A DNA stretch of 64,000 nucleotides from Mycobacterium pseudokansasii. Lineage in GTDB: Bacteria > Actinomycetota > Actinomycetes > Mycobacteriales > Mycobacteriaceae. Below the pieces are notes generated by a model, which was given only the letters and a program-made list of their open reading frames with translations, was not told the DNA's origin and searched no databases. Of the stretch, positions 1-64,000 are shown in pieces. Where the stretch lies: NCBI RefSeq assembly GCF_900566075.1, contig NZ_UPHU01000001.1, positions 1,798,001-1,862,000 of the forward strand, read 5' to 3'. The number at the start of each line of letters is the position of its first letter. Position 1 is the stretch's first letter. Position numbers and translations under genes: made by a program.

Positions 1-144
1 TCTGCCCAAGCGCCTCCGATGCACCCGGACACCGATTACGACAGTTTGTAGGACCAGGCCTGCCCGCGGTGTGGTGGCGGGCTAAGATTCCTGTCAAAGT
101 GAGGTATTAAGACCCTATCCGCGCCGGGATTCTTGGAGGAGCAG

Positions 145-3151
<3,007 letters not shown>

Positions 3152-3159
3152 GTGCTGCC

Positions 3160-3215
3160 GAGCAGACGCGGAATCGCACGAAATCAACGATTTCGATGCG
3201 ATTCCGCGTCTGCTC
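3160..3215. repeat. 56-bp palindrome, copy 1 (left edge of Ehr island)
   Basis: A 19-nt arm (3160-3178, beginning GAGCAGACGCGG) is perfectly complementary to 3197-3215. The interior also pairs (CGAAATC with GATTTCG), leaving an AAC loop and one unpaired A, so nearly the whole unit folds. Similarity to copy 2 (10709-10764) extends outward to about 3154-3224. It starts eight bases after the serB2 stop and precedes the Rv0081-like gene. No T-run follows, so a terminator role is possible but not proven. Confidence 0.9.
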
Positions 3216-3255
3216 GCCGGGCAGGGCCGGGCCCACGCTGCGGTGCCACCCAATG

Positions 3256-3284
3256 ATTGATAAAGTTTTCAATTGCTAAATTGA
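3256..3284. promoter_or_regulatory. Candidate operator of the ArsR-type regulator
   Basis: An AT-rich patch in a GC-rich genome just before the ArsR-type gene holds two overlapping inverted repeats: ATTGA-N8-TCAAT (3256-3273) and TCAATT-N4-AATTGA (3269-3284). ArsR-family regulators commonly bind such sites in their own promoter, so this is a likely autoregulatory operator. A promoter should overlap it (TTGATA at 3257-3262 is a possible -35), but I cannot fix the -10. I see no DosR-type box here. Confidence 0.5.
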
Positions 3285-3321
3285 TGTATATCTGAACCGT
3301 AGAACTACTGGGTGAGGTCAG

Positions 3322-3669
3322 GTGTCGGAGCCGCTCTACAAGCTGAAGGCCGAGTTCTTCAAGACGCTGGGACATCCGGCCCGGGTCAGGATTTTGGAAC
3401 TGCTTTCCGAACGAGACCACACCGTGGCGGAGCTGTTGCTCGAAGTGGGTCTGGAGTCGTCCAACCTGTCTCAGCAGCTGGGCGTGCTGCGGCGGACGGG
3501 GGTGGTGACGGCACGCAAGGACGGCAACACGGTCATCTACTCGATCACCTCACCGCTGATCGCCGAACTGATGGCCGTGGCCCGCCGGGTGCTGACCGGG
3601 ATGCTCAGCGGCCAAGTGGCAATGCTCGAAGACCTGCGAGCGGGCGGCCCAGCGGCGGACCGGCAGTAG
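3322..3669 (+). CDS. ArsR-family transcriptional regulator (Rv0081-like)
   Basis: Small winged-helix DNA-binding protein, 115 residues. Motifs: FFKTLGHPARVRILELL (helix 1 region), ESSNLSQQLGVLRRTGVV (recognition helix) and DGNTVIYSI (wing). It closely matches what I remember of M. tuberculosis Rv0081, a hypoxia-linked regulator. No cysteine metal-sensing motif is visible, so the signal is unknown. First gene of the island; the NuoB-like gene starts 8 bp after its stop, so it probably controls the whole operon. GTG start at 3322. Confidence 0.9.
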   Translation: MSEPLYKLKAEFFKTLGHPARVRILELLSERDHTVAELLLEVGLESSNLSQQLGVLRRTGVVTARKDGNTVIYSITSPLIAELMAVARRVLTGMLSGQVAMLEDLRAGGPAADRQ

Positions 3670-3677
3670 GTCCGGGC

Positions 3678-4157
3678 ATGGGTTGGATCGGCAGAATCAT
3701 GCGACTCGGCCGAGTGGCAGAAAGCGCGGGACCGGTGCCTGAGCCAACCGTCGACCCACCAGCCGGGGTGCGCGGTTCCTTGCAGGTGCGCCATGTGGAC
3801 GCGGGCTCGTGCAACGGCTGCGAGGTGGAAATCTCCGGGGCATTCGGACCGGTCTATGACGCCGAGCGGTTTGGCGCCCGGTTGGTGGCTTCGCCGCGGC
3901 ATGCCGATGCGCTGCTCGTCACCGGGGTAGTGACGCGGAATATGGCCCAGCCGCTGCGGAACACCTTGGCGGCGACGCCGGCACCGCGCCTGGTCATCGC
4001 CTGCGGTGACTGCGCGCTCAACCGCGGTGTGTTCGGCGACGCGTATGGCGTGGTCGGTGCCGTCGGTGACGTCATCCCGGTCGACGTCGAGATCCCGGGA
4101 TGTCCACCCTCGCCCGACCAGGTGGTCGCGGCCCTGCGGTCGGTGACACGCAGGTGA
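3678..4157 (+). CDS. NuoB/HycG-like iron-sulfur subunit (Rv0082-like)
   Basis: Small iron-sulfur subunit that in complex I and group 4 hydrogenases carries the [4Fe-4S] cluster next to the large subunit. Ligand motifs are intact: GSCNGCE (C45, C48), ACGDC (C109, C112) and PGCPPSP (C142). CNGCE is the hydrogenase-like form rather than the CC pair of complex I. 159 residues from the ATG at 3678, equal to Rv0082 as I remember it. It overlaps the next gene by GTGA. No second ferredoxin-like subunit (HycF/NuoI type) is encoded in the island, so its electron partner is not evident. Confidence 0.88.
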   Translation: MGWIGRIMRLGRVAESAGPVPEPTVDPPAGVRGSLQVRHVDAGSCNGCEVEISGAFGPVYDAERFGARLVASPRHADALLVTGVVTRNMAQPLRNTLAATPAPRLVIACGDCALNRGVFGDAYGVVGAVGDVIPVDVEIPGCPPSPDQVVAALRSVTRR

Positions 4158-6130
4158 CCGCGGATTTCGCGGACGCGCCACCGGAACACTCGGTTACGTT
4201 GCGCCGCAACATAATAGGTGCCTTCACCGCGGGCGCCGCAACGACCGGACTCGGGGTGTCGGGAATTGCATTGGGGCTCAACGGCGTATTTGGTGTGGGA
4301 CTACGAATGCGGGTCGACTGGCTGGTGCCGATGATCGGCGTCGACCTGGAAGTGAGCCGGTTGGGTGCGTTCTTCATGGCGCTAACCGGTGCGGTGGCCG
4401 TCGTCGTCGGCATCTACAGCATCGGATACACACGGCGGGAACAGGCCGGCGCCGTCGCGCTCACGACGCTGCCCGTGTTCGTCGGTGCGATGCTGCTCGT
4501 TCCCGCCGCCGGCTCGGTGACCACGTTCCTCTTGGCGTGGGAATTGATGGCGCTCAGTTCGCTCGTCCTGCTGCTTACGAATCATCGTCGGAACGAAGTA
4601 CGCTCCGCCGCGCTGTATTACGCGGTGATGACCCAGTTGGGCTTCGCCGCGATCCTGCTGGCCTTGATGGTGCTGACGGCAGCGGCCGGAACGGATCGGT
4701 TCGCCGACATGGCCGGGATTCAGGACGGAGTACGCACTAGCGTATTCGTGCTGACGCTGCTGGGTTTCGGTTCCAAAGCCGGCCTGCTGCCGCTGCATGC
4801 CTGGCTGCCGAGAGCGCACCCGGAAGCGCCCAGTCCCGCATCGGCATTGATGAGCGCCGCCATGGTCAACCTCGGCATCTACGGTCTGATCCGCGTCGAT
4901 TTGCAGCTGCTGGGGCCGGGCCCCAGGTGGTGGGGCGTGGCCCTGCTGGCGGTCGGTGCTGTCACCGCATTGTACGGAGTGCTGCAGGCCGCAGTGGCCG
5001 CCGATCTCAAACGGCTGCTTGGGTTTTCGACGATCGAAAACATGGGACTTGTCACCCTTGCGCTCGGGGCGGCCACGCTGTTGTCAGCAGCCGGGGCCGC
5101 CGCGGCGGCCGTGATCGCGATGACCGCGGCGCTGTTGCACCTGGCTGCCCACGCCGCATTTAAGAGTCTCGGGTTCTTGGCGGCTGGGTCGGTGCTGCTG
5201 ACAACCGGACTGCGCGACCTCGACAAGTTGGGCGGCCTGGCCCGGAAAATGCCTTACACCACAGTATTTTTCGGAATCGCCGCGTTGGGTGCCTCGGGGC
5301 TGCCGTTGGGCGCCGGGTTCGTCAGCGAATGGCTGCTGGTGCAGTCGCTGATCCACGCACGGCCCGAGCACAACACCATCGTGGGGCTGGTGACTCCGCT
5401 GGGTGTCGGCGCGGTGGCGCTGACCACCGGTTTGGGTGTGGCCGCGATGGTGAAGGCGTTCGGCACCGGATTTTTGGCGCGGCCGCGCTCGGAGGTCGTG
5501 GATCACGCGCGCGAGGCGTCGTCCAGCATGCTCGTCGGCATGGCAGTAGCCGCAGTCGGCTGTGTCGTGGTTGCCGTGGTGCCGTTCGTCGTCACCGGCA
5601 CCCTGCAGTCGGTGCTCGATACCCTGCCCGTATCCCGGCACGCCGATCTGACGGGCCTGGGTCCGATGCTGCGGTTGCCGGGTACTGCCGGCTCGATCGC
5701 GCCGGGCTTGCTGGCCGTGGCCCTGGCCCTGGCCGTCCTGACCGTGTTGGCGCTGGCGCGCTGGGGGTCGCGTCATCGCCCGGACTCCGTGAGGTCGCCG
5801 TTATGGGCCTGCGGCGCCGACGAACTCAGCTCGCGCATGGAATACACGGCGACGTCGTTCGCCCAACCGCTGCAGCGGGTGTTCGACGACGTGTTGCGGC
5901 CCGACACCGGCATCGAGGTGACTCACCTGGAGCACACCCGCTATCACGTGGCCAAGATCGAATACCGTGCCGAGGCGTCCGACGCCATCGAGGATCACGT
6001 CTACGCGCCGGTCTTACGCACCGTCGCGCGGTGCGCACAAGCCATCAGGTGCGCGCACAACGGAAGCGTGCACCTCTACCTCGCCTACGGCGCGCTCGGA
6101 ATCCTGATCGTCTTGGCGGTCGCCCGATGA
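4154..6130 (+). CDS. HyfB-like proton-translocating membrane subunit (Rv0083-like)
   Basis: Multi-spanning antiporter-type subunit (proton_antipo_M family), about 658 residues, expected to move protons or sodium in the membrane arm of the complex. The conserved core is visible: a Glu in the helix LLAWELMALSSL, a Lys in GFGSKAGLLPLHAWLP, and PSPASALMSAAMVNLG. I prefer GTG 4154, which overlaps the previous stop by GTGA; an in-frame ATG at 4100 would add 18 residues inside the upstream gene. It overlaps the next gene by ATGA, so translation is probably coupled. Confidence 0.88.
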   Translation: MTADFADAPPEHSVTLRRNIIGAFTAGAATTGLGVSGIALGLNGVFGVGLRMRVDWLVPMIGVDLEVSRLGAFFMALTGAVAVVVGIYSIGYTRREQAGAVALTTLPVFVGAMLLVPAAGSVTTFLLAWELMALSSLVLLLTNHRRNEVRSAALYYAVMTQLGFAAILLALMVLTAAAGTDRFADMAGIQDGVRTSVFVLTLLGFGSKAGLLPLHAWLPRAHPEAPSPASALMSAAMVNLGIYGLIRVDLQLLGPGPRWWGVALLAVGAVTALYGVLQAAVAADLKRLLGFSTIENMGLVTLALGAATLLSAAGAAAAAVIAMTAALLHLAAHAAFKSLGFLAAGSVLLTTGLRDLDKLGGLARKMPYTTVFFGIAALGASGLPLGAGFVSEWLLVQSLIHARPEHNTIVGLVTPLGVGAVALTTGLGVAAMVKAFGTGFLARPRSEVVDHAREASSSMLVGMAVAAVGCVVVAVVPFVVTGTLQSVLDTLPVSRHADLTGLGPMLRLPGTAGSIAPGLLAVALALAVLTVLALARWGSRHRPDSVRSPLWACGADELSSRMEYTATSFAQPLQRVFDDVLRPDTGIEVTHLEHTRYHVAKIEYRAEASDAIEDHVYAPVLRTVARCAQAIRCAHNGSVHLYLAYGALGILIVLAVAR

Positions 6131-7086
6131 ATGCTCTTTCCGTGGTTGCCGGCGCGGCGCAGATCGGTGCAGTCATGACCGGCGCACCACTGGTCGTCGG
6201 ATTGATGCGTCAGGTCCGGGCCCGATCCGAGGGGCGTTGCGGCGCAGGTGTTTTGCAGCCCTGGCGGGATCTGCGAAAGCAGTTGCGCAAGCAGCAGGTC
6301 ACCCCGGACGGCACCACGCTGGTGTTCGCGGCGGCACCGGTGGTGGTCGCGGCCACCACATTGCTGATAGCTGCGATCGCGCCGCTGGTTGCGACCGGCT
6401 CGCCGCTGGACTCGGTAGCCGATCTGTTCGTGGTCGTGGGCCTGTTGTTCCTCGGCACCGTCGCCTTGACGTTGGCGGGAATCGACACCGGTACCTCGTT
6501 CGGCGGTATGGGCGCCAGCCGGGAGATCACCATCGCGGCCCTGGTGGAACCGACCATTCTGCTTGCCGTCTTCGCGCTGTCCATCCCCGCGGGGTCGGCC
6601 AACCTCGGCGCCATCGTCGCGTTTAGCCTCGATAATCCCGCGGAAGTGCTGTCGCTGGGCGGAATTCTGGCGTTCGTGGCCCTGGTGATCGTCGTCATCG
6701 CCGAAACCGGACGCCTCCCGGTGGACAATCCCGCGACCCATCTGGAACTGACCATGGTGCACGAGGCGATGGTCCTGGAATACGCCGGACCAAAGCTTGC
6801 TCTGGTGGAGTGGGCCAGCGGCATGCGACTCACCGTGCTGCTGGCCCTGCTGGCCAACCTCTTTTTCCCATGGGGAATCGCAGGTGACAAGCCGAGCTTG
6901 ATCGGCGTGGGGATAGGCGTCGCGGCGGTCGGCATCAAGGTCGCCGCGGCCGCGATAGTCCTGGCCGGCGCGGAGGTCTTCGTCGCCAAGCTACGACTAT
7001 TCCGGGTGCCCGAACTGCTCGCCGGCTCGTTCCTGCTGGCCCTGTTGGCCGTGACATCGGCCAACTTCTTTACGGCCCAGGCGTGA
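6127..7086 (+). CDS. hycD: NuoH/HyfC-like membrane subunit (HycD, Rv0084-like)
   Basis: Membrane anchor corresponding to NuoH, HycD and HyfC, which connects the iron-sulfur arm to the antiporter-like subunits. 319 residues with about eight hydrophobic helices. Family motifs include an acidic loop [23 protein letters not shown] around residues 198-220, diagnostic for this subunit. ATG start overlaps the preceding stop; the next start lies four bases after its stop. Confidence 0.88.
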
Positions 7087-7090
7087 TGGC

Positions 7091-7750
7091 GTGACCGACC
7101 TCGACTATGCGGGCGTGCTGGACCTCGCGCCGGGTGGACTGATACTGACCGCGGTGCTGATCGTATGGCGGCGTGACCTGCGCTCCATCGTGCGGCTGCT
7201 GGCGGCCCAAGGCGTTGCCCTGGCAGCGATTCCGATGATTGTCGGCGGCCACGCCCATGACTGGGAACTGGTCGGGGTCGGGCTGGCGCTGCTCGTACTG
7301 CGCGGGGCGGTACTGCCGTCGCTGCTTGCCCGGGCGCTCGGCGCTGACGATGCGCCGCGCGAGGCGACACCGCTGATCAACACCACTGCGTCGCTACTGA
7401 TCGCGGCGGGCCTGACGGTGGTCGCGCTGGCAGTCGCTCGGCCTGTTGTGGCCCTGGACTCCGATGCGGCGGTCAGCGCTGCCCCGGGCGGCCTGGCGGT
7501 GGTGCTGATCGCTTTGTTCGTGATGGTGACGCGACGGCACGCCATCTCCCAGGCCGCGGGATTTCTCATGCTGGACAACGGGATTGCGGCTACAACATTT
7601 TTGCTGACCGCCGGGGTGCCGCTGATCGTCGAATTGGGCGCCTCGCTGGATGTGCTGTTCGCATTGATCGTGCTCGGCGTGCTGACCGGACGACTGCGCC
7701 GGATGTTCGGCGGCACCGATCTGGACCGGCTGCAGAGATTGCGAGACTGA
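7091..7750 (+). CDS. HyfE-like membrane subunit (HycP, Rv0085-like)
   Basis: Short membrane subunit, 219 residues, resembling HyfE of group 4 complexes, with about seven hydrophobic helices. The C-terminal half ([15 protein letters not shown] and [22 protein letters not shown]) is the recognisable part. GTG start at 7091, because the ATG at 7085 runs into a stop at once. The stop overlaps the next start as TGATG, fitting coupled translation within the seven-gene operon. Confidence 0.83.
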
Positions 7751-9216
7751 TGACCATTCTGATGCTGGTGCCGATACTGGCGCCGCTGATCGCGGCCGTC
7801 GTCGCGGTGGCCGGCGGCTGGCGCCGGTGGACGGCAGCGCTGACTGTGCTGTCCGCGGTGGCCGTGCTCGCATCGGGCGTGGGGCTTGGTGTCCAGACGG
7901 CAGCCCGAACGCGGGTCGTGCTGGCCGGGATGCTGCGCGTCGATGCGCTGTCGGTGACCATGCTCATCGTCATCGGCGTGGTCGGCACCTTGGCCACCTG
8001 GGCAAGCATCGGATACCTCGACTCAGAACTCGAGCACGGTCACACCGACCGCCGAGACGCGCGCCGGTACGGTGCGCTGACGCCGGCGTTCCTGTCGGCG
8101 ATGGCGGTCGCCGTGTGCGCCAACAACATTGGCGTGATCTGGGTGGCGGTGGAAGCCACTACGGTGATCACGGCCTTCCTGGTCGGGCACCGTCGCACCC
8201 GCACCGCTTTGGAGGCCACCTGGAAGTACGTGGTGATCTGCTCGGTCGGTATCGCCGTGGCGTTTCTCGGTACCGTTCTGTTGTACTTCGCCGCCCGGCA
8301 CGCCGGCGCCGCCGGGGCGACGGCGCTGGATCTCAATGTCCTGGCGGCCCACGCCGCTCACCTCGATCCGGCCGTTACCCGGCTAGCAGGCGGGCTGCTG
8401 CTGATCGGATATGGCGCCAAAGTCGGGCTGGTTCCGTTTCACGGATGGCTGGCCGACGCGCACAGCCAGGCGCCGGCACCGGTGTCGGCGCTGATGAGCG
8501 GCGTGCTGCTGGCTGTGGCTTTTTCGGTATTGATCCGGCTGCGGCCGATCATCGACGCCGCGGTGGGGCCGGGTTTCCTGCGCGCCGGACTCCTGACGAC
8601 TGGCCTCGCGACAGTCCTCATCGCAACTTTATTGCTCACTGTCACAACGGATCTCAAGCGCATGCTGGCGTACTCATCGATGGAGAACATGGGACTGATC
8701 GCGATCGCGGCGGCAGCGGGCACCAAGCTGGCGATCGCGGCTTTGCTGCTGCATGTGCTTGCCCACGGCATCGGCAAGACGGTGCTGTTCCTGGCCGGGG
8801 GGCAGTTGCAGGCTGCGCACGACTCGACGGCCATCGCCGACATCACCGCGGTGTTGTCGCGGTCCCGGTTGGTCGGGTGGTCGTTCGCCGTCGGCGTCAT
8901 TGCCTTGCTTGGATTGCCGCCTTTCGCCTTGTTCGCCAGCGAGGTGTCGATCGCTCGATCGCTCGCCAGTGCCGGGCTGTCCTGGGTGCTCGGCGTCGCG
9001 CTGTTGTTTGTGGTGGTGGCTTTCGCTGCTTTGGTCGGCAACGCGCAGCAGATCCTGCTCGGCGTGCCGAGCACGGGAGCGCCACGGATCGCCGTGCCCG
9101 CCACGGTGGCGGCCGCACTGGTGACAGGCGTCGTGGCATCGGTCGCGCTGGGTGTTACGGCGGGCCCGCTTTCCGGGTTGTTCAATGCGGCCGCCGGCCA
9201 GTTCGGGTCGGGTTGA
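7750..9216 (+). CDS. HyfF-like antiporter subunit (HycQ, Rv0086-like)
   Basis: Second large antiporter-type subunit, 488 residues. Motifs: a Glu in VIWVAVEATTVITAFLVGH, a Lys in GYGAKVGLVPFHGWLADAH, PAPVSALMSGVLL and DLKRMLAYSSMENMGL. With the HyfB-like and HyfE-like subunits this gives the complex a membrane arm, so ion pumping is the reasonable expectation. It begins on the last base of the previous stop and shares TGATG with the next gene. Confidence 0.88.
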   Translation: MTILMLVPILAPLIAAVVAVAGGWRRWTAALTVLSAVAVLASGVGLGVQTAARTRVVLAGMLRVDALSVTMLIVIGVVGTLATWASIGYLDSELEHGHTDRRDARRYGALTPAFLSAMAVAVCANNIGVIWVAVEATTVITAFLVGHRRTRTALEATWKYVVICSVGIAVAFLGTVLLYFAARHAGAAGATALDLNVLAAHAAHLDPAVTRLAGGLLLIGYGAKVGLVPFHGWLADAHSQAPAPVSALMSGVLLAVAFSVLIRLRPIIDAAVGPGFLRAGLLTTGLATVLIATLLLTVTTDLKRMLAYSSMENMGLIAIAAAAGTKLAIAALLLHVLAHGIGKTVLFLAGGQLQAAHDSTAIADITAVLSRSRLVGWSFAVGVIALLGLPPFALFASEVSIARSLASAGLSWVLGVALLFVVVAFAALVGNAQQILLGVPSTGAPRIAVPATVAAALVTGVVASVALGVTAGPLSGLFNAAAGQFGSG

Positions 9217-10703
9217 TGGAACGAAACATGGTGCGGCGAAAGGTTTCCGGTGATGAGCTCATCCGGGCGGTGGATGAGTTGCTGTCGGCCGGCTATCGCC
9301 TGGCCCTGGTGGCCGCACACGACGACGGCGACACCCTGAGGATCGTCTACCTGCTGCTGGCGGGACAGCCGGACCGCCGTGTGGAGCTAACTTTCACCAC
9401 CGACGCGGCCTCTCCGTCCGTTCCGTCCCTGGGGCATCTGTCGATTCCCGCGGGGCGCTTCGAGCGGGAGATGATGGACCTGTACGGGGTTGTCCCGCAA
9501 GGGCATCCGCAACCACGGCGGCTGGTGCGGCATGGGCACTGGCCGCAGGAATGGTATCCGATGCGTCGTAACGCCGGTCAGCCGCCACCGTTTCCGGCCG
9601 CCGGCCGGTTTCCCTTCCTCACGGTCGACGGCCCGGGCGTTTACGAAATACCGGTCGGGCCGGTGCATGCCGGCCTGATCGAGCCGGGGCATTTCCGGTT
9701 CTCCGTCATCGGCGAATCGGTGTTGCGGCTCAAGGCTCGACTGTGGTTCGTGCACCGGGGTATCGAAAAGCTCTTCGAGGGACGAACTGCGCTCGGTGCC
9801 GCGGGGTCGGTCGAACTTGCCGAGCGGATCAGCGGTGACAGCGCGGCTGCCCATTCTCTGGCCTACAGCCTGGCCGTCGAGGAGGCATTGGGATTGGCCG
9901 CGCCCGAACATGTGCACCGGCTGCGCGCCCTGCTGGTCGAACTGGAACGGCTCTACAATCACGCCACCGATCTGGGAGCCCTGGCCAACGACGTCGGCTT
10001 CGGCTTGGCCAACGCCCATGCCCAGCACGTTCGCGAACGCCTGTTGCGAATCAACCGCAGGGTGACCGGACATCGCCTGCTGCGTGGCGCGATCCGGCCC
10101 GGCGGCGTGGTGCTGCAAGAGCTTCCGGAACCTGACGAATTGCGTGCGCTGGCACACGAGGTCGCCGAAATCAGTGAGCTGACCCTGCGGAACACGGTGG
10201 TCTATGACCGGTTTGCCGAAACCGCTGTGCTGACGCGTGACGACGCGCGTGCCATCGGTTGTCTCGGGTATGTGGCCCGCGCCAGCGGCCTCGCCACCGA
10301 TTCGCGCCTCGATCAGCCGACCACCACACTGCCGGTCGCCCTGGTAACCGGCACCAGCGGTGACGTACTGGCCCGCTACGCGATTCGGCGTGATGAATTC
10401 GCCGCATCAGTTGCGCTGGCCTGCACGCTGATCGAGGATCACCGCGGCCCTTTACGTTGCGATTCGCCACTTCGGTCGGCGACAGTCGGCAATTCGGGGG
10501 TGGGCATCGTCGAGGGCTGGCGTGGCGCGGTCGTGCACCGGGTGGAAGTCGACCGGGCGGGGCGCATCACCCGATGCAAGGTCGTCGACCCTTCCTGGTT
10601 CAACTGGCCCGCGTTGCCAGTCGCCATGGCCGACACGATCGTCCCGGACTTTCCGCTTGCCAACAAGAGCTTCAACCTGTCCTATGCGGGCAACGATCTT
10701 TGA
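9216..10703 (+). CDS. hycE: HycE-like large subunit lacking the Ni-Fe ligands (Rv0087-like, Ehr type)
   Basis: Fusion of a NuoC-like domain (residues 1 to about 115) and a NuoD/hydrogenase-large-subunit domain (about 135-495). 495 residues. GPVHAGLIEPGHFRF (149-162) and RGIEKLFEGR (181-190) are conserved. Where a [NiFe] hydrogenase has RVCGxC, this protein has RISGDS (204-209). At the C terminus, where the second CxxC belongs, it ends KSFNLSYAGNDL without cysteine. All four metal ligands are therefore missing. No Hyp maturation genes or formate dehydrogenase lie in the window. I infer an Ehr-type complex that cannot turn over hydrogen; its substrate is unknown. Confidence 0.88.
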   Translation: MERNMVRRKVSGDELIRAVDELLSAGYRLALVAAHDDGDTLRIVYLLLAGQPDRRVELTFTTDAASPSVPSLGHLSIPAGRFEREMMDLYGVVPQGHPQPRRLVRHGHWPQEWYPMRRNAGQPPPFPAAGRFPFLTVDGPGVYEIPVGPVHAGLIEPGHFRFSVIGESVLRLKARLWFVHRGIEKLFEGRTALGAAGSVELAERISGDSAAAHSLAYSLAVEEALGLAAPEHVHRLRALLVELERLYNHATDLGALANDVGFGLANAHAQHVRERLLRINRRVTGHRLLRGAIRPGGVVLQELPEPDELRALAHEVAEISELTLRNTVVYDRFAETAVLTRDDARAIGCLGYVARASGLATDSRLDQPTTTLPVALVTGTSGDVLARYAIRRDEFAASVALACTLIEDHRGPLRCDSPLRSATVGNSGVGIVEGWRGAVVHRVEVDRAGRITRCKVVDPSWFNWPALPVAMADTIVPDFPLANKSFNLSYAGNDL

Positions 10704-10708
10704 CTGCC

Positions 10709-10764
10709 GAGCAGACGTGAAATCGCACGAAATCAGCGATTTCGATGCGATTTCGCGTCTGCTG
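10709..10764. repeat. 56-bp palindrome, copy 2 (right edge of Ehr island)
   Basis: Same architecture and length as copy 1. Arms GAGCAGACGTGAAATCGCA and TGCGATTTCGCGTCTGCTG pair with two non-Watson-Crick positions, and the interior CGAAATC/GATTTCG is conserved. It begins five bases after the hycE stop. Similarity to copy 1 extends to about 10704-10775. Together the two copies bracket the seven-gene island. Confidence 0.9.
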
Positions 10765-10802
10765 ACCGGGCAGGGCGACCCGACAGGCACCGCACGAGGG
10801 CG

Positions 10803-11675
10803 GTGCGGCACGATTGGCGGGTGCCCGAATCCGGCTCACCAGCTGACCAGGAGACAGCCGATCCAGACCTGCTGATCGACTTCAGGAATGTCTCGCTGCG
10901 CCGCAACGGGCGCACCCTGGTGGGGCCGCTGGATTGGGCTGTCGAACTCGACGAACGCTGGGTGATCATCGGCCCCAACGGGGCCGGCAAGACATCGCTG
11001 CTGCGCATCGCCGCCGCCGCCGAGCATCCGTCGACCGGAGTCGCGTTCGTGCTCGGTGAACGGCTCGGCCGAGTCGACGTCTCGGAGCTGCGTGCCCGGA
11101 TCGGGCTGAGCTCGTCGGCTTTGGCGCAGCGGGTACCCACCGACGAAGTGGTGCGCGACCTCGTGGTGTCGGCGGGTTATGCCGTGTTCGGCCGGTGGCG
11201 GGAGCAGTATGACGACGTCGACTACCGGCGTGCCGTCGACATGCTCGAAAGCCTGGGGGCTGAGCATCTGGCCGACCGCACCTACGGCACGTTGTCAGAG
11301 GGGGAGCGTAAGCGGGTGCTGATCGCCCGTGCGCTGATGACCGACCCGGAATTGCTGCTGCTCGACGAACCCGCCGCGGGCCTGGACCTGGGTGGCCGCG
11401 AGGAGTTGGTGGCGCGGCTGGCCGACCTCGCCGCGGACCCGGACGCGCCCGCGCTGGTGCTGGTCACCCACCATGTGGAGGAGGTGCCGCCCGGGTTCAG
11501 CCACTGTCTGTTGCTGGCGGAGGGTCAGGTCGTCGCGTCCGGCCTGCTGCCCGACGTGTTGACCGCCGAAAACCTTTCCACCGCGTTCGGCCAGCAGATC
11601 GCCGTGGACCTCGTCGACGGGCGATACTTCGCCCGGCGGGTCCGTACCCGCGCAGCTCATCGGAGGCAGCCATGA
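10803..11675 (+). CDS. ABC transporter ATP-binding protein (Rv3041c-like)
   Basis: Stand-alone ABC ATPase, 290 residues. Walker A GPNGAGKTS at about 59-67, signature LSEGERKR, Walker B LLLLDEPAAGLD and an H-loop VTHH are all intact. No permease is encoded next to it, so substrate and direction cannot be told; the subfamily resembles stand-alone iron or manganese type ATPases. GTG at 10803 is used; GTG 10821 is a possible alternative. It overlaps the Nudix gene by ATGA. In H37Rv, as I remember it, this gene directly follows serB2. Confidence 0.88.
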   Translation: MRHDWRVPESGSPADQETADPDLLIDFRNVSLRRNGRTLVGPLDWAVELDERWVIIGPNGAGKTSLLRIAAAAEHPSTGVAFVLGERLGRVDVSELRARIGLSSSALAQRVPTDEVVRDLVVSAGYAVFGRWREQYDDVDYRRAVDMLESLGAEHLADRTYGTLSEGERKRVLIARALMTDPELLLLDEPAAGLDLGGREELVARLADLAADPDAPALVLVTHHVEEVPPGFSHCLLLAEGQVVASGLLPDVLTAENLSTAFGQQIAVDLVDGRYFARRVRTRAAHRRQP

Positions 11676-12520
11676 ACTCACCGTCGGAGCAGGTGCCCCT
11701 GGTACCCCGGCCCGCAGCGACCGTGATGCTGGTCCGCGACGCGGAGCCGGCTTCGGGGCCCGGCTTGTCCGTTTTCCTGATGCGGCGGCACTCCGCGATG
11801 GATTTCGCGGCCGGGGTGATGGTGTTTCCCGGCGGCGGCGTCGACGACCGGGACCGCAATGCCGACTTGGCCGGCCGGGGCGCGTGGGCCGGCCCGCCGC
11901 CGCTGTGGTGGGCGCAGCGATTCGGCACCGAACCCGGCCTTGCCGAGGCGTTGGTGTGTGCCGCGGCTCGCGAGACGTTCGAGGAATCGGGAGTGCTGTT
12001 CGCCGGACCGGCCGGCGACCCGAACAGCATCGTGCGCGACGCCTCCGTGTACAGCGAGTACCGCGCGGCCCTGGCCGACCGCACGCTGTCCTTCGCGGAC
12101 TTTCTGGGCCGCGAAGATCTGGTGCTGCGCTCCGACCTGCTGCGACCGTGGGCGAACTGGGTCACCCCCGAGGCTGAGCTCACCCGTCGTTACGACACCT
12201 ATTTCTTTGTCGGAGCCCTGCCGGAAGGACAGCGTGCCGACGGTGAGAACACCGAGTCCGACCGGGCCGACTGGACGCTGCCCCAGGACGCCATCGATGA
12301 CTTCGCCGCCGGGCGAAACATCCTGTTGCCGCCCACTTGGACCCAGCTCGACGCGCTGGCGGGCCGCACGGTGGCCGAAGTGCTGGCCGTGGAGCGCACG
12401 ATTGTGCCAGTGCAGCCCAACCTCGCGTTGCAGGGGGACAACTGGGAGATTGAATTCTTCGACTCCGACCGCTATAACCAGGCGCGGCGCTCCGGCGGAT
12501 TCACCGCGTGGCCGCTGTGA
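11672..12520 (+). CDS. Nudix hydrolase (Rv3040c-like)
   Basis: Nudix-fold protein, 282 residues, expected to cleave a nucleoside diphosphate linked to another group. The Nudix box is split: its glycine part [10 protein letters not shown] lies at 52-61 and its catalytic helix RETFEESG at 100-107, so about 30 extra residues rich in Gly, Ala and Trp lie between them. Such an insertion occurs in NUDT19-like enzymes acting on CoA compounds, which would fit the neighbouring echA gene; that is inference. ATG overlaps the upstream stop. Confidence 0.85.
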
Positions 12521-13251
12521 GGGAGTTCGTCGGCGTGGTCGCCAACGAGGGCCTGGCCACGTTGGTGGTGTCGCGACCGCCGACCAATGCGATGACCCGT
12601 CAGGTCTACCGGGAAATCATCGGTGCGGCAGACGATTTGGGCCGCCGAGAGGACGTCGCCGCGGTCATCGTGTTCGGCGGCCATGAGATCTTTTCCGCCG
12701 GCGACGACATGCCCGAGTTGCGGACGCTGACGGCGGCGGAGGCCGATACCGCCGCTCGGGTGCGGCGCCAGGCGATCGATGCCGTGGCGGCGATCCCGAA
12801 GCCGACGGTGGCCGCGATCACCGGATACGCGTTGGGCGCTGGCCTCACCCTGGCGCTGGCCGCCGACTGGCGGGTCAGCGGCGACAACGTGAAGTTCGGG
12901 GCGACGGAGATCTTGGCCGGACTGATCCCCGGCGGCGGCGGAATGGCGCGCCTGACCCAGGTGACCGGTCCCAGCAGGGCCAAGGAGCTGGTGTTCAGCG
13001 GCCGCTTCTTCGACGCCGAGGAGGCCCTGGCGCTGGGACTGATCGACGACATGGTGGCACCCGACGACGTCTACGACGCCGCCGTCGGGTGGGCGCGCCG
13101 CTTCGTCGACGGCCCCCCGCTGGCGCTGGCCGCCGCCAAGGCCGTCATCAACGATGTCCTCGAAGCGGAACCGGCGCAGCGAGTCGTCGCGGAACGCCGT
13201 CGTTACGTCGAGGTGTTCGCTGAAAGTCAAGGCCCTGGGCGCCGAGGGTGA
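12508..13251 (+). CDS. echA17: Enoyl-CoA hydratase/isomerase family protein EchA17
   Basis: Crotonase-fold protein, 247 residues, presumed to act on an acyl-CoA. Oxyanion-hole segments [13 protein letters not shown] and [16 protein letters not shown] are present. Of the two catalytic glutamates of classical hydratases, the one in the FGATEILAG segment is kept. The earlier position (usually GCELAL) reads GLTLAL here, so classical hydratase chemistry is doubtful; I remember the M. tuberculosis protein having the same change. GTG start overlaps the Nudix gene by 13 bases. Confidence 0.88.
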
Positions 13252-13276
13252 CCGGGACGGCCGTTAGGCTCCCTGT

Positions 13277-14251
13277 ATGACGAGCAGTTCGACCGACGTC
13301 GTGCCCAACCCGCACGCCACCCCCGAACAGGTGGAAGCCGCCCGGCACGACAGCAAGCTCGCCCAGGTCCTCTACCACGACTGGGAAGCCGAGAACTACG
13401 ACGAGAAATGGTCGATCTCCTACGACCAGCGCTGCGTCGAGTATGCCCGGGGCCGGTTCGACGCCATCGTGCCCGACGAGGTGTTGAGCGAACTGCCGTA
13501 CGACCGGTCGCTGGAACTGGGCTGCGGCACCGGGTTCTTTCTGCTCAACCTGATCCAGGCGGGGGTCGCCCGCCGTGGATCGGTCACCGACCTCTCACCC
13601 GGCATGGTCAAGGTCGCCGTCCGTAACGGGCAGTCCCTGGGACTGGAGATCGACGGCCGGGTGGCAGACGCCGAGGGCATCCCCTACGACGACAACACCT
13701 TTGACCTGGTGGTCGGGCATGCGGTGCTGCACCACATCCCCGACGTCGAGCTGTCGCTGCGCGAAGTGATCCGGGTCTTGAAGCCGGGCGGCCGCTTCGT
13801 CTTCGCGGGCGAGCCGACCACCGTCGGCAACGGATACGCCCGTGCCCTGTCCACTCTGACCTGGCGCATCGCGACCAACGCCACCAGGTTGCCCGGCCTG
13901 GGCAGCTGGCGACGGCCCCAGGCCGAGCTCGACGAATCCTCGCGTGCCGCGGCGCTGGAGGCCATCGTCGACCTGCACACGTTTACGCCCGGGGACTTGG
14001 AGCGGATGGCCAGCGGCGCAGGCGCGGTACAGGTAAAGACCGTGAGCGAGGAGTTCACCGCCGCGATGTTCGGCTGGCCGGTCCGGACGTTCGAGGCCTC
14101 GCTGCCGCCCGGCCGACTGGGCTGGGGCTGGGCGAAGTTCGCATTCACCGGCTGGAAGGCGCTGAGCTGGGTGGACGCCAACGTATGGCGGCATGTGGCG
14201 CCCAAGGGCTGGTTCTACAACGTCATGGTCACCGGGGTCAAGCCGTCCTGA
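13277..14251 (+). CDS. Class I SAM-dependent methyltransferase (Rv3038c-like)
   Basis: Rossmann-type methyltransferase, 324 residues. The SAM-binding motif LELGCGTGFF is near residue 78, followed by VTDLSPGMV, DAEGIPYDDNTFDLVVGHAVLHHI and the post-motif LKPGGRFVF. Substrate unknown; the hydrophobic C-terminal part suggests membrane association. It lies in the run of genes that accompanies methylglucose lipopolysaccharide genes in H37Rv. Confidence 0.87.
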   Translation: MTSSSTDVVPNPHATPEQVEAARHDSKLAQVLYHDWEAENYDEKWSISYDQRCVEYARGRFDAIVPDEVLSELPYDRSLELGCGTGFFLLNLIQAGVARRGSVTDLSPGMVKVAVRNGQSLGLEIDGRVADAEGIPYDDNTFDLVVGHAVLHHIPDVELSLREVIRVLKPGGRFVFAGEPTTVGNGYARALSTLTWRIATNATRLPGLGSWRRPQAELDESSRAAALEAIVDLHTFTPGDLERMASGAGAVQVKTVSEEFTAAMFGWPVRTFEASLPPGRLGWGWAKFAFTGWKALSWVDANVWRHVAPKGWFYNVMVTGVKPS

Positions 14252-15435
14252 GTGTCGGCCTGGCGTTCACTTCTGAGGACGTCGGTTATCTGCGCTCGCA
14301 GTCGGGTGCTGCCGCGCTGGCCGCGGTCGCCGAGTTCGAGCTGAGCGATGCCACCCGGGTCGCCGACACCACCGCGGTGCGAGCCCGGTTCGGCGAGCGG
14401 GCGCCCATCCTGGTGGAGACCACGCTGTTACGGCGGCGCGCTGCCGACAAGCTGGCCGGTCTGGGCGACGTCTCGAGTTGGCTGTTCACGGATGAGGCGC
14501 TGCAGCAGGCCACGGTCGCGGCGGTGGCGCTGCATCGCGCCCGACGGCTCGCCGGTCTGGTGGTGCACGACGCGACGTGTTCGATTGGGACTGAGCTGGC
14601 CGCGCTGCGCGGCACGGCGGCACGCGTGATCGGCAGCGACATCGACCCCGTCCGGTTGGCGATGGCGCGCCACAACCTGGGACCCGATGCCGACCTGTGT
14701 CGCGCCGACGCCCTGCACCCGGTGACCCGGGATGCGGTCGTCGTCGTCGACCCGGCGCGTCGCCGTGGCGGGCGCCGGCGCTTGCGCCCGGACGACTATC
14801 AACCGGCGCTGGACCCGCTGCTGGCGACCTACCGCGGCCGGGAGCTCGTCGTAAAGTGCGCTCCCGGAATCGATTTCGAGCAGGTAAGCCGGCTCGGATT
14901 CGAGGGAGAAATCGAGGTGACGGCCTACCGCGGCTCGGTTCGGGAGGCCTGCCTGTGGTCGGACGGATTGGCTGCACCGGGCGTGCGGCGTCGGGCCAGC
15001 ATCCTCGACAGCGGCGAACAGATCACCGATACCGAGCCCGACGACTGCGCGGTCCGGCCCGCCGGGCGGTGGATCATCGATCCTGACGGGGCCGTCGTCC
15101 GGGCCGGCCTGGTCCGCCATTACGGCGCCCGGCACGGGCTGTGGCAGCTCGACCCCGAAATCGCCTACCTGTCCGGTGATCGGCTGCCCGCGGGGGTGCG
15201 CGGTTTCGAGGTGCTCGAGCAGTTGCCGTTCGACGAGCGCCGGTTGCGTCAGGCGCTGGCTGCACTCGAGTGCGCGGCGCTGGAGATCCTGGTCCGCGGC
15301 GTTCAGGTGGATCCCGACGCGCTGCGGCGACGGCTGCGGTTGCGTGGCAGCCGACGACTGTCGGTGGTCATCACCCGGATCGGTTCGGCGGCCGCCGGCC
15401 GTGGGACCGCCTTCGTATGCCGCCCGTCTCGGTAG
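14185..15435 (+). CDS. THUMP-like/SAM-dependent methyltransferase-like protein (Rv3037c-like)
   Basis: Methyltransferase-fold protein. Recognisable parts are an N-terminal helical region (LAFTSEDVGYLRS), LVVHDATCSIGTELAAL (SAM-binding strand and loop), VIGSDIDPVRLAMARHN and VVVDPARRRGGRR (a DPAR-type catalytic motif). The start is a problem: the only good in-frame start before the conserved region is ATG 14185, which overlaps the previous gene by 67 bases, and the next plausible start (GTG near 14377) cuts into the domain. Recognisable similarity begins around codon 25. Real gene, uncertain start. Confidence 0.78.
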   Translation: MAACGAQGLVLQRHGHRGQAVLSVGLAFTSEDVGYLRSQSGAAALAAVAEFELSDATRVADTTAVRARFGERAPILVETTLLRRRAADKLAGLGDVSSWLFTDEALQQATVAAVALHRARRLAGLVVHDATCSIGTELAALRGTAARVIGSDIDPVRLAMARHNLGPDADLCRADALHPVTRDAVVVVDPARRRGGRRRLRPDDYQPALDPLLATYRGRELVVKCAPGIDFEQVSRLGFEGEIEVTAYRGSVREACLWSDGLAAPGVRRRASILDSGEQITDTEPDDCAVRPAGRWIIDPDGAVVRAGLVRHYGARHGLWQLDPEIAYLSGDRLPAGVRGFEVLEQLPFDERRLRQALAALECAALEILVRGVQVDPDALRRRLRLRGSRRLSVVITRIGSAAAGRGTAFVCRPSR

Positions 15436-15506
15436 CGGCCGGGTACGCTGGCGGCGATCACCCTTAGCGGCGTTACCGCCCGAAGGTCTGCGAGGAACAT
15501 TCGACA

Positions 15507-16187
15507 ATGCGTCATCTGATAGCGGCCGCAGTGCTGGCTGCTGCAGTCCTGTTGGCCTGCCCGGCAGCGGCCGCGCCGCCGTCCTGTGCCAGCCTCGGCG
15601 GTTCGGTCGAGGCAGCGCAGATGTGCCACATTCATGCGACAGGCCCCAGCTACACGCTGGACATCAGCTATCCCGTCGACTACCCCGACCAGCAGGCACT
15701 GACCGACTACATCACGCAGAACCGCGACGGATTCGTCAACGTGGCACAGGGGTCGCCGCGACGCGACCGCCCTTACCAGATGGACGCCACCGCCGAACAA
15801 CGCAGCGCCGGCCAGCCACCACACAACACCCGCAGCGTGGTGCTCAAGTTGTTCCAGGATCTCGGTGGCGCACATCCGTTCACCTGGTACAAGGCCTTCA
15901 ACTACAACCTGGGGACCAAACAACCCATCACCTTCGACACGCTGTTTGCGCCCGGGACCACGCCGCTGGACGCGATCTTTCCGATCGTGCAACGGGACCT
16001 GCAACACCAGACCGGGCTCGGAGTGGTGATGCCCTCCAACGGGCTCGATCCGAGCCACTACCAGAACTTCGCCATCACCGACGACGACGTGATTTTCTAC
16101 TTCGCCCAGGGCGAGCTGCTGCCTTCGTACGCCGGAGCCACTCAAGTCCAGGTGCCGCGCAGCGCCATCCCGGCGTTGGCTATCTAA
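15507..16187 (+). CDS. Secreted protein TB22.2-like (DUF3298/RsiV-like, Rv3036c-like)
   Basis: Exported protein of 226 residues. An N-terminal signal peptide ends near residue 23 (hydrophobic core IAAAVLAAAVLLA, then ACPAAAAPP). The mature part, with YTLDISYPVDYPDQQALTDYI and a C-terminal region with FAITDDDVIFYF, is the type seen in DUF3298/RsiV-like domains and in M. tuberculosis TB22.2. No catalytic residues are evident. ATG at 15507 opens exactly at the signal peptide. Confidence 0.85.
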   Translation: MRHLIAAAVLAAAVLLACPAAAAPPSCASLGGSVEAAQMCHIHATGPSYTLDISYPVDYPDQQALTDYITQNRDGFVNVAQGSPRRDRPYQMDATAEQRSAGQPPHNTRSVVLKLFQDLGGAHPFTWYKAFNYNLGTKQPITFDTLFAPGTTPLDAIFPIVQRDLQHQTGLGVVMPSNGLDPSHYQNFAITDDDVIFYFAQGELLPSYAGATQVQVPRSAIPALAI

Positions 16188-16200
16188 GGCCATCTAAGCC

Positions 16201-16587
16201 TTACACCGGGCCGGCCAGCGATTCCATCGCTGCCGCGGCACCGCCCAACGCCAGCTGCGCCACGCACCCGATGATCGGTACGAAGAAGGCCACCGTGCGC
16301 CGCGCGAGACGCGACACCGTGACCACCAGGTCGGCGACGAAGAACGCGATGCCGACCCACAATCCCAACCGGATGGCACGGTCCACCCAGGCCGGATCAC
16401 CACAGGGCTGGGCGCCGCACGGGTCGGTGCCCATCACGAGCATGCCCAGCACCAGCATCGTCGCGACGAACAACAGGGCGTGTACCGCCAGCAGCACGAT
16501 CGCGACCGTGATATCCAGCGCCCGGTGGGCCGGGCTGCGGCGGCTGGACACAGCCGCGTTCGCCGGAGCCGCATCATCGGTAGACAT
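16201..16587 (-). CDS. Small integral membrane protein, unknown function
   Basis: 128 residues. Three to four hydrophobic segments: about 27-51 (ITVAIVLLAVHALLFVATMLVLGML), 73-90 (LGLWVGIAFFVADLVVTV) and 98-118 (FFVPIIGCVAQLALGG). A Cys pair lies in the first loop (DPCGAQPCGD). No family recognised. It starts 16 bases after the stop of the upstream beta-propeller gene on the same strand, so the two are probably co-transcribed. I do not remember it in H37Rv at this place. Confidence 0.72.
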   Translation of the reverse strand: MSTDDAAPANAAVSSRRSPAHRALDITVAIVLLAVHALLFVATMLVLGMLVMGTDPCGAQPCGDPAWVDRAIRLGLWVGIAFFVADLVVTVSRLARRTVAFFVPIIGCVAQLALGGAAAAMESLAGPV

Positions 16588-16603
16588 CGACCAAGTATGG
16601 CCG

Positions 16604-17896
16604 CTAAGCCGGCGCGAAGCTGTAAACCTGGCCGTCGCTGGTGGCAGTTACCACCCGGCGGTCGTAGCCGATCGAGACCCCGACCGGATATCCGGTTGCG
16701 GCCGGCAGCGGGTAGCTGTTGACCGAATGACCGTTGGCCGGATTGAAAACCAGCAACGACAAACCCGGTCCGCCGTCGTGGGGTGGACCGGCCACCACGG
16801 TGTAGCCGACCTCGCCGCCGGCCAGGCTGGACGTCGACAACGGCGTGACGTCGTCGCGCCGCCAGGCCTGGTCGGCATGGTCGCCGGCGTCACGGAAGGC
16901 CGCCAGCCGGGTGTCGGGACCGCCGCCGGACACGATCAGGCCCTCCGGGGTGACCGTGGGCGGAGTCTGCGCCAGAAATCCCAGCGGCACCGACCATTTG
17001 ACCTTGCCGTCGGCGGCGTGCAGGGCCCACAGGTGTTGGTCGCGGCCGTTGACGTAGACCGTCGCGCCGTCGGCGGACAGCACCGGACTGGCGAGCACCC
17101 CGTCTTTGACGGCATCGCTGGCCCACTCTCGGACCAACTGTTGGTCCCGCAATTTCAGGCCGACCAGCCCCGCCCCCGGTGCCCCCGGCTGCCAGACACC
17201 GAGCACAACGGTCCCGTTGACCTCTGAGAATGCGGGGGCATCGGCTACCGGGCAGCCCATCCGTGCCGGTGCGCAGTCGGCTAACCCGCGCATCGGATCG
17301 GCCGGGTCGACGCCCTCGACCAGATCCACCGGGCTGCCGACCACCTTGCCGCGGTGGGTATCGAACACCAGCACCTGCCCGAGGTGGGTTGCGACGAGCA
17401 GGTGGCCGTGCCCGACGAATCGGGGAGTGGTCGGCATCCCGATCACCGGCTGGCGCCAGCGCGTCCACTGGGTGACCGGAAAGGCCACGATCGCTCCGGG
17501 CTGTCCGACGTAGAGGTTGTCGAAGCCGTCCAGTAACGGGCCGGCGAAGCCGCCGCCCTGTATCAGCCGGACACACCAGCGCTGCCGGCCGTTGCTGTTG
17601 TTCTCCCACTCCATCAGCGAGCAACCGGCCGGCGTCTGGGCGTTGAGCGCCAGGTAGCCGCGCGCACTCAGTGCCGGCCCGGCCGCCAGGCTGCCCTTGA
17701 CCGAACGCGTCCACGTCAGCGTGAGCTTGCTGGCGCCGCTCGTGGTGGTGTAGCTGCTGTTGGCGGCGTCGCCGTAGGGCGCGGGCCAGCCCAGTGCCGG
17801 CGCGGCGTCAACCCAGGAATCCGTGTTGCCGCAACCGCCGAGTGCGATCGTGAGCACGGCAGCGCAGCTGGCGGTCAGCAGACGTCGCGCAAGCAC
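16604..17896 (-). CDS. PQQ-like beta-propeller lipoprotein (Rv3035-like)
   Basis: Secreted lipoprotein of about 430 residues. From the GTG at 17896 (AAAGG seven bases upstream) it begins with a short positive stretch and the hydrophobic core LLTASCAAVLTIA, with lipobox LGGC. The rest has the repeated pattern of a PQQ-type propeller, for example ALHAADGKVKWSVPLGF, VFDTHRGKVVGSPVDL and VTATSDGQVYSFAPA, with about seven blades expected. No enzyme active site is seen; a binding or scaffold role at the cell envelope is likely. An upstream extension in the frame reaches 18070 but is implausible. Divergent from the acetyltransferase gene. Confidence 0.82.
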   Translation of the reverse strand: MLARRLLTASCAAVLTIALGGCGNTDSWVDAAPALGWPAPYGDAANSSYTTTSGASKLTLTWTRSVKGSLAAGPALSARGYLALNAQTPAGCSLMEWENNSNGRQRWCVRLIQGGGFAGPLLDGFDNLYVGQPGAIVAFPVTQWTRWRQPVIGMPTTPRFVGHGHLLVATHLGQVLVFDTHRGKVVGSPVDLVEGVDPADPMRGLADCAPARMGCPVADAPAFSEVNGTVVLGVWQPGAPGAGLVGLKLRDQQLVREWASDAVKDGVLASPVLSADGATVYVNGRDQHLWALHAADGKVKWSVPLGFLAQTPPTVTPEGLIVSGGGPDTRLAAFRDAGDHADQAWRRDDVTPLSTSSLAGGEVGYTVVAGPPHDGGPGLSLLVFNPANGHSVNSYPLPAATGYPVGVSIGYDRRVVTATSDGQVYSFAPA

Positions 17897-18043
17897 CTCG
17901 ACCTTTCGCAGTCCTTTCGCAGGGTTCCCCAATCCTTCCGCAACGTTGGTCGCCGGCAGGCGGGTCCGGCCGTTCGGCATAGCAGCCATCGGGTACAGGT
18001 GAGGGTAACGTGTGGCGGCTCGCGGGTGCCCGACCGCCTGACT

Positions 18044-18116
18044 TCCCCCGCAAGCGGGCGGTACCCCCACCCCCGCAAGCGGGAGGTGCCCCCACCTCGG
18101 GACGCTGTGCGTCCCG
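18044..18116. repeat. GC-rich repeat pair and hairpin between divergent genes
   Basis: Two tandem copies of about 24 bp with core CCCCGCAAGCGGG (first at about 18046-18070, second at about 18070-18094) are followed by a perfect stem CGGGACGC-TGT-GCGTCCCG at 18098-18116. Each core is itself a small palindrome around GCAAGC. I have seen similar GC-rich units in other mycobacterial intergenic regions. It lies in the divergent promoter region of the lipoprotein and acetyltransferase genes. Confidence 0.8.
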
Positions 18117-18153
18117 CTCGATAGCCTCGGGTCGTCAGGCTAGGCTTCCGGCC

Positions 18154-18891
18154 ATGACGTCCATGTGGGGTGCGCCGCTGCATCGCCGCTGGCGTGGTGC
18201 GCAATTGCGGGACCCGCGCCAGGCCAGGTTCCTCACGCTGGCATCGCTGAAATGGGTACTGGCCAACCGCGCCTATACCCCGTGGTACCTGGTGCGTTAC
18301 TGGCGGCTGTTGAAGTTCAAACTGGCCAACCCGCACATCATCACCCGGGGCATGGTGTTCCTCGGTAAGGGTGTGGAGATTCACGCGACGCCGGAATTGG
18401 CCCAGCTCGAGATCGGCCGCTGGGTGCACATCGGCGACAAGAACACCATCCGCGCTCACGAGGGCTCGCTGCGCTTCGGCGACAAGGTGGTGCTCGGCCG
18501 GGACAACGTCATCAACTGCTATCTCGACATCGAGATCGGGGACTCGGTGCTGATGGCGGACTGGTGCTACGTCTGTGACTTCGACCATCGGATGGACGAC
18601 ATCACTTTGCCGATCAAGGACCAGGGGATCGTCAAGTCGCCGGTGCGGATAGGGCCCGATACGTGGGTCGGTGTGAAGGTGACGGTGTTGCGGGGCACGT
18701 CTATCGGACGCGGCTGTGTGCTGGGATCGCATGCCGTGGTCCGCGGCGTCGTCCCCGATTATTCGATCGCCGTCGGCGCTCCCGCCAAGGTGGTCAAGAA
18801 CCGGCAGGTGGCCTGGGATGCGTCGGCCGCGCAGCGCGCCGAACTGGCCGCCGCACTGGCCGATATCGAACGCAAGAAGGCCGCCAACTGA
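18154..18891 (+). CDS. Hexapeptide-repeat (LbH) acyltransferase (Rv3034c-like)
   Basis: Left-handed beta-helix acyltransferase, 245 residues. The middle and C-terminal parts carry the hexapeptide pattern (VEIHATPELAQLEIGRWVHIGD, IEIGDSVLMADWCYVCDFDH, VRIGPDTWVGVKVTVLRGTSIGRGCVLGSHAVV) and end with the family motif GAPAKVVKN. The probable catalytic His is in CDFDHRMDD. A sugar O-acetyltransferase role in methylglucose lipopolysaccharide is possible from the conserved neighbourhood but unproven. ATG at 18154; the M. tuberculosis protein I remember is longer. Confidence 0.86.
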   Translation: MTSMWGAPLHRRWRGAQLRDPRQARFLTLASLKWVLANRAYTPWYLVRYWRLLKFKLANPHIITRGMVFLGKGVEIHATPELAQLEIGRWVHIGDKNTIRAHEGSLRFGDKVVLGRDNVINCYLDIEIGDSVLMADWCYVCDFDHRMDDITLPIKDQGIVKSPVRIGPDTWVGVKVTVLRGTSIGRGCVLGSHAVVRGVVPDYSIAVGAPAKVVKNRQVAWDASAAQRAELAAALADIERKKAAN

Positions 18892-19014
18892 GGTTGCACC
18901 GATAGCGCTTCATCCGGGTACCGCTCGCGCGCACGGCGTCATGCGACGGTGCTCCGTCGTGCCGGCCGCCGCTTGGTTGGCTGGAGAATCGCGATCGACC
19001 AAAGTCACATCGCT

Positions 19015-19023
19015 GCAAAGTAA
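19015..19023. repeat. Target-site duplication, left copy
   Basis: GCAAAGTAA immediately left of the IS256-family element; the identical nine bases follow the right end at 20483-20491. This marks the insertion point exactly. Confidence 0.95.
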
Positions 19024-20482
19024 GAGGTTGTCCCGGGCGTCGTAGAACTTGAGGTGGCGGTCCCCCGCTTGAGACCTGCCGTGTGGTAGGTGTCGGGCGT
19101 TCCGCCAAGAACACCAACTGCAAGGGGACCACCACCGTGAAGAAGACTAACCAGAATTTGGCCGTGGACGCGACGGCGCCCGCGATCCCAGAACACGTCA
19201 GTGTGGCGATGGCCGAGATCGCCGAGAACATGCAGGAGGGCCTGCTGGCTTTGGCCGTGGGCGCCGGTCTGCAGGTGATGCAGATGCTGATGGAGGCCGA
19301 CGTGACAGCGTTGGCTGGGCCGAAGGGCCGCCATGATGCGGCGCGGACAGCGGTGCGCCACGGCCGTGAACGCGGCTCGGTGACCCTGGGTGGTCGCCGG
19401 GTGCCGGTGACCCGCCCACGGGTGCGGGCCGCCGACGGGGCGGGCGAACTGCCGGTCGCCTCGTATGAGTTGTTCAGTTCGACGGAGATTCTGGGCAAGA
19501 TGGCGATGGAGAAGATGCTCGCCGGGCTCTCGACCCGCCGTTACCCGGTCGGGCTGGAGCCGGTCGGGCAGCAGGTCACCGAAACATCCTCGGCGACAAG
19601 CAAGTCAGCGGTCTCCCGCAGGTTCGTCGCGATGACCGAGACCGCGCTGGCCGAGCTGCTCGCCGCGGATCTGTCGGGGCTGGATCTGGTGGCGTTGATG
19701 ATCGATGGGGTGCACTTCGCCGAATCGTGCTGTGTGGTGGCCCTGGGTATCGGCATCGACGGGGTCAAGCATCCGTTGGCGTTGGTGGAGGGCTCCACGG
19801 AGAACGCGACCCTGGTTACCGGCCTGCTGGTGGACTTGCGGGAACGGGGCCTGGACGTGACCCGGCCGATGCTGGTCGGCCTGGACGGGTCCAAGGCGCT
19901 GCGCAAGGCGGTAGTCGACGTGCTCGACCATCCGGTCATCCAACGTTGTCAGCTCCATAAGATCAGGAATGTGAAAGACCATCTGCCGCAACGGCTTCGC
20001 AGCACCGCCGGCCGCAGGATGACCGACGCCTACCACGCCGACTCGGCGCTGGAGGCCGAGGCGGCCCTGCTGGCCCTGGCCGCCGAACTCGACCGTACCC
20101 ACCCGGGCGCGGCGGCCAGCCTGCGCGAGGGCCTCGATGAGACGCTCACGGTGCTACGCCTCGGCGTGCCGCCCACGCTGGCGCGGACACTACGCTCGAC
20201 GAACTGCATCGAATCGATGATCTCGGTGTGCCGCGAGCACGCCGGGAACGTCAAACGCTGGCGCGACGGGCAGATGGCGCTGCGCTGGTGCGCGGCTGGG
20301 ATGGTCGAGGCCGGCAAGCAGTTCCGTCGCGTCAACGGTCACCTGCACCTGCCGGCACTACGGACCGCGCTCGAACATGAAGCCGCCAAACATGTCGGAC
20401 CCGTCGCGCACAATGATCAGGTGAGCGCAGCCTGATGCTCACCGGACCGCCACCGAAGTTCCACGGGACTCGGGACATCCTC
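19024..20482 (+). mobile_element. Intact IS256-family insertion sequence, 1459 bp
   Basis: Bounded by imperfect terminal inverted repeats of about 39-40 bp: 19024-19063 (GAGGTTGTCCCG... ending TGGCGGTCC) and 20444-20482 (reverse complement GAGGATGTCCCG... ending TGGCGGTCC). Perfect 9-bp direct repeats GCAAAGTAA flank it, within the 8-9 bp size typical of IS256 elements. One transposase gene, no disruption. The clean duplication points to a relatively recent insertion. The target is intergenic, downstream of the acetyltransferase gene. I cannot name the element without a search. Confidence 0.95.
19137..20435 (+). CDS. IS256-family transposase
   Basis: Mutator-type DDE transposase, 432 residues. 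The catalytic triad is visible: first Asp in ALMIDGVHFAE, second Asp in LVGLDGSKALRKAV, and Glu in RSTNCIESMIS. The Cys/His segment QRCQLHKIRNVKDHL is also typical. I chose GTG 19137, with AAGGGG about nine bases upstream; a longer frame opens at 19083. It fills nearly the whole element and shows no frameshift, so the element may be active. Confidence 0.94.
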   Translation: MKKTNQNLAVDATAPAIPEHVSVAMAEIAENMQEGLLALAVGAGLQVMQMLMEADVTALAGPKGRHDAARTAVRHGRERGSVTLGGRRVPVTRPRVRAADGAGELPVASYELFSSTEILGKMAMEKMLAGLSTRRYPVGLEPVGQQVTETSSATSKSAVSRRFVAMTETALAELLAADLSGLDLVALMIDGVHFAESCCVVALGIGIDGVKHPLALVEGSTENATLVTGLLVDLRERGLDVTRPMLVGLDGSKALRKAVVDVLDHPVIQRCQLHKIRNVKDHLPQRLRSTAGRRMTDAYHADSALEAEAALLALAAELDRTHPGAAASLREGLDETLTVLRLGVPPTLARTLRSTNCIESMISVCREHAGNVKRWRDGQMALRWCAAGMVEAGKQFRRVNGHLHLPALRTALEHEAAKHVGPVAHNDQVSAA

Positions 20483-20491
20483 GCAAAGTAA
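20483..20491. repeat. Target-site duplication, right copy
   Basis: GCAAAGTAA directly after the right inverted repeat, identical to 19015-19023. The following 20492-20662 holds nothing I recognise. Confidence 0.95.
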
Positions 20492-20662
20492 CCCGTTCGC
20501 GCGCCGTTTTCAGCTCCGTCGAGTCAATAACATGACCGGGATAACTCGGCCCTGCGGCTGCTGTGCATAGTCGGCGACGCCCGCAGCCAACCCCTTTTGG
20601 CGATTCCATATGCCGTCATGTCGTCGCGTTCGGCGCCGGGGCCTTCTTTCGGCTGGCCGCGG

Positions 20663-21373
20663 CTATTGGCCCGCGCGCGACTGCGGGCAGCGCCGGGACG
20701 CGGGGGGCTCTGATTCGCCATCCGTACTCGCCGGTGCACTCGCGCCGGCGCAATTCGCTGACATGCTCAAGAATTCGGCAGCGGTTTGGGCTAATTCCTC
20801 GAGAATCCGACGGTCGGCTCCTGCGCGGGCGCGCAGCGCCAGGCTATGCAAAGCCGCTCCGGCAAGCCGCCCCTGCGCAGCGGCATTGGTGGTAGGCGGT
20901 AGCTGCCCGCTGGTGATCGCGGCGTCGAAACGCTCCGTGAAAGCGGCATCGATGCCATTCAAGATTTCTGCAACTCGGTCAGGAATATCTTTGTCGCTGA
21001 ACGACTCTGCCGACGCCGTACAGACCGCCAGACAGCCGCGGCCCGGCCCTGGTTGAGTGGTGTACAGGTCGACGCTAGCCAGGTAAGCGGCCAGCAGGTC
21101 ATCACGAAGATGCCCACCAGCGTTCAGCGATGCCGTGAATTCGGTGCGCATCCGGTGCCCGAAGTGGTCCAAGGCGTGAAGATACATCGACTTCTTGTCG
21201 CCCAGAGCGGTGTACAGACTCGGCCGCGTGACGCCGGCCGCGCGTGCCAGATCGTCGAGTGAGGCGCTGGAGTAGCCGCGCTCCCAGAACACCGACAGCA
21301 CCGCCTCAAGCACCCGGTGCTCGTCGAACTGACGCGGTCGCCCCCGTTGGCGCCGCGGTGAGGTTTTTTTCAT
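20663..21373 (-). CDS. TetR-family transcriptional regulator
   Basis: 236 residues. Residues 10-60 form the TetR DNA-binding domain (GRPRQFDEHRVLEAVLSVFWERGY, then SLDDLARAAGVTRPSLYTALGDKKSMY). The C-terminal domain contains PGRGCLAVCTA, resembling the AcrR/TetR_C group, and it ends with a low-complexity Ser/Pro tail. Divergent from the metallo-beta-lactamase gene with a 79-bp gap that holds an inverted repeat, so it probably represses that gene and itself. Confidence 0.88.
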   Translation of the reverse strand: MKKTSPRRQRGRPRQFDEHRVLEAVLSVFWERGYSSASLDDLARAAGVTRPSLYTALGDKKSMYLHALDHFGHRMRTEFTASLNAGGHLRDDLLAAYLASVDLYTTQPGPGRGCLAVCTASAESFSDKDIPDRVAEILNGIDAAFTERFDAAITSGQLPPTTNAAAQGRLAGAALHSLALRARAGADRRILEELAQTAAEFLSMSANCAGASAPASTDGESEPPASRRCPQSRAGQ

Positions 21374-21400
21374 ACTGATCCGCTCGAAATCTTGACAACG

Positions 21401-21430
21401 CTATTTTACTGCGGAATGGTAGCAAAATAG
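21401..21430. promoter_or_regulatory. Candidate TetR operator between divergent genes
   Basis: Inverted repeat CTATTTT (21401-21407) with AAAATAG (21424-21430), AT-rich against its surroundings and centred between the tetR and metallo-beta-lactamase starts. TTGACA at 21392-21397 is a good -35 for the rightward gene; the -10 is not clear. A TetR dimer covering this repeat could block both genes. Confidence 0.55.
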
Positions 21431-21452
21431 TCGAACCGCAGGAGTACTTGTC

Positions 21453-22223
21453 ATGTTGATCAAGCGCAATCCCTTCGCCTCGCCACGCCCCGGTAATGAA
21501 GTTCTGCATGGCGTCTACCTTCTGGGGACGCGCCGGGTGAACTTCTACGCCGTCACCGAACGCAAGGCAGTGACCTTGGTGGATTGCGGGTTCGACGGAC
21601 ACCGCCGTTACCTGGCCGCCTGGCTCGAGCAGACGGGCAGGCGGCAGTCCGACATCGAGGCGGTCATCCTGACGCACGGCCACGCCGACCATGTCGGATT
21701 CGCTGAGCGGTTGCGGCGCAAGGGCATTCCCGTCTACTTGCACGACGCCGATGCCGCCTTCGCGCAGAGTTCCCGGGGCCGACTACCCCCACAAAGGTTA
21801 CGGCGGCGCATGTGGAGGCTCGCAGCACTCGGCTTGCTCGGTGAAGCCGCCGCTGACGGCGTCTTCGTTCAGCCGCTGCTGAAATCGGTAAACCGCTTGG
21901 TGTGCGGCTCACCGTTGGATGTACCGGGAAGACCGGTGCCGCTGTTGGTCGGCGCCCACTCGGCCGGGTCCGTCGTATTTCATCTACCTGACCGGGCTGC
22001 GCTATTGACCGGCGACGCGTTGATGACGCGCGACCCGATGTTCTGCGGTCACGATCGCCCGATCGTCTTCGCCGAGCACACCGCCAACAATGCGGCGACG
22101 GTGTCCGCACTGAGAAACCTCACGCCCTACGCCGATGACGCCCTGCTTCCCGGCCACGGCGAACCATGGGCCTTCGCCGGTGGCGTCGGCCGGGCGGCTC
22201 AACAGGCCAAAATAGCCGCCTGA
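21453..22223 (+). CDS. Metallo-beta-lactamase-fold hydrolase
   Basis: 256 residues. The zinc-binding motif HGHADH is present (about 74-79), with the further ligands in GAHSAGSVVFH, LTGDAL and a C-terminal LLPGHGEPW. This is the general MBL hydrolase group; the substrate cannot be told and a true beta-lactamase is unlikely. RBS GCAGGAG lies before ATG 21453. Divergent from the TetR gene, its probable regulator. Confidence 0.86.
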   Translation: MLIKRNPFASPRPGNEVLHGVYLLGTRRVNFYAVTERKAVTLVDCGFDGHRRYLAAWLEQTGRRQSDIEAVILTHGHADHVGFAERLRRKGIPVYLHDADAAFAQSSRGRLPPQRLRRRMWRLAALGLLGEAAADGVFVQPLLKSVNRLVCGSPLDVPGRPVPLLVGAHSAGSVVFHLPDRAALLTGDALMTRDPMFCGHDRPIVFAEHTANNAATVSALRNLTPYADDALLPGHGEPWAFAGGVGRAAQQAKIAA

Positions 22224-22375
22224 CGCATCGGTCGACGAGCAGCCGCAGCCACCCGGCTTGCGTTCCGGCGCACCCCTGTGCAGCGTGCTTATTGCGACAC
22301 CGTCCGGCCACACGGTGTCGCCGTGGTCATCGACATGCCTGCCCCCATCGATTCCGCTGTCGAAATCGTCGCCGA

Positions 22376-22455
22376 CTAATGCTCCCGGCGCAGGTTGGGG
22401 CGCACTCAATGAGGTTCGGGCAGAACACGATCGAGACAAGATGCCTACGGTCGGG
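22376..22455 (+). pseudogene. Fragment of an amidohydrolase-family gene
   Basis: The 22224-22624 gap has no convincing gene, but bases from 22381 match the 3' part of the amidohydrolase pseudogene at 46844-46900. One frame reads APGAGWGAL (versus APGAGWEAL there) and, after one extra base near 22410, another frame reads MRFGQNTI (identical there). Similarity fades on both sides. This is a short remnant, probably of a lost paralog. Confidence 0.6.
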
Positions 22456-22576
22456 GCGCCTGCCCGATCAACCGGTTGTACGCCGGGTGCGCGGGTGGGA
22501 TGCGGGCATTGCCTCCGGCGCCCGGTGTTCGCCATGACTGGCTGCGAACTGCTGGATCTGGCCGGTGGGGGTGCAG

Positions 22577-22610
22577 GCATGCCATCGCTGCACGCATGCC
22601 ATCGCTGCAC
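22577..22610. repeat. 17-bp tandem repeat, two copies
   Basis: GCATGCCATCGCTGCAC occurs twice without gap (22577-22593 and 22594-22610) just before the convergent end of the alpha/beta hydrolase gene. It is probably a replication-slippage product in decayed sequence. Confidence 0.85.
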
Positions 22611-22624
22611 GCTGTGGCCCGAGG

Positions 22625-23422
22625 TCAACTGACTCGGTTCAAAAACGCGTCAAGCAAGGCATTGAAATCGACGGGATTGTCGCTATTCACCAGATGGCCG
22701 GCGCCTTTGACCACCGCATACGATGCGTCGGAATCACGTTGCTGCCACAAGGGCATCACCCGGGCGAAGTTGCCGAGCCGGTCCTGATCGCCGCGGATCA
22801 GCAACTCGGGCATCGGTGTGCGGTAGTCCGGATCGGGATGTAGGCCCGAAAACAACGACGCGAGCACGGCCCGGATCTGTTGGGGCCGCATGGCCGTAGC
22901 GCTGTCGCGGATATACCGACGCACCGCTGGCACTACCGAGGACCGCCGAGCTACTTCGCGAACCAGAAGTGGTCGGGGATACAGGCCGATGAGCGGTATG
23001 ACGAGCCGCGCCAACCATCGCTCTGACCGGGTCAACGGCCACGTGTTGCAGGCGCAACCAGCCAGCACGAGCGCCCTGACCCGCTCGGGGTGCTGATAGG
23101 CGATCTCCTGACTAAGGTTTCCGCCCATACTCTGGCCGACCAACACAGCATCCACGGCCCCCACCGCATCAAGGAGGGCCAGCAAGTCGTCAACTGCGTC
23201 GGAGAAGCAAAAAGCTTTGCTAGCCAAGGAAAGCCCATGGCCGCGGATGTCGTATGTCACGATTCGATAGCGTGCGGCAAAGTCCAATTGCGGGTTCCAC
23301 ATCCGGTGATCAACGACTGCTCCGTGGCTGAAGACCACTAGCGGCGCGCCCAGCCGACCAGTGATCCAGTAGCGGATATTCGCGCCGGGACGAACCAGCG
23401 TGTGTGACGAGGCGTGCGTCAC
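22625..23422 (-). CDS. Alpha/beta-fold hydrolase
   Basis: 265 residues. Catalytic triad visible: nucleophile Ser in VGQSMGG (about 97), Asp in RGDQDRLG (about 214) and His in KGAGHLVN (about 243). HGAVVDHRMWN supplies the oxyanion hole. The general type is esterase, lactonase or haloperoxidase-like hydrolase; substrate unknown. Its start lies 43 bp from the lipoprotein gene stop on the same strand, so the two could share a transcript. Confidence 0.85.
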   Translation of the reverse strand: MTHASSHTLVRPGANIRYWITGRLGAPLVVFSHGAVVDHRMWNPQLDFAARYRIVTYDIRGHGLSLASKAFCFSDAVDDLLALLDAVGAVDAVLVGQSMGGNLSQEIAYQHPERVRALVLAGCACNTWPLTRSERWLARLVIPLIGLYPRPLLVREVARRSSVVPAVRRYIRDSATAMRPQQIRAVLASLFSGLHPDPDYRTPMPELLIRGDQDRLGNFARVMPLWQQRDSDASYAVVKGAGHLVNSDNPVDFNALLDAFLNRVS

Positions 23423-23465
23423 AACCGTCTCACGGCGTGGGCTCCCCGTCGGCGATGGGACGAAC

Positions 23466-24011
23466 CTATTCGGGGTGGTCGTCGACCTTGAAGTCGAAGT
23501 TGACTTCGCCGGCGTCGACGCCGGTGACGGTCACGTTGACGCCGTATTTGTCGCTGCCGTCGGTGAGTTGGCAACGAAGTGTGGCGCCTTCTACCCCCTT
23601 CAGATTGTCGGGGCAGGTCACCGAATCGGGCCGTCGGCCCACCTGCTGGGTCAGCTTGTTGCTGATGATCTTGGCGACCTGGTCCTTGTCGACCGTCTCT
23701 ACCATGTCGAACTTGACGTCCTTGCCCTCGACACTGGTCACGGTGACGTTGACGTTGTAGGTCGAGTCTTTGACTTTCATCTCGCAGTTCAGCTGCGCGC
23801 CGACCTTTGCCGGCAGGTCAGCCGGGCAGGTCACGGATTCGGGCTTGTTACCGGCGGCGTCGGTCATCTTGGCTTTGATCTGGTCGGCGACATCGCTCTT
23901 GCTCACCGAATGCGACGACGATCCGATCGAACACGAACAGCCCCCCGCGCTGGCCACCAGCCCCACCGCAGCGCCTGAGATCAGCAACGTGCGAACGATC
24001 GTGTAAGCCAT
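23466..24011 (-). CDS. Lipoprotein with two DUF4333 domains
   Basis: 181 residues. Signal peptide with hydrophobic core LLISGAAVGLVASA and lipobox SAGGC. Two tandem DUF4333 units follow (about 37-105 and 108-181), each with a Cys pair in the same pattern: SVTCPADLPAKVGAQLNC and SVTCPDNLKGVEGATLRC. The function of DUF4333 is unknown; mycobacteria have several single-domain members. RBS GGAGG before the ATG at 24011. Confidence 0.85.
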   Translation of the reverse strand: MAYTIVRTLLISGAAVGLVASAGGCSCSIGSSSHSVSKSDVADQIKAKMTDAAGNKPESVTCPADLPAKVGAQLNCEMKVKDSTYNVNVTVTSVEGKDVKFDMVETVDKDQVAKIISNKLTQQVGRRPDSVTCPDNLKGVEGATLRCQLTDGSDKYGVNVTVTGVDAGEVNFDFKVDDHPE

Positions 24012-24115
24012 ATCGCCTCCCTGGCATCGGAGAAATTAGGACAACTGTGAATCGGCTGATAATGACATGCCAAACAGCTTCTCCGAAAGCGAATCCGGGA
24101 AATGCTGCGCGCTGG

Positions 24116-25450
24116 TCAGCTCAGACCGCGGTAGCGGCGCAGCGCCTCGGCGCGCTCGGTGGCGTGCTCCACGATCGGCGGTGGATATCCGGACGGGCGT
24201 CGGCCTTTTCGGAGGTGGACGTCGGCGGCGGCGCGCAGCTCAGGCACCCAGCGGCGAATGTAATCGCCTGAGGGATCGAATTTTTCGCCCTGCGTGGTCG
24301 GGTTGAACACCCGGAAATACGGCGCGGCGTCAGTGCCGCATCCCGCACACCATTGCCATCCGTGCTGGTTGCTGGCCAGATCGCCGTCGGTGAGTTGATC
24401 CAGGAACCAGGCCGCTCCCCATTGCCAGGGCAGATGCAGGTCCTTGACCAGAAACGAGGCCGCGATCATCCGGACCCGGTTGTGCATGAACCCGGTCTGG
24501 CGAAGTTGCCGCATCCCCGCGTCGATCAGTGGAAACCCGGTTTCACCGGCCTTCCAGACCTCGAAGAGGTGTTCCGCCCGGCTGCCCTTATCGGTCCGGA
24601 TGCGGTCGTAGTCGCGGTTCCAGTTGCGCCAGGCGCTAGCCGGGCGGTCATACAGAACCGCGGCATAAAAGTCGCGAAAAGCCAGCTCGCGCAGGTAACT
24701 TCGGGCACCGGCACCGCTGCAGTCCAGGCCGGCGACCATGGTCCGCGGGTGAATGGCGCCGAACTTCAGGTGCGCCGACATCCGGCTGGTGCCGTCGAGG
24801 TCAGGCCGGTCACGATCCTGGGCGTAACGTCCCAGTCCGTCGTCGACGAAGGTATCCCATTGCCGAAGCGCCGCGGCCTCGCCGGCAGCCAGGTCAAGCG
24901 GCGCACCGGGGTCGGGGATTTCGCACTGCTCGACGGCTACCTGCGCCGGATCCAGCCAGCGTGCACAGTCGCGGCCGGTACGCGCCGGCGACGGCCAACC
25001 CACGTCGCCCCACCGGCGGAAGAACGGGGTGAACACCCGATACGGCGTCCCGTCGTCTTTGGCGACGCGCCCGGGTGCCACCAGATACGGCGATCCCGTT
25101 GCCACCAGTGGGATCGAGCCCAGCGCCGCGCGCACCCGCTCGTCGCGGCGCCGCCCGAATGGCGCGAAATCCTCGGAGATGTGTACCGCCGATGGCTCGA
25201 TTTCCTTGGCAATTCGGGGAATCCGCTCTTCGGGCCGCCCGCGGGTGACCAGCAGCCGGCCGCCCAGATCGTCGCGCAGTTGCCGCAGCGAATCGCCCAA
25301 ATACTGCAGGCGGCGCCGGCCGGACGACGCCTCCAGACGCGGATCGAGAACAAAGCAGGCGAGTACCTCGCCGTCGGCGGCGGCGGCGGCCAGCGCCGGA
25401 TGGTCGCGCAACCGCAGGTCGCGACGAAACCACAAGAGCGCCCGCGTCAT
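24116..25450 (-). CDS. phr: Deoxyribodipyrimidine photolyase
   Basis: Light-driven repair of cyclobutane pyrimidine dimers. 444 residues: N-terminal Rossmann antenna domain (LLWFRRDLRLRDHPAL at the start) and C-terminal FAD domain with the class I signature (GFPLIDAGMRQLRQTGFMHNR, then LDGDLASNQHGWQWC-type region and YFRVFNPTTQGEKFDP). Starts six bases after the tspO stop, so it is last in an MMPL-tspO-phr operon. I do not remember a photolyase in the tuberculosis complex. Confidence 0.93.
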   Translation of the reverse strand: MTRALLWFRRDLRLRDHPALAAAAADGEVLACFVLDPRLEASSGRRRLQYLGDSLRQLRDDLGGRLLVTRGRPEERIPRIAKEIEPSAVHISEDFAPFGRRRDERVRAALGSIPLVATGSPYLVAPGRVAKDDGTPYRVFTPFFRRWGDVGWPSPARTGRDCARWLDPAQVAVEQCEIPDPGAPLDLAAGEAAALRQWDTFVDDGLGRYAQDRDRPDLDGTSRMSAHLKFGAIHPRTMVAGLDCSGAGARSYLRELAFRDFYAAVLYDRPASAWRNWNRDYDRIRTDKGSRAEHLFEVWKAGETGFPLIDAGMRQLRQTGFMHNRVRMIAASFLVKDLHLPWQWGAAWFLDQLTDGDLASNQHGWQWCAGCGTDAAPYFRVFNPTTQGEKFDPSGDYIRRWVPELRAAADVHLRKGRRPSGYPPPIVEHATERAEALRRYRGLS

Positions 25451-25456
25451 CGCGGG

Positions 25457-25936
25457 TCAGCGGTTGAGCCGCCAGAGGTGGGTGGCCAGTACGGTCGCGA
25501 AGGCGGTCCACAAGGAGTAGGGAAGCATCGCCAGCCCGGCGCGACGATCGGCTTCGGCGGTCCGGCGCACCAGGTCGGCGCTGCTGGCTGCCAGGACCGC
25601 GGCGCCCAGCGCGGACGCGCCGAGTTTGTGGAACCGGAAGAACAACCAACTCCATCCGCCGTTGAGCACCAAGTTGATGCCCAGCGCGGCGACATAGCGA
25701 AGCGCCTTGTCGTGGTGTCCTGCTGCGCGCAACCGGTCGATGGCCACCGCGGAACTGATGGCGATGTCGCCGTAGAGGGTGGTCCAGACCATCGGGAAGG
25801 CGATGCTTGGCGGCTGGTACGCGGGCTTGCGAAGCCGCGCGTACCACCCGGCGGTGGATCCCGGGCTGGCGATGCTTCCGGCACCCGCCGCCGCCGTGAC
25901 GGCCAGCCCAGTCGCGGTCAGTGTCGACTTATTCAT
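25457..25936 (-). CDS. tspO: TspO/MBR (peripheral benzodiazepine receptor-like) protein
   Basis: Five-helix membrane protein, 159 residues, of the family that binds porphyrins and cholesterol-like ligands and modulates light and stress responses. Typical motifs: GWYARLRKPAYQPPSIAFPMVWTTLY near residue 30-54 and NLVLNGGWSWLFF near 107-119. The tight overlap with the MMPL gene (four bases) and the six-base gap to phr indicate one operon. Confidence 0.92.
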   Translation of the reverse strand: MNKSTLTATGLAVTAAAGAGSIASPGSTAGWYARLRKPAYQPPSIAFPMVWTTLYGDIAISSAVAIDRLRAAGHHDKALRYVAALGINLVLNGGWSWLFFRFHKLGASALGAAVLAASSADLVRRTAEADRRAGLAMLPYSLWTAFATVLATHLWRLNR

Positions 25937-28029
25937 CCAAATCCTCCGTCCGGCTGTGAATGTGCTGAACCATGTTGGTAGTCAGCATGATTCGGGAAAG
26001 TGGGCCACCAGATACGATCACCGATCAGGGTGAACAAAGCCGGGATCACCAGGGTGCGCACGACGAAGGTGTCCAGCAGGATTCCCAGGCCAACGATGAT
26101 CCCGATCTGCGTCAGCGCGATCAGCGGCAGCACGCCCAACACACAGAAAACGGCGGCCAAAACGATTCCCGCGCTGGTGATGACGCCGCCGGTGGCCGAC
26201 ACCGCGCGGATCATTCCGTCGCGGGCGCCGTGGTGCGCGGCTTCCTCCCTGGCGCGGGTGACCAGGAAGATGGTGTAGTCCACCCCGAGCGCGGCCAGGA
26301 ACAGGAACGCGAACAACGGGGTGCTGTTGTCCAGCGCCGGGAATCCGAAGACGTGGATGCTGGCCCAGCCGCCCAGTCCCAGTGCCGCGAGCGCGCCGAG
26401 AATGGTCGCGGCCAGCAGGGTGGGCGGGGCCAGCGCGGCCCGCAACAGCGCGTACAGAACGAGCAGGATGACCGTCAGGATCGCCGGAATCAGCACCCTG
26501 CGGTCGTGCGCAGCCGCGTCGCGGATGTCGAGGGCTTGGGCGTCGGCGCCGCCCACCAGCGCGCCGGGGGTCACCGCAGCGGTCGAATTGCGCAGTGCTG
26601 CAACGATACTGAACGCATTCCTGGATGACGGTGGCGCATCGATCACCACCGACCATTTCGCCAATCCGGTCGTCGACCGACCCGACTCGGTCGCCGATAC
26701 CACTCCGGGCGTGGCGCTGATCGCCTGCTGCACCTGCGGCACCTGTGCGGCGGGGGCCACGACGACCGTCGGGCTGGTTAGTCCGGCGGGGAAGTGGCGT
26801 GCCACGATGTCGAACCCGGTCACCGAATCGGCCTTGACCCGGAATTGTTCGGTCTGCGACAAACCGATGGCGGAGCCGAGCAGTCCGGTGGCCAGCAGGG
26901 CCAGCAGTGCGATCGTGGCCGTGGCGACCAGGGCTGGACGGCGGGCGACCCGTTCGGCGACGCTGTGCCACAGTCCGGATTCGAGGGTTGCGCCGGCATC
27001 CGGCTCCGGGATGAAGGGCCAAAACAGTCGCCGGCCGCTCAATGCCAGCAGCGGCGGCAGCACCACCAGCACCGACACCGCGGCGACGAGCAGTCCGCAT
27101 GCTGCCAGCGCGCCCAGGCTGCGGGTGCTGGGGGTGGCCGCGAAAATCAGCGTGAGCAGCGCCAGCACCACGGTGGCGTTGCTGGCGACGATCGCTGGCG
27201 CGGCCATCCGCACCGCGCGGCACAGGGCGCCACGGTGTTCCGCGTGCCGCCGAAGTTCCTGGCGATAACGCGAAATCAACAACAGCGCATAGTTGGTGCC
27301 GGCGCCGAAGACCAGCACGCTGGTGATCCCCGAGGTAGCCCCGTCGAAGCTCAGCTCGGTCACCGAGGCGACCGCGGTTCCGGCCGCCGCGGCAAGTCGA
27401 TCGGCGAACCCGATCACCAGCAGCGGCAGCAGCCACAACACCGGTGATCGGTAGGTCGCGATCAACAGCAGCGCGACCACGGTTCCCGTGACCGCCAGCA
27501 GGGTTACGTTGGCGCCGGAGAAGGCGTTGGCGATGTCGGCGCCGAAGGCCGGGCCTCCGGTGACGTGGGCATCGAGATCTGCCGGCAGCCCGCGGTGCGC
27601 GGCGGCGCGCACCGACGTGACCGCGTCGGTGAGTTCCAACCCGGAAAGACCGGTGCTGATCGATACCACCCCGATAGCCGCTTTGCCGTCGGCCGACACC
27701 CGCACGGGTAACGATGCCGGCGCGCCCGGTTGGGCAGCCGCCCGATCTTGGACTTCTTCGGCGGCTTTGAGATCGGCGCCGTCCAGGACGGCGCCGTCGG
27801 CGCGGGTGAGGACCACCAGCAACGCAGCGCGGTCGCCGCGAGGGAACTGTGCCGAGAGCGCCTCGATTTTGGCCGACGCGGAGTTGCTCGGCACCGATTG
27901 CGGTGCCTGACCCGCCGCGGCATTGGGGCCGATCAACACCATGAGGCCGACGCCGAACAGGACAACACCCAACGTGATCAGCCATGACCGCCTGCCGGTC
28001 ACCGCAGCCGCGAGCCCGTCCCACACCAC
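25933..28029 (-). CDS. MMPL/RND-family transporter
   Basis: 698 residues, shorter than classical MmpL lipid transporters. Layout: N-terminal helix (about 15-35), soluble loop, helices about 175-340, second soluble loop, helices about 510-680. The GTG start at 28029 gives MVWDGLAAAV. Motifs include FGAGTNYALLLISRYRQELRR (first half) and LGVDYTIFLVTRAREEAAHHG (second half); the GxxYxxFL and Asp-Tyr pairs resemble the proton relay of MmpL proteins. Probably exports a lipid-like or pigment-like compound; substrate unknown. Confidence 0.88.
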   Translation of the reverse strand: MVWDGLAAAVTGRRSWLITLGVVLFGVGLMVLIGPNAAAGQAPQSVPSNSASAKIEALSAQFPRGDRAALLVVLTRADGAVLDGADLKAAEEVQDRAAAQPGAPASLPVRVSADGKAAIGVVSISTGLSGLELTDAVTSVRAAAHRGLPADLDAHVTGGPAFGADIANAFSGANVTLLAVTGTVVALLLIATYRSPVLWLLPLLVIGFADRLAAAAGTAVASVTELSFDGATSGITSVLVFGAGTNYALLLISRYRQELRRHAEHRGALCRAVRMAAPAIVASNATVVLALLTLIFAATPSTRSLGALAACGLLVAAVSVLVVLPPLLALSGRRLFWPFIPEPDAGATLESGLWHSVAERVARRPALVATATIALLALLATGLLGSAIGLSQTEQFRVKADSVTGFDIVARHFPAGLTSPTVVVAPAAQVPQVQQAISATPGVVSATESGRSTTGLAKWSVVIDAPPSSRNAFSIVAALRNSTAAVTPGALVGGADAQALDIRDAAAHDRRVLIPAILTVILLVLYALLRAALAPPTLLAATILGALAALGLGGWASIHVFGFPALDNSTPLFAFLFLAALGVDYTIFLVTRAREEAAHHGARDGMIRAVSATGGVITSAGIVLAAVFCVLGVLPLIALTQIGIIVGLGILLDTFVVRTLVIPALFTLIGDRIWWPTFPNHADYQHGSAHSQPDGGFG

Positions 28030-28229
28030 GTCGCAAGCATTTCAGTTATTTAAGTATTAGGCAAACCGACCACCATCTCGGCCCACGTCCGACCGCGCGG
28101 CGACGACCGCAGAATGATGTTCGAATACCCTGTACGCCAATGCAAGTCGGGGAGCCGTCGTACCTTACCTGCGGTAACCGACGGTGGGCCCCGCCGGAAA
28201 TTCCGGGCCGGGCCCACCGCGTCGACGAA

Positions 28230-28463
28230 CTACTGGTTGGCCTGCTGTCGCTCTTTTGCGGCCTTCGCGCCGGCACGGGCCGATTCGGCCGCGGCCTCCT
28301 TCTTGGCGGCCTGGCGTTGGGCGTCGGCCTTGTCCTGCTGGGCCTTTGCTTCCTGCGCGAGCCGATCATTGCCGGTCACCACACCGATGACCTGCTTGAT
28401 CGCGCCCTTGACGCCCTCGACTATGCCGCTGACGGCTTCCAGGGGTCCACTCTTGCGTGCCAT
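28230..28463 (-). CDS. CsbD-like small stress protein
   Basis: 77 residues, highly charged and Ala/Lys/Gln-rich (KAQQDKADAQRQAAKKEAAAESARAG), probably a long helix or disordered. The N-terminal half, GPLEAVSGIVEGVKGAIKQVIGVVTGNDRLAQEAKAQ, resembles CsbD-like proteins, which are general-stress genes in other bacteria. Upstream, GGGTAAT (minus strand, 28497-28503) resembles a SigF-type -10, but I see no matching GTTT -35 at the right distance. Confidence 0.72.
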   Translation of the reverse strand: MARKSGPLEAVSGIVEGVKGAIKQVIGVVTGNDRLAQEAKAQQDKADAQRQAAKKEAAAESARAGAKAAKERQQANQ

Positions 28464-28727
28464 ATCTGCCTCCCGCTGATTTCTCGATTCGGCGGCATTA
28501 CCCCGCCCTCGACCTCAATTTCCCGTTAAGCCTCGAGAGGAAACCTTCGCGGTCCCGTTGGTCGCCCGCCGAGGCCATCGAAATGCCGACTGAGCTCCGG
28601 AGACGGGTGCGGCGCGGTGGTTGTCGGCTTCGCCGCGGCCCTGAAAGACCGCGACCGGCCGGCCCGCCGATGAATGCGCGGCATCCGGCCGGAGTTTCGC
28701 GCACCTGCTGTCGGGTATGTGGGTGTG

Positions 28728-29045
28728 GTGAACGCAAGAGAGGCAGCCCGGCGAGTCCGGCACGCAGAGCGCACTGTGCTGCGGGTGCAACGGCGACTGT
28801 GGTTGGCGCAGCTGGTTGTGCCGGCGGCTGCGATCACGACGGCAATCGTGGTATCCGTTGCGGCATGGACGACGTGGCAACGGACGTCTCGTCGGCGTCG
28901 GTCCGAAAGCCCCTTCCGCCGCGGCTCGGCCCGCCTCGGTCGCCGCTTCGGCTACCGAATGCCCTTGAGCGCGGCCACGAGCCCTTCGGGGTCTGCGACG
29001 GTCACCGTCAAGGCCGAGTGGTCCCGGAGTCCCAGCACCCGGTGA
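28728..29045 (+). CDS. Possible small single-span membrane protein
   Basis: Frame of 105 codons from GTG 28728: a basic helix (NAREAARRVRHAERTVLRVQRRL), one hydrophobic segment (LAQLVVPAAAITTAIVVSVAAW, about 23-44) and an Arg-rich tail. Its last 94 bases overlap the end of the opposing gene at 28952-29347, where the frame reads as low-quality sequence, so it may be shorter, frameshifted or not a gene. No family recognised. Confidence 0.35.
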   Translation: MNAREAARRVRHAERTVLRVQRRLWLAQLVVPAAAITTAIVVSVAAWTTWQRTSRRRRSESPFRRGSARLGRRFGYRMPLSAATSPSGSATVTVKAEWSRSPSTR

Positions 29046-29347
29046 ACAGGCGGTTCGAAGTGGACGCATACCCCGGCGCGCGCGTTCGTGCCGAAGGTGA
29101 GTCCGTCATCGACCATCGACAGTCGGGGGCCGACCGCGGTCCACCATCGATACGGGCCGGTGATATGCGCGTCGCGGACGCTCGACAACGGCGCTTCCAC
29201 GCGAAACGGTCCGTAGCGAGCCAGGAAACGGCCGTCGTCCGTCACCGTCACGCCCTGGCTTCCCGGCCACCGAAACGGTAGCCACATCGCAGCCAGCCGA
29301 GGATCGTAGCGATAGGGAAAGTGCCGTCCCCGGTTGTGCGGTTTCAT
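28952..29347 (-). CDS. Conserved hypothetical mycobacterial protein
   Basis: 131 residues from ATG 29347 (an ATG at 29368 would add seven). Soluble, no signal peptide. Sequence such as PFRWPGSQGVTVTDDGRFLARYGPFRVE and GVCVHFEPPVHRVLGLRDHSALTVTV suggests a mostly beta protein related to PH-like folds; this is inference. I remember similar proteins as conserved hypotheticals in mycobacteria but cannot assign a function. Confidence 0.7.
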   Translation of the reverse strand: MKPHNRGRHFPYRYDPRLAAMWLPFRWPGSQGVTVTDDGRFLARYGPFRVEAPLSSVRDAHITGPYRWWTAVGPRLSMVDDGLTFGTNARAGVCVHFEPPVHRVLGLRDHSALTVTVADPEGLVAALKGIR

Positions 29348-29574
29348 TGCACGGCTCCCGTCTTGCACCTTCGCGCCCCGGCTGTTCGTACCGAGGCTAC
29401 TGGCCGTGGCATCGCGGCTCGCACCCGCTCCGGCGCGGTACGGCGCGGTGCGGCGTTTTCGCCGGAAAATGAGATTGCTGCGGAAAAGAGACGGCCATTC
29501 GATATTTTCAGAGCCGACACGTCGGGCTGGTCCGCGCCGTTAGGCCGTGAAGCACACGAAAGGTAGGTCCGCAG

Positions 29575-30225
29575 ATGCTGGGATGTGTCGCGCCACTGCT
29601 GACCCAACTCGTCGAGGCGGCCGGCTCGGTCGTCGGGGTGCGGGTCGGGACCGAGGAACCGCCCCATACCGTAGAGCAGCTCCACGGCGGACTGCAGATC
29701 CGCCGCTACGGCCCACGAATCGCGGCCGAAGTCGTCGTCGGCGATACCGAGGAAGGCGCCCGCAATCGCGGATTCCGTGCACTGGCCGGCTACATTTTTG
29801 GTGCGAATCACGCGAATTCGAAAATCGCGATGACTGCTCCGGTCAGTCAGCAACGGGCCGGCGGAGGAGCCGGCGCAGGAAAGCGCATCGCCATGACGGC
29901 CCCGGTAGCGCAGCAAGCGGGCGGCGACGGCACCTGGGTGATCCGGTTTTTCATGCCGGCCAAGTGGACGCTGGATACCCTACCCACGCCAGACGACAAA
30001 TCCGTCGAACTCGTGTCGGTACCGGCGCAGGAGTACGCCGTGCTGCGTTTCAGCGGTGACCGCGGACCCGGCGCGGTCGCCTCATACACCGACGAATTGC
30101 TCCGTCTGCTCGACGGTACCGAGTACGTGCCGGCCGGTGCTCCGGTGGCGTGGTTTTATGACCCGCCGTGGACTGTTCCATGCTTGCGCCGCAACGAAGT
30201 TGCCGTTCCGGTGACGAGGCGGTGA
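29575..30225 (+). CDS. SOUL-family haem-binding protein
   Basis: 216 residues of the SOUL/HBP family, which binds haem or related tetrapyrroles. Family features: YEVRRYGPR-type start (GLQIRRYGPRIAAEV), FRALAGYIFGANHANSKIAMTAPV, FFMPAKWTLDTLPTPDD and the C-terminal AWFYDPPWTVPCLRRNEVAVPV. A sequence like IAMTAPV occurs twice (about residues 84-90 and 104-110), separated by a Gly-rich loop. AAAGG lies upstream of ATG 29575. With TspO nearby this gives two tetrapyrrole-binding proteins in the same 5 kb. Confidence 0.88.
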   Translation: MLGCVAPLLTQLVEAAGSVVGVRVGTEEPPHTVEQLHGGLQIRRYGPRIAAEVVVGDTEEGARNRGFRALAGYIFGANHANSKIAMTAPVSQQRAGGGAGAGKRIAMTAPVAQQAGGDGTWVIRFFMPAKWTLDTLPTPDDKSVELVSVPAQEYAVLRFSGDRGPGAVASYTDELLRLLDGTEYVPAGAPVAWFYDPPWTVPCLRRNEVAVPVTRR

Positions 30226-30241
30226 CCGCTGCGGGCAGGTG

Positions 30242-30751
30242 CTAGCGACGATCTCCGGCGACTTGCGCGAGCGGGGTCCGGCGCTGCGGGTCGCGGCGTT
30301 GGACCAGTCCGGCAAGGAACTGGCGGCGCGAGCTGATCACGTCCTCGATCAACTGCAGAGCCTCGGCAACCGAATTGGCTACAGGCAGACCGTGATTGAT
30401 GACAATGCGCAATAGTGGTCGCATCGCAGGGCCCGCGATCACGCTGCAGTGCAGGCCGGCCTTGTGGTGTTCGTCGTTGAGCACCAGAAGAGCCCGAAAA
30501 CCGTCAACGCTGAGGAAATCGAGATGGCTCAGCTCGAGTATCAACGGCGCCTTCGCCCGCGCGAAGCGCCGAATTTCGTGGGCAACGCGCTCGGCGTTCG
30601 AAGCGTCGATCTCTCCGTCGACACGCACAATGGTGGCCAGGCTGCGCGCGTAAACGCACAGTCGCGCCCCGGCGCAGTCGACCACATAGCGGCAGCGGGG
30701 TTGTTCTGGTGGGCTGATAGCCCCTAAAGCAGTCATATTCGTGGAGCCCAT
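30242..30751 (-). CDS. STAS-domain protein (anti-sigma factor antagonist-like)
   Basis: 169 residues. STAS domain from about residue 38 to 140: IVRVDGEIDASNAERVAHEI, then LILELSHLDFLSVDGFRALL. The usual phosphorylation motif D-S-S/T-G is SVDG here, so one Ser remains near the expected site. Possible regulator of an anti-sigma factor (SigF system type). A second ATG at 30736 gives a protein five residues shorter. Convergent with the SOUL gene, 16 bp apart. Confidence 0.8.
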   Translation of the reverse strand: MGSTNMTALGAISPPEQPRCRYVVDCAGARLCVYARSLATIVRVDGEIDASNAERVAHEIRRFARAKAPLILELSHLDFLSVDGFRALLVLNDEHHKAGLHCSVIAGPAMRPLLRIVINHGLPVANSVAEALQLIEDVISSRRQFLAGLVQRRDPQRRTPLAQVAGDRR

Positions 30752-31211
30752 CGAGTGTGGTGGTGGGCGCGGGAGCTACAGCCTTTGGGACACCGCGCCC
30801 GCGGTGGTCAGCTGTGAACTCAACCTCGTCGAAAGCCTAACGCCGGCAGCCTCGGCCCGGTGGCCGCACGCGGACCCGACGCGGACCGCGGAGAGGCAGT
30901 TTAACGCCAGCGGCACAACAGATTTCGGCCCGGCAACCTCGGTGGAGGACCCAAGGCGAGTCTTCGCTTTTCGGCCACTACGCGCCAATCCTACTTCGCT
31001 TGCCGACCTTCGACCGCGGGCCCGTAGCCGACCGCTCTGCGACCGGATCGGCGCCGGAAAATGCGCTCGTCACTGCCCACTTGTTTCTGCGCTGTTTGGG
31101 TTTCGTCGCGCCGGAAAAGGGGTAATCTGAGCCCGCTGGGCGACTTGTACAGCCCTGGAATTGACGGTTGTGGAAGTTGTCCTTGTGGACGCGAGGAATG
31201 GTAGCGGCTAA
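30752..31211. other. Intergenic region, 460 bp, no gene seen
   Basis: Divergent region between the STAS gene and the Rv1815-like gene. The long frame at 30741-31130 has no start context, no domain and a composition unlike protein, so I reject it. The only signal I can support is the SigF-like promoter at 31100-31125. Confidence 0.6.
31100..31125 (+). promoter_or_regulatory. Candidate SigF-type promoter
   Basis: GTTT (31100-31103), 16 bases, GGGTAA (31120-31125). The published mycobacterial SigF pattern is GKTT, 15-17 bases, GGGTAT, so only the last base differs. It lies about 87 bases before the start at 31212 and reads toward it. Confidence 0.42.
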
Positions 31212-31916
31212 ATGGAAACCGTCTTGTGCGGATTTCGCCATTCCGCGGTCGCTATAGCGATCGCGTTGGTGGCGCTCAGTGCACCGGCGCCGGCCGCGGC
31301 CAAACCCGGTGTCACGGTATTTCCGGGCATGGAAATTCATCAGGGCGCCATGGTGTGCACGGTGGGGTTCGTCGAACCGCGACTGCGGATCGCGGTGAGC
31401 GCCGGACGGTGTGACGAGGGGTCCACCGTGACCGACGGCAAAGAGAACGTGGTCGGTACCGTGATGCTCGCCCGGCGCGGCACCGTCAACGAACCCGCGG
31501 CAGCCGACTCCGCAGCGGGCGTCGAATACGAAGTGATCACGCTGGCCCCCGAGGTGATCGCCACGGAGCTGTTGCCCGGGGGGCGTCAATTGCAGTCCAG
31601 CCCGGGATTCAGCGTGCAACCGGCACTGCCGGTGTGCCATGCCGGAATATCCTCCGGGCAAGTCTGCGGCCGGGTCAGCTCGGTCGGCACCGACGGGTTT
31701 GCCATTGCCGACATGACTGCAGACCAACGCGACCTGGGCGGGCCGGTGTATGCGCTGACCGACGACAACCGCGCCGTCATTGTCGGACTGCTCGACGGGG
31801 TGCGCGGCTCAACGCTATGGGCCCAGTCCTGGCAGGCGGTCATGCGGCAGCTCTACATCGACGCCCGGTCGGCCGGCCCAATACAGCCCCCCTTGGGACA
31901 CACGATCGGCCGGTGA
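31212..31916 (+). CDS. Secreted trypsin-like-fold protein with replaced catalytic triad (Rv1815-like)
   Basis: 234 residues, signal peptide (core AIAIALVALSAPAPA, cleavage after AAA near 30). The rest matches what I remember of M. tuberculosis Rv1815: FPGMEIHQGAMVCTVGFV, the GxC region, VCHAGISSGQVCG and GGPVYALTDD. Where Rv1815 has TAGHC, this protein has SAGRC (His to Arg66). Where it has GDSGGP, this has RDLGGP (Ser to Leu175, codon 31734-31736). The Asp position reads VEYEVI (Glu105). It should be proteolytically inactive; four cysteines suggest two disulfides. Confidence 0.82.
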   Translation: METVLCGFRHSAVAIAIALVALSAPAPAAAKPGVTVFPGMEIHQGAMVCTVGFVEPRLRIAVSAGRCDEGSTVTDGKENVVGTVMLARRGTVNEPAAADSAAGVEYEVITLAPEVIATELLPGGRQLQSSPGFSVQPALPVCHAGISSGQVCGRVSSVGTDGFAIADMTADQRDLGGPVYALTDDNRAVIVGLLDGVRGSTLWAQSWQAVMRQLYIDARSAGPIQPPLGHTIGR

Positions 31917-31965
31917 ACGACGGAGTTCGAACGGCGACAGACCCGAAAGCAGATGCGCGGCAACG

Positions 31966-32703
31966 ATGACCCGCCGGCTCGGGTGTTGGTTTCCCACCGC
32001 CGAGAAGGGGAACCCGGCGCGGATGACTGTTTCCGACATCGTCGCTCGGCCTTTTCAGTGGGGATCCGCGATCCGCGGTAGTCGGATCTTCCATCCGGTC
32101 GGCGTCATTGCGTCCGGCTCGATCGAACGCGTTGCGCCGCCGTCCAACGGGCTTCCGATCCCGTCGTCGGACGTGGTGGCCAGGGTGTCGAAAGCAGGCG
32201 GCACGCCGGGGTCCCTGCCTGACTTCATCGGGCTGGCCCTGCGGATCGAGCCCGGCCAGGTCGATGCGACGCCGTGGGACATTCTGTTGGTCTCCGCGGG
32301 ATCTGGTGTCCTGAGCCGGGCGCTGGCGCTGCGGCCGGTCACATCGTGGACGGGCCAACCCATGACCACCCTCATGCCGTTGCGTTACCGGGCAAAGTAC
32401 TGGTGGCTACGAGCGCGAATACTGAGCGATATCAGTGGATGTGGCCTGTCTCTCGGCAATGTTCGGGAAAGAATCAACGACGGCGACATCGAGGTGGCCC
32501 TCGACCAGGCTTGCGGCAGAGCCAATTTCGAGAAGGTGGCGCACCTGACACTGACCAGCGTCGTCAGTCCGGGGCCGGGTAACGACGTGTCGTTCGATCC
32601 GGTGGTCAACACCGCGCCCGGGTTGCGGCTTTTTCCGGCATGGCTGGCGGATCTGCGGGGTCGTGCATACGCGCGCAGCCGTGACGGCCGAGATGCCGGT
32701 TGA
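31966..32703 (+). CDS. Conserved hypothetical protein
   Basis: 245 residues from ATG 31966; ATG 32023 (giving MTVSDIVARPF) with an AG-rich stretch upstream is an equally likely start and fits relatives better. No signal peptide or membrane helix. Conserved-looking segments: IFHPVGVIASGSIERVAPP, SDVVARVSKAGGTPGSLPDFIGLALRI, DILLVSAGSGVLSRALALRP and YRAKYWWLRARI. I remember mycobacterial relatives annotated loosely as phosphodiesterase or catalase-like, but I see no active-site motif that supports this. Confidence 0.75.
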   Translation: MTRRLGCWFPTAEKGNPARMTVSDIVARPFQWGSAIRGSRIFHPVGVIASGSIERVAPPSNGLPIPSSDVVARVSKAGGTPGSLPDFIGLALRIEPGQVDATPWDILLVSAGSGVLSRALALRPVTSWTGQPMTTLMPLRYRAKYWWLRARILSDISGCGLSLGNVRERINDGDIEVALDQACGRANFEKVAHLTLTSVVSPGPGNDVSFDPVVNTAPGLRLFPAWLADLRGRAYARSRDGRDAG

Positions 32704-32754
32704 GCGGCCAGCGGGGTGCCGCGGTCGCCGCCGGATAGGGAAGTATGGGGCGGT

Positions 32755-33726
32755 ATGAGCGTTTTCGGCCCACTGCGCCCGCTGCTCGACACTGCCCTCG
32801 ACCGGACGGTCGTGCCCGGTTACACCCGCATCGGCTATCGGCTTCGCCGATCGGGCTGGGCGGGTGACCCGCCGCCGGGCGCGCTGCAGGGCCGCACGGC
32901 GCTGGTCACCGGCGCCAATCGGGGCCTGGGCAAGGCCATCGCCGCGGGCCTGGCCGGGCTGGGCGCGACCGTGCTGCTGACCGTTCGTGACCGCAAGAGT
33001 GGCGAACAGGCTCGCGACGAGATCGTCGCCGAATCGGGCGCCGACGTGCGGGTGGAAGTGTGCGACGTGTCCAACCTGGGCGCCGTTCGCGCCTTCGCCG
33101 CGGATCTGCGCACCCGTGTCCCGCGGCTGGACGTGCTGATCCACAATGCCGGATTGCTGCCCGCAACCCGCGACGAGAGCGACGATGGCCACGAAATCAC
33201 CTTGGCCACACATGTTTTGGGGCCGATATTGCTGACCGAACTGCTGGTTCCGATGCTGGCCGCGGCCGACGACCCGCGGGTGATCCTGATGTCCTCCGGT
33301 GGGATGTATACCCAGTCGCTGCCCGTCGAGGACCCCGAATACCGCATCGGTCGCTACCGCGGTGCCGTCGCGTATGCCCGCACCAAACGGATGCAGGTGG
33401 CATTCACCCCGATCCTGGCCCGCCGCTGGGCCGACCGGCACATCCGGGTGTATTCCATGCATCCGGGTTGGGCCGATACCCCGGGCGTCGCGTCGTCACT
33501 GCCGGGTTTTCGCGCCGTCACCGGACCGCTGCTGCGCACCCTGGAAGAGGGCGCCGACACCGCCGTCTGGCTCGCCGCGACCAGTCCCGCACCACCGACC
33601 GGCACCTTCTGGCACGATCGTCGGCCGCGACCCGAACATTACGTGCCGTGGACCCGATCCGGTGACCGCGATCGCGAGCTGCTGTGGCGGTATTGCGCCA
33701 CCGCGATCGGCCTGGACGCCTCTTAG
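32755..33726 (+). CDS. Short-chain dehydrogenase/reductase
   Basis: NAD(P)-dependent oxidoreductase, 323 residues. Cofactor motif TGANRGLGKAI near residue 48, NAG in LIHNAGLLP, catalytic Ser in ILMSSGGMY and YxxxK as YARTK (about 208-212). The extended N terminus and tail (HDRRPRPEHYVPWTRS) resemble the retinol dehydrogenase or DHRS12-like group. Substrate unknown. Its stop overlaps the stop of the convergent glycosyltransferase gene (33723-33726). Confidence 0.9.
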   Translation: MSVFGPLRPLLDTALDRTVVPGYTRIGYRLRRSGWAGDPPPGALQGRTALVTGANRGLGKAIAAGLAGLGATVLLTVRDRKSGEQARDEIVAESGADVRVEVCDVSNLGAVRAFAADLRTRVPRLDVLIHNAGLLPATRDESDDGHEITLATHVLGPILLTELLVPMLAAADDPRVILMSSGGMYTQSLPVEDPEYRIGRYRGAVAYARTKRMQVAFTPILARRWADRHIRVYSMHPGWADTPGVASSLPGFRAVTGPLLRTLEEGADTAVWLAATSPAPPTGTFWHDRRPRPEHYVPWTRSGDRDRELLWRYCATAIGLDAS

Positions 33727-34967
33727 CGGTCCGGCAGGGCATGCTCGACGATGGGCAGCCGGGGCAGTAGCTGCCGTTCGCGGCGTTTGGCCGCCAGATA
33801 CACCTGAGCGGTCTCTTCGGCCACTGTCCGCCAGGCGAAGTCGGACGTGAGCCGGTCGCGGGCGGCACGGGCCCGCTGCTGCGCCGCGGCCGGGTCGGCG
33901 AGCACCGCGCACATCGCGGCGGCCAGCGCCGCCACATCGCGGGGCGGGCATGATATCCCGGTCACCCCGTTGATCACCGCTTCGCCCAGGCCGCCGATGT
34001 TCGACGTCACCAGCGGGGCGCCGGCGGCGGCGGCTTCCAAGGCGACCAGCCCGAACGGCTCATAGTGGCTCGGGAATACCGCCGCATCGGCTCGGTGTAA
34101 CACCGCCAGTAGTTCGGTGTGGTCGAGGTGTCCGACGAACTTGGTTGCCTTGAGCACCCGGTGTTTACGGGCTTGCTCGACCAGCCAATCCCGTTGGGTG
34201 CCTTCGCCGGCGATGGTCAGCGTGGCACCCGGGTGGGCGCGCCTGATCCGCGGCAGCGCGGCGATGGCGTCGTGCACGCCCTTCTCGTATTCCAGCCGGC
34301 CGACGTACAGCAGCTCGGGCACTCCGGTGTGCGCGCGCCGCGCTGCGAACGGCCACCGCGCCGCGTCAATACCGTTGCGGATCACCGTGGTTTCGGCCAG
34401 GCCCGGACCGAACAGCTCGGTGATCTCGTCGCTCATCGACGCCGAACACGTGATGAGCGAATCGGATTCGCGGACCAGCCACGACTCGACCGCGTGTACC
34501 TGACGACTGATTGTTCCGGCGACCCAGCCGGAATGCCGCCCGGCTTCGGTCGCGTGAATCGTGGAAACCATTGGCACGTCGTAGAACTGGGCGAGCGCGA
34601 TGGCCGGATGCGCCACCAGCCAGTCGTGGGCGTGTACCACGTCGGGACGCCAGGCTCGGTCGGTGCCGTGCCTCTTAAGCGACAGGCCGGCCCGGATCAT
34701 GGCATGGCCCATCGCCAGGGTCCAGGCCATCATGTCGCTGCCGAAGCTGAATTCGTGCGGATCCTGCGCGGCCGCGATCACCCGCACCCCTTCGGCGAAC
34801 ACGTCGGACGAGGGGTGGGTGCTGGGGTCGGTGCCGGCGGGCCGGCGGGACAGCACGACGACGTCGTGGCCGGCCGCGGCCAATGCGGTTGAGAGATGGT
34901 GCACATGGCGGCCGAGCCCGCCGATCACCACCGGCGGGTACTCCCACGACACCATCAGGATTTTCAT
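33723..34967 (-). CDS. Alpha-1,4-glucosyltransferase of methylglucose lipopolysaccharide synthesis (Rv3032-like)
   Basis: GT4-type glycosyltransferase of 414 residues, the same length as M. tuberculosis Rv3032, which elongates the alpha-1,4 glucan of methylglucose lipopolysaccharide and contributes to glycogen. The start MKILMVSWEYPPVVIGGLGRHV is characteristic, as is the sugar-nucleotide region GRLEYEKGVHDAI and the acidic motif SHYEPFGLVALEAAAAGAPLV. ATG at 34967; the long upstream extension of the frame is not part of the gene. The GH57 gene lies 127 bp upstream on the same strand. Confidence 0.93.
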   Translation of the reverse strand: MKILMVSWEYPPVVIGGLGRHVHHLSTALAAAGHDVVVLSRRPAGTDPSTHPSSDVFAEGVRVIAAAQDPHEFSFGSDMMAWTLAMGHAMIRAGLSLKRHGTDRAWRPDVVHAHDWLVAHPAIALAQFYDVPMVSTIHATEAGRHSGWVAGTISRQVHAVESWLVRESDSLITCSASMSDEITELFGPGLAETTVIRNGIDAARWPFAARRAHTGVPELLYVGRLEYEKGVHDAIAALPRIRRAHPGATLTIAGEGTQRDWLVEQARKHRVLKATKFVGHLDHTELLAVLHRADAAVFPSHYEPFGLVALEAAAAGAPLVTSNIGGLGEAVINGVTGISCPPRDVAALAAAMCAVLADPAAAQQRARAARDRLTSDFAWRTVAEETAQVYLAAKRRERQLLPRLPIVEHALPDR

Positions 34968-35094
34968 CGAAGCGGCCCCCCATTCCGTCGCCGAAACTGC
35001 AACCACAGCGCGGATTCGACCCCCGAATAGACGCTGAGCGCAGGATGGATGCGGCCAGCACAGTCTCGGCGGGCCGGCGGCCCCGGCGAGGCGG

Positions 35095-36675
35095 TCATCG
35101 GGGCAGCCTTCGGGCATCCAGAGCGCCGAAGAGACCGTCGGCGCGGTTCCATCCATCGGCCAGCCGCTGCGCCTGGTCGCGCCGGCCAGAAGCCAGCGCC
35201 CCGGCGATCTCGCGGGTCGCATGGGCGTGCAGATGCGCGCGATAGCGGGCGTAGTCGGCGGCCGAGTCCTTGCTCACCATGAACGGCCAGTCGCTGGACA
35301 CGGTCAGCAGCGTCTCGCGCAGGATCTGATCGGCGACCTGGTCGCGGGGGATCGGCCCGTCCAGCGACGCCGTCTGCGCCAACGCCTTGTCGACGGTGGT
35401 CAACGCGGTGTCGACGACTTCGGAGTTGAGCTGGACCAGGTCGGCCACCTTCTCGCCGTTCCACACCTGCCAGTCTTTGCCGGAACCCCAAGAGCTGGGC
35501 GGCAATTCGACGGCCTCGCCGACGAACCCGTCGGTCAGCGCGTCCTGCAGGGTGCCAACTCGAACCCCGGCGGCTGGCAACGCCCGCAGCACCCGCGCCA
35601 GCCAGGTCGGCCCTTCATACCACCAGTGTCCGAACAATTCGGTGTCGAAGGCGGCCACCACGTGAGCGGGCCGGCCGATCCGCTCCGACTCGGCAATCAG
35701 CCGCCCGCGCACCAGGTCGACGAAGTCGGCGACATGAACGTCGACCGCACGGTCGGCCCGCCCCGGGTCATAGGGCGCCTTGGCATTCGATGGCACATTG
35801 CGGCCGGTGACCCGGGCGGGCTTCAGACCCGTCAGATGGTCGTAGGTGTGGAAATCGCGGTAGGCCGCGTGTCCCGGGTAGCCGGATTTCGGTGACCACA
35901 CCCGGTAGCTGACCTGAAGGTCACGCCCGAATGCGACCACGTCGGTGTCGCCGACCGGCCGGCCCAGCGCGGTGTCACCGTGCAGTGACGGGCCGTCCAC
36001 CATGAAGTGGCTGACTCCCGCGGCGGCGTAGTCGTGCTCCAGGCCGGGGGCGTAGGCGCATTCGGGCGCCCAGATGCCCGTCGGGCGCGCCCCGAGGCGC
36101 AGCCACGCGTCGGCCAGGCCTTCGCGCAACGCGAACTCGCGCAGCCGTGGATTCAGCAATGGCTGGAAGGGGTGCGCCAGCGGCCCGCCCAGCAGCTCCA
36201 CCGCGCCGGCGTCGATCAAGCCGCGCAGCAGCGGGCTGCCGCCGTGACGCCACAACGCCGCGAAGTCCTCCAGTGCTTGGTCCGCCTCAATGCACTCGCG
36301 AATACCGAAAGCCCGCAACGCTTCCGGTGCACACGACTGATAGTGGGCCGATTTCGAGCCCGGCGCACACCACACGCTGGTGGCTTCGGTGGCGCGCAAG
36401 CGCCAGTTGGCCACCCAGTGGTGCATTCCGTCCAGGCAATACGGGTCGTCGAGCTGGGCGTTGACCACCGGGGTCATGCCAAGGGTGATCAAGCCGCGGC
36501 GGTCTTCGCCGGCCAGCTCACGCAGCACCCGAAACAACGGCAGGTAGGCGGCCGACCAGGATTGGTAAAGCCACTCCTCGCCGACCGGCCACCGGCCGTG
36601 GTGGGCCAGCCAGGGCAGGTGGGTATGCAAGACCAGGGTGAACATTCCGGGCACCCGGCTTACGGCTGCGTTCAC
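35095..36675 (-). CDS. GH57 glucan branching enzyme (Rv3031-like)
   Basis: 526 residues, equal to M. tuberculosis Rv3031. GH57 catalytic residues visible: nucleophile Glu in WAPECAYAPG and acid Asp in FDTELFGHWWYEG. The start VSRVPGMFTLVLHTHLPWLAHHGRWPVGE is the GH57 N-terminal motif. Expected to introduce alpha-1,6 branches into the methylglucose polymer. The GTG start at 36675 overlaps the Rv3030-like stop by four bases. Confidence 0.93.
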   Translation of the reverse strand: MNAAVSRVPGMFTLVLHTHLPWLAHHGRWPVGEEWLYQSWSAAYLPLFRVLRELAGEDRRGLITLGMTPVVNAQLDDPYCLDGMHHWVANWRLRATEATSVWCAPGSKSAHYQSCAPEALRAFGIRECIEADQALEDFAALWRHGGSPLLRGLIDAGAVELLGGPLAHPFQPLLNPRLREFALREGLADAWLRLGARPTGIWAPECAYAPGLEHDYAAAGVSHFMVDGPSLHGDTALGRPVGDTDVVAFGRDLQVSYRVWSPKSGYPGHAAYRDFHTYDHLTGLKPARVTGRNVPSNAKAPYDPGRADRAVDVHVADFVDLVRGRLIAESERIGRPAHVVAAFDTELFGHWWYEGPTWLARVLRALPAAGVRVGTLQDALTDGFVGEAVELPPSSWGSGKDWQVWNGEKVADLVQLNSEVVDTALTTVDKALAQTASLDGPIPRDQVADQILRETLLTVSSDWPFMVSKDSAADYARYRAHLHAHATREIAGALASGRRDQAQRLADGWNRADGLFGALDARRLPR

Positions 36676-37505
36676 GGGCGCACCGCGATCGCGATCAGAT
36701 CGAGGCTGTCTTGAATGTCGTGGTGGATGTCGCGCTCGTCGCGGCTCACCATGTCGAAGTCGGCCGTGGTGACCGCCGCGACGTCGGCGGCCAGCTCGGC
36801 CGGCCACGGCGCGTCGGCAACCGCCCGCGCGATCTGGGCGTCGATGATCGAGCCGCCGTGGCGGGCGTCCATCTCGCGCAACCGCGGCCCGTGAAACAAC
36901 CCGTACATGGCCACTTCGGCGAAGCCCGCGTCGACCAGCAGCTCGGTGAGTTCGTCGGCGTTGAGCTCGCGGGTGTGGAAGGGGTTGATCGGGGTGTCGC
37001 GGCCGGGGGAGAAGGTGATCCGGTTCGGGGTGGACACCAGCAGCAGGCCCGACGGGCGCAGCACCCGGGCACATTCGCGAAGGAACTGTCCCTGGTCCCA
37101 GAGGTGCTCGATGACCTGGAAGTTGACCACGACGTCCACCGACGCGTCGGGCAGCGGCAGCTCTGCCAGGTTGGCCTGCCTCACGTCGACCCGGGGGTAG
37201 CGGCTGCGGACATGTGCCACGGCGGCCTCGTCGTAGTCGATCGCGACCACCCGGCGGGCCACCTCGGCGATCAGGCCGGCGCCGTAGCCCTCGCCGCACC
37301 CGGCTTCCAGCACGTCACGGCCCGCGCAGCGCGGCGCCAGCCGCTGATAGACGACCTCGTGGCGGCGGAACCAGTAATTCTCGACGTCCAGGTCGGGAAT
37401 GGTGCGTTCACCCGTCAAGGTGAGCACCGTCGGGCTCGTCGGGGAGACCGCCGGCTGGGAGTCGGTCGGGGTGTTTCGGGGAAGGCCGGGGACGAATGCG
37501 CTCAT
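36672..37505 (-). CDS. SAM-dependent methyltransferase of the MGLP cluster (Rv3030-like)
   Basis: 277 residues. SAM motif VLEAGCGEGYGAGLI near residue 65, VVAIDYDEAAVAHVR, DVVVNFQVIEHLWDQ and RPSGLLLVSTPN. In M. tuberculosis the matching gene is grouped with Rv3031 and Rv3032 and is a candidate sugar methyltransferase for methylglucose lipopolysaccharide; the assignment of which methyl group is not settled by sequence. ATG at 37505; divergent from fixA. Confidence 0.9.
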   Translation of the reverse strand: MSAFVPGLPRNTPTDSQPAVSPTSPTVLTLTGERTIPDLDVENYWFRRHEVVYQRLAPRCAGRDVLEAGCGEGYGAGLIAEVARRVVAIDYDEAAVAHVRSRYPRVDVRQANLAELPLPDASVDVVVNFQVIEHLWDQGQFLRECARVLRPSGLLLVSTPNRITFSPGRDTPINPFHTRELNADELTELLVDAGFAEVAMYGLFHGPRLREMDARHGGSIIDAQIARAVADAPWPAELAADVAAVTTADFDMVSRDERDIHHDIQDSLDLIAIAVRP

Positions 37506-37678
37506 TGTTAAGGCAGGCTAACCCGTAGCGCTCGATTCGCGAACCGCGCACCGGTTACGGGCGGCCCGGCAAGGATGCGGCAGGTACCGACCAACGAGCT
37601 GAGGGTCCCCCGTTTGCCGGGGTGACCGGGCAATCCGGCAAGTACGACCCGCTATGGTGTGAGGGCAGACCGCAAAAA

Positions 37679-37694
37679 GTTACCGCCTAGTAAC
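37679..37694. promoter_or_regulatory. Inverted repeat in the fixA upstream region
   Basis: GTTAC-N6-GTAAC, perfect 5-bp arms, 82 bp before the fixA start in a 271-bp divergent region that otherwise shows no strong motif. The size and symmetry suit a dimeric repressor site, but I cannot assign a regulator. Confidence 0.35.
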
Positions 37695-37776
37695 ATGCCT
37701 GTGCGGTTGCGAACCGCGTGACCGAGTCCGGCTGACGAGCGCTGCCGGACGCCTTCGAGGAGGACGAGCCACACTC

Positions 37777-38568
37777 ATGACAAACATCGTGGTCCTGATC
37801 AAGCAGGTCCCGGATACCTGGTCGGAGCGCAAGCTGACCGAGGGTGACTGGACGCTCGACCGGGAGGCCGCCGATGCGGTCCTGGACGAGATCAACGAGC
37901 GCGCTGTGGAAGAGGCGCTGCAAATCCGGGAGCGAGAAGGCGGGGAAGGGTCGGTGACCGTGCTGACCGCGGGCCCCGAGCGTGCCACCGAGGCGATTCG
38001 CAAGGCGTTGTCCATGGGCGCCGACAAGGCCGTCCACCTCAAGGACGACGGCATGCACGGCTCCGATGTCATCCAGACCGGATGGGCGCTGGCGCGAGCC
38101 TTGGGCACCATCGAAGGCACCGAACTGGTGATTGCCGGTAACGAGTCCACCGACGGCGTGGGCGGCGCGGTGCCGGCCATCATCGCGGAGTACCTGGGCC
38201 TGCCGCAGCTCACCCACCTGCGCAAACTGTCGGTCGAAGGCGGCAAAGTCACCGGTGAGCGCGAGACCGACGACGGTGTGTTCACCCTGGAGGCAACCCT
38301 GCCGGCGGTGGTCAGCGTCAACGAGAAGATCAACGAGCCCCGCTTCCCGTCCTTCAAAGGCATCATGGCCGCCAAGAAGAAAGAGGTCACCGTGCTGAGC
38401 CTGGCCGAGATCGGTGTCGAGGCCGACGAGGTCGGGCTGGCTAATGCCGGGTCGACGGTGTTGTCCTCGACGCCCAAGCCGCCGAAAACGGCCGGTGAGA
38501 AGGTCGCCGACGAGGGCGAGGGCGGCAACCAGATCCTGCAGTACCTGGTCGGCCAGAAAATCATCTGA
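37777..38568 (+). CDS. fixA: Electron transfer flavoprotein beta subunit
   Basis: 263 residues, ETF beta family: accepts electrons from acyl-CoA dehydrogenases and passes them to ETF:quinone oxidoreductase. Starts MTNIVVLIKQVPDTWSERKL; the AMP/FAD-contacting segment VIAGNESTDGVGGAVPAIIAEYLGLPQLTHL and the C-terminal recognition loop region AAKKKEVTVLSLAEIGVE are normal. GAGGAGGACGAG lies upstream of the ATG. fixB follows after 35 bp, so the pair is one operon. Confidence 0.95.
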   Translation: MTNIVVLIKQVPDTWSERKLTEGDWTLDREAADAVLDEINERAVEEALQIREREGGEGSVTVLTAGPERATEAIRKALSMGADKAVHLKDDGMHGSDVIQTGWALARALGTIEGTELVIAGNESTDGVGGAVPAIIAEYLGLPQLTHLRKLSVEGGKVTGERETDDGVFTLEATLPAVVSVNEKINEPRFPSFKGIMAAKKKEVTVLSLAEIGVEADEVGLANAGSTVLSSTPKPPKTAGEKVADEGEGGNQILQYLVGQKII

Positions 38569-38603
38569 ACCAGCGCTATTCCGAGACGAGAGCGATATAA
38601 CCC

Positions 38604-39560
38604 ATGGCTGAAGTACTGGTGCTCGTTGAGCACGCTGAAGGTGCGCTGAAGAAAGTCACCTCCGAATTGATCACCGCCGCCCGGGCGCTGGGCGAGCCGG
38701 CGGCCGTCGTGGTCGGTGCCCCGGGCGCCGCCGCGCCGCTGGTGAACGGACTGAAGGCGGCCGGTGCGGCCAAGATCTACGTCGCCGAGTCGGATGTCGT
38801 CGGCCAGTACCTGATCACGCCGTATGTCGACGTGCTGGCGGCGCTGGCCGAGTCCTCGGCCCCGGCCGCCGTGCTGGTTGCCGCCACTGCCGACGGCAAG
38901 GAGATCGCCGGCCGGCTCGCCGCCCGGATCGGCTCGGGGCTGCTGGTCGACGTGGTGGAAGTCAAAGACGGCGGCAAAGCCGTCCACAGCATCTTCGGTG
39001 GCGCGTTCACCGTCGAGGCGCAGGCCACCGGCGATACCCCGGTGATCTCGGTGCGCGCCGGGGCCATCGAGGCCGAGCCGGCCGAGGGCGCGGGTGAGCA
39101 GGTCAGCGTGGAAGTGCCGGCTCCCGCCGAGAACGCCACCAAGATCACCTCTCGCCAGCCCGCGGTGGCCGGAGACCGGCCGGAGTTGACCGAGGCCACC
39201 GTCGTGGTCTCGGGTGGCCGCGGTGTCGGCAGCGCCGAGAACTTCAGCGTCGTCGAGGCGCTGGCCGACTCGCTCGGTGGTGCCGTCGGCGCATCCCGTG
39301 CCGCCGTCGACTCCGGCTACTACCCGGGCCAGTTCCAGGTCGGTCAGACCGGCAAGACGGTGTCGCCGCAGCTCTACATCGCGCTGGGCATCTCCGGAGC
39401 GATCCAGCACCGTGCCGGCATGCAGACGTCCAAGACCATCGTCGCGGTCAACAAGGACGAGGAGGCGCCGATCTTCGAGATCGCCGACTACGGCGTGGTC
39501 GGCGACTTGTTCAAGGTCGCCCCGCAGCTGACCGAGGCGATCAAGGCCCGCAGGGGCTAG
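38604..39560 (+). CDS. fixB: Electron transfer flavoprotein alpha subunit
   Basis: 318 residues. C-terminal FAD domain complete: [84 protein letters not shown]. Forms the heterodimer with FixA. ATG at 38604. A strong hairpin terminator begins nine bases after its stop. Confidence 0.95.
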
Positions 39561-39568
39561 CACCCGCG

Positions 39569-39610
39569 AGCCGCCCGCCAGATCGTCGCGATCCCGGCGG
39601 GCGGCTTTCT
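39569..39610 (+). terminator. Intrinsic-type terminator after fixAB
   Basis: Perfect 11-bp stem AGCCGCCCGCC (39569-39579) with GGCGGGCGGCT (39596-39606), 16-base loop, then TTCTCCC. Position directly after fixB supports the call; the T tract is short, as usual in mycobacteria. Confidence 0.8.
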
Positions 39611-39694
39611 CCCACCGTGTTTCACGGCCCCACGGACCGGACATTTCCGGTACTTGAATCACCGGTGCCCCCGCGTGGCCACAGCTCCGAGCTC

Positions 39695-39752
39695 TTGACT
39701 GCGGCCGCCCGCGGTGTCCATAGTGGATTCAATCAACTGATCGATTAGTTGA
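39695..39752 (+). promoter_or_regulatory. Promoter with palindromic operator before the CYP125-like pseudogene
   Basis: TTGACT (39695-39700) and CATAGT (39719-39724) with an 18-base gap make a plausible sigma-A type promoter. Just downstream lies a 20-bp near-perfect palindrome TCAACTGATCGATTAGTTGA (39733-39752, nine of ten positions symmetric), the size and shape of a TetR-family operator placed where it would block transcription. Confidence 0.5.
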
Positions 39753-39785
39753 CACGGCGGCCGGCTTGCTGCGCCGGCCGTCTTC

Positions 39786-40377
39786 TGCGGCTACGTCAAC
39801 ACCGCGATCTCTCGGTTCCCCGACGACATGAAGCGGGAGAACATCGACATGCAGCGGGCGGTGCTGCTCAACATCGACGCCCCGCACCACACTCGGCTGC
39901 GCAAGATCATCTCGCGGGGCTTCACCCCGCGCGCCGTCGGACGGCTGCGTGACGAGCTCGACCGGCGCGCGCACCACATCGTCAAAAGCGCTGCGGCGCA
40001 AGGCTCCGGTGATTTCGTCGAGCAGGTGTCCTGCGAGCTGCCGTTGCAGGCGATCGCCGGCCTGCTCGGGGTGGGTGGTGATGTTCTATCGGTCGGCCAA
40101 TTTCGACGACGACGTTTTCGACCATCCGGACACCTTCGACATCTTGCGAGATCCCAACCCGCACGTCGGATTCGGCGGCACCGGCGCGCACTAGTGCGTC
40201 GGGGCCAACCTGGCCCGGATGACGATCAGCGTGATTTTCAACGCGATCGCCGACCATATGCCCGACTTGAACCCGATTTCTCCGCCCAAGCGACTGCGAT
40301 CCGGATGGTTGAACGGCATCAAGCACTGGCAGGTCGACTACGGCGGCCGCGCGCACGGTTGCCCCGTCGGTCGCTGA
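39786..40377 (+). pseudogene. CYP125-like cytochrome P450 pseudogene
   Basis: Strong resemblance to M. tuberculosis CYP125A1, the steroid C26/C27 monooxygenase. Left part: ENIDMQRAVLLNIDAPHHTRLRKIISRGFTPRAVGRL through VEQVSCELPLQAIAGLLGV. It then jumps, with a frameshift at about 40070, to VVMFYRSANFDDDVFDHPDTF and FGGTGAH. About 190 residues, including the I helix and ExxR, are missing in between, and the first ~100 residues are gone. In the haem-binding loop the codon after FGGTGAH is TAG (40192-40194), followed by CVGANLARM and an intact C terminus to 40377. Non-functional. Confidence 0.92.
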
Positions 40378-40438
40378 CCGTGAGTCGTCCAATCACATAG
40401 CTACTCAACGTATTCCGGTCCTACGATCGCAAAGTGCG

Positions 40439-41401
40439 TTAGATTGTCTGCAGCCGGCGCACGCGGTCGGCGATCACTCGGCGGGAAACCGCAGCATTGG
40501 GAGCCATCCCCTCGAATGCGTGCGGACAACCTGGATGCACATGCAATTCGGTCGGCACGCCGGCCCCCGCCAGGCGGCGTGCGTAGGCGATGTCCTCGTC
40601 CCGGAAGATGTCGAGGTCGCCCACGTCGATGTAGGTGGGCGGCAGCCGCGAAACATCGCTGGCCCGCCCCGGAGCGGCATAAGAACTGACGCCGTCGGCG
40701 CCGGCGCTCTCACCCAGCAGGGCCTGCCAGCCGGTGATGTTGTCGTCGTAGGTCCAGGTCACGAACGGCACCAGTTCCGGGTCGGGCAGGCAGGTGCGAT
40801 CGTCGAGCATCGGATAGACCAACAATTGCTGGGCGATCGCGGGCCCACCGCGATCGCGGGCCATCAGGCACACCGCGGCGGCCAGCGCGCCGCCGGCGCT
40901 GTCGCCCATGACGGCCACCCGGGCCGGATCGACGCCCAATTCGCCGGCGTGGCCGTGCAGCCATTCCAAGCCGGCAAAGCAGTCGTGCACCGGGACCGGG
41001 TGTGCAGACTCCGGCGCGGTGCGATAGTCGACGAGCAACATGGGCACACCGGAGTCGGCGACGTAGCGCCGGGCGAGCCAGTCGTAGAGGCCGCCCAGTT
41101 CGCGCATGCCGAAAATCATTCCGCCGCCGTGCAAATAGAGCACCGCGCTACCGGGTGGCTGCTCCGTCGCGGCTTGGTACCAGCTCACCGTCAACGTGGC
41201 GCCGTCGTCGGTGGCTACCGCATGGTGCTGCACGGCCACGCCGGCTATCGGCGGGCGGGTGGCCATGAGCTGGTCGATGGTGCGTTTGCTGTTGGCTCGC
41301 CGGGTCGCCACGTCGCCCACCGGCGGCGGCTCGGATTGGGCCCCGCCGGTATTCAGCAACGCGAGCTCGGCGAGCAATTCCGGGTCGATCTGCAGGCCCA
41401 C
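40439..41401 (-). CDS. Alpha/beta hydrolase of the hormone-sensitive lipase family
   Basis: 320 residues. HSL-family signatures HGGGMIFG (oxyanion hole, about 90-97) and nucleophile GDSAGGALAAA (about 166), with Asp in YIDVGDLDIFRDED and His in CPHAFEGM. Probably an esterase. GTG start. Five bases separate it from the cupin gene, so it is the last gene of the TetR-BVMO-cupin-esterase operon, where it could cleave the ester made by the monooxygenase. Confidence 0.88.
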   Translation of the reverse strand: MGLQIDPELLAELALLNTGGAQSEPPPVGDVATRRANSKRTIDQLMATRPPIAGVAVQHHAVATDDGATLTVSWYQAATEQPPGSAVLYLHGGGMIFGMRELGGLYDWLARRYVADSGVPMLLVDYRTAPESAHPVPVHDCFAGLEWLHGHAGELGVDPARVAVMGDSAGGALAAAVCLMARDRGGPAIAQQLLVYPMLDDRTCLPDPELVPFVTWTYDDNITGWQALLGESAGADGVSSYAAPGRASDVSRLPPTYIDVGDLDIFRDEDIAYARRLAGAGVPTELHVHPGCPHAFEGMAPNAAVSRRVIADRVRRLQTI

Positions 41402-41406
41402 GGCGG

Positions 41407-41886
41407 TCAGGCCGGGACCGGGTCGGCGTTGAAGTCGGCGACCAGGGAGTCGATGGTGATCCGGGCGACGACGTTCATGTCGGCATCGTAGATCTCGTAG
41501 AGCAGCGCGTCGGGAAAGTCGGGGCGAGCCCCGAAGTAGACCAGACCGCCGTCGTCGCCGCCGCGCTCCAGATGCGGTTTTTGGTCGTTGCCGGTCAGCG
41601 CATAGTCACCGGCACGCCGGAAGCGATGGTTGCCGATCGAACCGTCTGATTCGACATCCCACAGATGTTGCTCGCCGGCCAGCACGATGATGCTGGTGGT
41701 GGCCGCGTGGCGGTGGATCGGGCAGTGCCCGCCGTCACCTTGCCAGCGCACCACCATGTCGAGGGTGGCCACGTCACGGTCGTAGCCCAGGATGGTGTAG
41801 TCGTGCTGGATCTTGTATTTCGACCCCGGGCGTCCGGTCACCTCCTTCCACCGGTACCGCGAGGCGTCGAAGGTGCCGTGGATCAT
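41407..41886 (-). CDS. Cupin-fold protein
   Basis: 159 residues from ATG 41886, which overlaps the BVMO stop by four bases. Cupin motif region: GGHCPIHRHAATTSIIVLAGEQHLWD, with His residues suited to metal binding, followed by RFRRAGDYALTGNDQKPHLERG. Soluble. Function in the operon unknown; it could be a small-molecule-binding or dioxygenase-like protein. Frame runs upstream to 42063 inside the BVMO gene but has no reason to start there. Confidence 0.8.
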   Translation of the reverse strand: MIHGTFDASRYRWKEVTGRPGSKYKIQHDYTILGYDRDVATLDMVVRWQGDGGHCPIHRHAATTSIIVLAGEQHLWDVESDGSIGNHRFRRAGDYALTGNDQKPHLERGGDDGGLVYFGARPDFPDALLYEIYDADMNVVARITIDSLVADFNADPVPA

Positions 41887-43688
41887 GACGCGACCCCCTG
41901 ATCGGCGGGTGCCGAAGTACGCACGGCCAGGCCGGCGACCTCGCCTGCCTCCCGCCACGCCGTGAGGATGTCGGCGTATTCGGTTGGGCTGCCGAAGAAA
42001 AAGCTGTCCTGCTGCAGCCGGGCGCTCACCTGGCCCTCGCGGTTGTAATAGCCGGGTGTGCACGCCTCACGCCGTCCGGCGATCACGGCCGAGCGCTGCA
42101 CGACGGTGTCGACCCAGGCCACTTCGGCCTCGGCGGTGGCCTCCACCTCGGTGACACCGTGCCGCAGCGCCCAGGCGATCACCCAGGCCACGTGCCGGGA
42201 CTGGGTGTCGATCAAGTACGGGAAGTTCACGGTGAAGCCCGACTGGGCGATGCTTTCGATGAAGCAGTTCGGAAAGCCGTGCACGTGCAGGCCATGGAAG
42301 GTGCGGATACCGCTGGACCATTTGCCGGTGAGCGTCAGGCCGTCGCGGCCGACTATCTCGAAGCCGGTCCGCTGGGAATAGTCGGTGCCGACCTCGAACC
42401 CGGTGGCGAAAATCAAACAGTCAAGCGGGTATTCGACGCCGTCAACAACGACACCCTTTTCGGTGATCTGCTCGACGCCATACCCGTGGGTGTCGACGAG
42501 GGTGACATTGTCACGGTTGAAGGCTTGCAGGTATTCGTCGTGGAAGCAGGGCCGTTTGCAGAAATACCCGTACCAGGGCTTGAGCGCCTCGGCGGTGGCG
42601 GGATCGGTGACGATCGAGTCGATACGTGCCCGGATCTCTTCCATTTTCGCGAAGTCCGCCAGCTCCAACGGGGACGCCTGGCCGGGTGCCGCGTTGGCGT
42701 TGTGCCGCACGATGGGCAGGTTCTTGGTCAGGCTGGTCCACGCGTCGTCGACCAAATCCTCGTCGGATTCGCCTCCCGCGGTGAGGATCTGGAAGTTCTC
42801 GATGCGCCGTCGCTGCCAGCCCGGCTGGAGCGACGCCGCCCAATCCGGATCGGTTGACCGATTGGCCCGTACGTCCACCGTTGACGGGGTGCGCTGGAAG
42901 ACGAACAGCTGCTGCGCGGCCTCAGCCAGGCGGGGCACGCACTGGATCGCCGTCGCGCCGGTGCCGATGATGCCTACCCGCTTGTCGGCGAGCCGCTCGA
43001 GGTTCTTGCCGGTGTAGGTGTAATCCCAGCGGCTGGTATGAAAGGCGTGGCCGCCGAACGTTGTTATCCCGTCGATGCCGGGTAGCTTCGGTTTCTGCAG
43101 GTACCCGTTGGCCATCGCAACGAACCGGGCGCGGATGGTGTCGTTGCGGGTGGTGGCAATTACCCAGCGGGAGTCGCTTGGGTCCCAACGGATCTCGGTG
43201 ACCTCGGTGTTCAGCCGCGCGTTGCGGTAGAGGTCGTAGTGCTCGGCGATGCGCTGGCAGTGGGCAAAGATTTCGGCTCCCTTGGCGTACTTCTCGGTCG
43301 GGACGTAGCCGAGTTCTTCGAGCAGCGGCAGGTAGATGTAGGACTCGACGTCACAGGCGATGCCGGGGTAGCGATTCCAGTACCAGGTGCCGCCGACGTC
43401 GGCCGCCTTGTCGATGAGCCGGATATCGTCCACGCCGAGTTGTCGGCACCGCGCACCGATGAGCAGTCCGCCGAAACCGGCACCGATGATCGCCACGTCG
43501 GTTGTTTCGGTGATCGGATCGCGGGAGAAGTCGGGATCAGCCCACGGGTCGTCGCCGAAGCGGGCGAATGCGCCTGCGATTTGCACATATTGGCGGATGC
43601 CGTCCGGGCGCAGGCGCTTGTCGCGTTCCTGTTGGTATTTGGCGCGCAGCGCATCGGGGTCGAATCCGTTCCCGGCGAACTCACTCAT
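41883..43688 (-). CDS. Baeyer-Villiger flavin monooxygenase
   Basis: About 601 residues. FAD motif GAGFGGLLIG, the BVMO fingerprint FGGHAFHTSRWDY (FxGxxxHxxxW type) and the NADPH motif GIIGTGATAIQ are all present, so it should insert oxygen beside a ketone using NADPH. ATG 43688 is preferred because GGAG sits nine bases upstream; a GTG at 43703 is in the frame too. Overlaps the TetR gene end. Related BVMOs act on cyclic or steroid ketones; the substrate here is unknown. Confidence 0.93.
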   Translation of the reverse strand: MSEFAGNGFDPDALRAKYQQERDKRLRPDGIRQYVQIAGAFARFGDDPWADPDFSRDPITETTDVAIIGAGFGGLLIGARCRQLGVDDIRLIDKAADVGGTWYWNRYPGIACDVESYIYLPLLEELGYVPTEKYAKGAEIFAHCQRIAEHYDLYRNARLNTEVTEIRWDPSDSRWVIATTRNDTIRARFVAMANGYLQKPKLPGIDGITTFGGHAFHTSRWDYTYTGKNLERLADKRVGIIGTGATAIQCVPRLAEAAQQLFVFQRTPSTVDVRANRSTDPDWAASLQPGWQRRRIENFQILTAGGESDEDLVDDAWTSLTKNLPIVRHNANAAPGQASPLELADFAKMEEIRARIDSIVTDPATAEALKPWYGYFCKRPCFHDEYLQAFNRDNVTLVDTHGYGVEQITEKGVVVDGVEYPLDCLIFATGFEVGTDYSQRTGFEIVGRDGLTLTGKWSSGIRTFHGLHVHGFPNCFIESIAQSGFTVNFPYLIDTQSRHVAWVIAWALRHGVTEVEATAEAEVAWVDTVVQRSAVIAGRREACTPGYYNREGQVSARLQQDSFFFGSPTEYADILTAWREAGEVAGLAVRTSAPADQGVAS

Positions 43689-44310
43689 GATCGACTTCTC
43701 CACTGTCTTGAGGTTCTGCGGCCAGCCCGCGGCGTACCAATCGCAGGTAGGCGTCGACGACTTCTGCCTCCCGGCCCGCGTCGCCGACCAAGTCCTCGAG
43801 GAAACGATGGGCGCCGACCAAAAAGTGTGCCTGCGCGGCGATCTCGACGTCGTTCATCGCCCGTACCGAGCCGGCCGCGATGCCCTCGCGCAGCCGCGCC
43901 GAAATCAGCTCGACCCAGGCGTTGATGCCTTGGCGATACAACTCGGGCTCGAGAAACCTGATCTCGTCGACCAACCGGATGTGCCCGGGGTTGCTGCGTA
44001 CGTAGTCGACATAGGCCAGCAAGCCGGTGCGGTGACGTTCGAAGAAATCACCGCCGTGCGGCGCGGGCTGCTCTTCGAAGGCGGCCAGCCGCGCGAAGAA
44101 ATCCGACATGAGCTTGCGCATCGTCGCCCGTAACAGCTCGGCGCGCGAACCGAAGTGGTAGTGCAGGTTTCCGACCGCGGTGTTGGCTCGCGCGGCGATT
44201 CCGGTCACCGATGCCCGGTGCAGTCCGCGTTCACTGGCCTCGGCCAGCGCGGCGTCCAAAATCGAGGCGCGCGTCCGGTGGCGCTTTGCGTATCCGGGAA
44301 CGTGGGCCAT
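43681..44310 (-). CDS. TetR-family regulator of the BVMO operon
   Basis: 209 residues from ATG 44310 (a longer frame starts at 44337). HTH domain at the N terminus: AKRHRTRASILDAALAEASERGL and VTGIAARANTAVGNLHYHFGSRAELL. It overlaps the BVMO start, so it is the first gene of the operon. A perfect 13-bp palindrome lies 19 bp upstream, fitting autoregulation. Confidence 0.9.
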   Translation of the reverse strand: MAHVPGYAKRHRTRASILDAALAEASERGLHRASVTGIAARANTAVGNLHYHFGSRAELLRATMRKLMSDFFARLAAFEEQPAPHGGDFFERHRTGLLAYVDYVRSNPGHIRLVDEIRFLEPELYRQGINAWVELISARLREGIAAGSVRAMNDVEIAAQAHFLVGAHRFLEDLVGDAGREAEVVDAYLRLVRRGLAAEPQDSGEVDHE

Positions 44311-44328
44311 GGCACAAGATACTGGATC

Positions 44329-44341
44329 AATTTTCAAAATT
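44329..44341. promoter_or_regulatory. Candidate operator of the TetR-BVMO operon
   Basis: AATTTTCAAAATT, a perfect palindrome in an otherwise GC-rich region, 19 bp upstream of the TetR start and between it and the divergent Rv3027c-like gene. A short site; only its placement and composition support it. Confidence 0.42.
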
Positions 44342-44440
44342 CGGCAAGGATTCGACGCTGCGACATGTTGTCACCTGACGTGCACCGGCCCGTCACAGCG
44401 CCGATGCCGATTAGCTGACCGGCTGCGTCACGTTGGTGGC

Positions 44441-45340
44441 ATGAGCATCGCTTCTGTCCTCATACCCAGCGACAAATCGAGCGATCCGGCGGCCGGATCA
44501 TCCTCGGGACCACGCTATTCCCTGTTGCTGACCACCGACGACGCCTTGATCGAGGCCGCGCAACAACTTCGATACGACGTCTTCAGCAGCACGCCCGGGT
44601 TCGCGGTGCCGTCGACGATCGATCACCGCGACGTCGACCGCTTCGACGAGTACTGCGACCACCTGCTGGTCCGCGACGACGACACCGGTGAGCTGGTGGG
44701 GTGCTACCGGATGTTGCCGCCGGCGGGTGCCATTGCCGCGGGAGGTCTGTATACCGCGACCGAATTCGACGTCCGCGCATTCGACCCGCTACGGCCGTCG
44801 TTGGTCGAGATGGGCCGCGCGGCGGTGCGCGACGGTCACCGCAACGGCGCGGTGGTGCTGTTGATGTGGGCGGGCATCCTGGCCTACCTGGACCGATGCG
44901 ACTACGACTACGTGACCGGCTGCGTGTCGGTGCCGATCGAGGCGGGCGACGATACCCCGGGGTGCCAGCTGCGCGGCGTGCGTGATTTCGTGTTGGCGCG
45001 TCACGCGGCGCCGTACCGGGTGCATCCCTACCGGGAGGTGCGAGTCGGCGGTAAGCCGCTCGATGACATTGCGCCGCCGCGGCGTGCGACGGTCCCGCCC
45101 CTGATGCGTGGCTACCTGCGGCTGGGTGCCCGGGTGTGCGGCGAGCCCGCCCACGACCCGGCTTTCGGGGTCGGTGATTTCTGCGTGCTGCTGAGCAAGC
45201 GTCAGGCCGATGCCCGCTACCTGAGTCGCCTGCGGTCGGTGTCGGCGGCCTCAGAGATGGCCGGCGGGGTGACCGGCGGTGCGCGCCGTGGGACGGCCGG
45301 CGGTGCGCGCGGCGGGACGGCCTGCGGGGCGCGCCGATGA
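44441..45340 (+). CDS. Acetyltransf_5-type N-acyltransferase (OlsB-like, Rv3027c-like)
   Basis: 299 residues. The domain from about 25 to 250 resembles the OlsB/Acetyltransf_5 fold: LTTDDALIEAAQQLRYDVFSSTPGF, CDHLLVRDDDTGELVGCYRMLPP, EMGRAAVRDGHRNGAVVLLMWAGI and VPPLMRGYLRLGARVCGEPAHDPAFGVGDF. The last 25 residues are Gly-Gly-Ala-Arg repeats from a 24-bp DNA repeat, longer than the M. tuberculosis protein I remember. The PlsC-like gene follows with an ATGA overlap, the arrangement known for OlsB/OlsA pairs of ornithine lipid synthesis. Confidence 0.82.
   Translation: MSIASVLIPSDKSSDPAAGSSSGPRYSLLLTTDDALIEAAQQLRYDVFSSTPGFAVPSTIDHRDVDRFDEYCDHLLVRDDDTGELVGCYRMLPPAGAIAAGGLYTATEFDVRAFDPLRPSLVEMGRAAVRDGHRNGAVVLLMWAGILAYLDRCDYDYVTGCVSVPIEAGDDTPGCQLRGVRDFVLARHAAPYRVHPYREVRVGGKPLDDIAPPRRATVPPLMRGYLRLGARVCGEPAHDPAFGVGDFCVLLSKRQADARYLSRLRSVSAASEMAGGVTGGARRGTAGGARGGTACGARR
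45275..45337. repeat. 24-bp in-frame tandem repeat at the 3' end of the OlsB-like gene
   Basis: Units at 45275-45298 and 45299-45322 (begin GGCGGTGCGCGC, end GGGACGGCC) plus a partial third to 45337. They encode GGARRGTA, GGARGGTA and CGARR. Because 24 is divisible by three, copy number could change without breaking the gene. Confidence 0.85.
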
Positions 45341-46158
45341 ACGGTTTCGGGCACTGCTGGCTGCCTCGCGCATCGTGTGATGTCAGCTGCGTGGGCCATG
45401 GCGACACCGCCGGTCTTGTGCGGCTGCGGGTGGCGCTGCGCCTGACGCTGGCGCTGCTGTTGGCGCCGGGCCTACCCCTGCTCGGTGTGCCGCTGCCCGG
45501 TCGCACCCACGTGCAACGCGCCTACTGCCGGTTGGTGCTGCGCTGTATTGGCGTCCGGATCACCTTGTCGGGCAACCCGATTCGCAACCTGAGCGGCGTT
45601 CTGGTGGTCAGCAATCACATGTCGTGGCTGGACGTCTTCGCTATCGGTGCGGTGTTGCCCGGGTCGTTCGTCGCCCGTGCCGACATGTTCAGCGGACCCG
45701 CGATCGGGATCCTGGCCCGCCTGTTGAAGATCATCCCGATCGAGCGGGCCAGCCTACGCCGGCTACCCGAGGTGATCGACACCGTCGCCCGCAGGCTACG
45801 CGCCGGTCAGACTGTCGTGGCCTTCCCGGAGGGCACCACCTGGTGTGGGCTGGCGTCGGGGAGCTTTTACCCGGCGATGTTTCAGGCCGCCATCGATGCC
45901 GGACGCCCGGTGCAGCCCCTGTGGCTCACGTATCACCGCGTCGACGGCAGCGTGTCGACCACTCCCGCCTACGTTGGCCAGGACACGTTGGCACGGTCGG
46001 TGTGCCGGGTGCTCGCCGTGCGCCGCACGGTGACCCGGGTGCATGTCGGGTCCCTGCAACTGCCGGGTACCGATCGCCGAACATTGGCCGCACGGTGCCG
46101 GTCTGTGGTGCATGCGGGGACGCAGCTCCCGGGCCACCGGCCGGCGTTGGTGGCTTGA
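45337..46158 (+). CDS. PlsC-like lysophospholipid acyltransferase (Rv3026c-like)
   Basis: 273 residues. One membrane segment (about 30-50, VALRLTLALLLAPGLPLL). Acyltransferase motifs NHMSWLD (NHxxxxD type) near residue 92-98 and FPEGTT near 165-170 are intact. Expected to move an acyl chain from acyl-CoA or acyl-ACP onto a lipid. Translationally coupled to the OlsB-like gene (ATGA), suggesting two sequential acylations of one molecule. Confidence 0.88.
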   Translation: MNGFGHCWLPRASCDVSCVGHGDTAGLVRLRVALRLTLALLLAPGLPLLGVPLPGRTHVQRAYCRLVLRCIGVRITLSGNPIRNLSGVLVVSNHMSWLDVFAIGAVLPGSFVARADMFSGPAIGILARLLKIIPIERASLRRLPEVIDTVARRLRAGQTVVAFPEGTTWCGLASGSFYPAMFQAAIDAGRPVQPLWLTYHRVDGSVSTTPAYVGQDTLARSVCRVLAVRRTVTRVHVGSLQLPGTDRRTLAARCRSVVHAGTQLPGHRPALVA

Positions 46159-46254
46159 GGGCCTCGAGGACAACGCCCAGGGCGAGCCGAAGCCAGCCGA
46201 ACGTTCACGGGAGAGCCCAAACCGGGCCGGCTATCGACGCGACACTTAACTAAG

Positions 46255-47053
46255 ACGCCGGTCACCGCCGAGAAGTTCAGCGCCTACGCGGAATCACTTC
46301 GGCGAAGCGACGATGACATCCTTACCCAACTCGATGCCGCCGGCATCCGCCAGAGTCTCATCACCGGCTTCGACGAACGCTCCACCTGCGGCGTGACGTT
46401 CGTGCACAACGAGTCAGTAGCCGCGCTCGCTGCCCGACACCCGGATCGGTTCATCCCGTTCGCCGGGGCCGACATCATGGGCGGCGCCGCGGCGCTCGAC
46501 CAATTCGAGCACTGGATCACCGATCGTGGATTCCGCGGACTCAGCCTGCGGCCTTTCATGATCGGTCGACCGGCATCGGACCCCGCATACTTCCCGTACT
46601 ACGCCAAGTGCGTCGAACTCGGAGTGCCGCTGAGCATCCACACTTCGGCCAACTGGACCCGCACCCGGCCCAGCGACCCCGGGCATCCCCGTCACATCGA
46701 CGATGTGGCGTGCCGCTTTCCGGAACTGACCATAGTGATTGAGCCACGGCGGCTACCAGTGGGTGCTGGAGGCATGCCTGATCGCCTGGAAACACCCCAA
46801 TGTTTACGTCGAACTGGCTGCGCACCGACCCAAGCACTTCGCCGCGCCCGGCGCCGGCTGGGAGGCACTGATGCGATTCGGGCAGAACACTATCCGCCAC
46901 AAAGTGCTCTATGGGACCGGAGCGTTCCTGCCGAACCTTCCGCACCAGCAACTCTGCGATGAAATGCGGGAACTCCCGTTGGACCCCAGCACCCTCGAAC
47001 AGTGGCTCTGGCGCAACGCTGCCCGGTTACTCGGACTATCCGGCGTCGATTGA
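46255..47053 (+). pseudogene. Amidohydrolase-family (TIM-barrel metal hydrolase) pseudogene
   Basis: Reads as an amidohydrolase from TPVTAEKFSAYAESLRRSDDD through RFIPFAGADIMGG, LSLRPFMIGRPASDPAYFPYYAKC and SIHTSANWTRTRPSD, then breaks at about 46740. One extra T turns the expected ATG AGC CAC into ATT GAG CCA; the other frame continues SHGGYQWVLEACLIAWKHPNVYVELAAHRPKHFAAPGAGWEAL to the stop at 47053. No start codon precedes the homology, so the 5' end is gone as well. If the T were a sequencing error the gene would still lack its start. Confidence 0.85.
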
Positions 47054-47162
47054 GGCTGTCGCAGTCCTGGTCGCCGCGCGGCTCGTCCCGCCGGCCGGCC
47101 TGCATTGCGGCCTGCCCGAAAATTCTGGGTCTTGGGACCCGGCCGGTATCGTGGGGCGAGTC

Positions 47163-48344
47163 ATGGTCTACCTCGATCACGCCGCCACCACCCCGATGCA
47201 CCCCGCCGCCGTCGAGGCGATGACGGCCGTGCTCGGCTCGGCCGGCAACGCTTCCTCGCTGCACACCACGGGACGTGCGGCGCGCCGCCGAATCGAGGAA
47301 TCCCGGGAGCTGATCGCCGACAAGCTCGGCGCGCGCCCGTCGGAGGTGATCTTCACCGCGGGCGGCACCGAGAGCGACAACCTGGCCGTCAAAGGGATCT
47401 ACTGGGCGCGCCGTGACGCCCAGCCCGGCCGTCGGCGCATCGTCACCTCGCAGGTCGAGCACCATGCCGTACTCGACGCGGTGGACTGGCTCGTCGAGCA
47501 CGAGGGTGCGCAGGTGAGCTGGCTGCCCACCGCTGGCGACGGCTCGGTGTCGCCCGCCGCGCTGCGTGCGGTGCTGCACAGCCATGACGACGTCGCGCTG
47601 GTATCGGTGATGTGGGCCAACAACGAGGTCGGCACCATCATGCCGACCGCCGAACTGGCCGCCGTCGCGGCCGAGTTCGGCGTGCCCATGCACAGCGACG
47701 CCATCCAGGCGGTGGGACAGCTACCGGTCGACTTCGGCGCCAGCACCTTGTCGGCGATGAGTGTGGCGGCACACAAGTTCGGCGGTCCGCCGGGCATCGG
47801 CGCATTGCTGCTGCGCCGCGACGTCGCCTGCGTGCCGTTGCTGCACGGCGGCGGCCAGGAGCGCGATGTCCGTTCGGGTACTCCCGACGTCGCCGGGGCG
47901 GTAGGCATGGCCGCCGCGGCGCGGATCGCCGTGGACGGATTGGAAGCCAACAGCGCGCGGCTGCGGTTGCTGCGCGACCGCCTGGTCGAAGGTGTGCTCG
48001 CCGAAATCGACGACGTGCGTCTCAACGGTGCTCGCGACCCGTTGCGGCTTCCGGGCAACGTGCACTTCACCTTTGGCGGCTGTGAGGGCGATGCGCTGCT
48101 GATGTTGTTGGACGCCAACGGGATTGAGTGTTCGACCGGATCGGCCTGCACTGCCGGTGTGGCCCAGCCGTCACACGTATTGATCGCGATGGGCGCCGAC
48201 CCGGCCAGCGCCCGCGGCTCATTGCGTCTTTCCTTCGGGCACACAAGTGTTGATGCGGACGTCGATGCGGCATTGCGGGTGCTGCCCGCAGCGGTGGCCC
48301 GTGCTCGCGGAGCCGCCCTGGCCGCCGCGGGAGCCTCCTGGTGA
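47163..48344 (+). CDS. iscS: Cysteine desulfurase IscS
   Basis: PLP enzyme that takes sulfur from cysteine for iron-sulfur clusters and tRNA thiolation; 393 residues, as in M. tuberculosis. Lys205 in AHKFGGP binds PLP and Cys329 in STGSACTAG carries the persulfide. The start [20 protein letters not shown] is typical. The mnmA gene overlaps by four bases, fitting direct sulfur transfer from IscS to MnmA. Confidence 0.96.
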
Positions 48345-49435
48345 AGGTCCTGGCCGCGATGAGTGGCGGGGTCGACTCCTCGGTCGCGACCGCCCGCATG
48401 GTCGACGCCGGCCACGAGGTGGTCGGCGTGCACCTGGCACTGTCGACAGTGCCCTCGACGCTGCGCACCGGATCGCGGGGTTGTTGCTCCAAAGAGGACG
48501 CCTCGGACGCCCGCCGGGTCGCCGATGTACTCGGAATCCCGTTCTATGTCTGGGATTTCGCCGAGAAGTTCAACGAAGACGTGATCGACGACTTCGTGTC
48601 GTCCTACGCTCGCGGAGAAACGCCCAACCCCTGCGTCCGATGCAATCAGCGGATCAAGTTCTCGGCACTGTTGACCCGGGCGTTGGCGCTGGGTTTCGAC
48701 GCGGTGGCCACCGGCCACTATGCGCGGCTGTCAGATGGGCGGCTGCGCCGCGCCGTCGACCGGGACAAGGACCAGTCCTATGTGCTGGCCGTACTGACCG
48801 CCCAGCAGCTGCGCCATGCGCTGTTCCCGATCGGAGACACTCCCAAGTTGCAGATTCGGGCCGAGGCGGCCCGCCGCGGCCTGGCGGTTGCCGACAAGCC
48901 GGACAGCCACGACATCTGCTTCATTCCCTCCGGCGACACCCGCGCGTTCCTCGGTGCGCGCCTCGGCGTTCGCCGGGGCGTCGTCGTCGATGCGGACGGC
49001 GCCGTGCTGGCCACCCATGACGGCGTGCACGGGTTCACCATCGGCCAGCGCAAGGGCCTCGGTATCCCAGGCCCCGGTCCCGATGGCCGCCCGCGCTACG
49101 TCACCGCGATCGACGCCGAAAGCGCGACCATTCGCGTGGGTGACGTGTCCGATCTCGATGTGCACGCGCTGACCGGACGAGCGCCGGTGTTCACCGCCGG
49201 AGCCGCGCCGACCGGTCCGGTCGATTGCGCGGTGCAGGTGCGTGCTCACGGTGAAACCGCAAGTGCTACAGCAGAATTGGTGGGCGACGAATTGTCGGTG
49301 CGATTGCATGCGCCGCTGCGCGGGGTGGCCCGCGGCCAGACGGTGGTGCTCTACCGGCCGGATCCCGGCGGTGACGAGGTGCTCGGCAGCGCCACCATAG
49401 CCGGCACGTCGGCCTGCTCGTCCGCAGCGACTTAA
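48341..49435 (+). CDS. mnmA: tRNA-specific 2-thiouridylase MnmA
   Basis: Also called TrmU. 364 residues. P-loop SGGVDSS at 7-13 adenylates U34; the catalytic cysteines are in [12 protein letters not shown] and [12 protein letters not shown], and [10 protein letters not shown] is present. GTG start overlaps iscS. Its stop overlaps the stop of the convergent LpqA-like gene (49432-49435). The H37Rv esx/PPE genes that I remember beyond this point are absent here. Confidence 0.95.
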
Positions 49436-50061
49436 TGCGGCACGTTGGCGGCCATGTTCGTCATGACGATGCCGGGCACCGATTCCGGAAACCCGCAGAA
49501 GGTGACTTCCAGCAGGGCCACCGAGAGGACCCGGTAGTCGCGGCCGCAGTCGCCGGGCCGGATGTGCAGCGAGTCACCGTCGACATGCCACACACTGACC
49601 AGCAGCGAGCCACTGGAACTGGTTGCGCAACTCCCCACCGCGCCCACCAGCGATTCGAAGGCGTGCCGGGCGATGCCGGGATCCCGATACACCGCGGCGC
49701 CCTCGGAGATCAGGGCGCCTTCGGGCGGGTCCTGGAAGGTGATCTTGTGAAACCCTGCGATGTCGGGCCCGAAGGTCGCCGTTTCGGCGTAGATGAACCG
49801 GCATTCCCGGGGCAGGGTCTCTGCGAGGGCGTCGATGTCGACCGGGTGTTTGCCGTCCATCGACGGCACGATTGTCAGGTCGTCACCGGCGCCGGTGATC
49901 GCGCGCATCCGCGCTTGGTCCAGCAGCAGGGTGTCGACGTTGAGTACATCGAGCGGGTAAACGCCGAAGGGCGGCAGTGCTTCACCCTCGACCACGCGTG
50001 TGCACGCCGCCGTCAGCGCCACCGCGCAGCACCACAGCAGCAGCCGGATTGATTTCGCCAT
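49432..50061 (-). CDS. lpqA: Lipoprotein with PknH-like extracellular domain (LpqA-like)
   Basis: 209 residues. Signal peptide [12 protein letters not shown] with lipobox LTAAC, then a sensor-type domain like the extracellular part of Pkn[56 protein letters not shown] and [23 protein letters not shown], with cysteines suited to two disulfides. Length and place match LpqA (Rv3016). Function unknown. Confidence 0.85.
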
Positions 50062-50132
50062 CAGCCACCCTTCCGTGGTTGCAACCTACCCGCGCCCCCC
50101 GCCGTTAAACAGCCCTCGAATACGGTTGACAA

Positions 50133-51158
50133 GTGAGTGATTTCGCGCCGGCGTTCGCGCGGGCCACCGGCATCGGATCGTGGCCCGGCACCGCGGCGCG
50201 GCCCGCCGCCGAGGTCGTCGTCGGTGAGTTGGCCGATGCGTTGGCGCATCTCGTCGAGTTGCCCGCCCGGGGAGTGGGCGCCGACATGCTCGGCCGGGCC
50301 GGTGCCCTGCTGCTCGATCTGGCCGTCGACACCGTGCCGCGCGGCTACCGCATTGTCAGCCGGCCCGGCGCGGTGACCCGCCGCGCCGTCAGCCTGCTCA
50401 ACGAGGACATGGACGCTCTGGAAGAAGCGTGGGAGACCGCCGGGTTGCGGGGCGGCGGGCACGTGGTCAAGGTTCAGGCCCCGGGACCGATCACGCTGAG
50501 CGCGGGACTGGAGCTGGCCAACGGCCACCGGGCGATCACCGACCCGGGTGCGGTGCGTGACCTGGCGGCCTCGCTGGCCGAGGGCGTCGCCGCGCACCGG
50601 GCGACGCTGGCCCGCCGGCTGGACACGCCGGTGGTGGTCCAGTTCGACGAGCCGTCGTTGCCGGCGGCACTGGGCGGACGGCTGACCGGCGTGACCGCCC
50701 TGAGCCCGGTGGCACCACTGGACGAAGCGGTGGCCGGCGCACTGCTGGACACCTGCGCCGAGGCGGCCGGCGCGGACGTCATGGTGCACAGCTGCGCGCC
50801 AGAGCTGCCGTGGGATCTGTTGCGGCGCAGCACTATTGGTGCAGTGTCGGTTGATGCGGGCACCTTGTGCGCGGCGGACCTGGACGGGATCGCGGCCTTC
50901 GTCGAGACGGGGCGCACCGTGGTGCTGGGCGTCGTCCCCGCCGTCGCGCCCTTGAGGCGGCCGGCTGCCGAGGAAGTGGCGGGGCAGGTGGTCGCGGTGA
51001 CCGATCGGCTCGGCTTTTCTCGCTCGGCGCTGCGGGATCGCGTCGGGGTTTCCCCGGCATGCGGTCTGGCGGATGCGACGCCGCAGTGGGCTTGCACCGC
51101 CATCGGGCTGGCCCGCAAGGCCGCCGAGGTGTTCGCTCAGGATCCGGACGCCATCTGA
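50133..51158 (+). CDS. MetE/UROD-superfamily protein (Rv3015c-like)
   Basis: 341 residues, TIM-barrel related to the C-terminal half of cobalamin-independent methionine synthase. GIGSWPGT at the start, KVQAPGPITLSAGL, VVQFDEPSLPAALGG, a zinc-ligand-like HSC in MVHSCAPELP and a Cys in VSPACGLADATP are visible. Too short to be full MetE; mycobacterial members are of unknown function. GTG start at 50133. Possibly co-transcribed with ligA 105 bp downstream. Confidence 0.85.
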   Translation: MSDFAPAFARATGIGSWPGTAARPAAEVVVGELADALAHLVELPARGVGADMLGRAGALLLDLAVDTVPRGYRIVSRPGAVTRRAVSLLNEDMDALEEAWETAGLRGGGHVVKVQAPGPITLSAGLELANGHRAITDPGAVRDLAASLAEGVAAHRATLARRLDTPVVVQFDEPSLPAALGGRLTGVTALSPVAPLDEAVAGALLDTCAEAAGADVMVHSCAPELPWDLLRRSTIGAVSVDAGTLCAADLDGIAAFVETGRTVVLGVVPAVAPLRRPAAEEVAGQVVAVTDRLGFSRSALRDRVGVSPACGLADATPQWACTAIGLARKAAEVFAQDPDAI

Positions 51159-51254
51159 TTTGGACTGGCCGCGACGAGATCGCCGCCACGGTCGTGCTTG
51201 GCCGACTCGCAACGGCCCTCACGGCAATCTCGGCGTGTCACCGGGCTCAGTTAG

Positions 51255-53339
<2,085 letters not shown>

Positions 53340-53372
53340 CCAGCGCCCGGGTTCACCGCGGCGAGAACGCTT

Positions 53373-54527
53373 ATGAACAGCTCGGCAATCTCGGTGGGCC
53401 TGCAGATCGGGACGCAGCCGCCATTGAGCAGCGCTCGGGCGTATTTGCTTGCGGCACGGGCGGCGCGGCTGGAGTCGGTGATGCTCATCGACCACTTCCA
53501 GAGCGCCGTGCCGCGCGTCATCTGGAACAAAGACCTCACTTGGCTTGCCGCGCAAGATCAGAGCCCACACGAGTTTTTCGACTACCAGGTTCTGCTGGGC
53601 TATCTCGCGTCGCGGGCCGGGCGACTGCGCTTGGGCGTCGGGGTGACCGAGGCGATCCGGCGTCACCCCGTCCTCATCGCCCAGGCCATGCTGACGCTGT
53701 CTCACCTCACCCGGCGCGCGCCCATCCTGGGTATCGGCGCGGGCGAGCGCATGAATATCGACCCGTACGGACTCGACTTCTCCGAGCCGGTCACCCGACT
53801 GGAGGAGGCGCTGCAGGTGATCCGCCTGTGCCTGTCGACGCGAGGACCAATCACATTCTCCGGCAAGCATTTTCGACTCGACCGGGCGACAATGGACCTC
53901 GATGCCCCGCGCGGCCGGGTACCGCAGATCTGGGTCGGCGGGCACGGTCCGCGGATGCTGCGGCTCACGGGACGCTACGGCGACGGGTGGTACCCCGTCA
54001 CGGTGGTCTCGCCGCAGGAGTATGCGGCCAAGCTGGCGGCGGTGCGGGCGGCGGCCGCCGAGGCTGGGCGAGACGCCGCCTCGATCACCCCGGCGCTGCA
54101 GCGGTTCGCGGTGATCGGCGCGACCGAGCGGGAGGCGCGGGCCATGCTCGACACCAAAGCCATCCGGTTGCTGGGGCTCGTTGCGCCCGCCGAAGTGTGG
54201 CGGCAGGCCGGTGCCGTGCACCCTCTCGGGGCGCACTTCGATGCGTTTGTCAACTTCGTGCCCGACCGCCACAATCGCCGGGCGATCGAGGCCGCCATTG
54301 CCGCCGTGCCGGATGCCGTGATGACCGAGGGGCCATTGCTGTGGGGAACTCCGCAACAGGTGGCGGCCAAGCTGCGGGCCTTCGCTGACGCGGGGATGCG
54401 CCACGTGGTCCTGGCACCCGTGTCCGGTCTGGTGTCGCAGCGTGCGGGCCTCTATGGGCTGTGGGCCACCCTGCGGATCGCCCGGTTGCTTACCGGTCGG
54501 CGAGGCCAGCCCGAGGCGCGCCGGTGA
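53373..54527 (+). CDS. Luciferase-like F420-dependent oxidoreductase (phthiodiolone ketoreductase-like)
   Basis: 384 residues, LLM fold. Resembles M. tuberculosis Rv2951c (phthiodiolone/phenolphthiodiolone ketoreductase): SVMLIDHFQSAVPR, RLGVGVTEAIRRHPVLIAQAMLTLSHLTRRAPILGIGAGERMN-type region and VPQIWVGGHGPRMLRLTGRYGDGWYP. Uses F420 by family inference. No polyketide or DIM genes are near, so the substrate is open. It lies between ligA and the ACT-domain gene, which I remember as neighbours in H37Rv, so it looks inserted. Confidence 0.85.
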   Translation: MNSSAISVGLQIGTQPPLSSARAYLLAARAARLESVMLIDHFQSAVPRVIWNKDLTWLAAQDQSPHEFFDYQVLLGYLASRAGRLRLGVGVTEAIRRHPVLIAQAMLTLSHLTRRAPILGIGAGERMNIDPYGLDFSEPVTRLEEALQVIRLCLSTRGPITFSGKHFRLDRATMDLDAPRGRVPQIWVGGHGPRMLRLTGRYGDGWYPVTVVSPQEYAAKLAAVRAAAAEAGRDAASITPALQRFAVIGATEREARAMLDTKAIRLLGLVAPAEVWRQAGAVHPLGAHFDAFVNFVPDRHNRRAIEAAIAAVPDAVMTEGPLLWGTPQQVAAKLRAFADAGMRHVVLAPVSGLVSQRAGLYGLWATLRIARLLTGRRGQPEARR

Positions 54528-54591
54528 CCAGCTGTCGGCAGGGATGCAACCTCGCGCCGCCTGGTTGGTGCTCGCGTCGACAGCGGCGTGG

Positions 54592-55248
54592 TCAGCGCAG
54601 CATGGTCGCCACGATTCCGGCCAGATAGCCCAGGCGGGCCACCTCCGACGGCCGGAATTCCGGGCCGGGCCGCCCCAGCACCACCGCCATATGCGGATCG
54701 CCCAACGGTGCCGCCACCATCGCGGTGTCCATGTCACGCCAGACCTGGGGCACCCAGTCGGCGCCGCCGTCGAGCGGCACGGCGCGTTCGATCGGCAGCC
54801 AGGGGGCCGAATCGGCGCGGGTTTCCGGTGCGCCCGGGCTGCCCGCCAGCCGGTGTAAGGCGCCCTCCGTGCTGTGCAACACCGTGCACCAGCTCACTCG
54901 CAGCACCCTGGGCGCCTCGTTGACAAGCACCTGCAGTCTGGACGCATTGTCGCGGGCTGCGGCGACGTGGTCGAGAAGCTCCAGCTCGCGGTGGGCTTCC
55001 AGCAACCCGGTGTGGGGGCGCAGGCTGTCCACCCGGACGCCGGTCATTGACTCGGCGGCGGTGATCAGCCGATCCGGCATCGCGCCCGGCGGCAATTCGA
55101 CCACCAGGTCGTCGATCGCGTAGCCCGCGCTGCGCTCGACGACGTCCAGCGACAGGATGTCGGCGCCCACCGAACCCAACGCAACCGCCAGCGACCCCAG
55201 GCTGCCGGGGCGGTCCACCAGCTCGATGCGCAACAGATACGACGGCAC
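54592..55248 (-). CDS. ACT-domain regulatory protein (Rv3013-like)
   Basis: 218 residues from GTG 55248, same length as Rv3013. ACT domain: SYLLRIELVDRPGSLGSLAVALGSVGADILSLDVVER; the rest resembles a second alpha/beta sensory region (LLEAHRELELLDHVAAARDNASRLQVLVNEAPRVLRVSW, RDMDTAMVAAPLGDPHMAVVLGRPGPEFRP). Probably binds an amino acid or similar ligand; target unknown. Follows the pseudokinase gene on the same strand by 60 bp. Confidence 0.88.
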   Translation of the reverse strand: MPSYLLRIELVDRPGSLGSLAVALGSVGADILSLDVVERSAGYAIDDLVVELPPGAMPDRLITAAESMTGVRVDSLRPHTGLLEAHRELELLDHVAAARDNASRLQVLVNEAPRVLRVSWCTVLHSTEGALHRLAGSPGAPETRADSAPWLPIERAVPLDGGADWVPQVWRDMDTAMVAAPLGDPHMAVVLGRPGPEFRPSEVARLGYLAGIVATMLR

Positions 55249-55308
55249 GGCCAACACTGTTGCACAGGGATGTATCCGTGGCATTTCGGCGGGCGGGCCG
55301 GGGGCACT

Positions 55309-57123
55309 TCAGCCGTGGCGCCCGAATACCGCCTTACGCAATGCGAGCGTGAGGTGGCCGGCGTCTTGGATGCCGATATGCGGCGCGTCGATGAGGGCTT
55401 CGTCGATGACGGCGGCCACCGGGCGTGGAATGTTGCGGTCTATCCGTCGGATCGGAACGGGCATGGTGCTCATTACCACGTCGGCGGGGTCTTTGCCGAC
55501 AGCGGCAACTCGCGGCGGAGTTCCGGTCAACATGTAGTACAGACATGCGGCCATCTGCCACGTGTCGACGTCGCGCGCGGGTGCCCGCGCGGGTTCGGTG
55601 ACCTGCGGGCGCGGTGTGAACGATGGGTCAACAGAAACCTCCGTCGCGAACCCGAAGTCGACAAGCTTGGTGACCGGTTCGCCGCCGGACCAGGTCAACA
55701 CGAATTTGGTCGGCGTGATGTTGCGGTGCATGATGCCGACCGACCCGTCGATCCGAGGAAAGCCGTGTGCGTAGGTCAGTGCATCGAGACAGGGCAGGAC
55801 CAGCGACACGGCTTGGCGGACGGTGAGTGATCCCAGCCGCAAAACCAGCTGTTCGATCGTTTCTCCCGGCCAGTATTCGGTAACGACGAGCAAGAATTCT
55901 CCGACGGGCAGAGCTGCCCGTGGAGTGACGGCATTGGCGTGACGAAAACCCGCCAGGTCCCCGAACGGCCGTGGTTTCGCGAGCTCTTCGGGTGCGACCG
56001 CGGCCCGGGGAACGACCCGTAGTGCGCATACCTCGCCGGTGTGTTGCGAGCGGGCGCGGAAGGCGGGTCCGGACCCGCCGCTCACCTGATTCAGCAAGGT
56101 GTATCCGGCGATGGTGACCGCGCCGCCGTGCCCCCCGACGAGTCGTCGCACCAACTCACGCGGCAGTCCTCGCTGCCGGCAGTCCATGCAGATGTGTTCG
56201 CCGGACCCCGCCTGCGTGCCCTCGACAACACTGCGCCCGCAGGCTACGCAGTCTGTGGACTGCGACTGGCGCGTCTGCGGCCGGTCTCCGATCGGCGAGT
56301 CGACCGCCGGCGTCGCGCTTAACGCGGCGGCGGCCGCCGCGGCCAGCTCTGCTGCGCTGGGGTAGCGACTATGCGGGTCTTTCGCCATGCCGCGTGCGAC
56401 GACCTCGTCAAAGGCTTTCGGCACCAAGGGATTTGCGGCGCTGGGCTTGGGCGGATCCTTGGTCAGGTGCCCGGTGACTTGCTGCTCGATGGTGCCGGGG
56501 AACGGCGGCGCACCGGTCAGGCACGCGTACAGGATGCATGCCAGCGAGTATCGGTTGGCCGGTGCCTCGACATCGGGAGTCGCGAAGCATTCAGGAGCGA
56601 GATAGTCATAGAAGCGCCGGCCGATCACTTCGCCGGAGGCCTCGCTGTCGGTGCCCGACACGCTCGACTGGCCAACGAGGTATGCGACATCGTCACGAGT
56701 CACCAGTATTTTCCCTGGGCTGACGTCGCGCAGCACGGCATCGGTCGTGTGGGCGGCGTCGAGCGCGGCGGCGATCTGTCCCACGATGTGCACCGCCCGT
56801 GCCGGGCTTGGCGGGCCGCCGCGATCCAACATGGTGTCAAGATCGATGCCGTCGACAAAGGGCATCCGCAGATAGCGCCACCCGTCGATCTCACCCACCT
56901 CGTCGGCCAGCACCAGATGCGGTTCGCCGGTCGGTGCCAGCAGTCGCGCCAGGATGCGCGCCTCCTTTTGCACCCTCAAGGCCATCGGATCGCTGCGATC
57001 CACTCGTCCCAAGAGGCGCAACAGCACCCGGTGCCCGGTAGTGGTGTCTTCGGCCTCGTAGCTGTCGAAGCGACCGGCGCCTAGCCGCCGAAGCAGCCGA
57101 TAACGACCGAGTTGCGCGTCCAT
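55309..57123 (-). CDS. Tandem double pseudokinase with Cys4 linker
   Basis: 604 residues from ATG 57123. Two serine/threonine kinase-like domains (about 8-270 and 340-600) flank a zinc-ribbon-like Cys4 segment (C292, C295, C312, C315). Domain 1: Gly loop GAGRFDSY kept, ATP-binding Lys replaced (VLLRLL, R36), HRD reads LRD (131-133), DFG reads VGQ (150-152), APE kept (176-178). Domain 2: Lys replaced (CALRVV, R369), HRD reads HRN (466-468), DFG kept (489-491). The catalytic-loop Asn is Lys in both (K138, K473). Neither should phosphorylate conventionally. No membrane helix. Divergent from gatC. Confidence 0.88.
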   Translation of the reverse strand: MDAQLGRYRLLRRLGAGRFDSYEAEDTTTGHRVLLRLLGRVDRSDPMALRVQKEARILARLLAPTGEPHLVLADEVGEIDGWRYLRMPFVDGIDLDTMLDRGGPPSPARAVHIVGQIAAALDAAHTTDAVLRDVSPGKILVTRDDVAYLVGQSSVSGTDSEASGEVIGRRFYDYLAPECFATPDVEAPANRYSLACILYACLTGAPPFPGTIEQQVTGHLTKDPPKPSAANPLVPKAFDEVVARGMAKDPHSRYPSAAELAAAAAAALSATPAVDSPIGDRPQTRQSQSTDCVACGRSVVEGTQAGSGEHICMDCRQRGLPRELVRRLVGGHGGAVTIAGYTLLNQVSGGSGPAFRARSQHTGEVCALRVVPRAAVAPEELAKPRPFGDLAGFRHANAVTPRAALPVGEFLLVVTEYWPGETIEQLVLRLGSLTVRQAVSLVLPCLDALTYAHGFPRIDGSVGIMHRNITPTKFVLTWSGGEPVTKLVDFGFATEVSVDPSFTPRPQVTEPARAPARDVDTWQMAACLYYMLTGTPPRVAAVGKDPADVVMSTMPVPIRRIDRNIPRPVAAVIDEALIDAPHIGIQDAGHLTLALRKAVFGRHG

Positions 57124-57164
57124 AAGCCTCGCTTCGACTTCGGGCCGGCAACTGATAGTGCCCG

Positions 57165-57218
57165 AATCGCTTGAGTATCGCCACCTCATTCCGGCCGTGC
57201 AAACCCCAAATCGCTTGA
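57165..57218. repeat. Direct repeat pair upstream of the pseudokinase
   Basis: AATCGCTTGA at 57165-57174 and again at 57209-57218, 44 bp apart (about four helical turns), between the divergent pseudokinase and gatC starts. Could be a paired activator site; chance is not excluded. Confidence 0.3.
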
Positions 57219-57302
57219 TGTGGCGAAAACGCCGACCTTGCCACCGGCATGTGAGCGCCCGGCACCGCCCTGCGCATCGTCGCAAGGTTAGGCTTTTCGC
57301 TC

Positions 57303-57602
57303 GTGTCCCAGATCTCCCGCGACGAGGTGGCCCATCTGGCCCGGCTGGCCCGTCTGGCGCTGACCGACCATGAGCTCGACCACTTCGCCGGTCAACTCGA
57401 CGCCATCTTGGCGCACGTCAGCCAGATCCAGGCGGTCGACGTCACCGGCGTGCAAGCCACCGACAATCCGCTCAAGGACGTCAACGTCACGCGCCCCGAC
57501 GAGATCGCGCCGTGCCTGACGCAGGAGCAGGCGCTGGCCGCGGCGCCGGAGGCCGTCGACGGCCGCTTCGCCGTCCCGCAGATCCTGGGGGACACCGAGT
57601 GA
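57303..57602 (+). CDS. gatC: Asp-tRNA(Asn)/Glu-tRNA(Gln) amidotransferase subunit C
   Basis: 99 residues, the usual size. [35 protein letters not shown] and [13 protein letters not shown] are GatC features; it stabilises the GatA-GatB contact. GTG start at 57303. Its stop overlaps the gatA start (GTGA). Confidence 0.95.
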
Positions 57603-59080
57603 GCGACATCATCCGATCCGACGCCGCCGCGCTGGGCGCCATGATCGCCGCCAAGGAGCTGTCGTCAACCCAACTCACCCAGGCCTGCCTGGACCAGATC
57701 GCGGCAACCGACGACCGCTACCACGCCTTCCTGCATGTCGCCGCCGACCAGGCGTTGAGCGCCGCGGCTGCCGTCGACCAGGCACTGGCCGCCGGCGAAC
57801 AGCTGCCGTCGCCGCTGGCCGGCGTGCCGCTGGCGCTTAAGGACGTGTTCACCACCATCGACATGCCCACCACCTGCGGCTCCAAGATCCTGCAGGGCTG
57901 GAGGTCGCCCTACGACGCCACCGTCACCGCGCGGTTGCGCGAGGCCGGCATCCCGATCCTGGGCAAGACCAACATGGACGAGTTCGCGATGGGCAGCTCG
58001 ACCGAGAATTCCGCCTACGGCCCCACCCGTAACCCGTGGAATGTCGAGCGGGTACCCGGGGGCTCCGGCGGGGGCAGCGCCGCGGCGCTGGCCGCATTCC
58101 AGGCGCCGCTGGCCATCGGGTCCGACACCGGGGGCTCGATCCGGCAGCCGGCCGCGCTCACGGCGACCGTCGGCGTCAAACCGACCTACGGCACGGTGTC
58201 GCGCTACGGGCTGGTGGCCTGCGCGTCGTCGCTGGATCAGGGCGGGCCGTGTGCGCGCACGGTGCTGGACACCGCGCTGCTGCATCAGGTGATCGCCGGG
58301 CACGATCCCCGCGACTCCACCTCCGTCGACGCCGCGGTGCCCGACGTCGTGGCCGCCGCCAGGGCCGGCGCGTCCGGTGACCTGCGCGGGGTGCGCATCG
58401 GGGTGGTTAAGCAGCTACGCGGTGAGGGCTATCAGCCTGGTGTGCTGGCGTCGTTTCAGGCGGCGGTCGAGCAGCTGACCTCTCTGGGCGCTGAGGTCAG
58501 CGAGGTCGACTGCCCGCATTTCGACCACGCGCTGGCCGCCTACTACCTCATCCTGCCGTCGGAGGTGTCGAGCAACCTGGCCCGCTTCGACGCGATGCGC
58601 TACGGGCTGCGGGTCGGAGACGACGGCACGCACAGCGCCGAAGAGGTGATGGCCATGACCCGGGCGGCCGGCTTCGGCCCGGAAGTCAAGCGCCGCATCA
58701 TGATTGGCACTTATGCGTTGTCGGCGGGCTATTACGACGCCTACTACAACCAGGCCCAGAAGGTGCGCACGCTGATCGCCCGCGATCTCGACGAGGCCTA
58801 TCGATCGGTCGACGTGCTGGTCTCGCCCGCGACTCCCACCACCGCGTTTCCGTTGGGGGAGAAGGTCGACGACCCGCTGGCGATGTACCTGTTCGACTTG
58901 TGCACATTGCCGCTGAATTTGGCGGGACAGTGCGGCATGTCGGTGCCGTCGGGGCTGTCCCCGGACGACGGGCTGCCGGTCGGGTTACAGATCATGGCGC
59001 CGGCCTTGGCCGACGACCGGCTCTACCGGGTGGGAGCCGCCTACGAGGCAGCCCGCGGCCCGCTGCCGAGCGCCATCTAA
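57599..59080 (+). CDS. gatA: Asp-tRNA(Asn)/Glu-tRNA(Gln) amidotransferase subunit A
   Basis: 493 residues, amidase-signature enzyme that releases ammonia from glutamine. Catalytic triad Lys81 (LALKDVF), Ser156 (PGGSGGGS) and nucleophile Ser180 (DTGGSIRQP). GTG start overlaps the gatC stop. gatB lies separately at 61.6 kb. Confidence 0.96.
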
Positions 59081-59110
59081 GGCCGCCATCTCAGGGCGCC
59101 CTCTCAGGGC

Positions 59111-59166
59111 GAGCAGACGCGGAATCGCACTGCGCCGACCTTGGGCGTGCGATCCCGCGTCTGCTC
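59111..59166. repeat. 56-bp palindrome, copy 3
   Basis: Same 56-bp length and nearly the same 19-nt arms as copies 1 and 2: GAGCAGACGCGGAATCGCA (59111-59129) pairs with 59148-59166 with one mismatch. The 18-base interior is unrelated (CTGCGCCGACCTTGGGCG). It lies 30 bp after gatA and 34 bp before pfkA. Conserved arms with a changed centre show this is a dispersed repeat family. Confidence 0.9.
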
Positions 59167-59200
59167 GCGGCCCGAGCCGGCCGCGGTGCAAGATGATGGC

Positions 59201-60232
59201 ATGCGGATTGGACTTCTCACCGGAGGCGGCGACTGCCCCGGCCTCAACGCCGTCATCCGGGCCGTGGTGCGCACCTGCGATGCCCGGTACGGCTCGTCGG
59301 TGGTCGGGTTCCAGGACGGGTGGCGCGGATTGCTGGAAAACCGGCGCATGCAGCTGCGCAACGACGACCGCAACGACCGGCTGCTGGCCAAAGGCGGAAC
59401 GATGCTGGGCACCGCGCGCGTGCATCCGGACAAGCTGCGCGCCGGCCTGAACCAGATCATGCAGACCCTGGACGACAACGGCATCGACGTGCTGATCCCG
59501 ATCGGTGGGGAAGGCACGTTGACCGCGGCGCACTGGCTGTCGGAGGAGAACGTTCCGGTGGTGGGTGTGCCGAAGACCATCGACAACGACATCGACTGCA
59601 CCGACGTGACTTTCGGGCACGACACGGCGTTGACGGTGGCGACCGAAGCCATCGATCGGCTGCATAGCACCGCCGAATCCCATCAGCGGGTGATGCTGGT
59701 GGAGGTGATGGGCCGCCACGCCGGCTGGATCGCGCTGAACTCCGGTCTGGCCTCCGGTGCTCACATGACGCTGATCCCCGAGCAGCCCTTCGACGTCGAG
59801 GAGGTGTGCCGGCTCGTCAAACAGCGCTTCCAGCGCGGAGACTCGCACTTCATCTGCGTGGTCGCCGAGGGCGCCAAACCCGTCGCCGGCTCCATTCAGT
59901 TACGCGAAGGCGGGATTGACGAGTTCGGCCATGAGCGTTTCACCGGGGTGGCCGCGCAGTTGGGCGCCGAGGTGGAGAAGCGGATCAACAAGGATGTCCG
60001 GGTAACGGTGCTCGGCCATGTCCAGCGAGGTGGGACCCCCACGGCCTACGACCGGGTGTTGGCCACCCGCTTCGGCGTCAACGCCGCCGACGCCGCACAC
60101 GCGGGCGAGTACGGCCAGATGGTGTCGCTGCGCGGACAAGATATCGGCCGTGTCGCCCTGGCGGACGCGGTTCGCCAACTCAAGCTGGTGCCGCAGAGCC
60201 GCTACGACGACGCCGCCGCTTTCTTCGGCTGA
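59201..60232 (+). CDS. pfkA: ATP-dependent 6-phosphofructokinase
   Basis: 343 residues. Phosphorylates fructose 6-phosphate in glycolysis. Start [20 protein letters not shown]; nucleotide loop IGGEGT at 101-106 (Gly105 fits ATP rather than pyrophosphate as donor), catalytic PKTIDNDID, and [13 protein letters not shown] at 59201. Lies between gatA and the EspI-like gene. Confidence 0.95.
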
Positions 60233-60385
60233 CGTCGGCGTTTCGCACCGATCGCTCGAAATTCGTCGAACATCCGGTAGCGCGGGCTGAACGGCGGGCT
60301 AATTCTTGCTTGCCTGTTGTGTGCATTTCCGGAATCCGTCCTATTTGCGGTTTTCGGGCAATTCAGCCCGGCTATACCGTGGGGT

Positions 60386-61540
60386 ATGAGCAACCGCGAT
60401 CCTGGTCGCGGAGACCTGCCTCAGGCCGCCGCACCGGCGGCGCGCTCGGTGCCGCCGGTGCGGCCTACGGCCCCGCCCTGTCGGCGTCCTCCGGCCGAGT
60501 GGGCGTCCACCACGGTCCCGCGGGTCAACCGCCGCCATACTCCTGTCTACCGTTCGTCGCCCGCAGCGCCCTGGTCGACCGCTCGGACCCCCGCAGCGAC
60601 ACCGATCGCGCCGCCGCCTCCTCGTGAGCGGGCCCCGGGTGGGATGGCACTCGATGTTTTCGACCAGCAGCACACCGACGATACGGGCGGATTCAGCTGG
60701 CGAGACCTGATCTGGCGGATCAGCCGGAGAGACTTCGGCCCCGGCAAAGGCCCGGCTTACGAACGTGAGCTGCGCGAGCGCGTCCGCGCCGCGGTCGGAA
60801 GCGCGTTTCCCATTGCCGTGCTCAACCTCAAAGGCGGGGTGGGCAAGACCGCGGTCGTCGAGGCGCTCGGCTCAACTTTCGCGCAGGTGCGCAACGACCG
60901 GGTGGTCGCCGTCGACATCGACGGCGGCGATTTGTCCGACCGGCATGGCCGCCGCAGTCGGCTAAATATGGTGGACCTGCTTATGGACGATTCGGTCACA
61001 AGGTATCCGGACGTGCGTGCGCATACCTATATGAACAGCTGCGGGCTGGAAGTGCTCGGCCTGCCCGAATATGCAAAGAGCAATTGGCGAGTGCAGCGCA
61101 GCGACGTCGTCAAAGTGTTTTCCATTCTGCGCAAGCATTACTCGGTGGTACTGGTGGACTGCGTCAAGGCGCTCGAGTCCAGCGCGATGGAAGCGGTATT
61201 GCCGGAATCGCGGGCCCTGGTGGTCGTTACCAGCTCCTCGATCGACGCGATACGAAAGACCAGAATCACGCTGGAATGGTTGCGTAACAACGGATATCAC
61301 AAGCTGCTCTCGGCGGCGGTGTTAGCGGTAAACCACACCGAACCGGGCAGGCCGAGCACCTTGGCCGGTAAGGAACTCGAGCAGTTGTCGGCCGACGTGG
61401 CGGCCACGGTTGTCCTGCCGTTCGATCGGCACATACATGCGGGCAAGGAAATAGGTCTGGACCGGTTGGGCAAGGAAAGCCGGCGCGCGCACCTGGAGCT
61501 GGCGGCCACGTTGGCGGACATGTTTCCAAAGCGGGTGTAG
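60386..61540 (+). CDS. EspI/MinD-like P-loop ATPase with proline-rich N terminus
   Basis: 384 residues from ATG 60386. Residues 1-85 are low-complexity Pro/Ala/Arg; 105-120 ([18 protein letters not shown]) is the linker typical of EspI-like proteins; deviant Walker A LKGGVGKT at 148-155, with [11 protein letters not shown] and [19 protein letters not shown] as the other MinD/ParA motifs. Relatives sit in ESX secretion loci (EspI, Rv3876). No ESX gene is near, and in H37Rv pfkA and gatB are adjacent as I remember, so this is an insertion. Role unknown. Confidence 0.85.
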
Positions 61541-61601
61541 CGCGTCGTCCGGGCTCACGGTCGGCGCGGCGCCTTTCCCGCTCGGCACTAGGATCGAGCC
61601 C

Positions 61602-63122
61602 ATGACTGCTGCTGCCCGGGCTTCAGGGGCCGACCTGCTGGACTTCGACGACGTCGTCGCGCGCTTCGATCCGGTCCTCGGACTGGAAGTTCACGTCGAA
61701 TTGTCCACCGCGACCAAGATGTTCTGCGGCTGCGCCACGGCGTTCGGTGCGGAGCCGAATACCCAGGTGTGCCCGGTGTGTCTGGGGCTGCCCGGTTCGC
61801 TGCCCGTGCTCAACCGGGCCGCGGTCGAGTCGGCGATCCGCATCGGCCTGGCGCTGAACTGCGAGATCGTTTCCTGGTGCCGCTTTGCCCGGAAAAACTA
61901 CTTCTACCCGGACATGCCGAAGAATTACCAGATTTCGCAGTATGACGAGCCGATCGCCATCAACGGTTACCTCGAAGCGCCGCTGGAAGACGGCACCACC
62001 TGGCGAGTCGAGATCGAGCGCGCTCACATGGAGGAAGACACCGGCAAGCTGACCCACATCGGCAGCGAGACTGGCCGCATCCACGGGGCGACGACGTCGC
62101 TGATCGACTACAACCGTGCCGGCGTGCCGCTGATCGAGATCGTGACCAAACCCATTGAGGGAGCCGGAGAACGTGCGCCGCAGGTCGCCCGCGCCTATGT
62201 GACCGCCTTGCGAGACTTGTTGCGGGCGTTGGACGTATCCGACGTGCGAATGGACCAGGGGTCGATGCGCTGCGACGCCAATGTGTCACTAAAGCCCAGG
62301 GGCACAACCGAATTCGGTACCCGAACCGAAACCAAAAACGTCAACTCGCTCAAAAGTGTCGAGGTCGCGGTGCGCTACGAGATGCAGCGTCAGGCTGCCA
62401 TCTTGGTGGCCGGCGGCCAGATCACCCAAGAGACCAGGCACTTCCACGAGGCCGGCTACACCAGCCCCGGCCGCACCAAGGAGACCGCACAGGACTATCG
62501 GTATTTCCCCGAGCCCGATCTGGAGCCTGTCGCACCCAGCCGCGAGCTGGTCGAGCAACTGCGTCGAACCATTCCCGAGTTACCGTGGTTGAGCCGCAAG
62601 CGAATTCAGCAGGAATGGGGCATTTCCGACGAGGTGATGCGGGATCTGGTGAACGCCGGCGCGGTTGAATTGGTCGCCGAGACCGTCAAGCACGGAGCCT
62701 CCAGCAAGGAGGCGCGCTCGTGGTGGGGGAACTTCCTGGTACAGAAGGCCAACGAGGCCGGTGTCGGGCTGGACGAACTGGCCATCACGCCCGCCCAGGT
62801 CGCGGCCGTCGTGCGGTTGGTCGAGGACGGCAAGCTGTCCAACAAGCTCGCCCGCGAGGTCGTGGAAGGTGTGCTGGCCGGAGAGGGCGAACCCGGGCAG
62901 GTGATGACCGCCCGCGGCTTGGAGCTGGTCCGCGACGACTCGGTGACCCAGGCTGCGGTCGACGAGGCTCTGGCCGCCAATCCCGATGTGGCCGAGAAGA
63001 TTCGGGGCGGCAAGGTGGCTGCGGCGGGCGCGATCGTCGGCGCGGTGATGAAGGCCACCCGCGGGCAGGCCGACGCGGCCCGGGTGCGCGAGTTGGTGTT
63101 GGCGGCCTGCGGGCAGGGTTAG
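61602..63122 (+). CDS. gatB: Asp-tRNA(Asn)/Glu-tRNA(Gln) amidotransferase subunit B
   Basis: 506 residues. [36 protein letters not shown] (zinc-site cysteines), [11 protein letters not shown] and [17 protein letters not shown] are typical; the C-terminal YqeY-like tail domain is complete. It binds tRNA and phosphorylates the Asp or Glu carboxyl before amidation. ATG at 61602. Confidence 0.96.
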
Positions 63123-63169
63123 CCCGGCTGCCGGTTCGCCGACTGGTCTCTACGAGTTCGCTACGAAAG

Positions 63170-63766
63170 GTGTCGAAAGAGGTCGTCGCGATTCATGATG
63201 TTGAGGTGATCGATGAATCGTTCGACGACCTGATGACGATGCTGGATTCCCCGGTATTCGTGGTGACAACCCAGGCCGATGGTCACCCTTCGGGTTGTCT
63301 GGTCGGCTTCGCCACTCAAACGAGCGTGCAGCCCCCGAGTTTCATGATCGGCATGCCCAGGAGTAACCGCACCGCCGAGGTGGCCGGCCGATCTGACTAT
63401 GTGGCGGTGCATTTGTTGGCGCAACACCATCGAGCACTGGCCGAACTGTTCGCCACTCAAACGGCGGACGACACCGACAAATTCGCTCGGTGCGCATGGC
63501 GCGCCGGCCCGTTTGGGATGCCGATTCTCGACGACGCGGTGGCGTGGTTCGTCGGCAGGACAGTGAGTCGCAGCGATGTCGGAGACCACGTGTGCTACCT
63601 GCTGGAGCCGGTGAGCGTCTGGGCTCCCGAGTGCTCCGACGAACTGCTTTACCTCTCCGACATCGACGACCTCGACCCCGGCCACGAGGAACCGACGCGG
63701 CGGTTCTACGAACCCACCGAGGTGACCCGCCGATACGGCGTGCGGTTCACCCTTGACGTACCTTGA
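63170..63766 (+). CDS. Flavin reductase-like FMN-binding protein (Rv3007c-like)
   Basis: 198 residues. Flavin_Reduct-type split-barrel: DDLMTMLDSPVFVVTTQADGHPSGCLVGFATQTSVQPPSFMIGMPRSNRTAEV with the usual FMN-contact order, then FVGRTVSRSDVGDHVCYLLEPVSVW. Could supply reduced flavin to a monooxygenase or act on its own. Start uncertain: GTG 63170 (AAGG very close) or GTG 63206. Position after gatB fits Rv3007c as I remember it. Confidence 0.8.
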   Translation: MSKEVVAIHDVEVIDESFDDLMTMLDSPVFVVTTQADGHPSGCLVGFATQTSVQPPSFMIGMPRSNRTAEVAGRSDYVAVHLLAQHHRALAELFATQTADDTDKFARCAWRAGPFGMPILDDAVAWFVGRTVSRSDVGDHVCYLLEPVSVWAPECSDELLYLSDIDDLDPGHEEPTRRFYEPTEVTRRYGVRFTLDVP

Positions 63767-64000
63767 TCAGTTGCTGAGCGGGCATTACCACAGCGGTGTC
63801 CTGGCATTTCAGAAATCACATGTGCCACATGAGTCCCTGGTAGGTCGGTGCACAATGTGCCCACCTTCTGCGACACGCTGCGTGGGGTCGGAGTTGTCGC
63901 TGATAGCCGGGCACAACCCGTACCCCTACCTGCGGAGGCTCGTGTGGTTGCTGTGACAGGCGTGAGTTTGCGCCGACCGGGCTAGGTCTTGTCGTCGTTG
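63767..64000. other. Window end, no gene seen
   Basis: The 67-codon frame ending at 63956 overlaps the previous gene's end and shows no domain or start context. I see no RNA gene or clear regulatory motif in these 234 bp. Confidence 0.5.

What the first reader, a model, noticed from the sequence alone, without database searches (positions are those of the whole stretch)
55309..57123. Two pseudokinases in one cytosolic protein joined by a Cys4 knuckle
Seen: both kinase domains lack the ATP-binding Lys; domain 1 also lacks DFG and domain 2 has HRN instead of HRD. Both carry Lys where the metal-binding Asn belongs, so the losses follow a pattern rather than random decay. The open frame is intact over 604 codons. 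CxxC-N16-CxxC sits between them. It is divergent from gatC, next to an ACT-domain gene. Inference: a ligand- or partner-binding scaffold, or an enzyme with altered chemistry such as AMPylation, perhaps linked to translation or amino-acid supply.
Basis: partly seen in the sequence, partly recalled or inferred. Interest (0 to 1): 0.82.

Follow-up and report, generated by a model that had tools for sequence, protein, structure and literature searches.

The report
Double dead-kinase protein in a Mycobacterium
A rare mycobacterial protein made of two linked kinase-shaped domains that have both lost parts needed to transfer phosphate; it probably works as a docking or nucleotide-sensing module rather than as an enzyme.

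Summary
Window 55309-57123 (-) encodes an intact 604-aa protein with two kinase folds (here KDb, KDc) joined by CxxC-N16-CxxC.

Three near-full-length relatives were found (P0003-P0005, 48-53% identity). They carry THREE kinase domains (KDa-KDb-KDc), so the window copy lacks the first. Lys/Arg there is described for Tribbles-2 and ULK4, which bind ATP without metal.

KDc and its Cys4 knuckle descend from an actinobacterial FHA-Cys4-kinase family. The gene is a roughly 2-kb insert between the ACT-type gene and gatC, absent beside the ACT-type gene in 29 of 29 relatives' loci examined, so a link to translation is weak.

Best reading: a non-catalytic adaptor, KDb possibly a metal-independent nucleotide pocket. 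AMPylation is unsupported. New variant of a known kind; function untested.

The parts
55309..57123 (-). whole gene, 604 aa, two pseudokinase domains
   Evidence: open frame; relatives P0003-P0005
56314..57114 (-). KDb, residues 4-270, PknE/StpK-type pseudokinase domain
57016..57018 (-). R36 at the beta3 Lys position of KDb
56710..56712 (-). K138 at the catalytic-loop Asn position of KDb; basic in 4 of 4 family members
56665..56673 (-). GQS in place of DFG in KDb
56179..56250 (-). Cys4 knuckle C292/C295/C312/C315
   Evidence: kept from the FHA-Cys4-kinase family
55324..56121 (-). KDc, residues 335-600, pseudokinase domain derived from FHA-Cys4-kinases
56017..56019 (-). R369 at the beta3 Lys position of KDc
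55966..55968 (-). P386 at the alphaC Glu position of KDc; Pro in 4 of 4 family members
55720..55728 (-). HRN in place of HRD in KDc
55705..55707 (-). K473 at the catalytic-loop Asn position of KDc; K/S/S/N in the family
55651..55659 (-). DFG kept in KDc
55305..57281 (.). approximate extent of the insert between the ACT-type gene and gatC (edges uncertain by about 15 bases)
   Evidence: flank comparison with relatives
54592..55284 (-). ACT-type gene downstream, 24 bases from the pseudokinase stop codon
   Evidence: weak ACT match
57303..57602 (+). gatC, divergent
   Evidence: order shared with relatives; the name gatC is recalled

Best explanation
A cytosolic, catalytically dead signalling adaptor. 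It arose by joining a tandem-duplicated PknE/StpK-type kinase (KDa-KDb) to the Cys4-kinase half of an FHA-Cys4-kinase; FHA and the catalytic residues were lost, and in this lineage KDa was lost too. The make-up is shown by sequence; the order of events is inferred. How it works (inferred): the two folded kinase shells and the Cys4 hinge dock partners, most likely active Ser/Thr kinases or their substrates, and compete with or position them. KDb may be gated by a nucleotide or other phosphate ligand held by the basic residue at 138 in place of a metal, as in Tribbles-2/ULK4-type pseudokinases; KDc serves as a docking face.
Against: Only four family sequences, two of them close (P0003, P0004). 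No partner is known and the neighbours are not conserved. KDc too has two family-fixed basic columns (356, 517) that are at most 3% basic in its parents and lie outside the motifs tested, so a fixed basic residue alone is not proof of an active-site role. The linker has 0 of 49 positions (271-319) identical in all four, P0005 lacking the Cys4. Selection could not be measured for lack of DNA orthologues. The Gly-loop and beta3 residue of KDb are degraded and vary, which argues against nucleotide binding. Relative placement of the domains was not predicted reliably (pTM 0.57, 0.51).
Confidence: 0.55

Rival explanations
1. A decaying, horizontally acquired gene without function: a fragment of a three-domain pseudokinase landed between the ACT-type gene and gatC and is drifting.
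For: Found in 1 of 383 genus genomes of at least 99% completeness; insert absent from relatives' loci; first domain missing; third-position GC 76.9% against 86.1% (ACT-type) and 92.0% (gatC); catalytic positions differ between relatives; a relative, P0011, is truncated.
Against: 604 codons open; both folds predicted intact; core kinase positions kept; relatives at 48-53% identity also have long open frames; parA nearby has a similar third-position GC (75.7%).
Confidence: 0.25
2. KDb is a closed, non-binding shell: the basic residue at 138 makes an internal salt bridge, for instance with the kept Glu54, locking the fold for docking only.
For: Glu54 is kept in 4 of 4 while its usual beta3 partner varies R/K/Q/K; Gly-loop and DFG are lost.
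Against: No coordinates were available to measure distances; Lys/Arg at this place goes with ATP binding in TRB2 and ULK4.
Confidence: 0.3
3. An enzyme with altered chemistry, such as AMP transfer.
For: Some pseudokinase folds do this (SelO, SidJ; PMC12599244 section 4, part 1); KDc keeps DFG.
Against: SelO keeps beta3 Lys, Asn and a DFG-type Asp (Table 1); KDb has none of the three and KDc only the Asp; the remaining active-site residues differ between relatives.
Confidence: 0.06
4. A conventional kinase with displaced catalytic residues.
For: KDb keeps the Asp of HRD and Glu54 in the window copy; KDc keeps DFG.
Against: The HRD Asp of KDb is D/A/A/E in the family and DFG is lost in 4 of 4; KDc lacks HRD Asp and alphaC Glu in 4 of 4. 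Displaced substitutes were not seen, but were not sought in a structure with nucleotide.
Confidence: 0.04

Closest known systems
Actinobacterial FHA-Cys4-Ser/Thr kinases (e.g. P0122; L026 7419-8837; P0153, named as a Nocardia wallacei protein kinase)
   Same: KDc and the Cys4 knuckle; KDc branches inside them
   Different: They have an FHA domain, and the ten rows in the motif table have HRD, Asn, DFG and beta3 Lys; the window protein lacks FHA and these residues except DFG
PknE / StpK7-type mycobacterial kinases (2h34; NCBIfam NF052427)
   Different: Catalytic residues lost; no membrane part; equivalog cut-off of 900 not reached
Tribbles-2, ULK4 and obscurin PK1 (metal-independent ATP-binding pseudokinases)
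   Same: Lys/Arg for the catalytic-loop Asn in TRB2 and ULK4 (passages)
   Different: Eukaryotic, not close kin; KDb has lost DFG and the Gly-loop; binding untested
ActPs2 bacterial pseudokinases (PMC12599244 section 7)
   Same: beta3 Arg and HRN, as in KDc
   Different: Most ActPs2 have a DFG deletion, and about 90% have two long inserts; membrane segments are common. KDc has none of these
Mycobacterial tandem kinases P0007-P0009
   Same: Two kinase domains in one chain, the first altered at HRD (HGD)
   Different: Their second domain keeps the catalytic residues; a separate lineage in the tree
MviN (ActPs3) pseudokinase domain
   Same: Mycobacterial pseudokinase with a scaffold role, recruiting FhaA (passages)
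   Different: Membrane protein; different motif losses (Table 1)

Membership tests
Ser/Thr kinase fold (PF00069) | profile match and two-lobed fold | tested here: met
Active protein kinases | beta3 Lys, HRD Asp, catalytic-loop Asn and DFG Asp together | tested here: not met
   KDb R/D/K/lost; KDc R/N/K/D
FHA-Cys4-kinase family | descent of the kinase domain from this family | tested here: met
   KDc only: 100/100 for the four KDc, 99/81 with P0153
FHA-Cys4-kinase family | FHA domain | tested here: not met
   no FHA match in the window protein at E <= 1; present in L026 7419-8837
FHA-Cys4-kinase family | Cys4 knuckle before the kinase domain | tested here: met
   112 of 120 listed relatives of the G383 protein have the pattern
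FHA-Cys4-kinase family | bound zinc | not testable with these tools
   sequence pattern only
ActPs2 pseudokinases | beta3 Arg and HRN | tested here: met
   KDc only
ActPs2 pseudokinases | DFG deletion; about 32-aa and 250-aa inserts; membrane segment | tested here: not met
   DFG present; KDc spans about 266 residues; no membrane-like stretch
Metal-independent ATP-binding pseudokinases (class 2) | ATP binding without metal | not testable with these tools
   only the Asn -> Lys/Arg mark was seen
SelO AMPylases | beta3 Lys, Asn and DFG-type Asp kept (Table 1 of PMC12599244) | tested here: not met
StpK7 (NF052427) | score over the equivalog cut-off of 900 | tested here: not met
   228.1 bits

The most novel reading that the evidence does not exclude
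A bacterial signalling protein built only of pseudokinase domains (two here, three in relatives), in which one domain independently evolved the Tribbles/ULK4 device, a basic residue in place of the metal-holding Asn, to read a nucleotide without metal and without catalysis, while the other, derived from an FHA-Cys4 kinase, acts as a dead mimic of such kinases.
Probability: 0.25. Interest if true: 0.72.

Novelty: new variant of a known kind. Interest (0 to 1): 0.5.

Why it matters
A 2025 review calls bacterial pseudokinases largely unexplored experimentally (PMC12599244, abstract). A protein with no unimpaired kinase domain left, with relatives that show which residues stay fixed after catalysis is lost, gives a direct test of whether bacteria evolved metal-free nucleotide-sensing pseudokinases in parallel with animals, and of what a kinase fold is kept for when it no longer phosphorylates.

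Tried and rejected
Orthologues in named genomes: two scans of genome contigs gave none; one search had 13 pattern matches and no relative, one search gave 3 distant cyanobacterial loci (33-45% identity) out of 69 stretches, left aside. Genus searches: with the C-terminal 325 aa, 2 of 396 genomes at E <= 1e-20 (own, and G383); with the KDc profile, 1 of 383 at E <= 1e-25 (own). The two draws overlap. Among 100 relatives 23 had a match at E <= 1e-10; after the own genome the best is G230 of another family of the order (1.5e-38, 40% identity), an FHA-kinase.

G383 'stop inside' match: first taken for a broken copy; searches show two separate neighbouring genes (a kinase-like gene, L026 6415-7326, and an FHA-Cys4-kinase, L026 7419-8837), followed by a PP2C gene. 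Whether the first is kin to KDa/KDb is open: holding them together is not rejected (p 0.293) and not shown. It and P0243 also have Lys at the Asn position.

A broad alignment for modelling (A4) put single kinases and FHA-kinases on the same half, as judged from its summary, and was not used; two alignments were used instead (A5 for KDc, A7 for KDb), so each model is weak in its other half. The DFG column was wrong in the first motif table and redone; the frame of L076 was wrong and corrected. Repeats at the insert edges: none convincing. Promoter scan: 0 sigma-70-like sites. PADLOC hits are mostly kinase models of PD-T4-6 and were not taken as defence. Naming the species through the second contig failed: 9 plasmid records with a match, all at 60-80% identity. 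Knuckle geometry could not be measured (no coordinates). Literature: searches listed no paper whose title or abstract start describes this protein or an all-pseudokinase bacterial tandem; only that open-licence library was searched. PMC2877116 (passages) gave nothing on a Cys4 kinase.

Full report
What is there. The minus-strand ORF 55309-57123 encodes 604 aa without interruption. An in-frame TTG lies further upstream (57285), but homology to relatives begins close to the ATG at 57123 (about residue 4). The database cluster P0002 (listed as encoded by the window) starts at M47, which would cut off beta1-beta3, and is probably a wrong start. Pfam finds two kinase domains. I call them KDb (about 4-270) and KDc (about 335-600) after their counterparts in relatives.

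Motifs. KDb: VLLR36 for VAIK, alphaC E54 kept, LRDVSPGK138 for HRDxxxxN, GQS for DFG. KDc: CALR369, alphaC Glu -> P386, HRNITPTK473, DFG kept. Between them C292-x2-C295-x16-C312-x2-C315.

Genome. A 6.31-Mb chromosome and a 117-kb second contig. It is a Mycobacterium: a kinase paralogue is 94.7% identical to P0065, named M. persicum in its source, 93.4% to P0061 (M. ostraviense) and 90.2% to P0034 (M. kansasii). The species was not determined. One search lists 25 kinase matches: two are the window protein, and 23 lie in 22 other loci. In these 22 the catalytic-loop Asn and a DFG-type Asp are kept, and in the 21 unbroken ones the beta3 Lys too. The window protein is the odd one out in its own genome.

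Relatives. A protein search (1558 hits at E <= 0.001 among the 7993 candidates scored, best 120 listed) gave, besides P0002, three near-full-length relatives: P0003 (53% identity, 876 aa), P0004 (51%, 877 aa) and P0005 (48%, 894 aa), from a source coded 'lgn', which I take to be Logan assemblies; no host is named. Each has three kinase domains, KDa-KDb-KDc (Pfam gives three Pkinase stretches in P0003 and P0005). P0011 is shorter: KDa and the start of KDb. The next hit, P0006, is a tandem of two kinases with the usual motifs. In the genus the C-terminal half matched 2 of 396 genomes (own, and G383 as a 40% relative that is an FHA-kinase), and the KDc profile 1 of 383 genomes of at least 99% completeness. 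In one search (198 genomes, whole protein, E <= 1e-30) 174 have a match, but among the rows listed only the own genome is matched over its whole length; the other rows match mainly KDb.

Which residues are kept. Over window, P0003, P0004, P0005: KDb beta3 R/K/Q/K; alphaC Glu in 4 of 4; HRD Asp D/A/A/E; Asn position K/R/R/K; DFG Asp G/C/C/L. KDc beta3 R/R/R/K; HRD Asp N/N/N/S; Asn position K/S/S/N; DFG in 4 of 4; alphaC Glu position Pro in 4 of 4. KDa of P0003-P0005 and P0011: beta3 Lys and Asn kept, HRD -> HxG, DFG -> G[LF]G. Every domain is impaired, each in its own way. Against 36 single kinases, position 138 is Asn in 36 of 36 and basic in 4 of 4 family members; 3 of 260 KDb columns (32, 138, 191) are basic in all four and basic in at most 3% of the others. 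KDc has two such columns (356, 517 of 263), outside the motifs tested, so a fixed basic residue alone proves no active-site role. P0003 and P0004 are close, so there are about three independent observations.

Origin. In a tree of 69 domains the four KDc form a clade (100/100) inside the FHA-Cys4-kinases (99/81 with P0153). KDb (100/98) and KDa (100/99) are clades and lie together (94/94, short of full support), as a tandem duplication would give. Among the 120 listed relatives of the G383 FHA-kinase, 112 have CxxC-n-CxxC, with spacing 16 in 52 of the 112; by a simple pattern 90 of 120 showed HRD....N, the rest being in part false matches of the pattern, so I do not claim that all are active. 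The knuckle is inherited from that family; P0005 has lost it. The linker 271-319 has 0 of 49 positions identical in all four, partly because P0005 has a gap there.

Place in the genome. The ACT-type gene is found in 383 of 396 genus genomes. I took the 30 best loci: one is the own; of the other 29, 26 have gatC next to the ACT-type gene and 3 (L046, L053, L057) have other genes there; none shows the pseudokinase (29 of the 382 other genomes with a match). In the five closest the gap is 62-68 bases; in the window it is 2018. Flank homology stops at about 55290-55305 and resumes at about 57281-57289 in most of the loci compared, so little more than this gene was inserted. Its third-position GC is 76.9% against 86.1% (ACT-type) and 92.0% (gatC), though parA nearby has 75.7%.

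Reading. An open frame, intact folds, shared losses and one fixed replacement fit a non-catalytic module better than an enzyme. PMC10129394 (passages) reports that TRB2 and ULK4 have Lys or Arg at the catalytic-loop Asn and bind ATP without metal, and that a Lys of obscurin PK1 does magnesium's job; PMC8141879 (passages) calls ULK4's ATP binding robust and Mg-independent. PMC12599244 (outline, passages, sections 6, 7, 12, 13 and 14, and the first of two parts of section 4) gives the bacterial families used for comparison; its main text has no word beginning with 'tandem', 'zinc' or 'dual'. That KDb binds a nucleotide, that the Cys4 holds zinc, and that the protein docks kinases are inferences. 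The chief doubt is whether the gene does anything at all: it is rare, recently placed, and has lost a domain.

Noticed in passing
window 55309-57123 / P0002: The database version of this protein begins at M47 and lacks beta1-beta3; homology supports the ATG at 57123.
   Followed up: partly
L026:6415-9612: In another Mycobacterium (G383) a kinase-like gene with HRDVRPSK and PLG for DFG sits beside an FHA-Cys4-kinase and a PP2C gene; a relative, P0243, has HAGIRPSK and NLG.
   Followed up: partly
L086 (G000:C1:3226700-3227700): A Ser/Thr kinase gene of the own genome is split between two frames and looks broken.
   Followed up: no
L040 (G134:C4): gatC (to residue 90) is followed directly by gatA from residue 279: a deletion or an assembly error.
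   Followed up: no
P0007, P0008, P0009, P0244: Tandem kinases whose first domain has HGD in place of HRD and whose second keeps the motifs: a pseudokinase-kinase arrangement that recalls JAK.
   Followed up: partly
L046, L053, L057: In three relatives the ACT-type gene is not beside gatC but among other genes.
   Followed up: no
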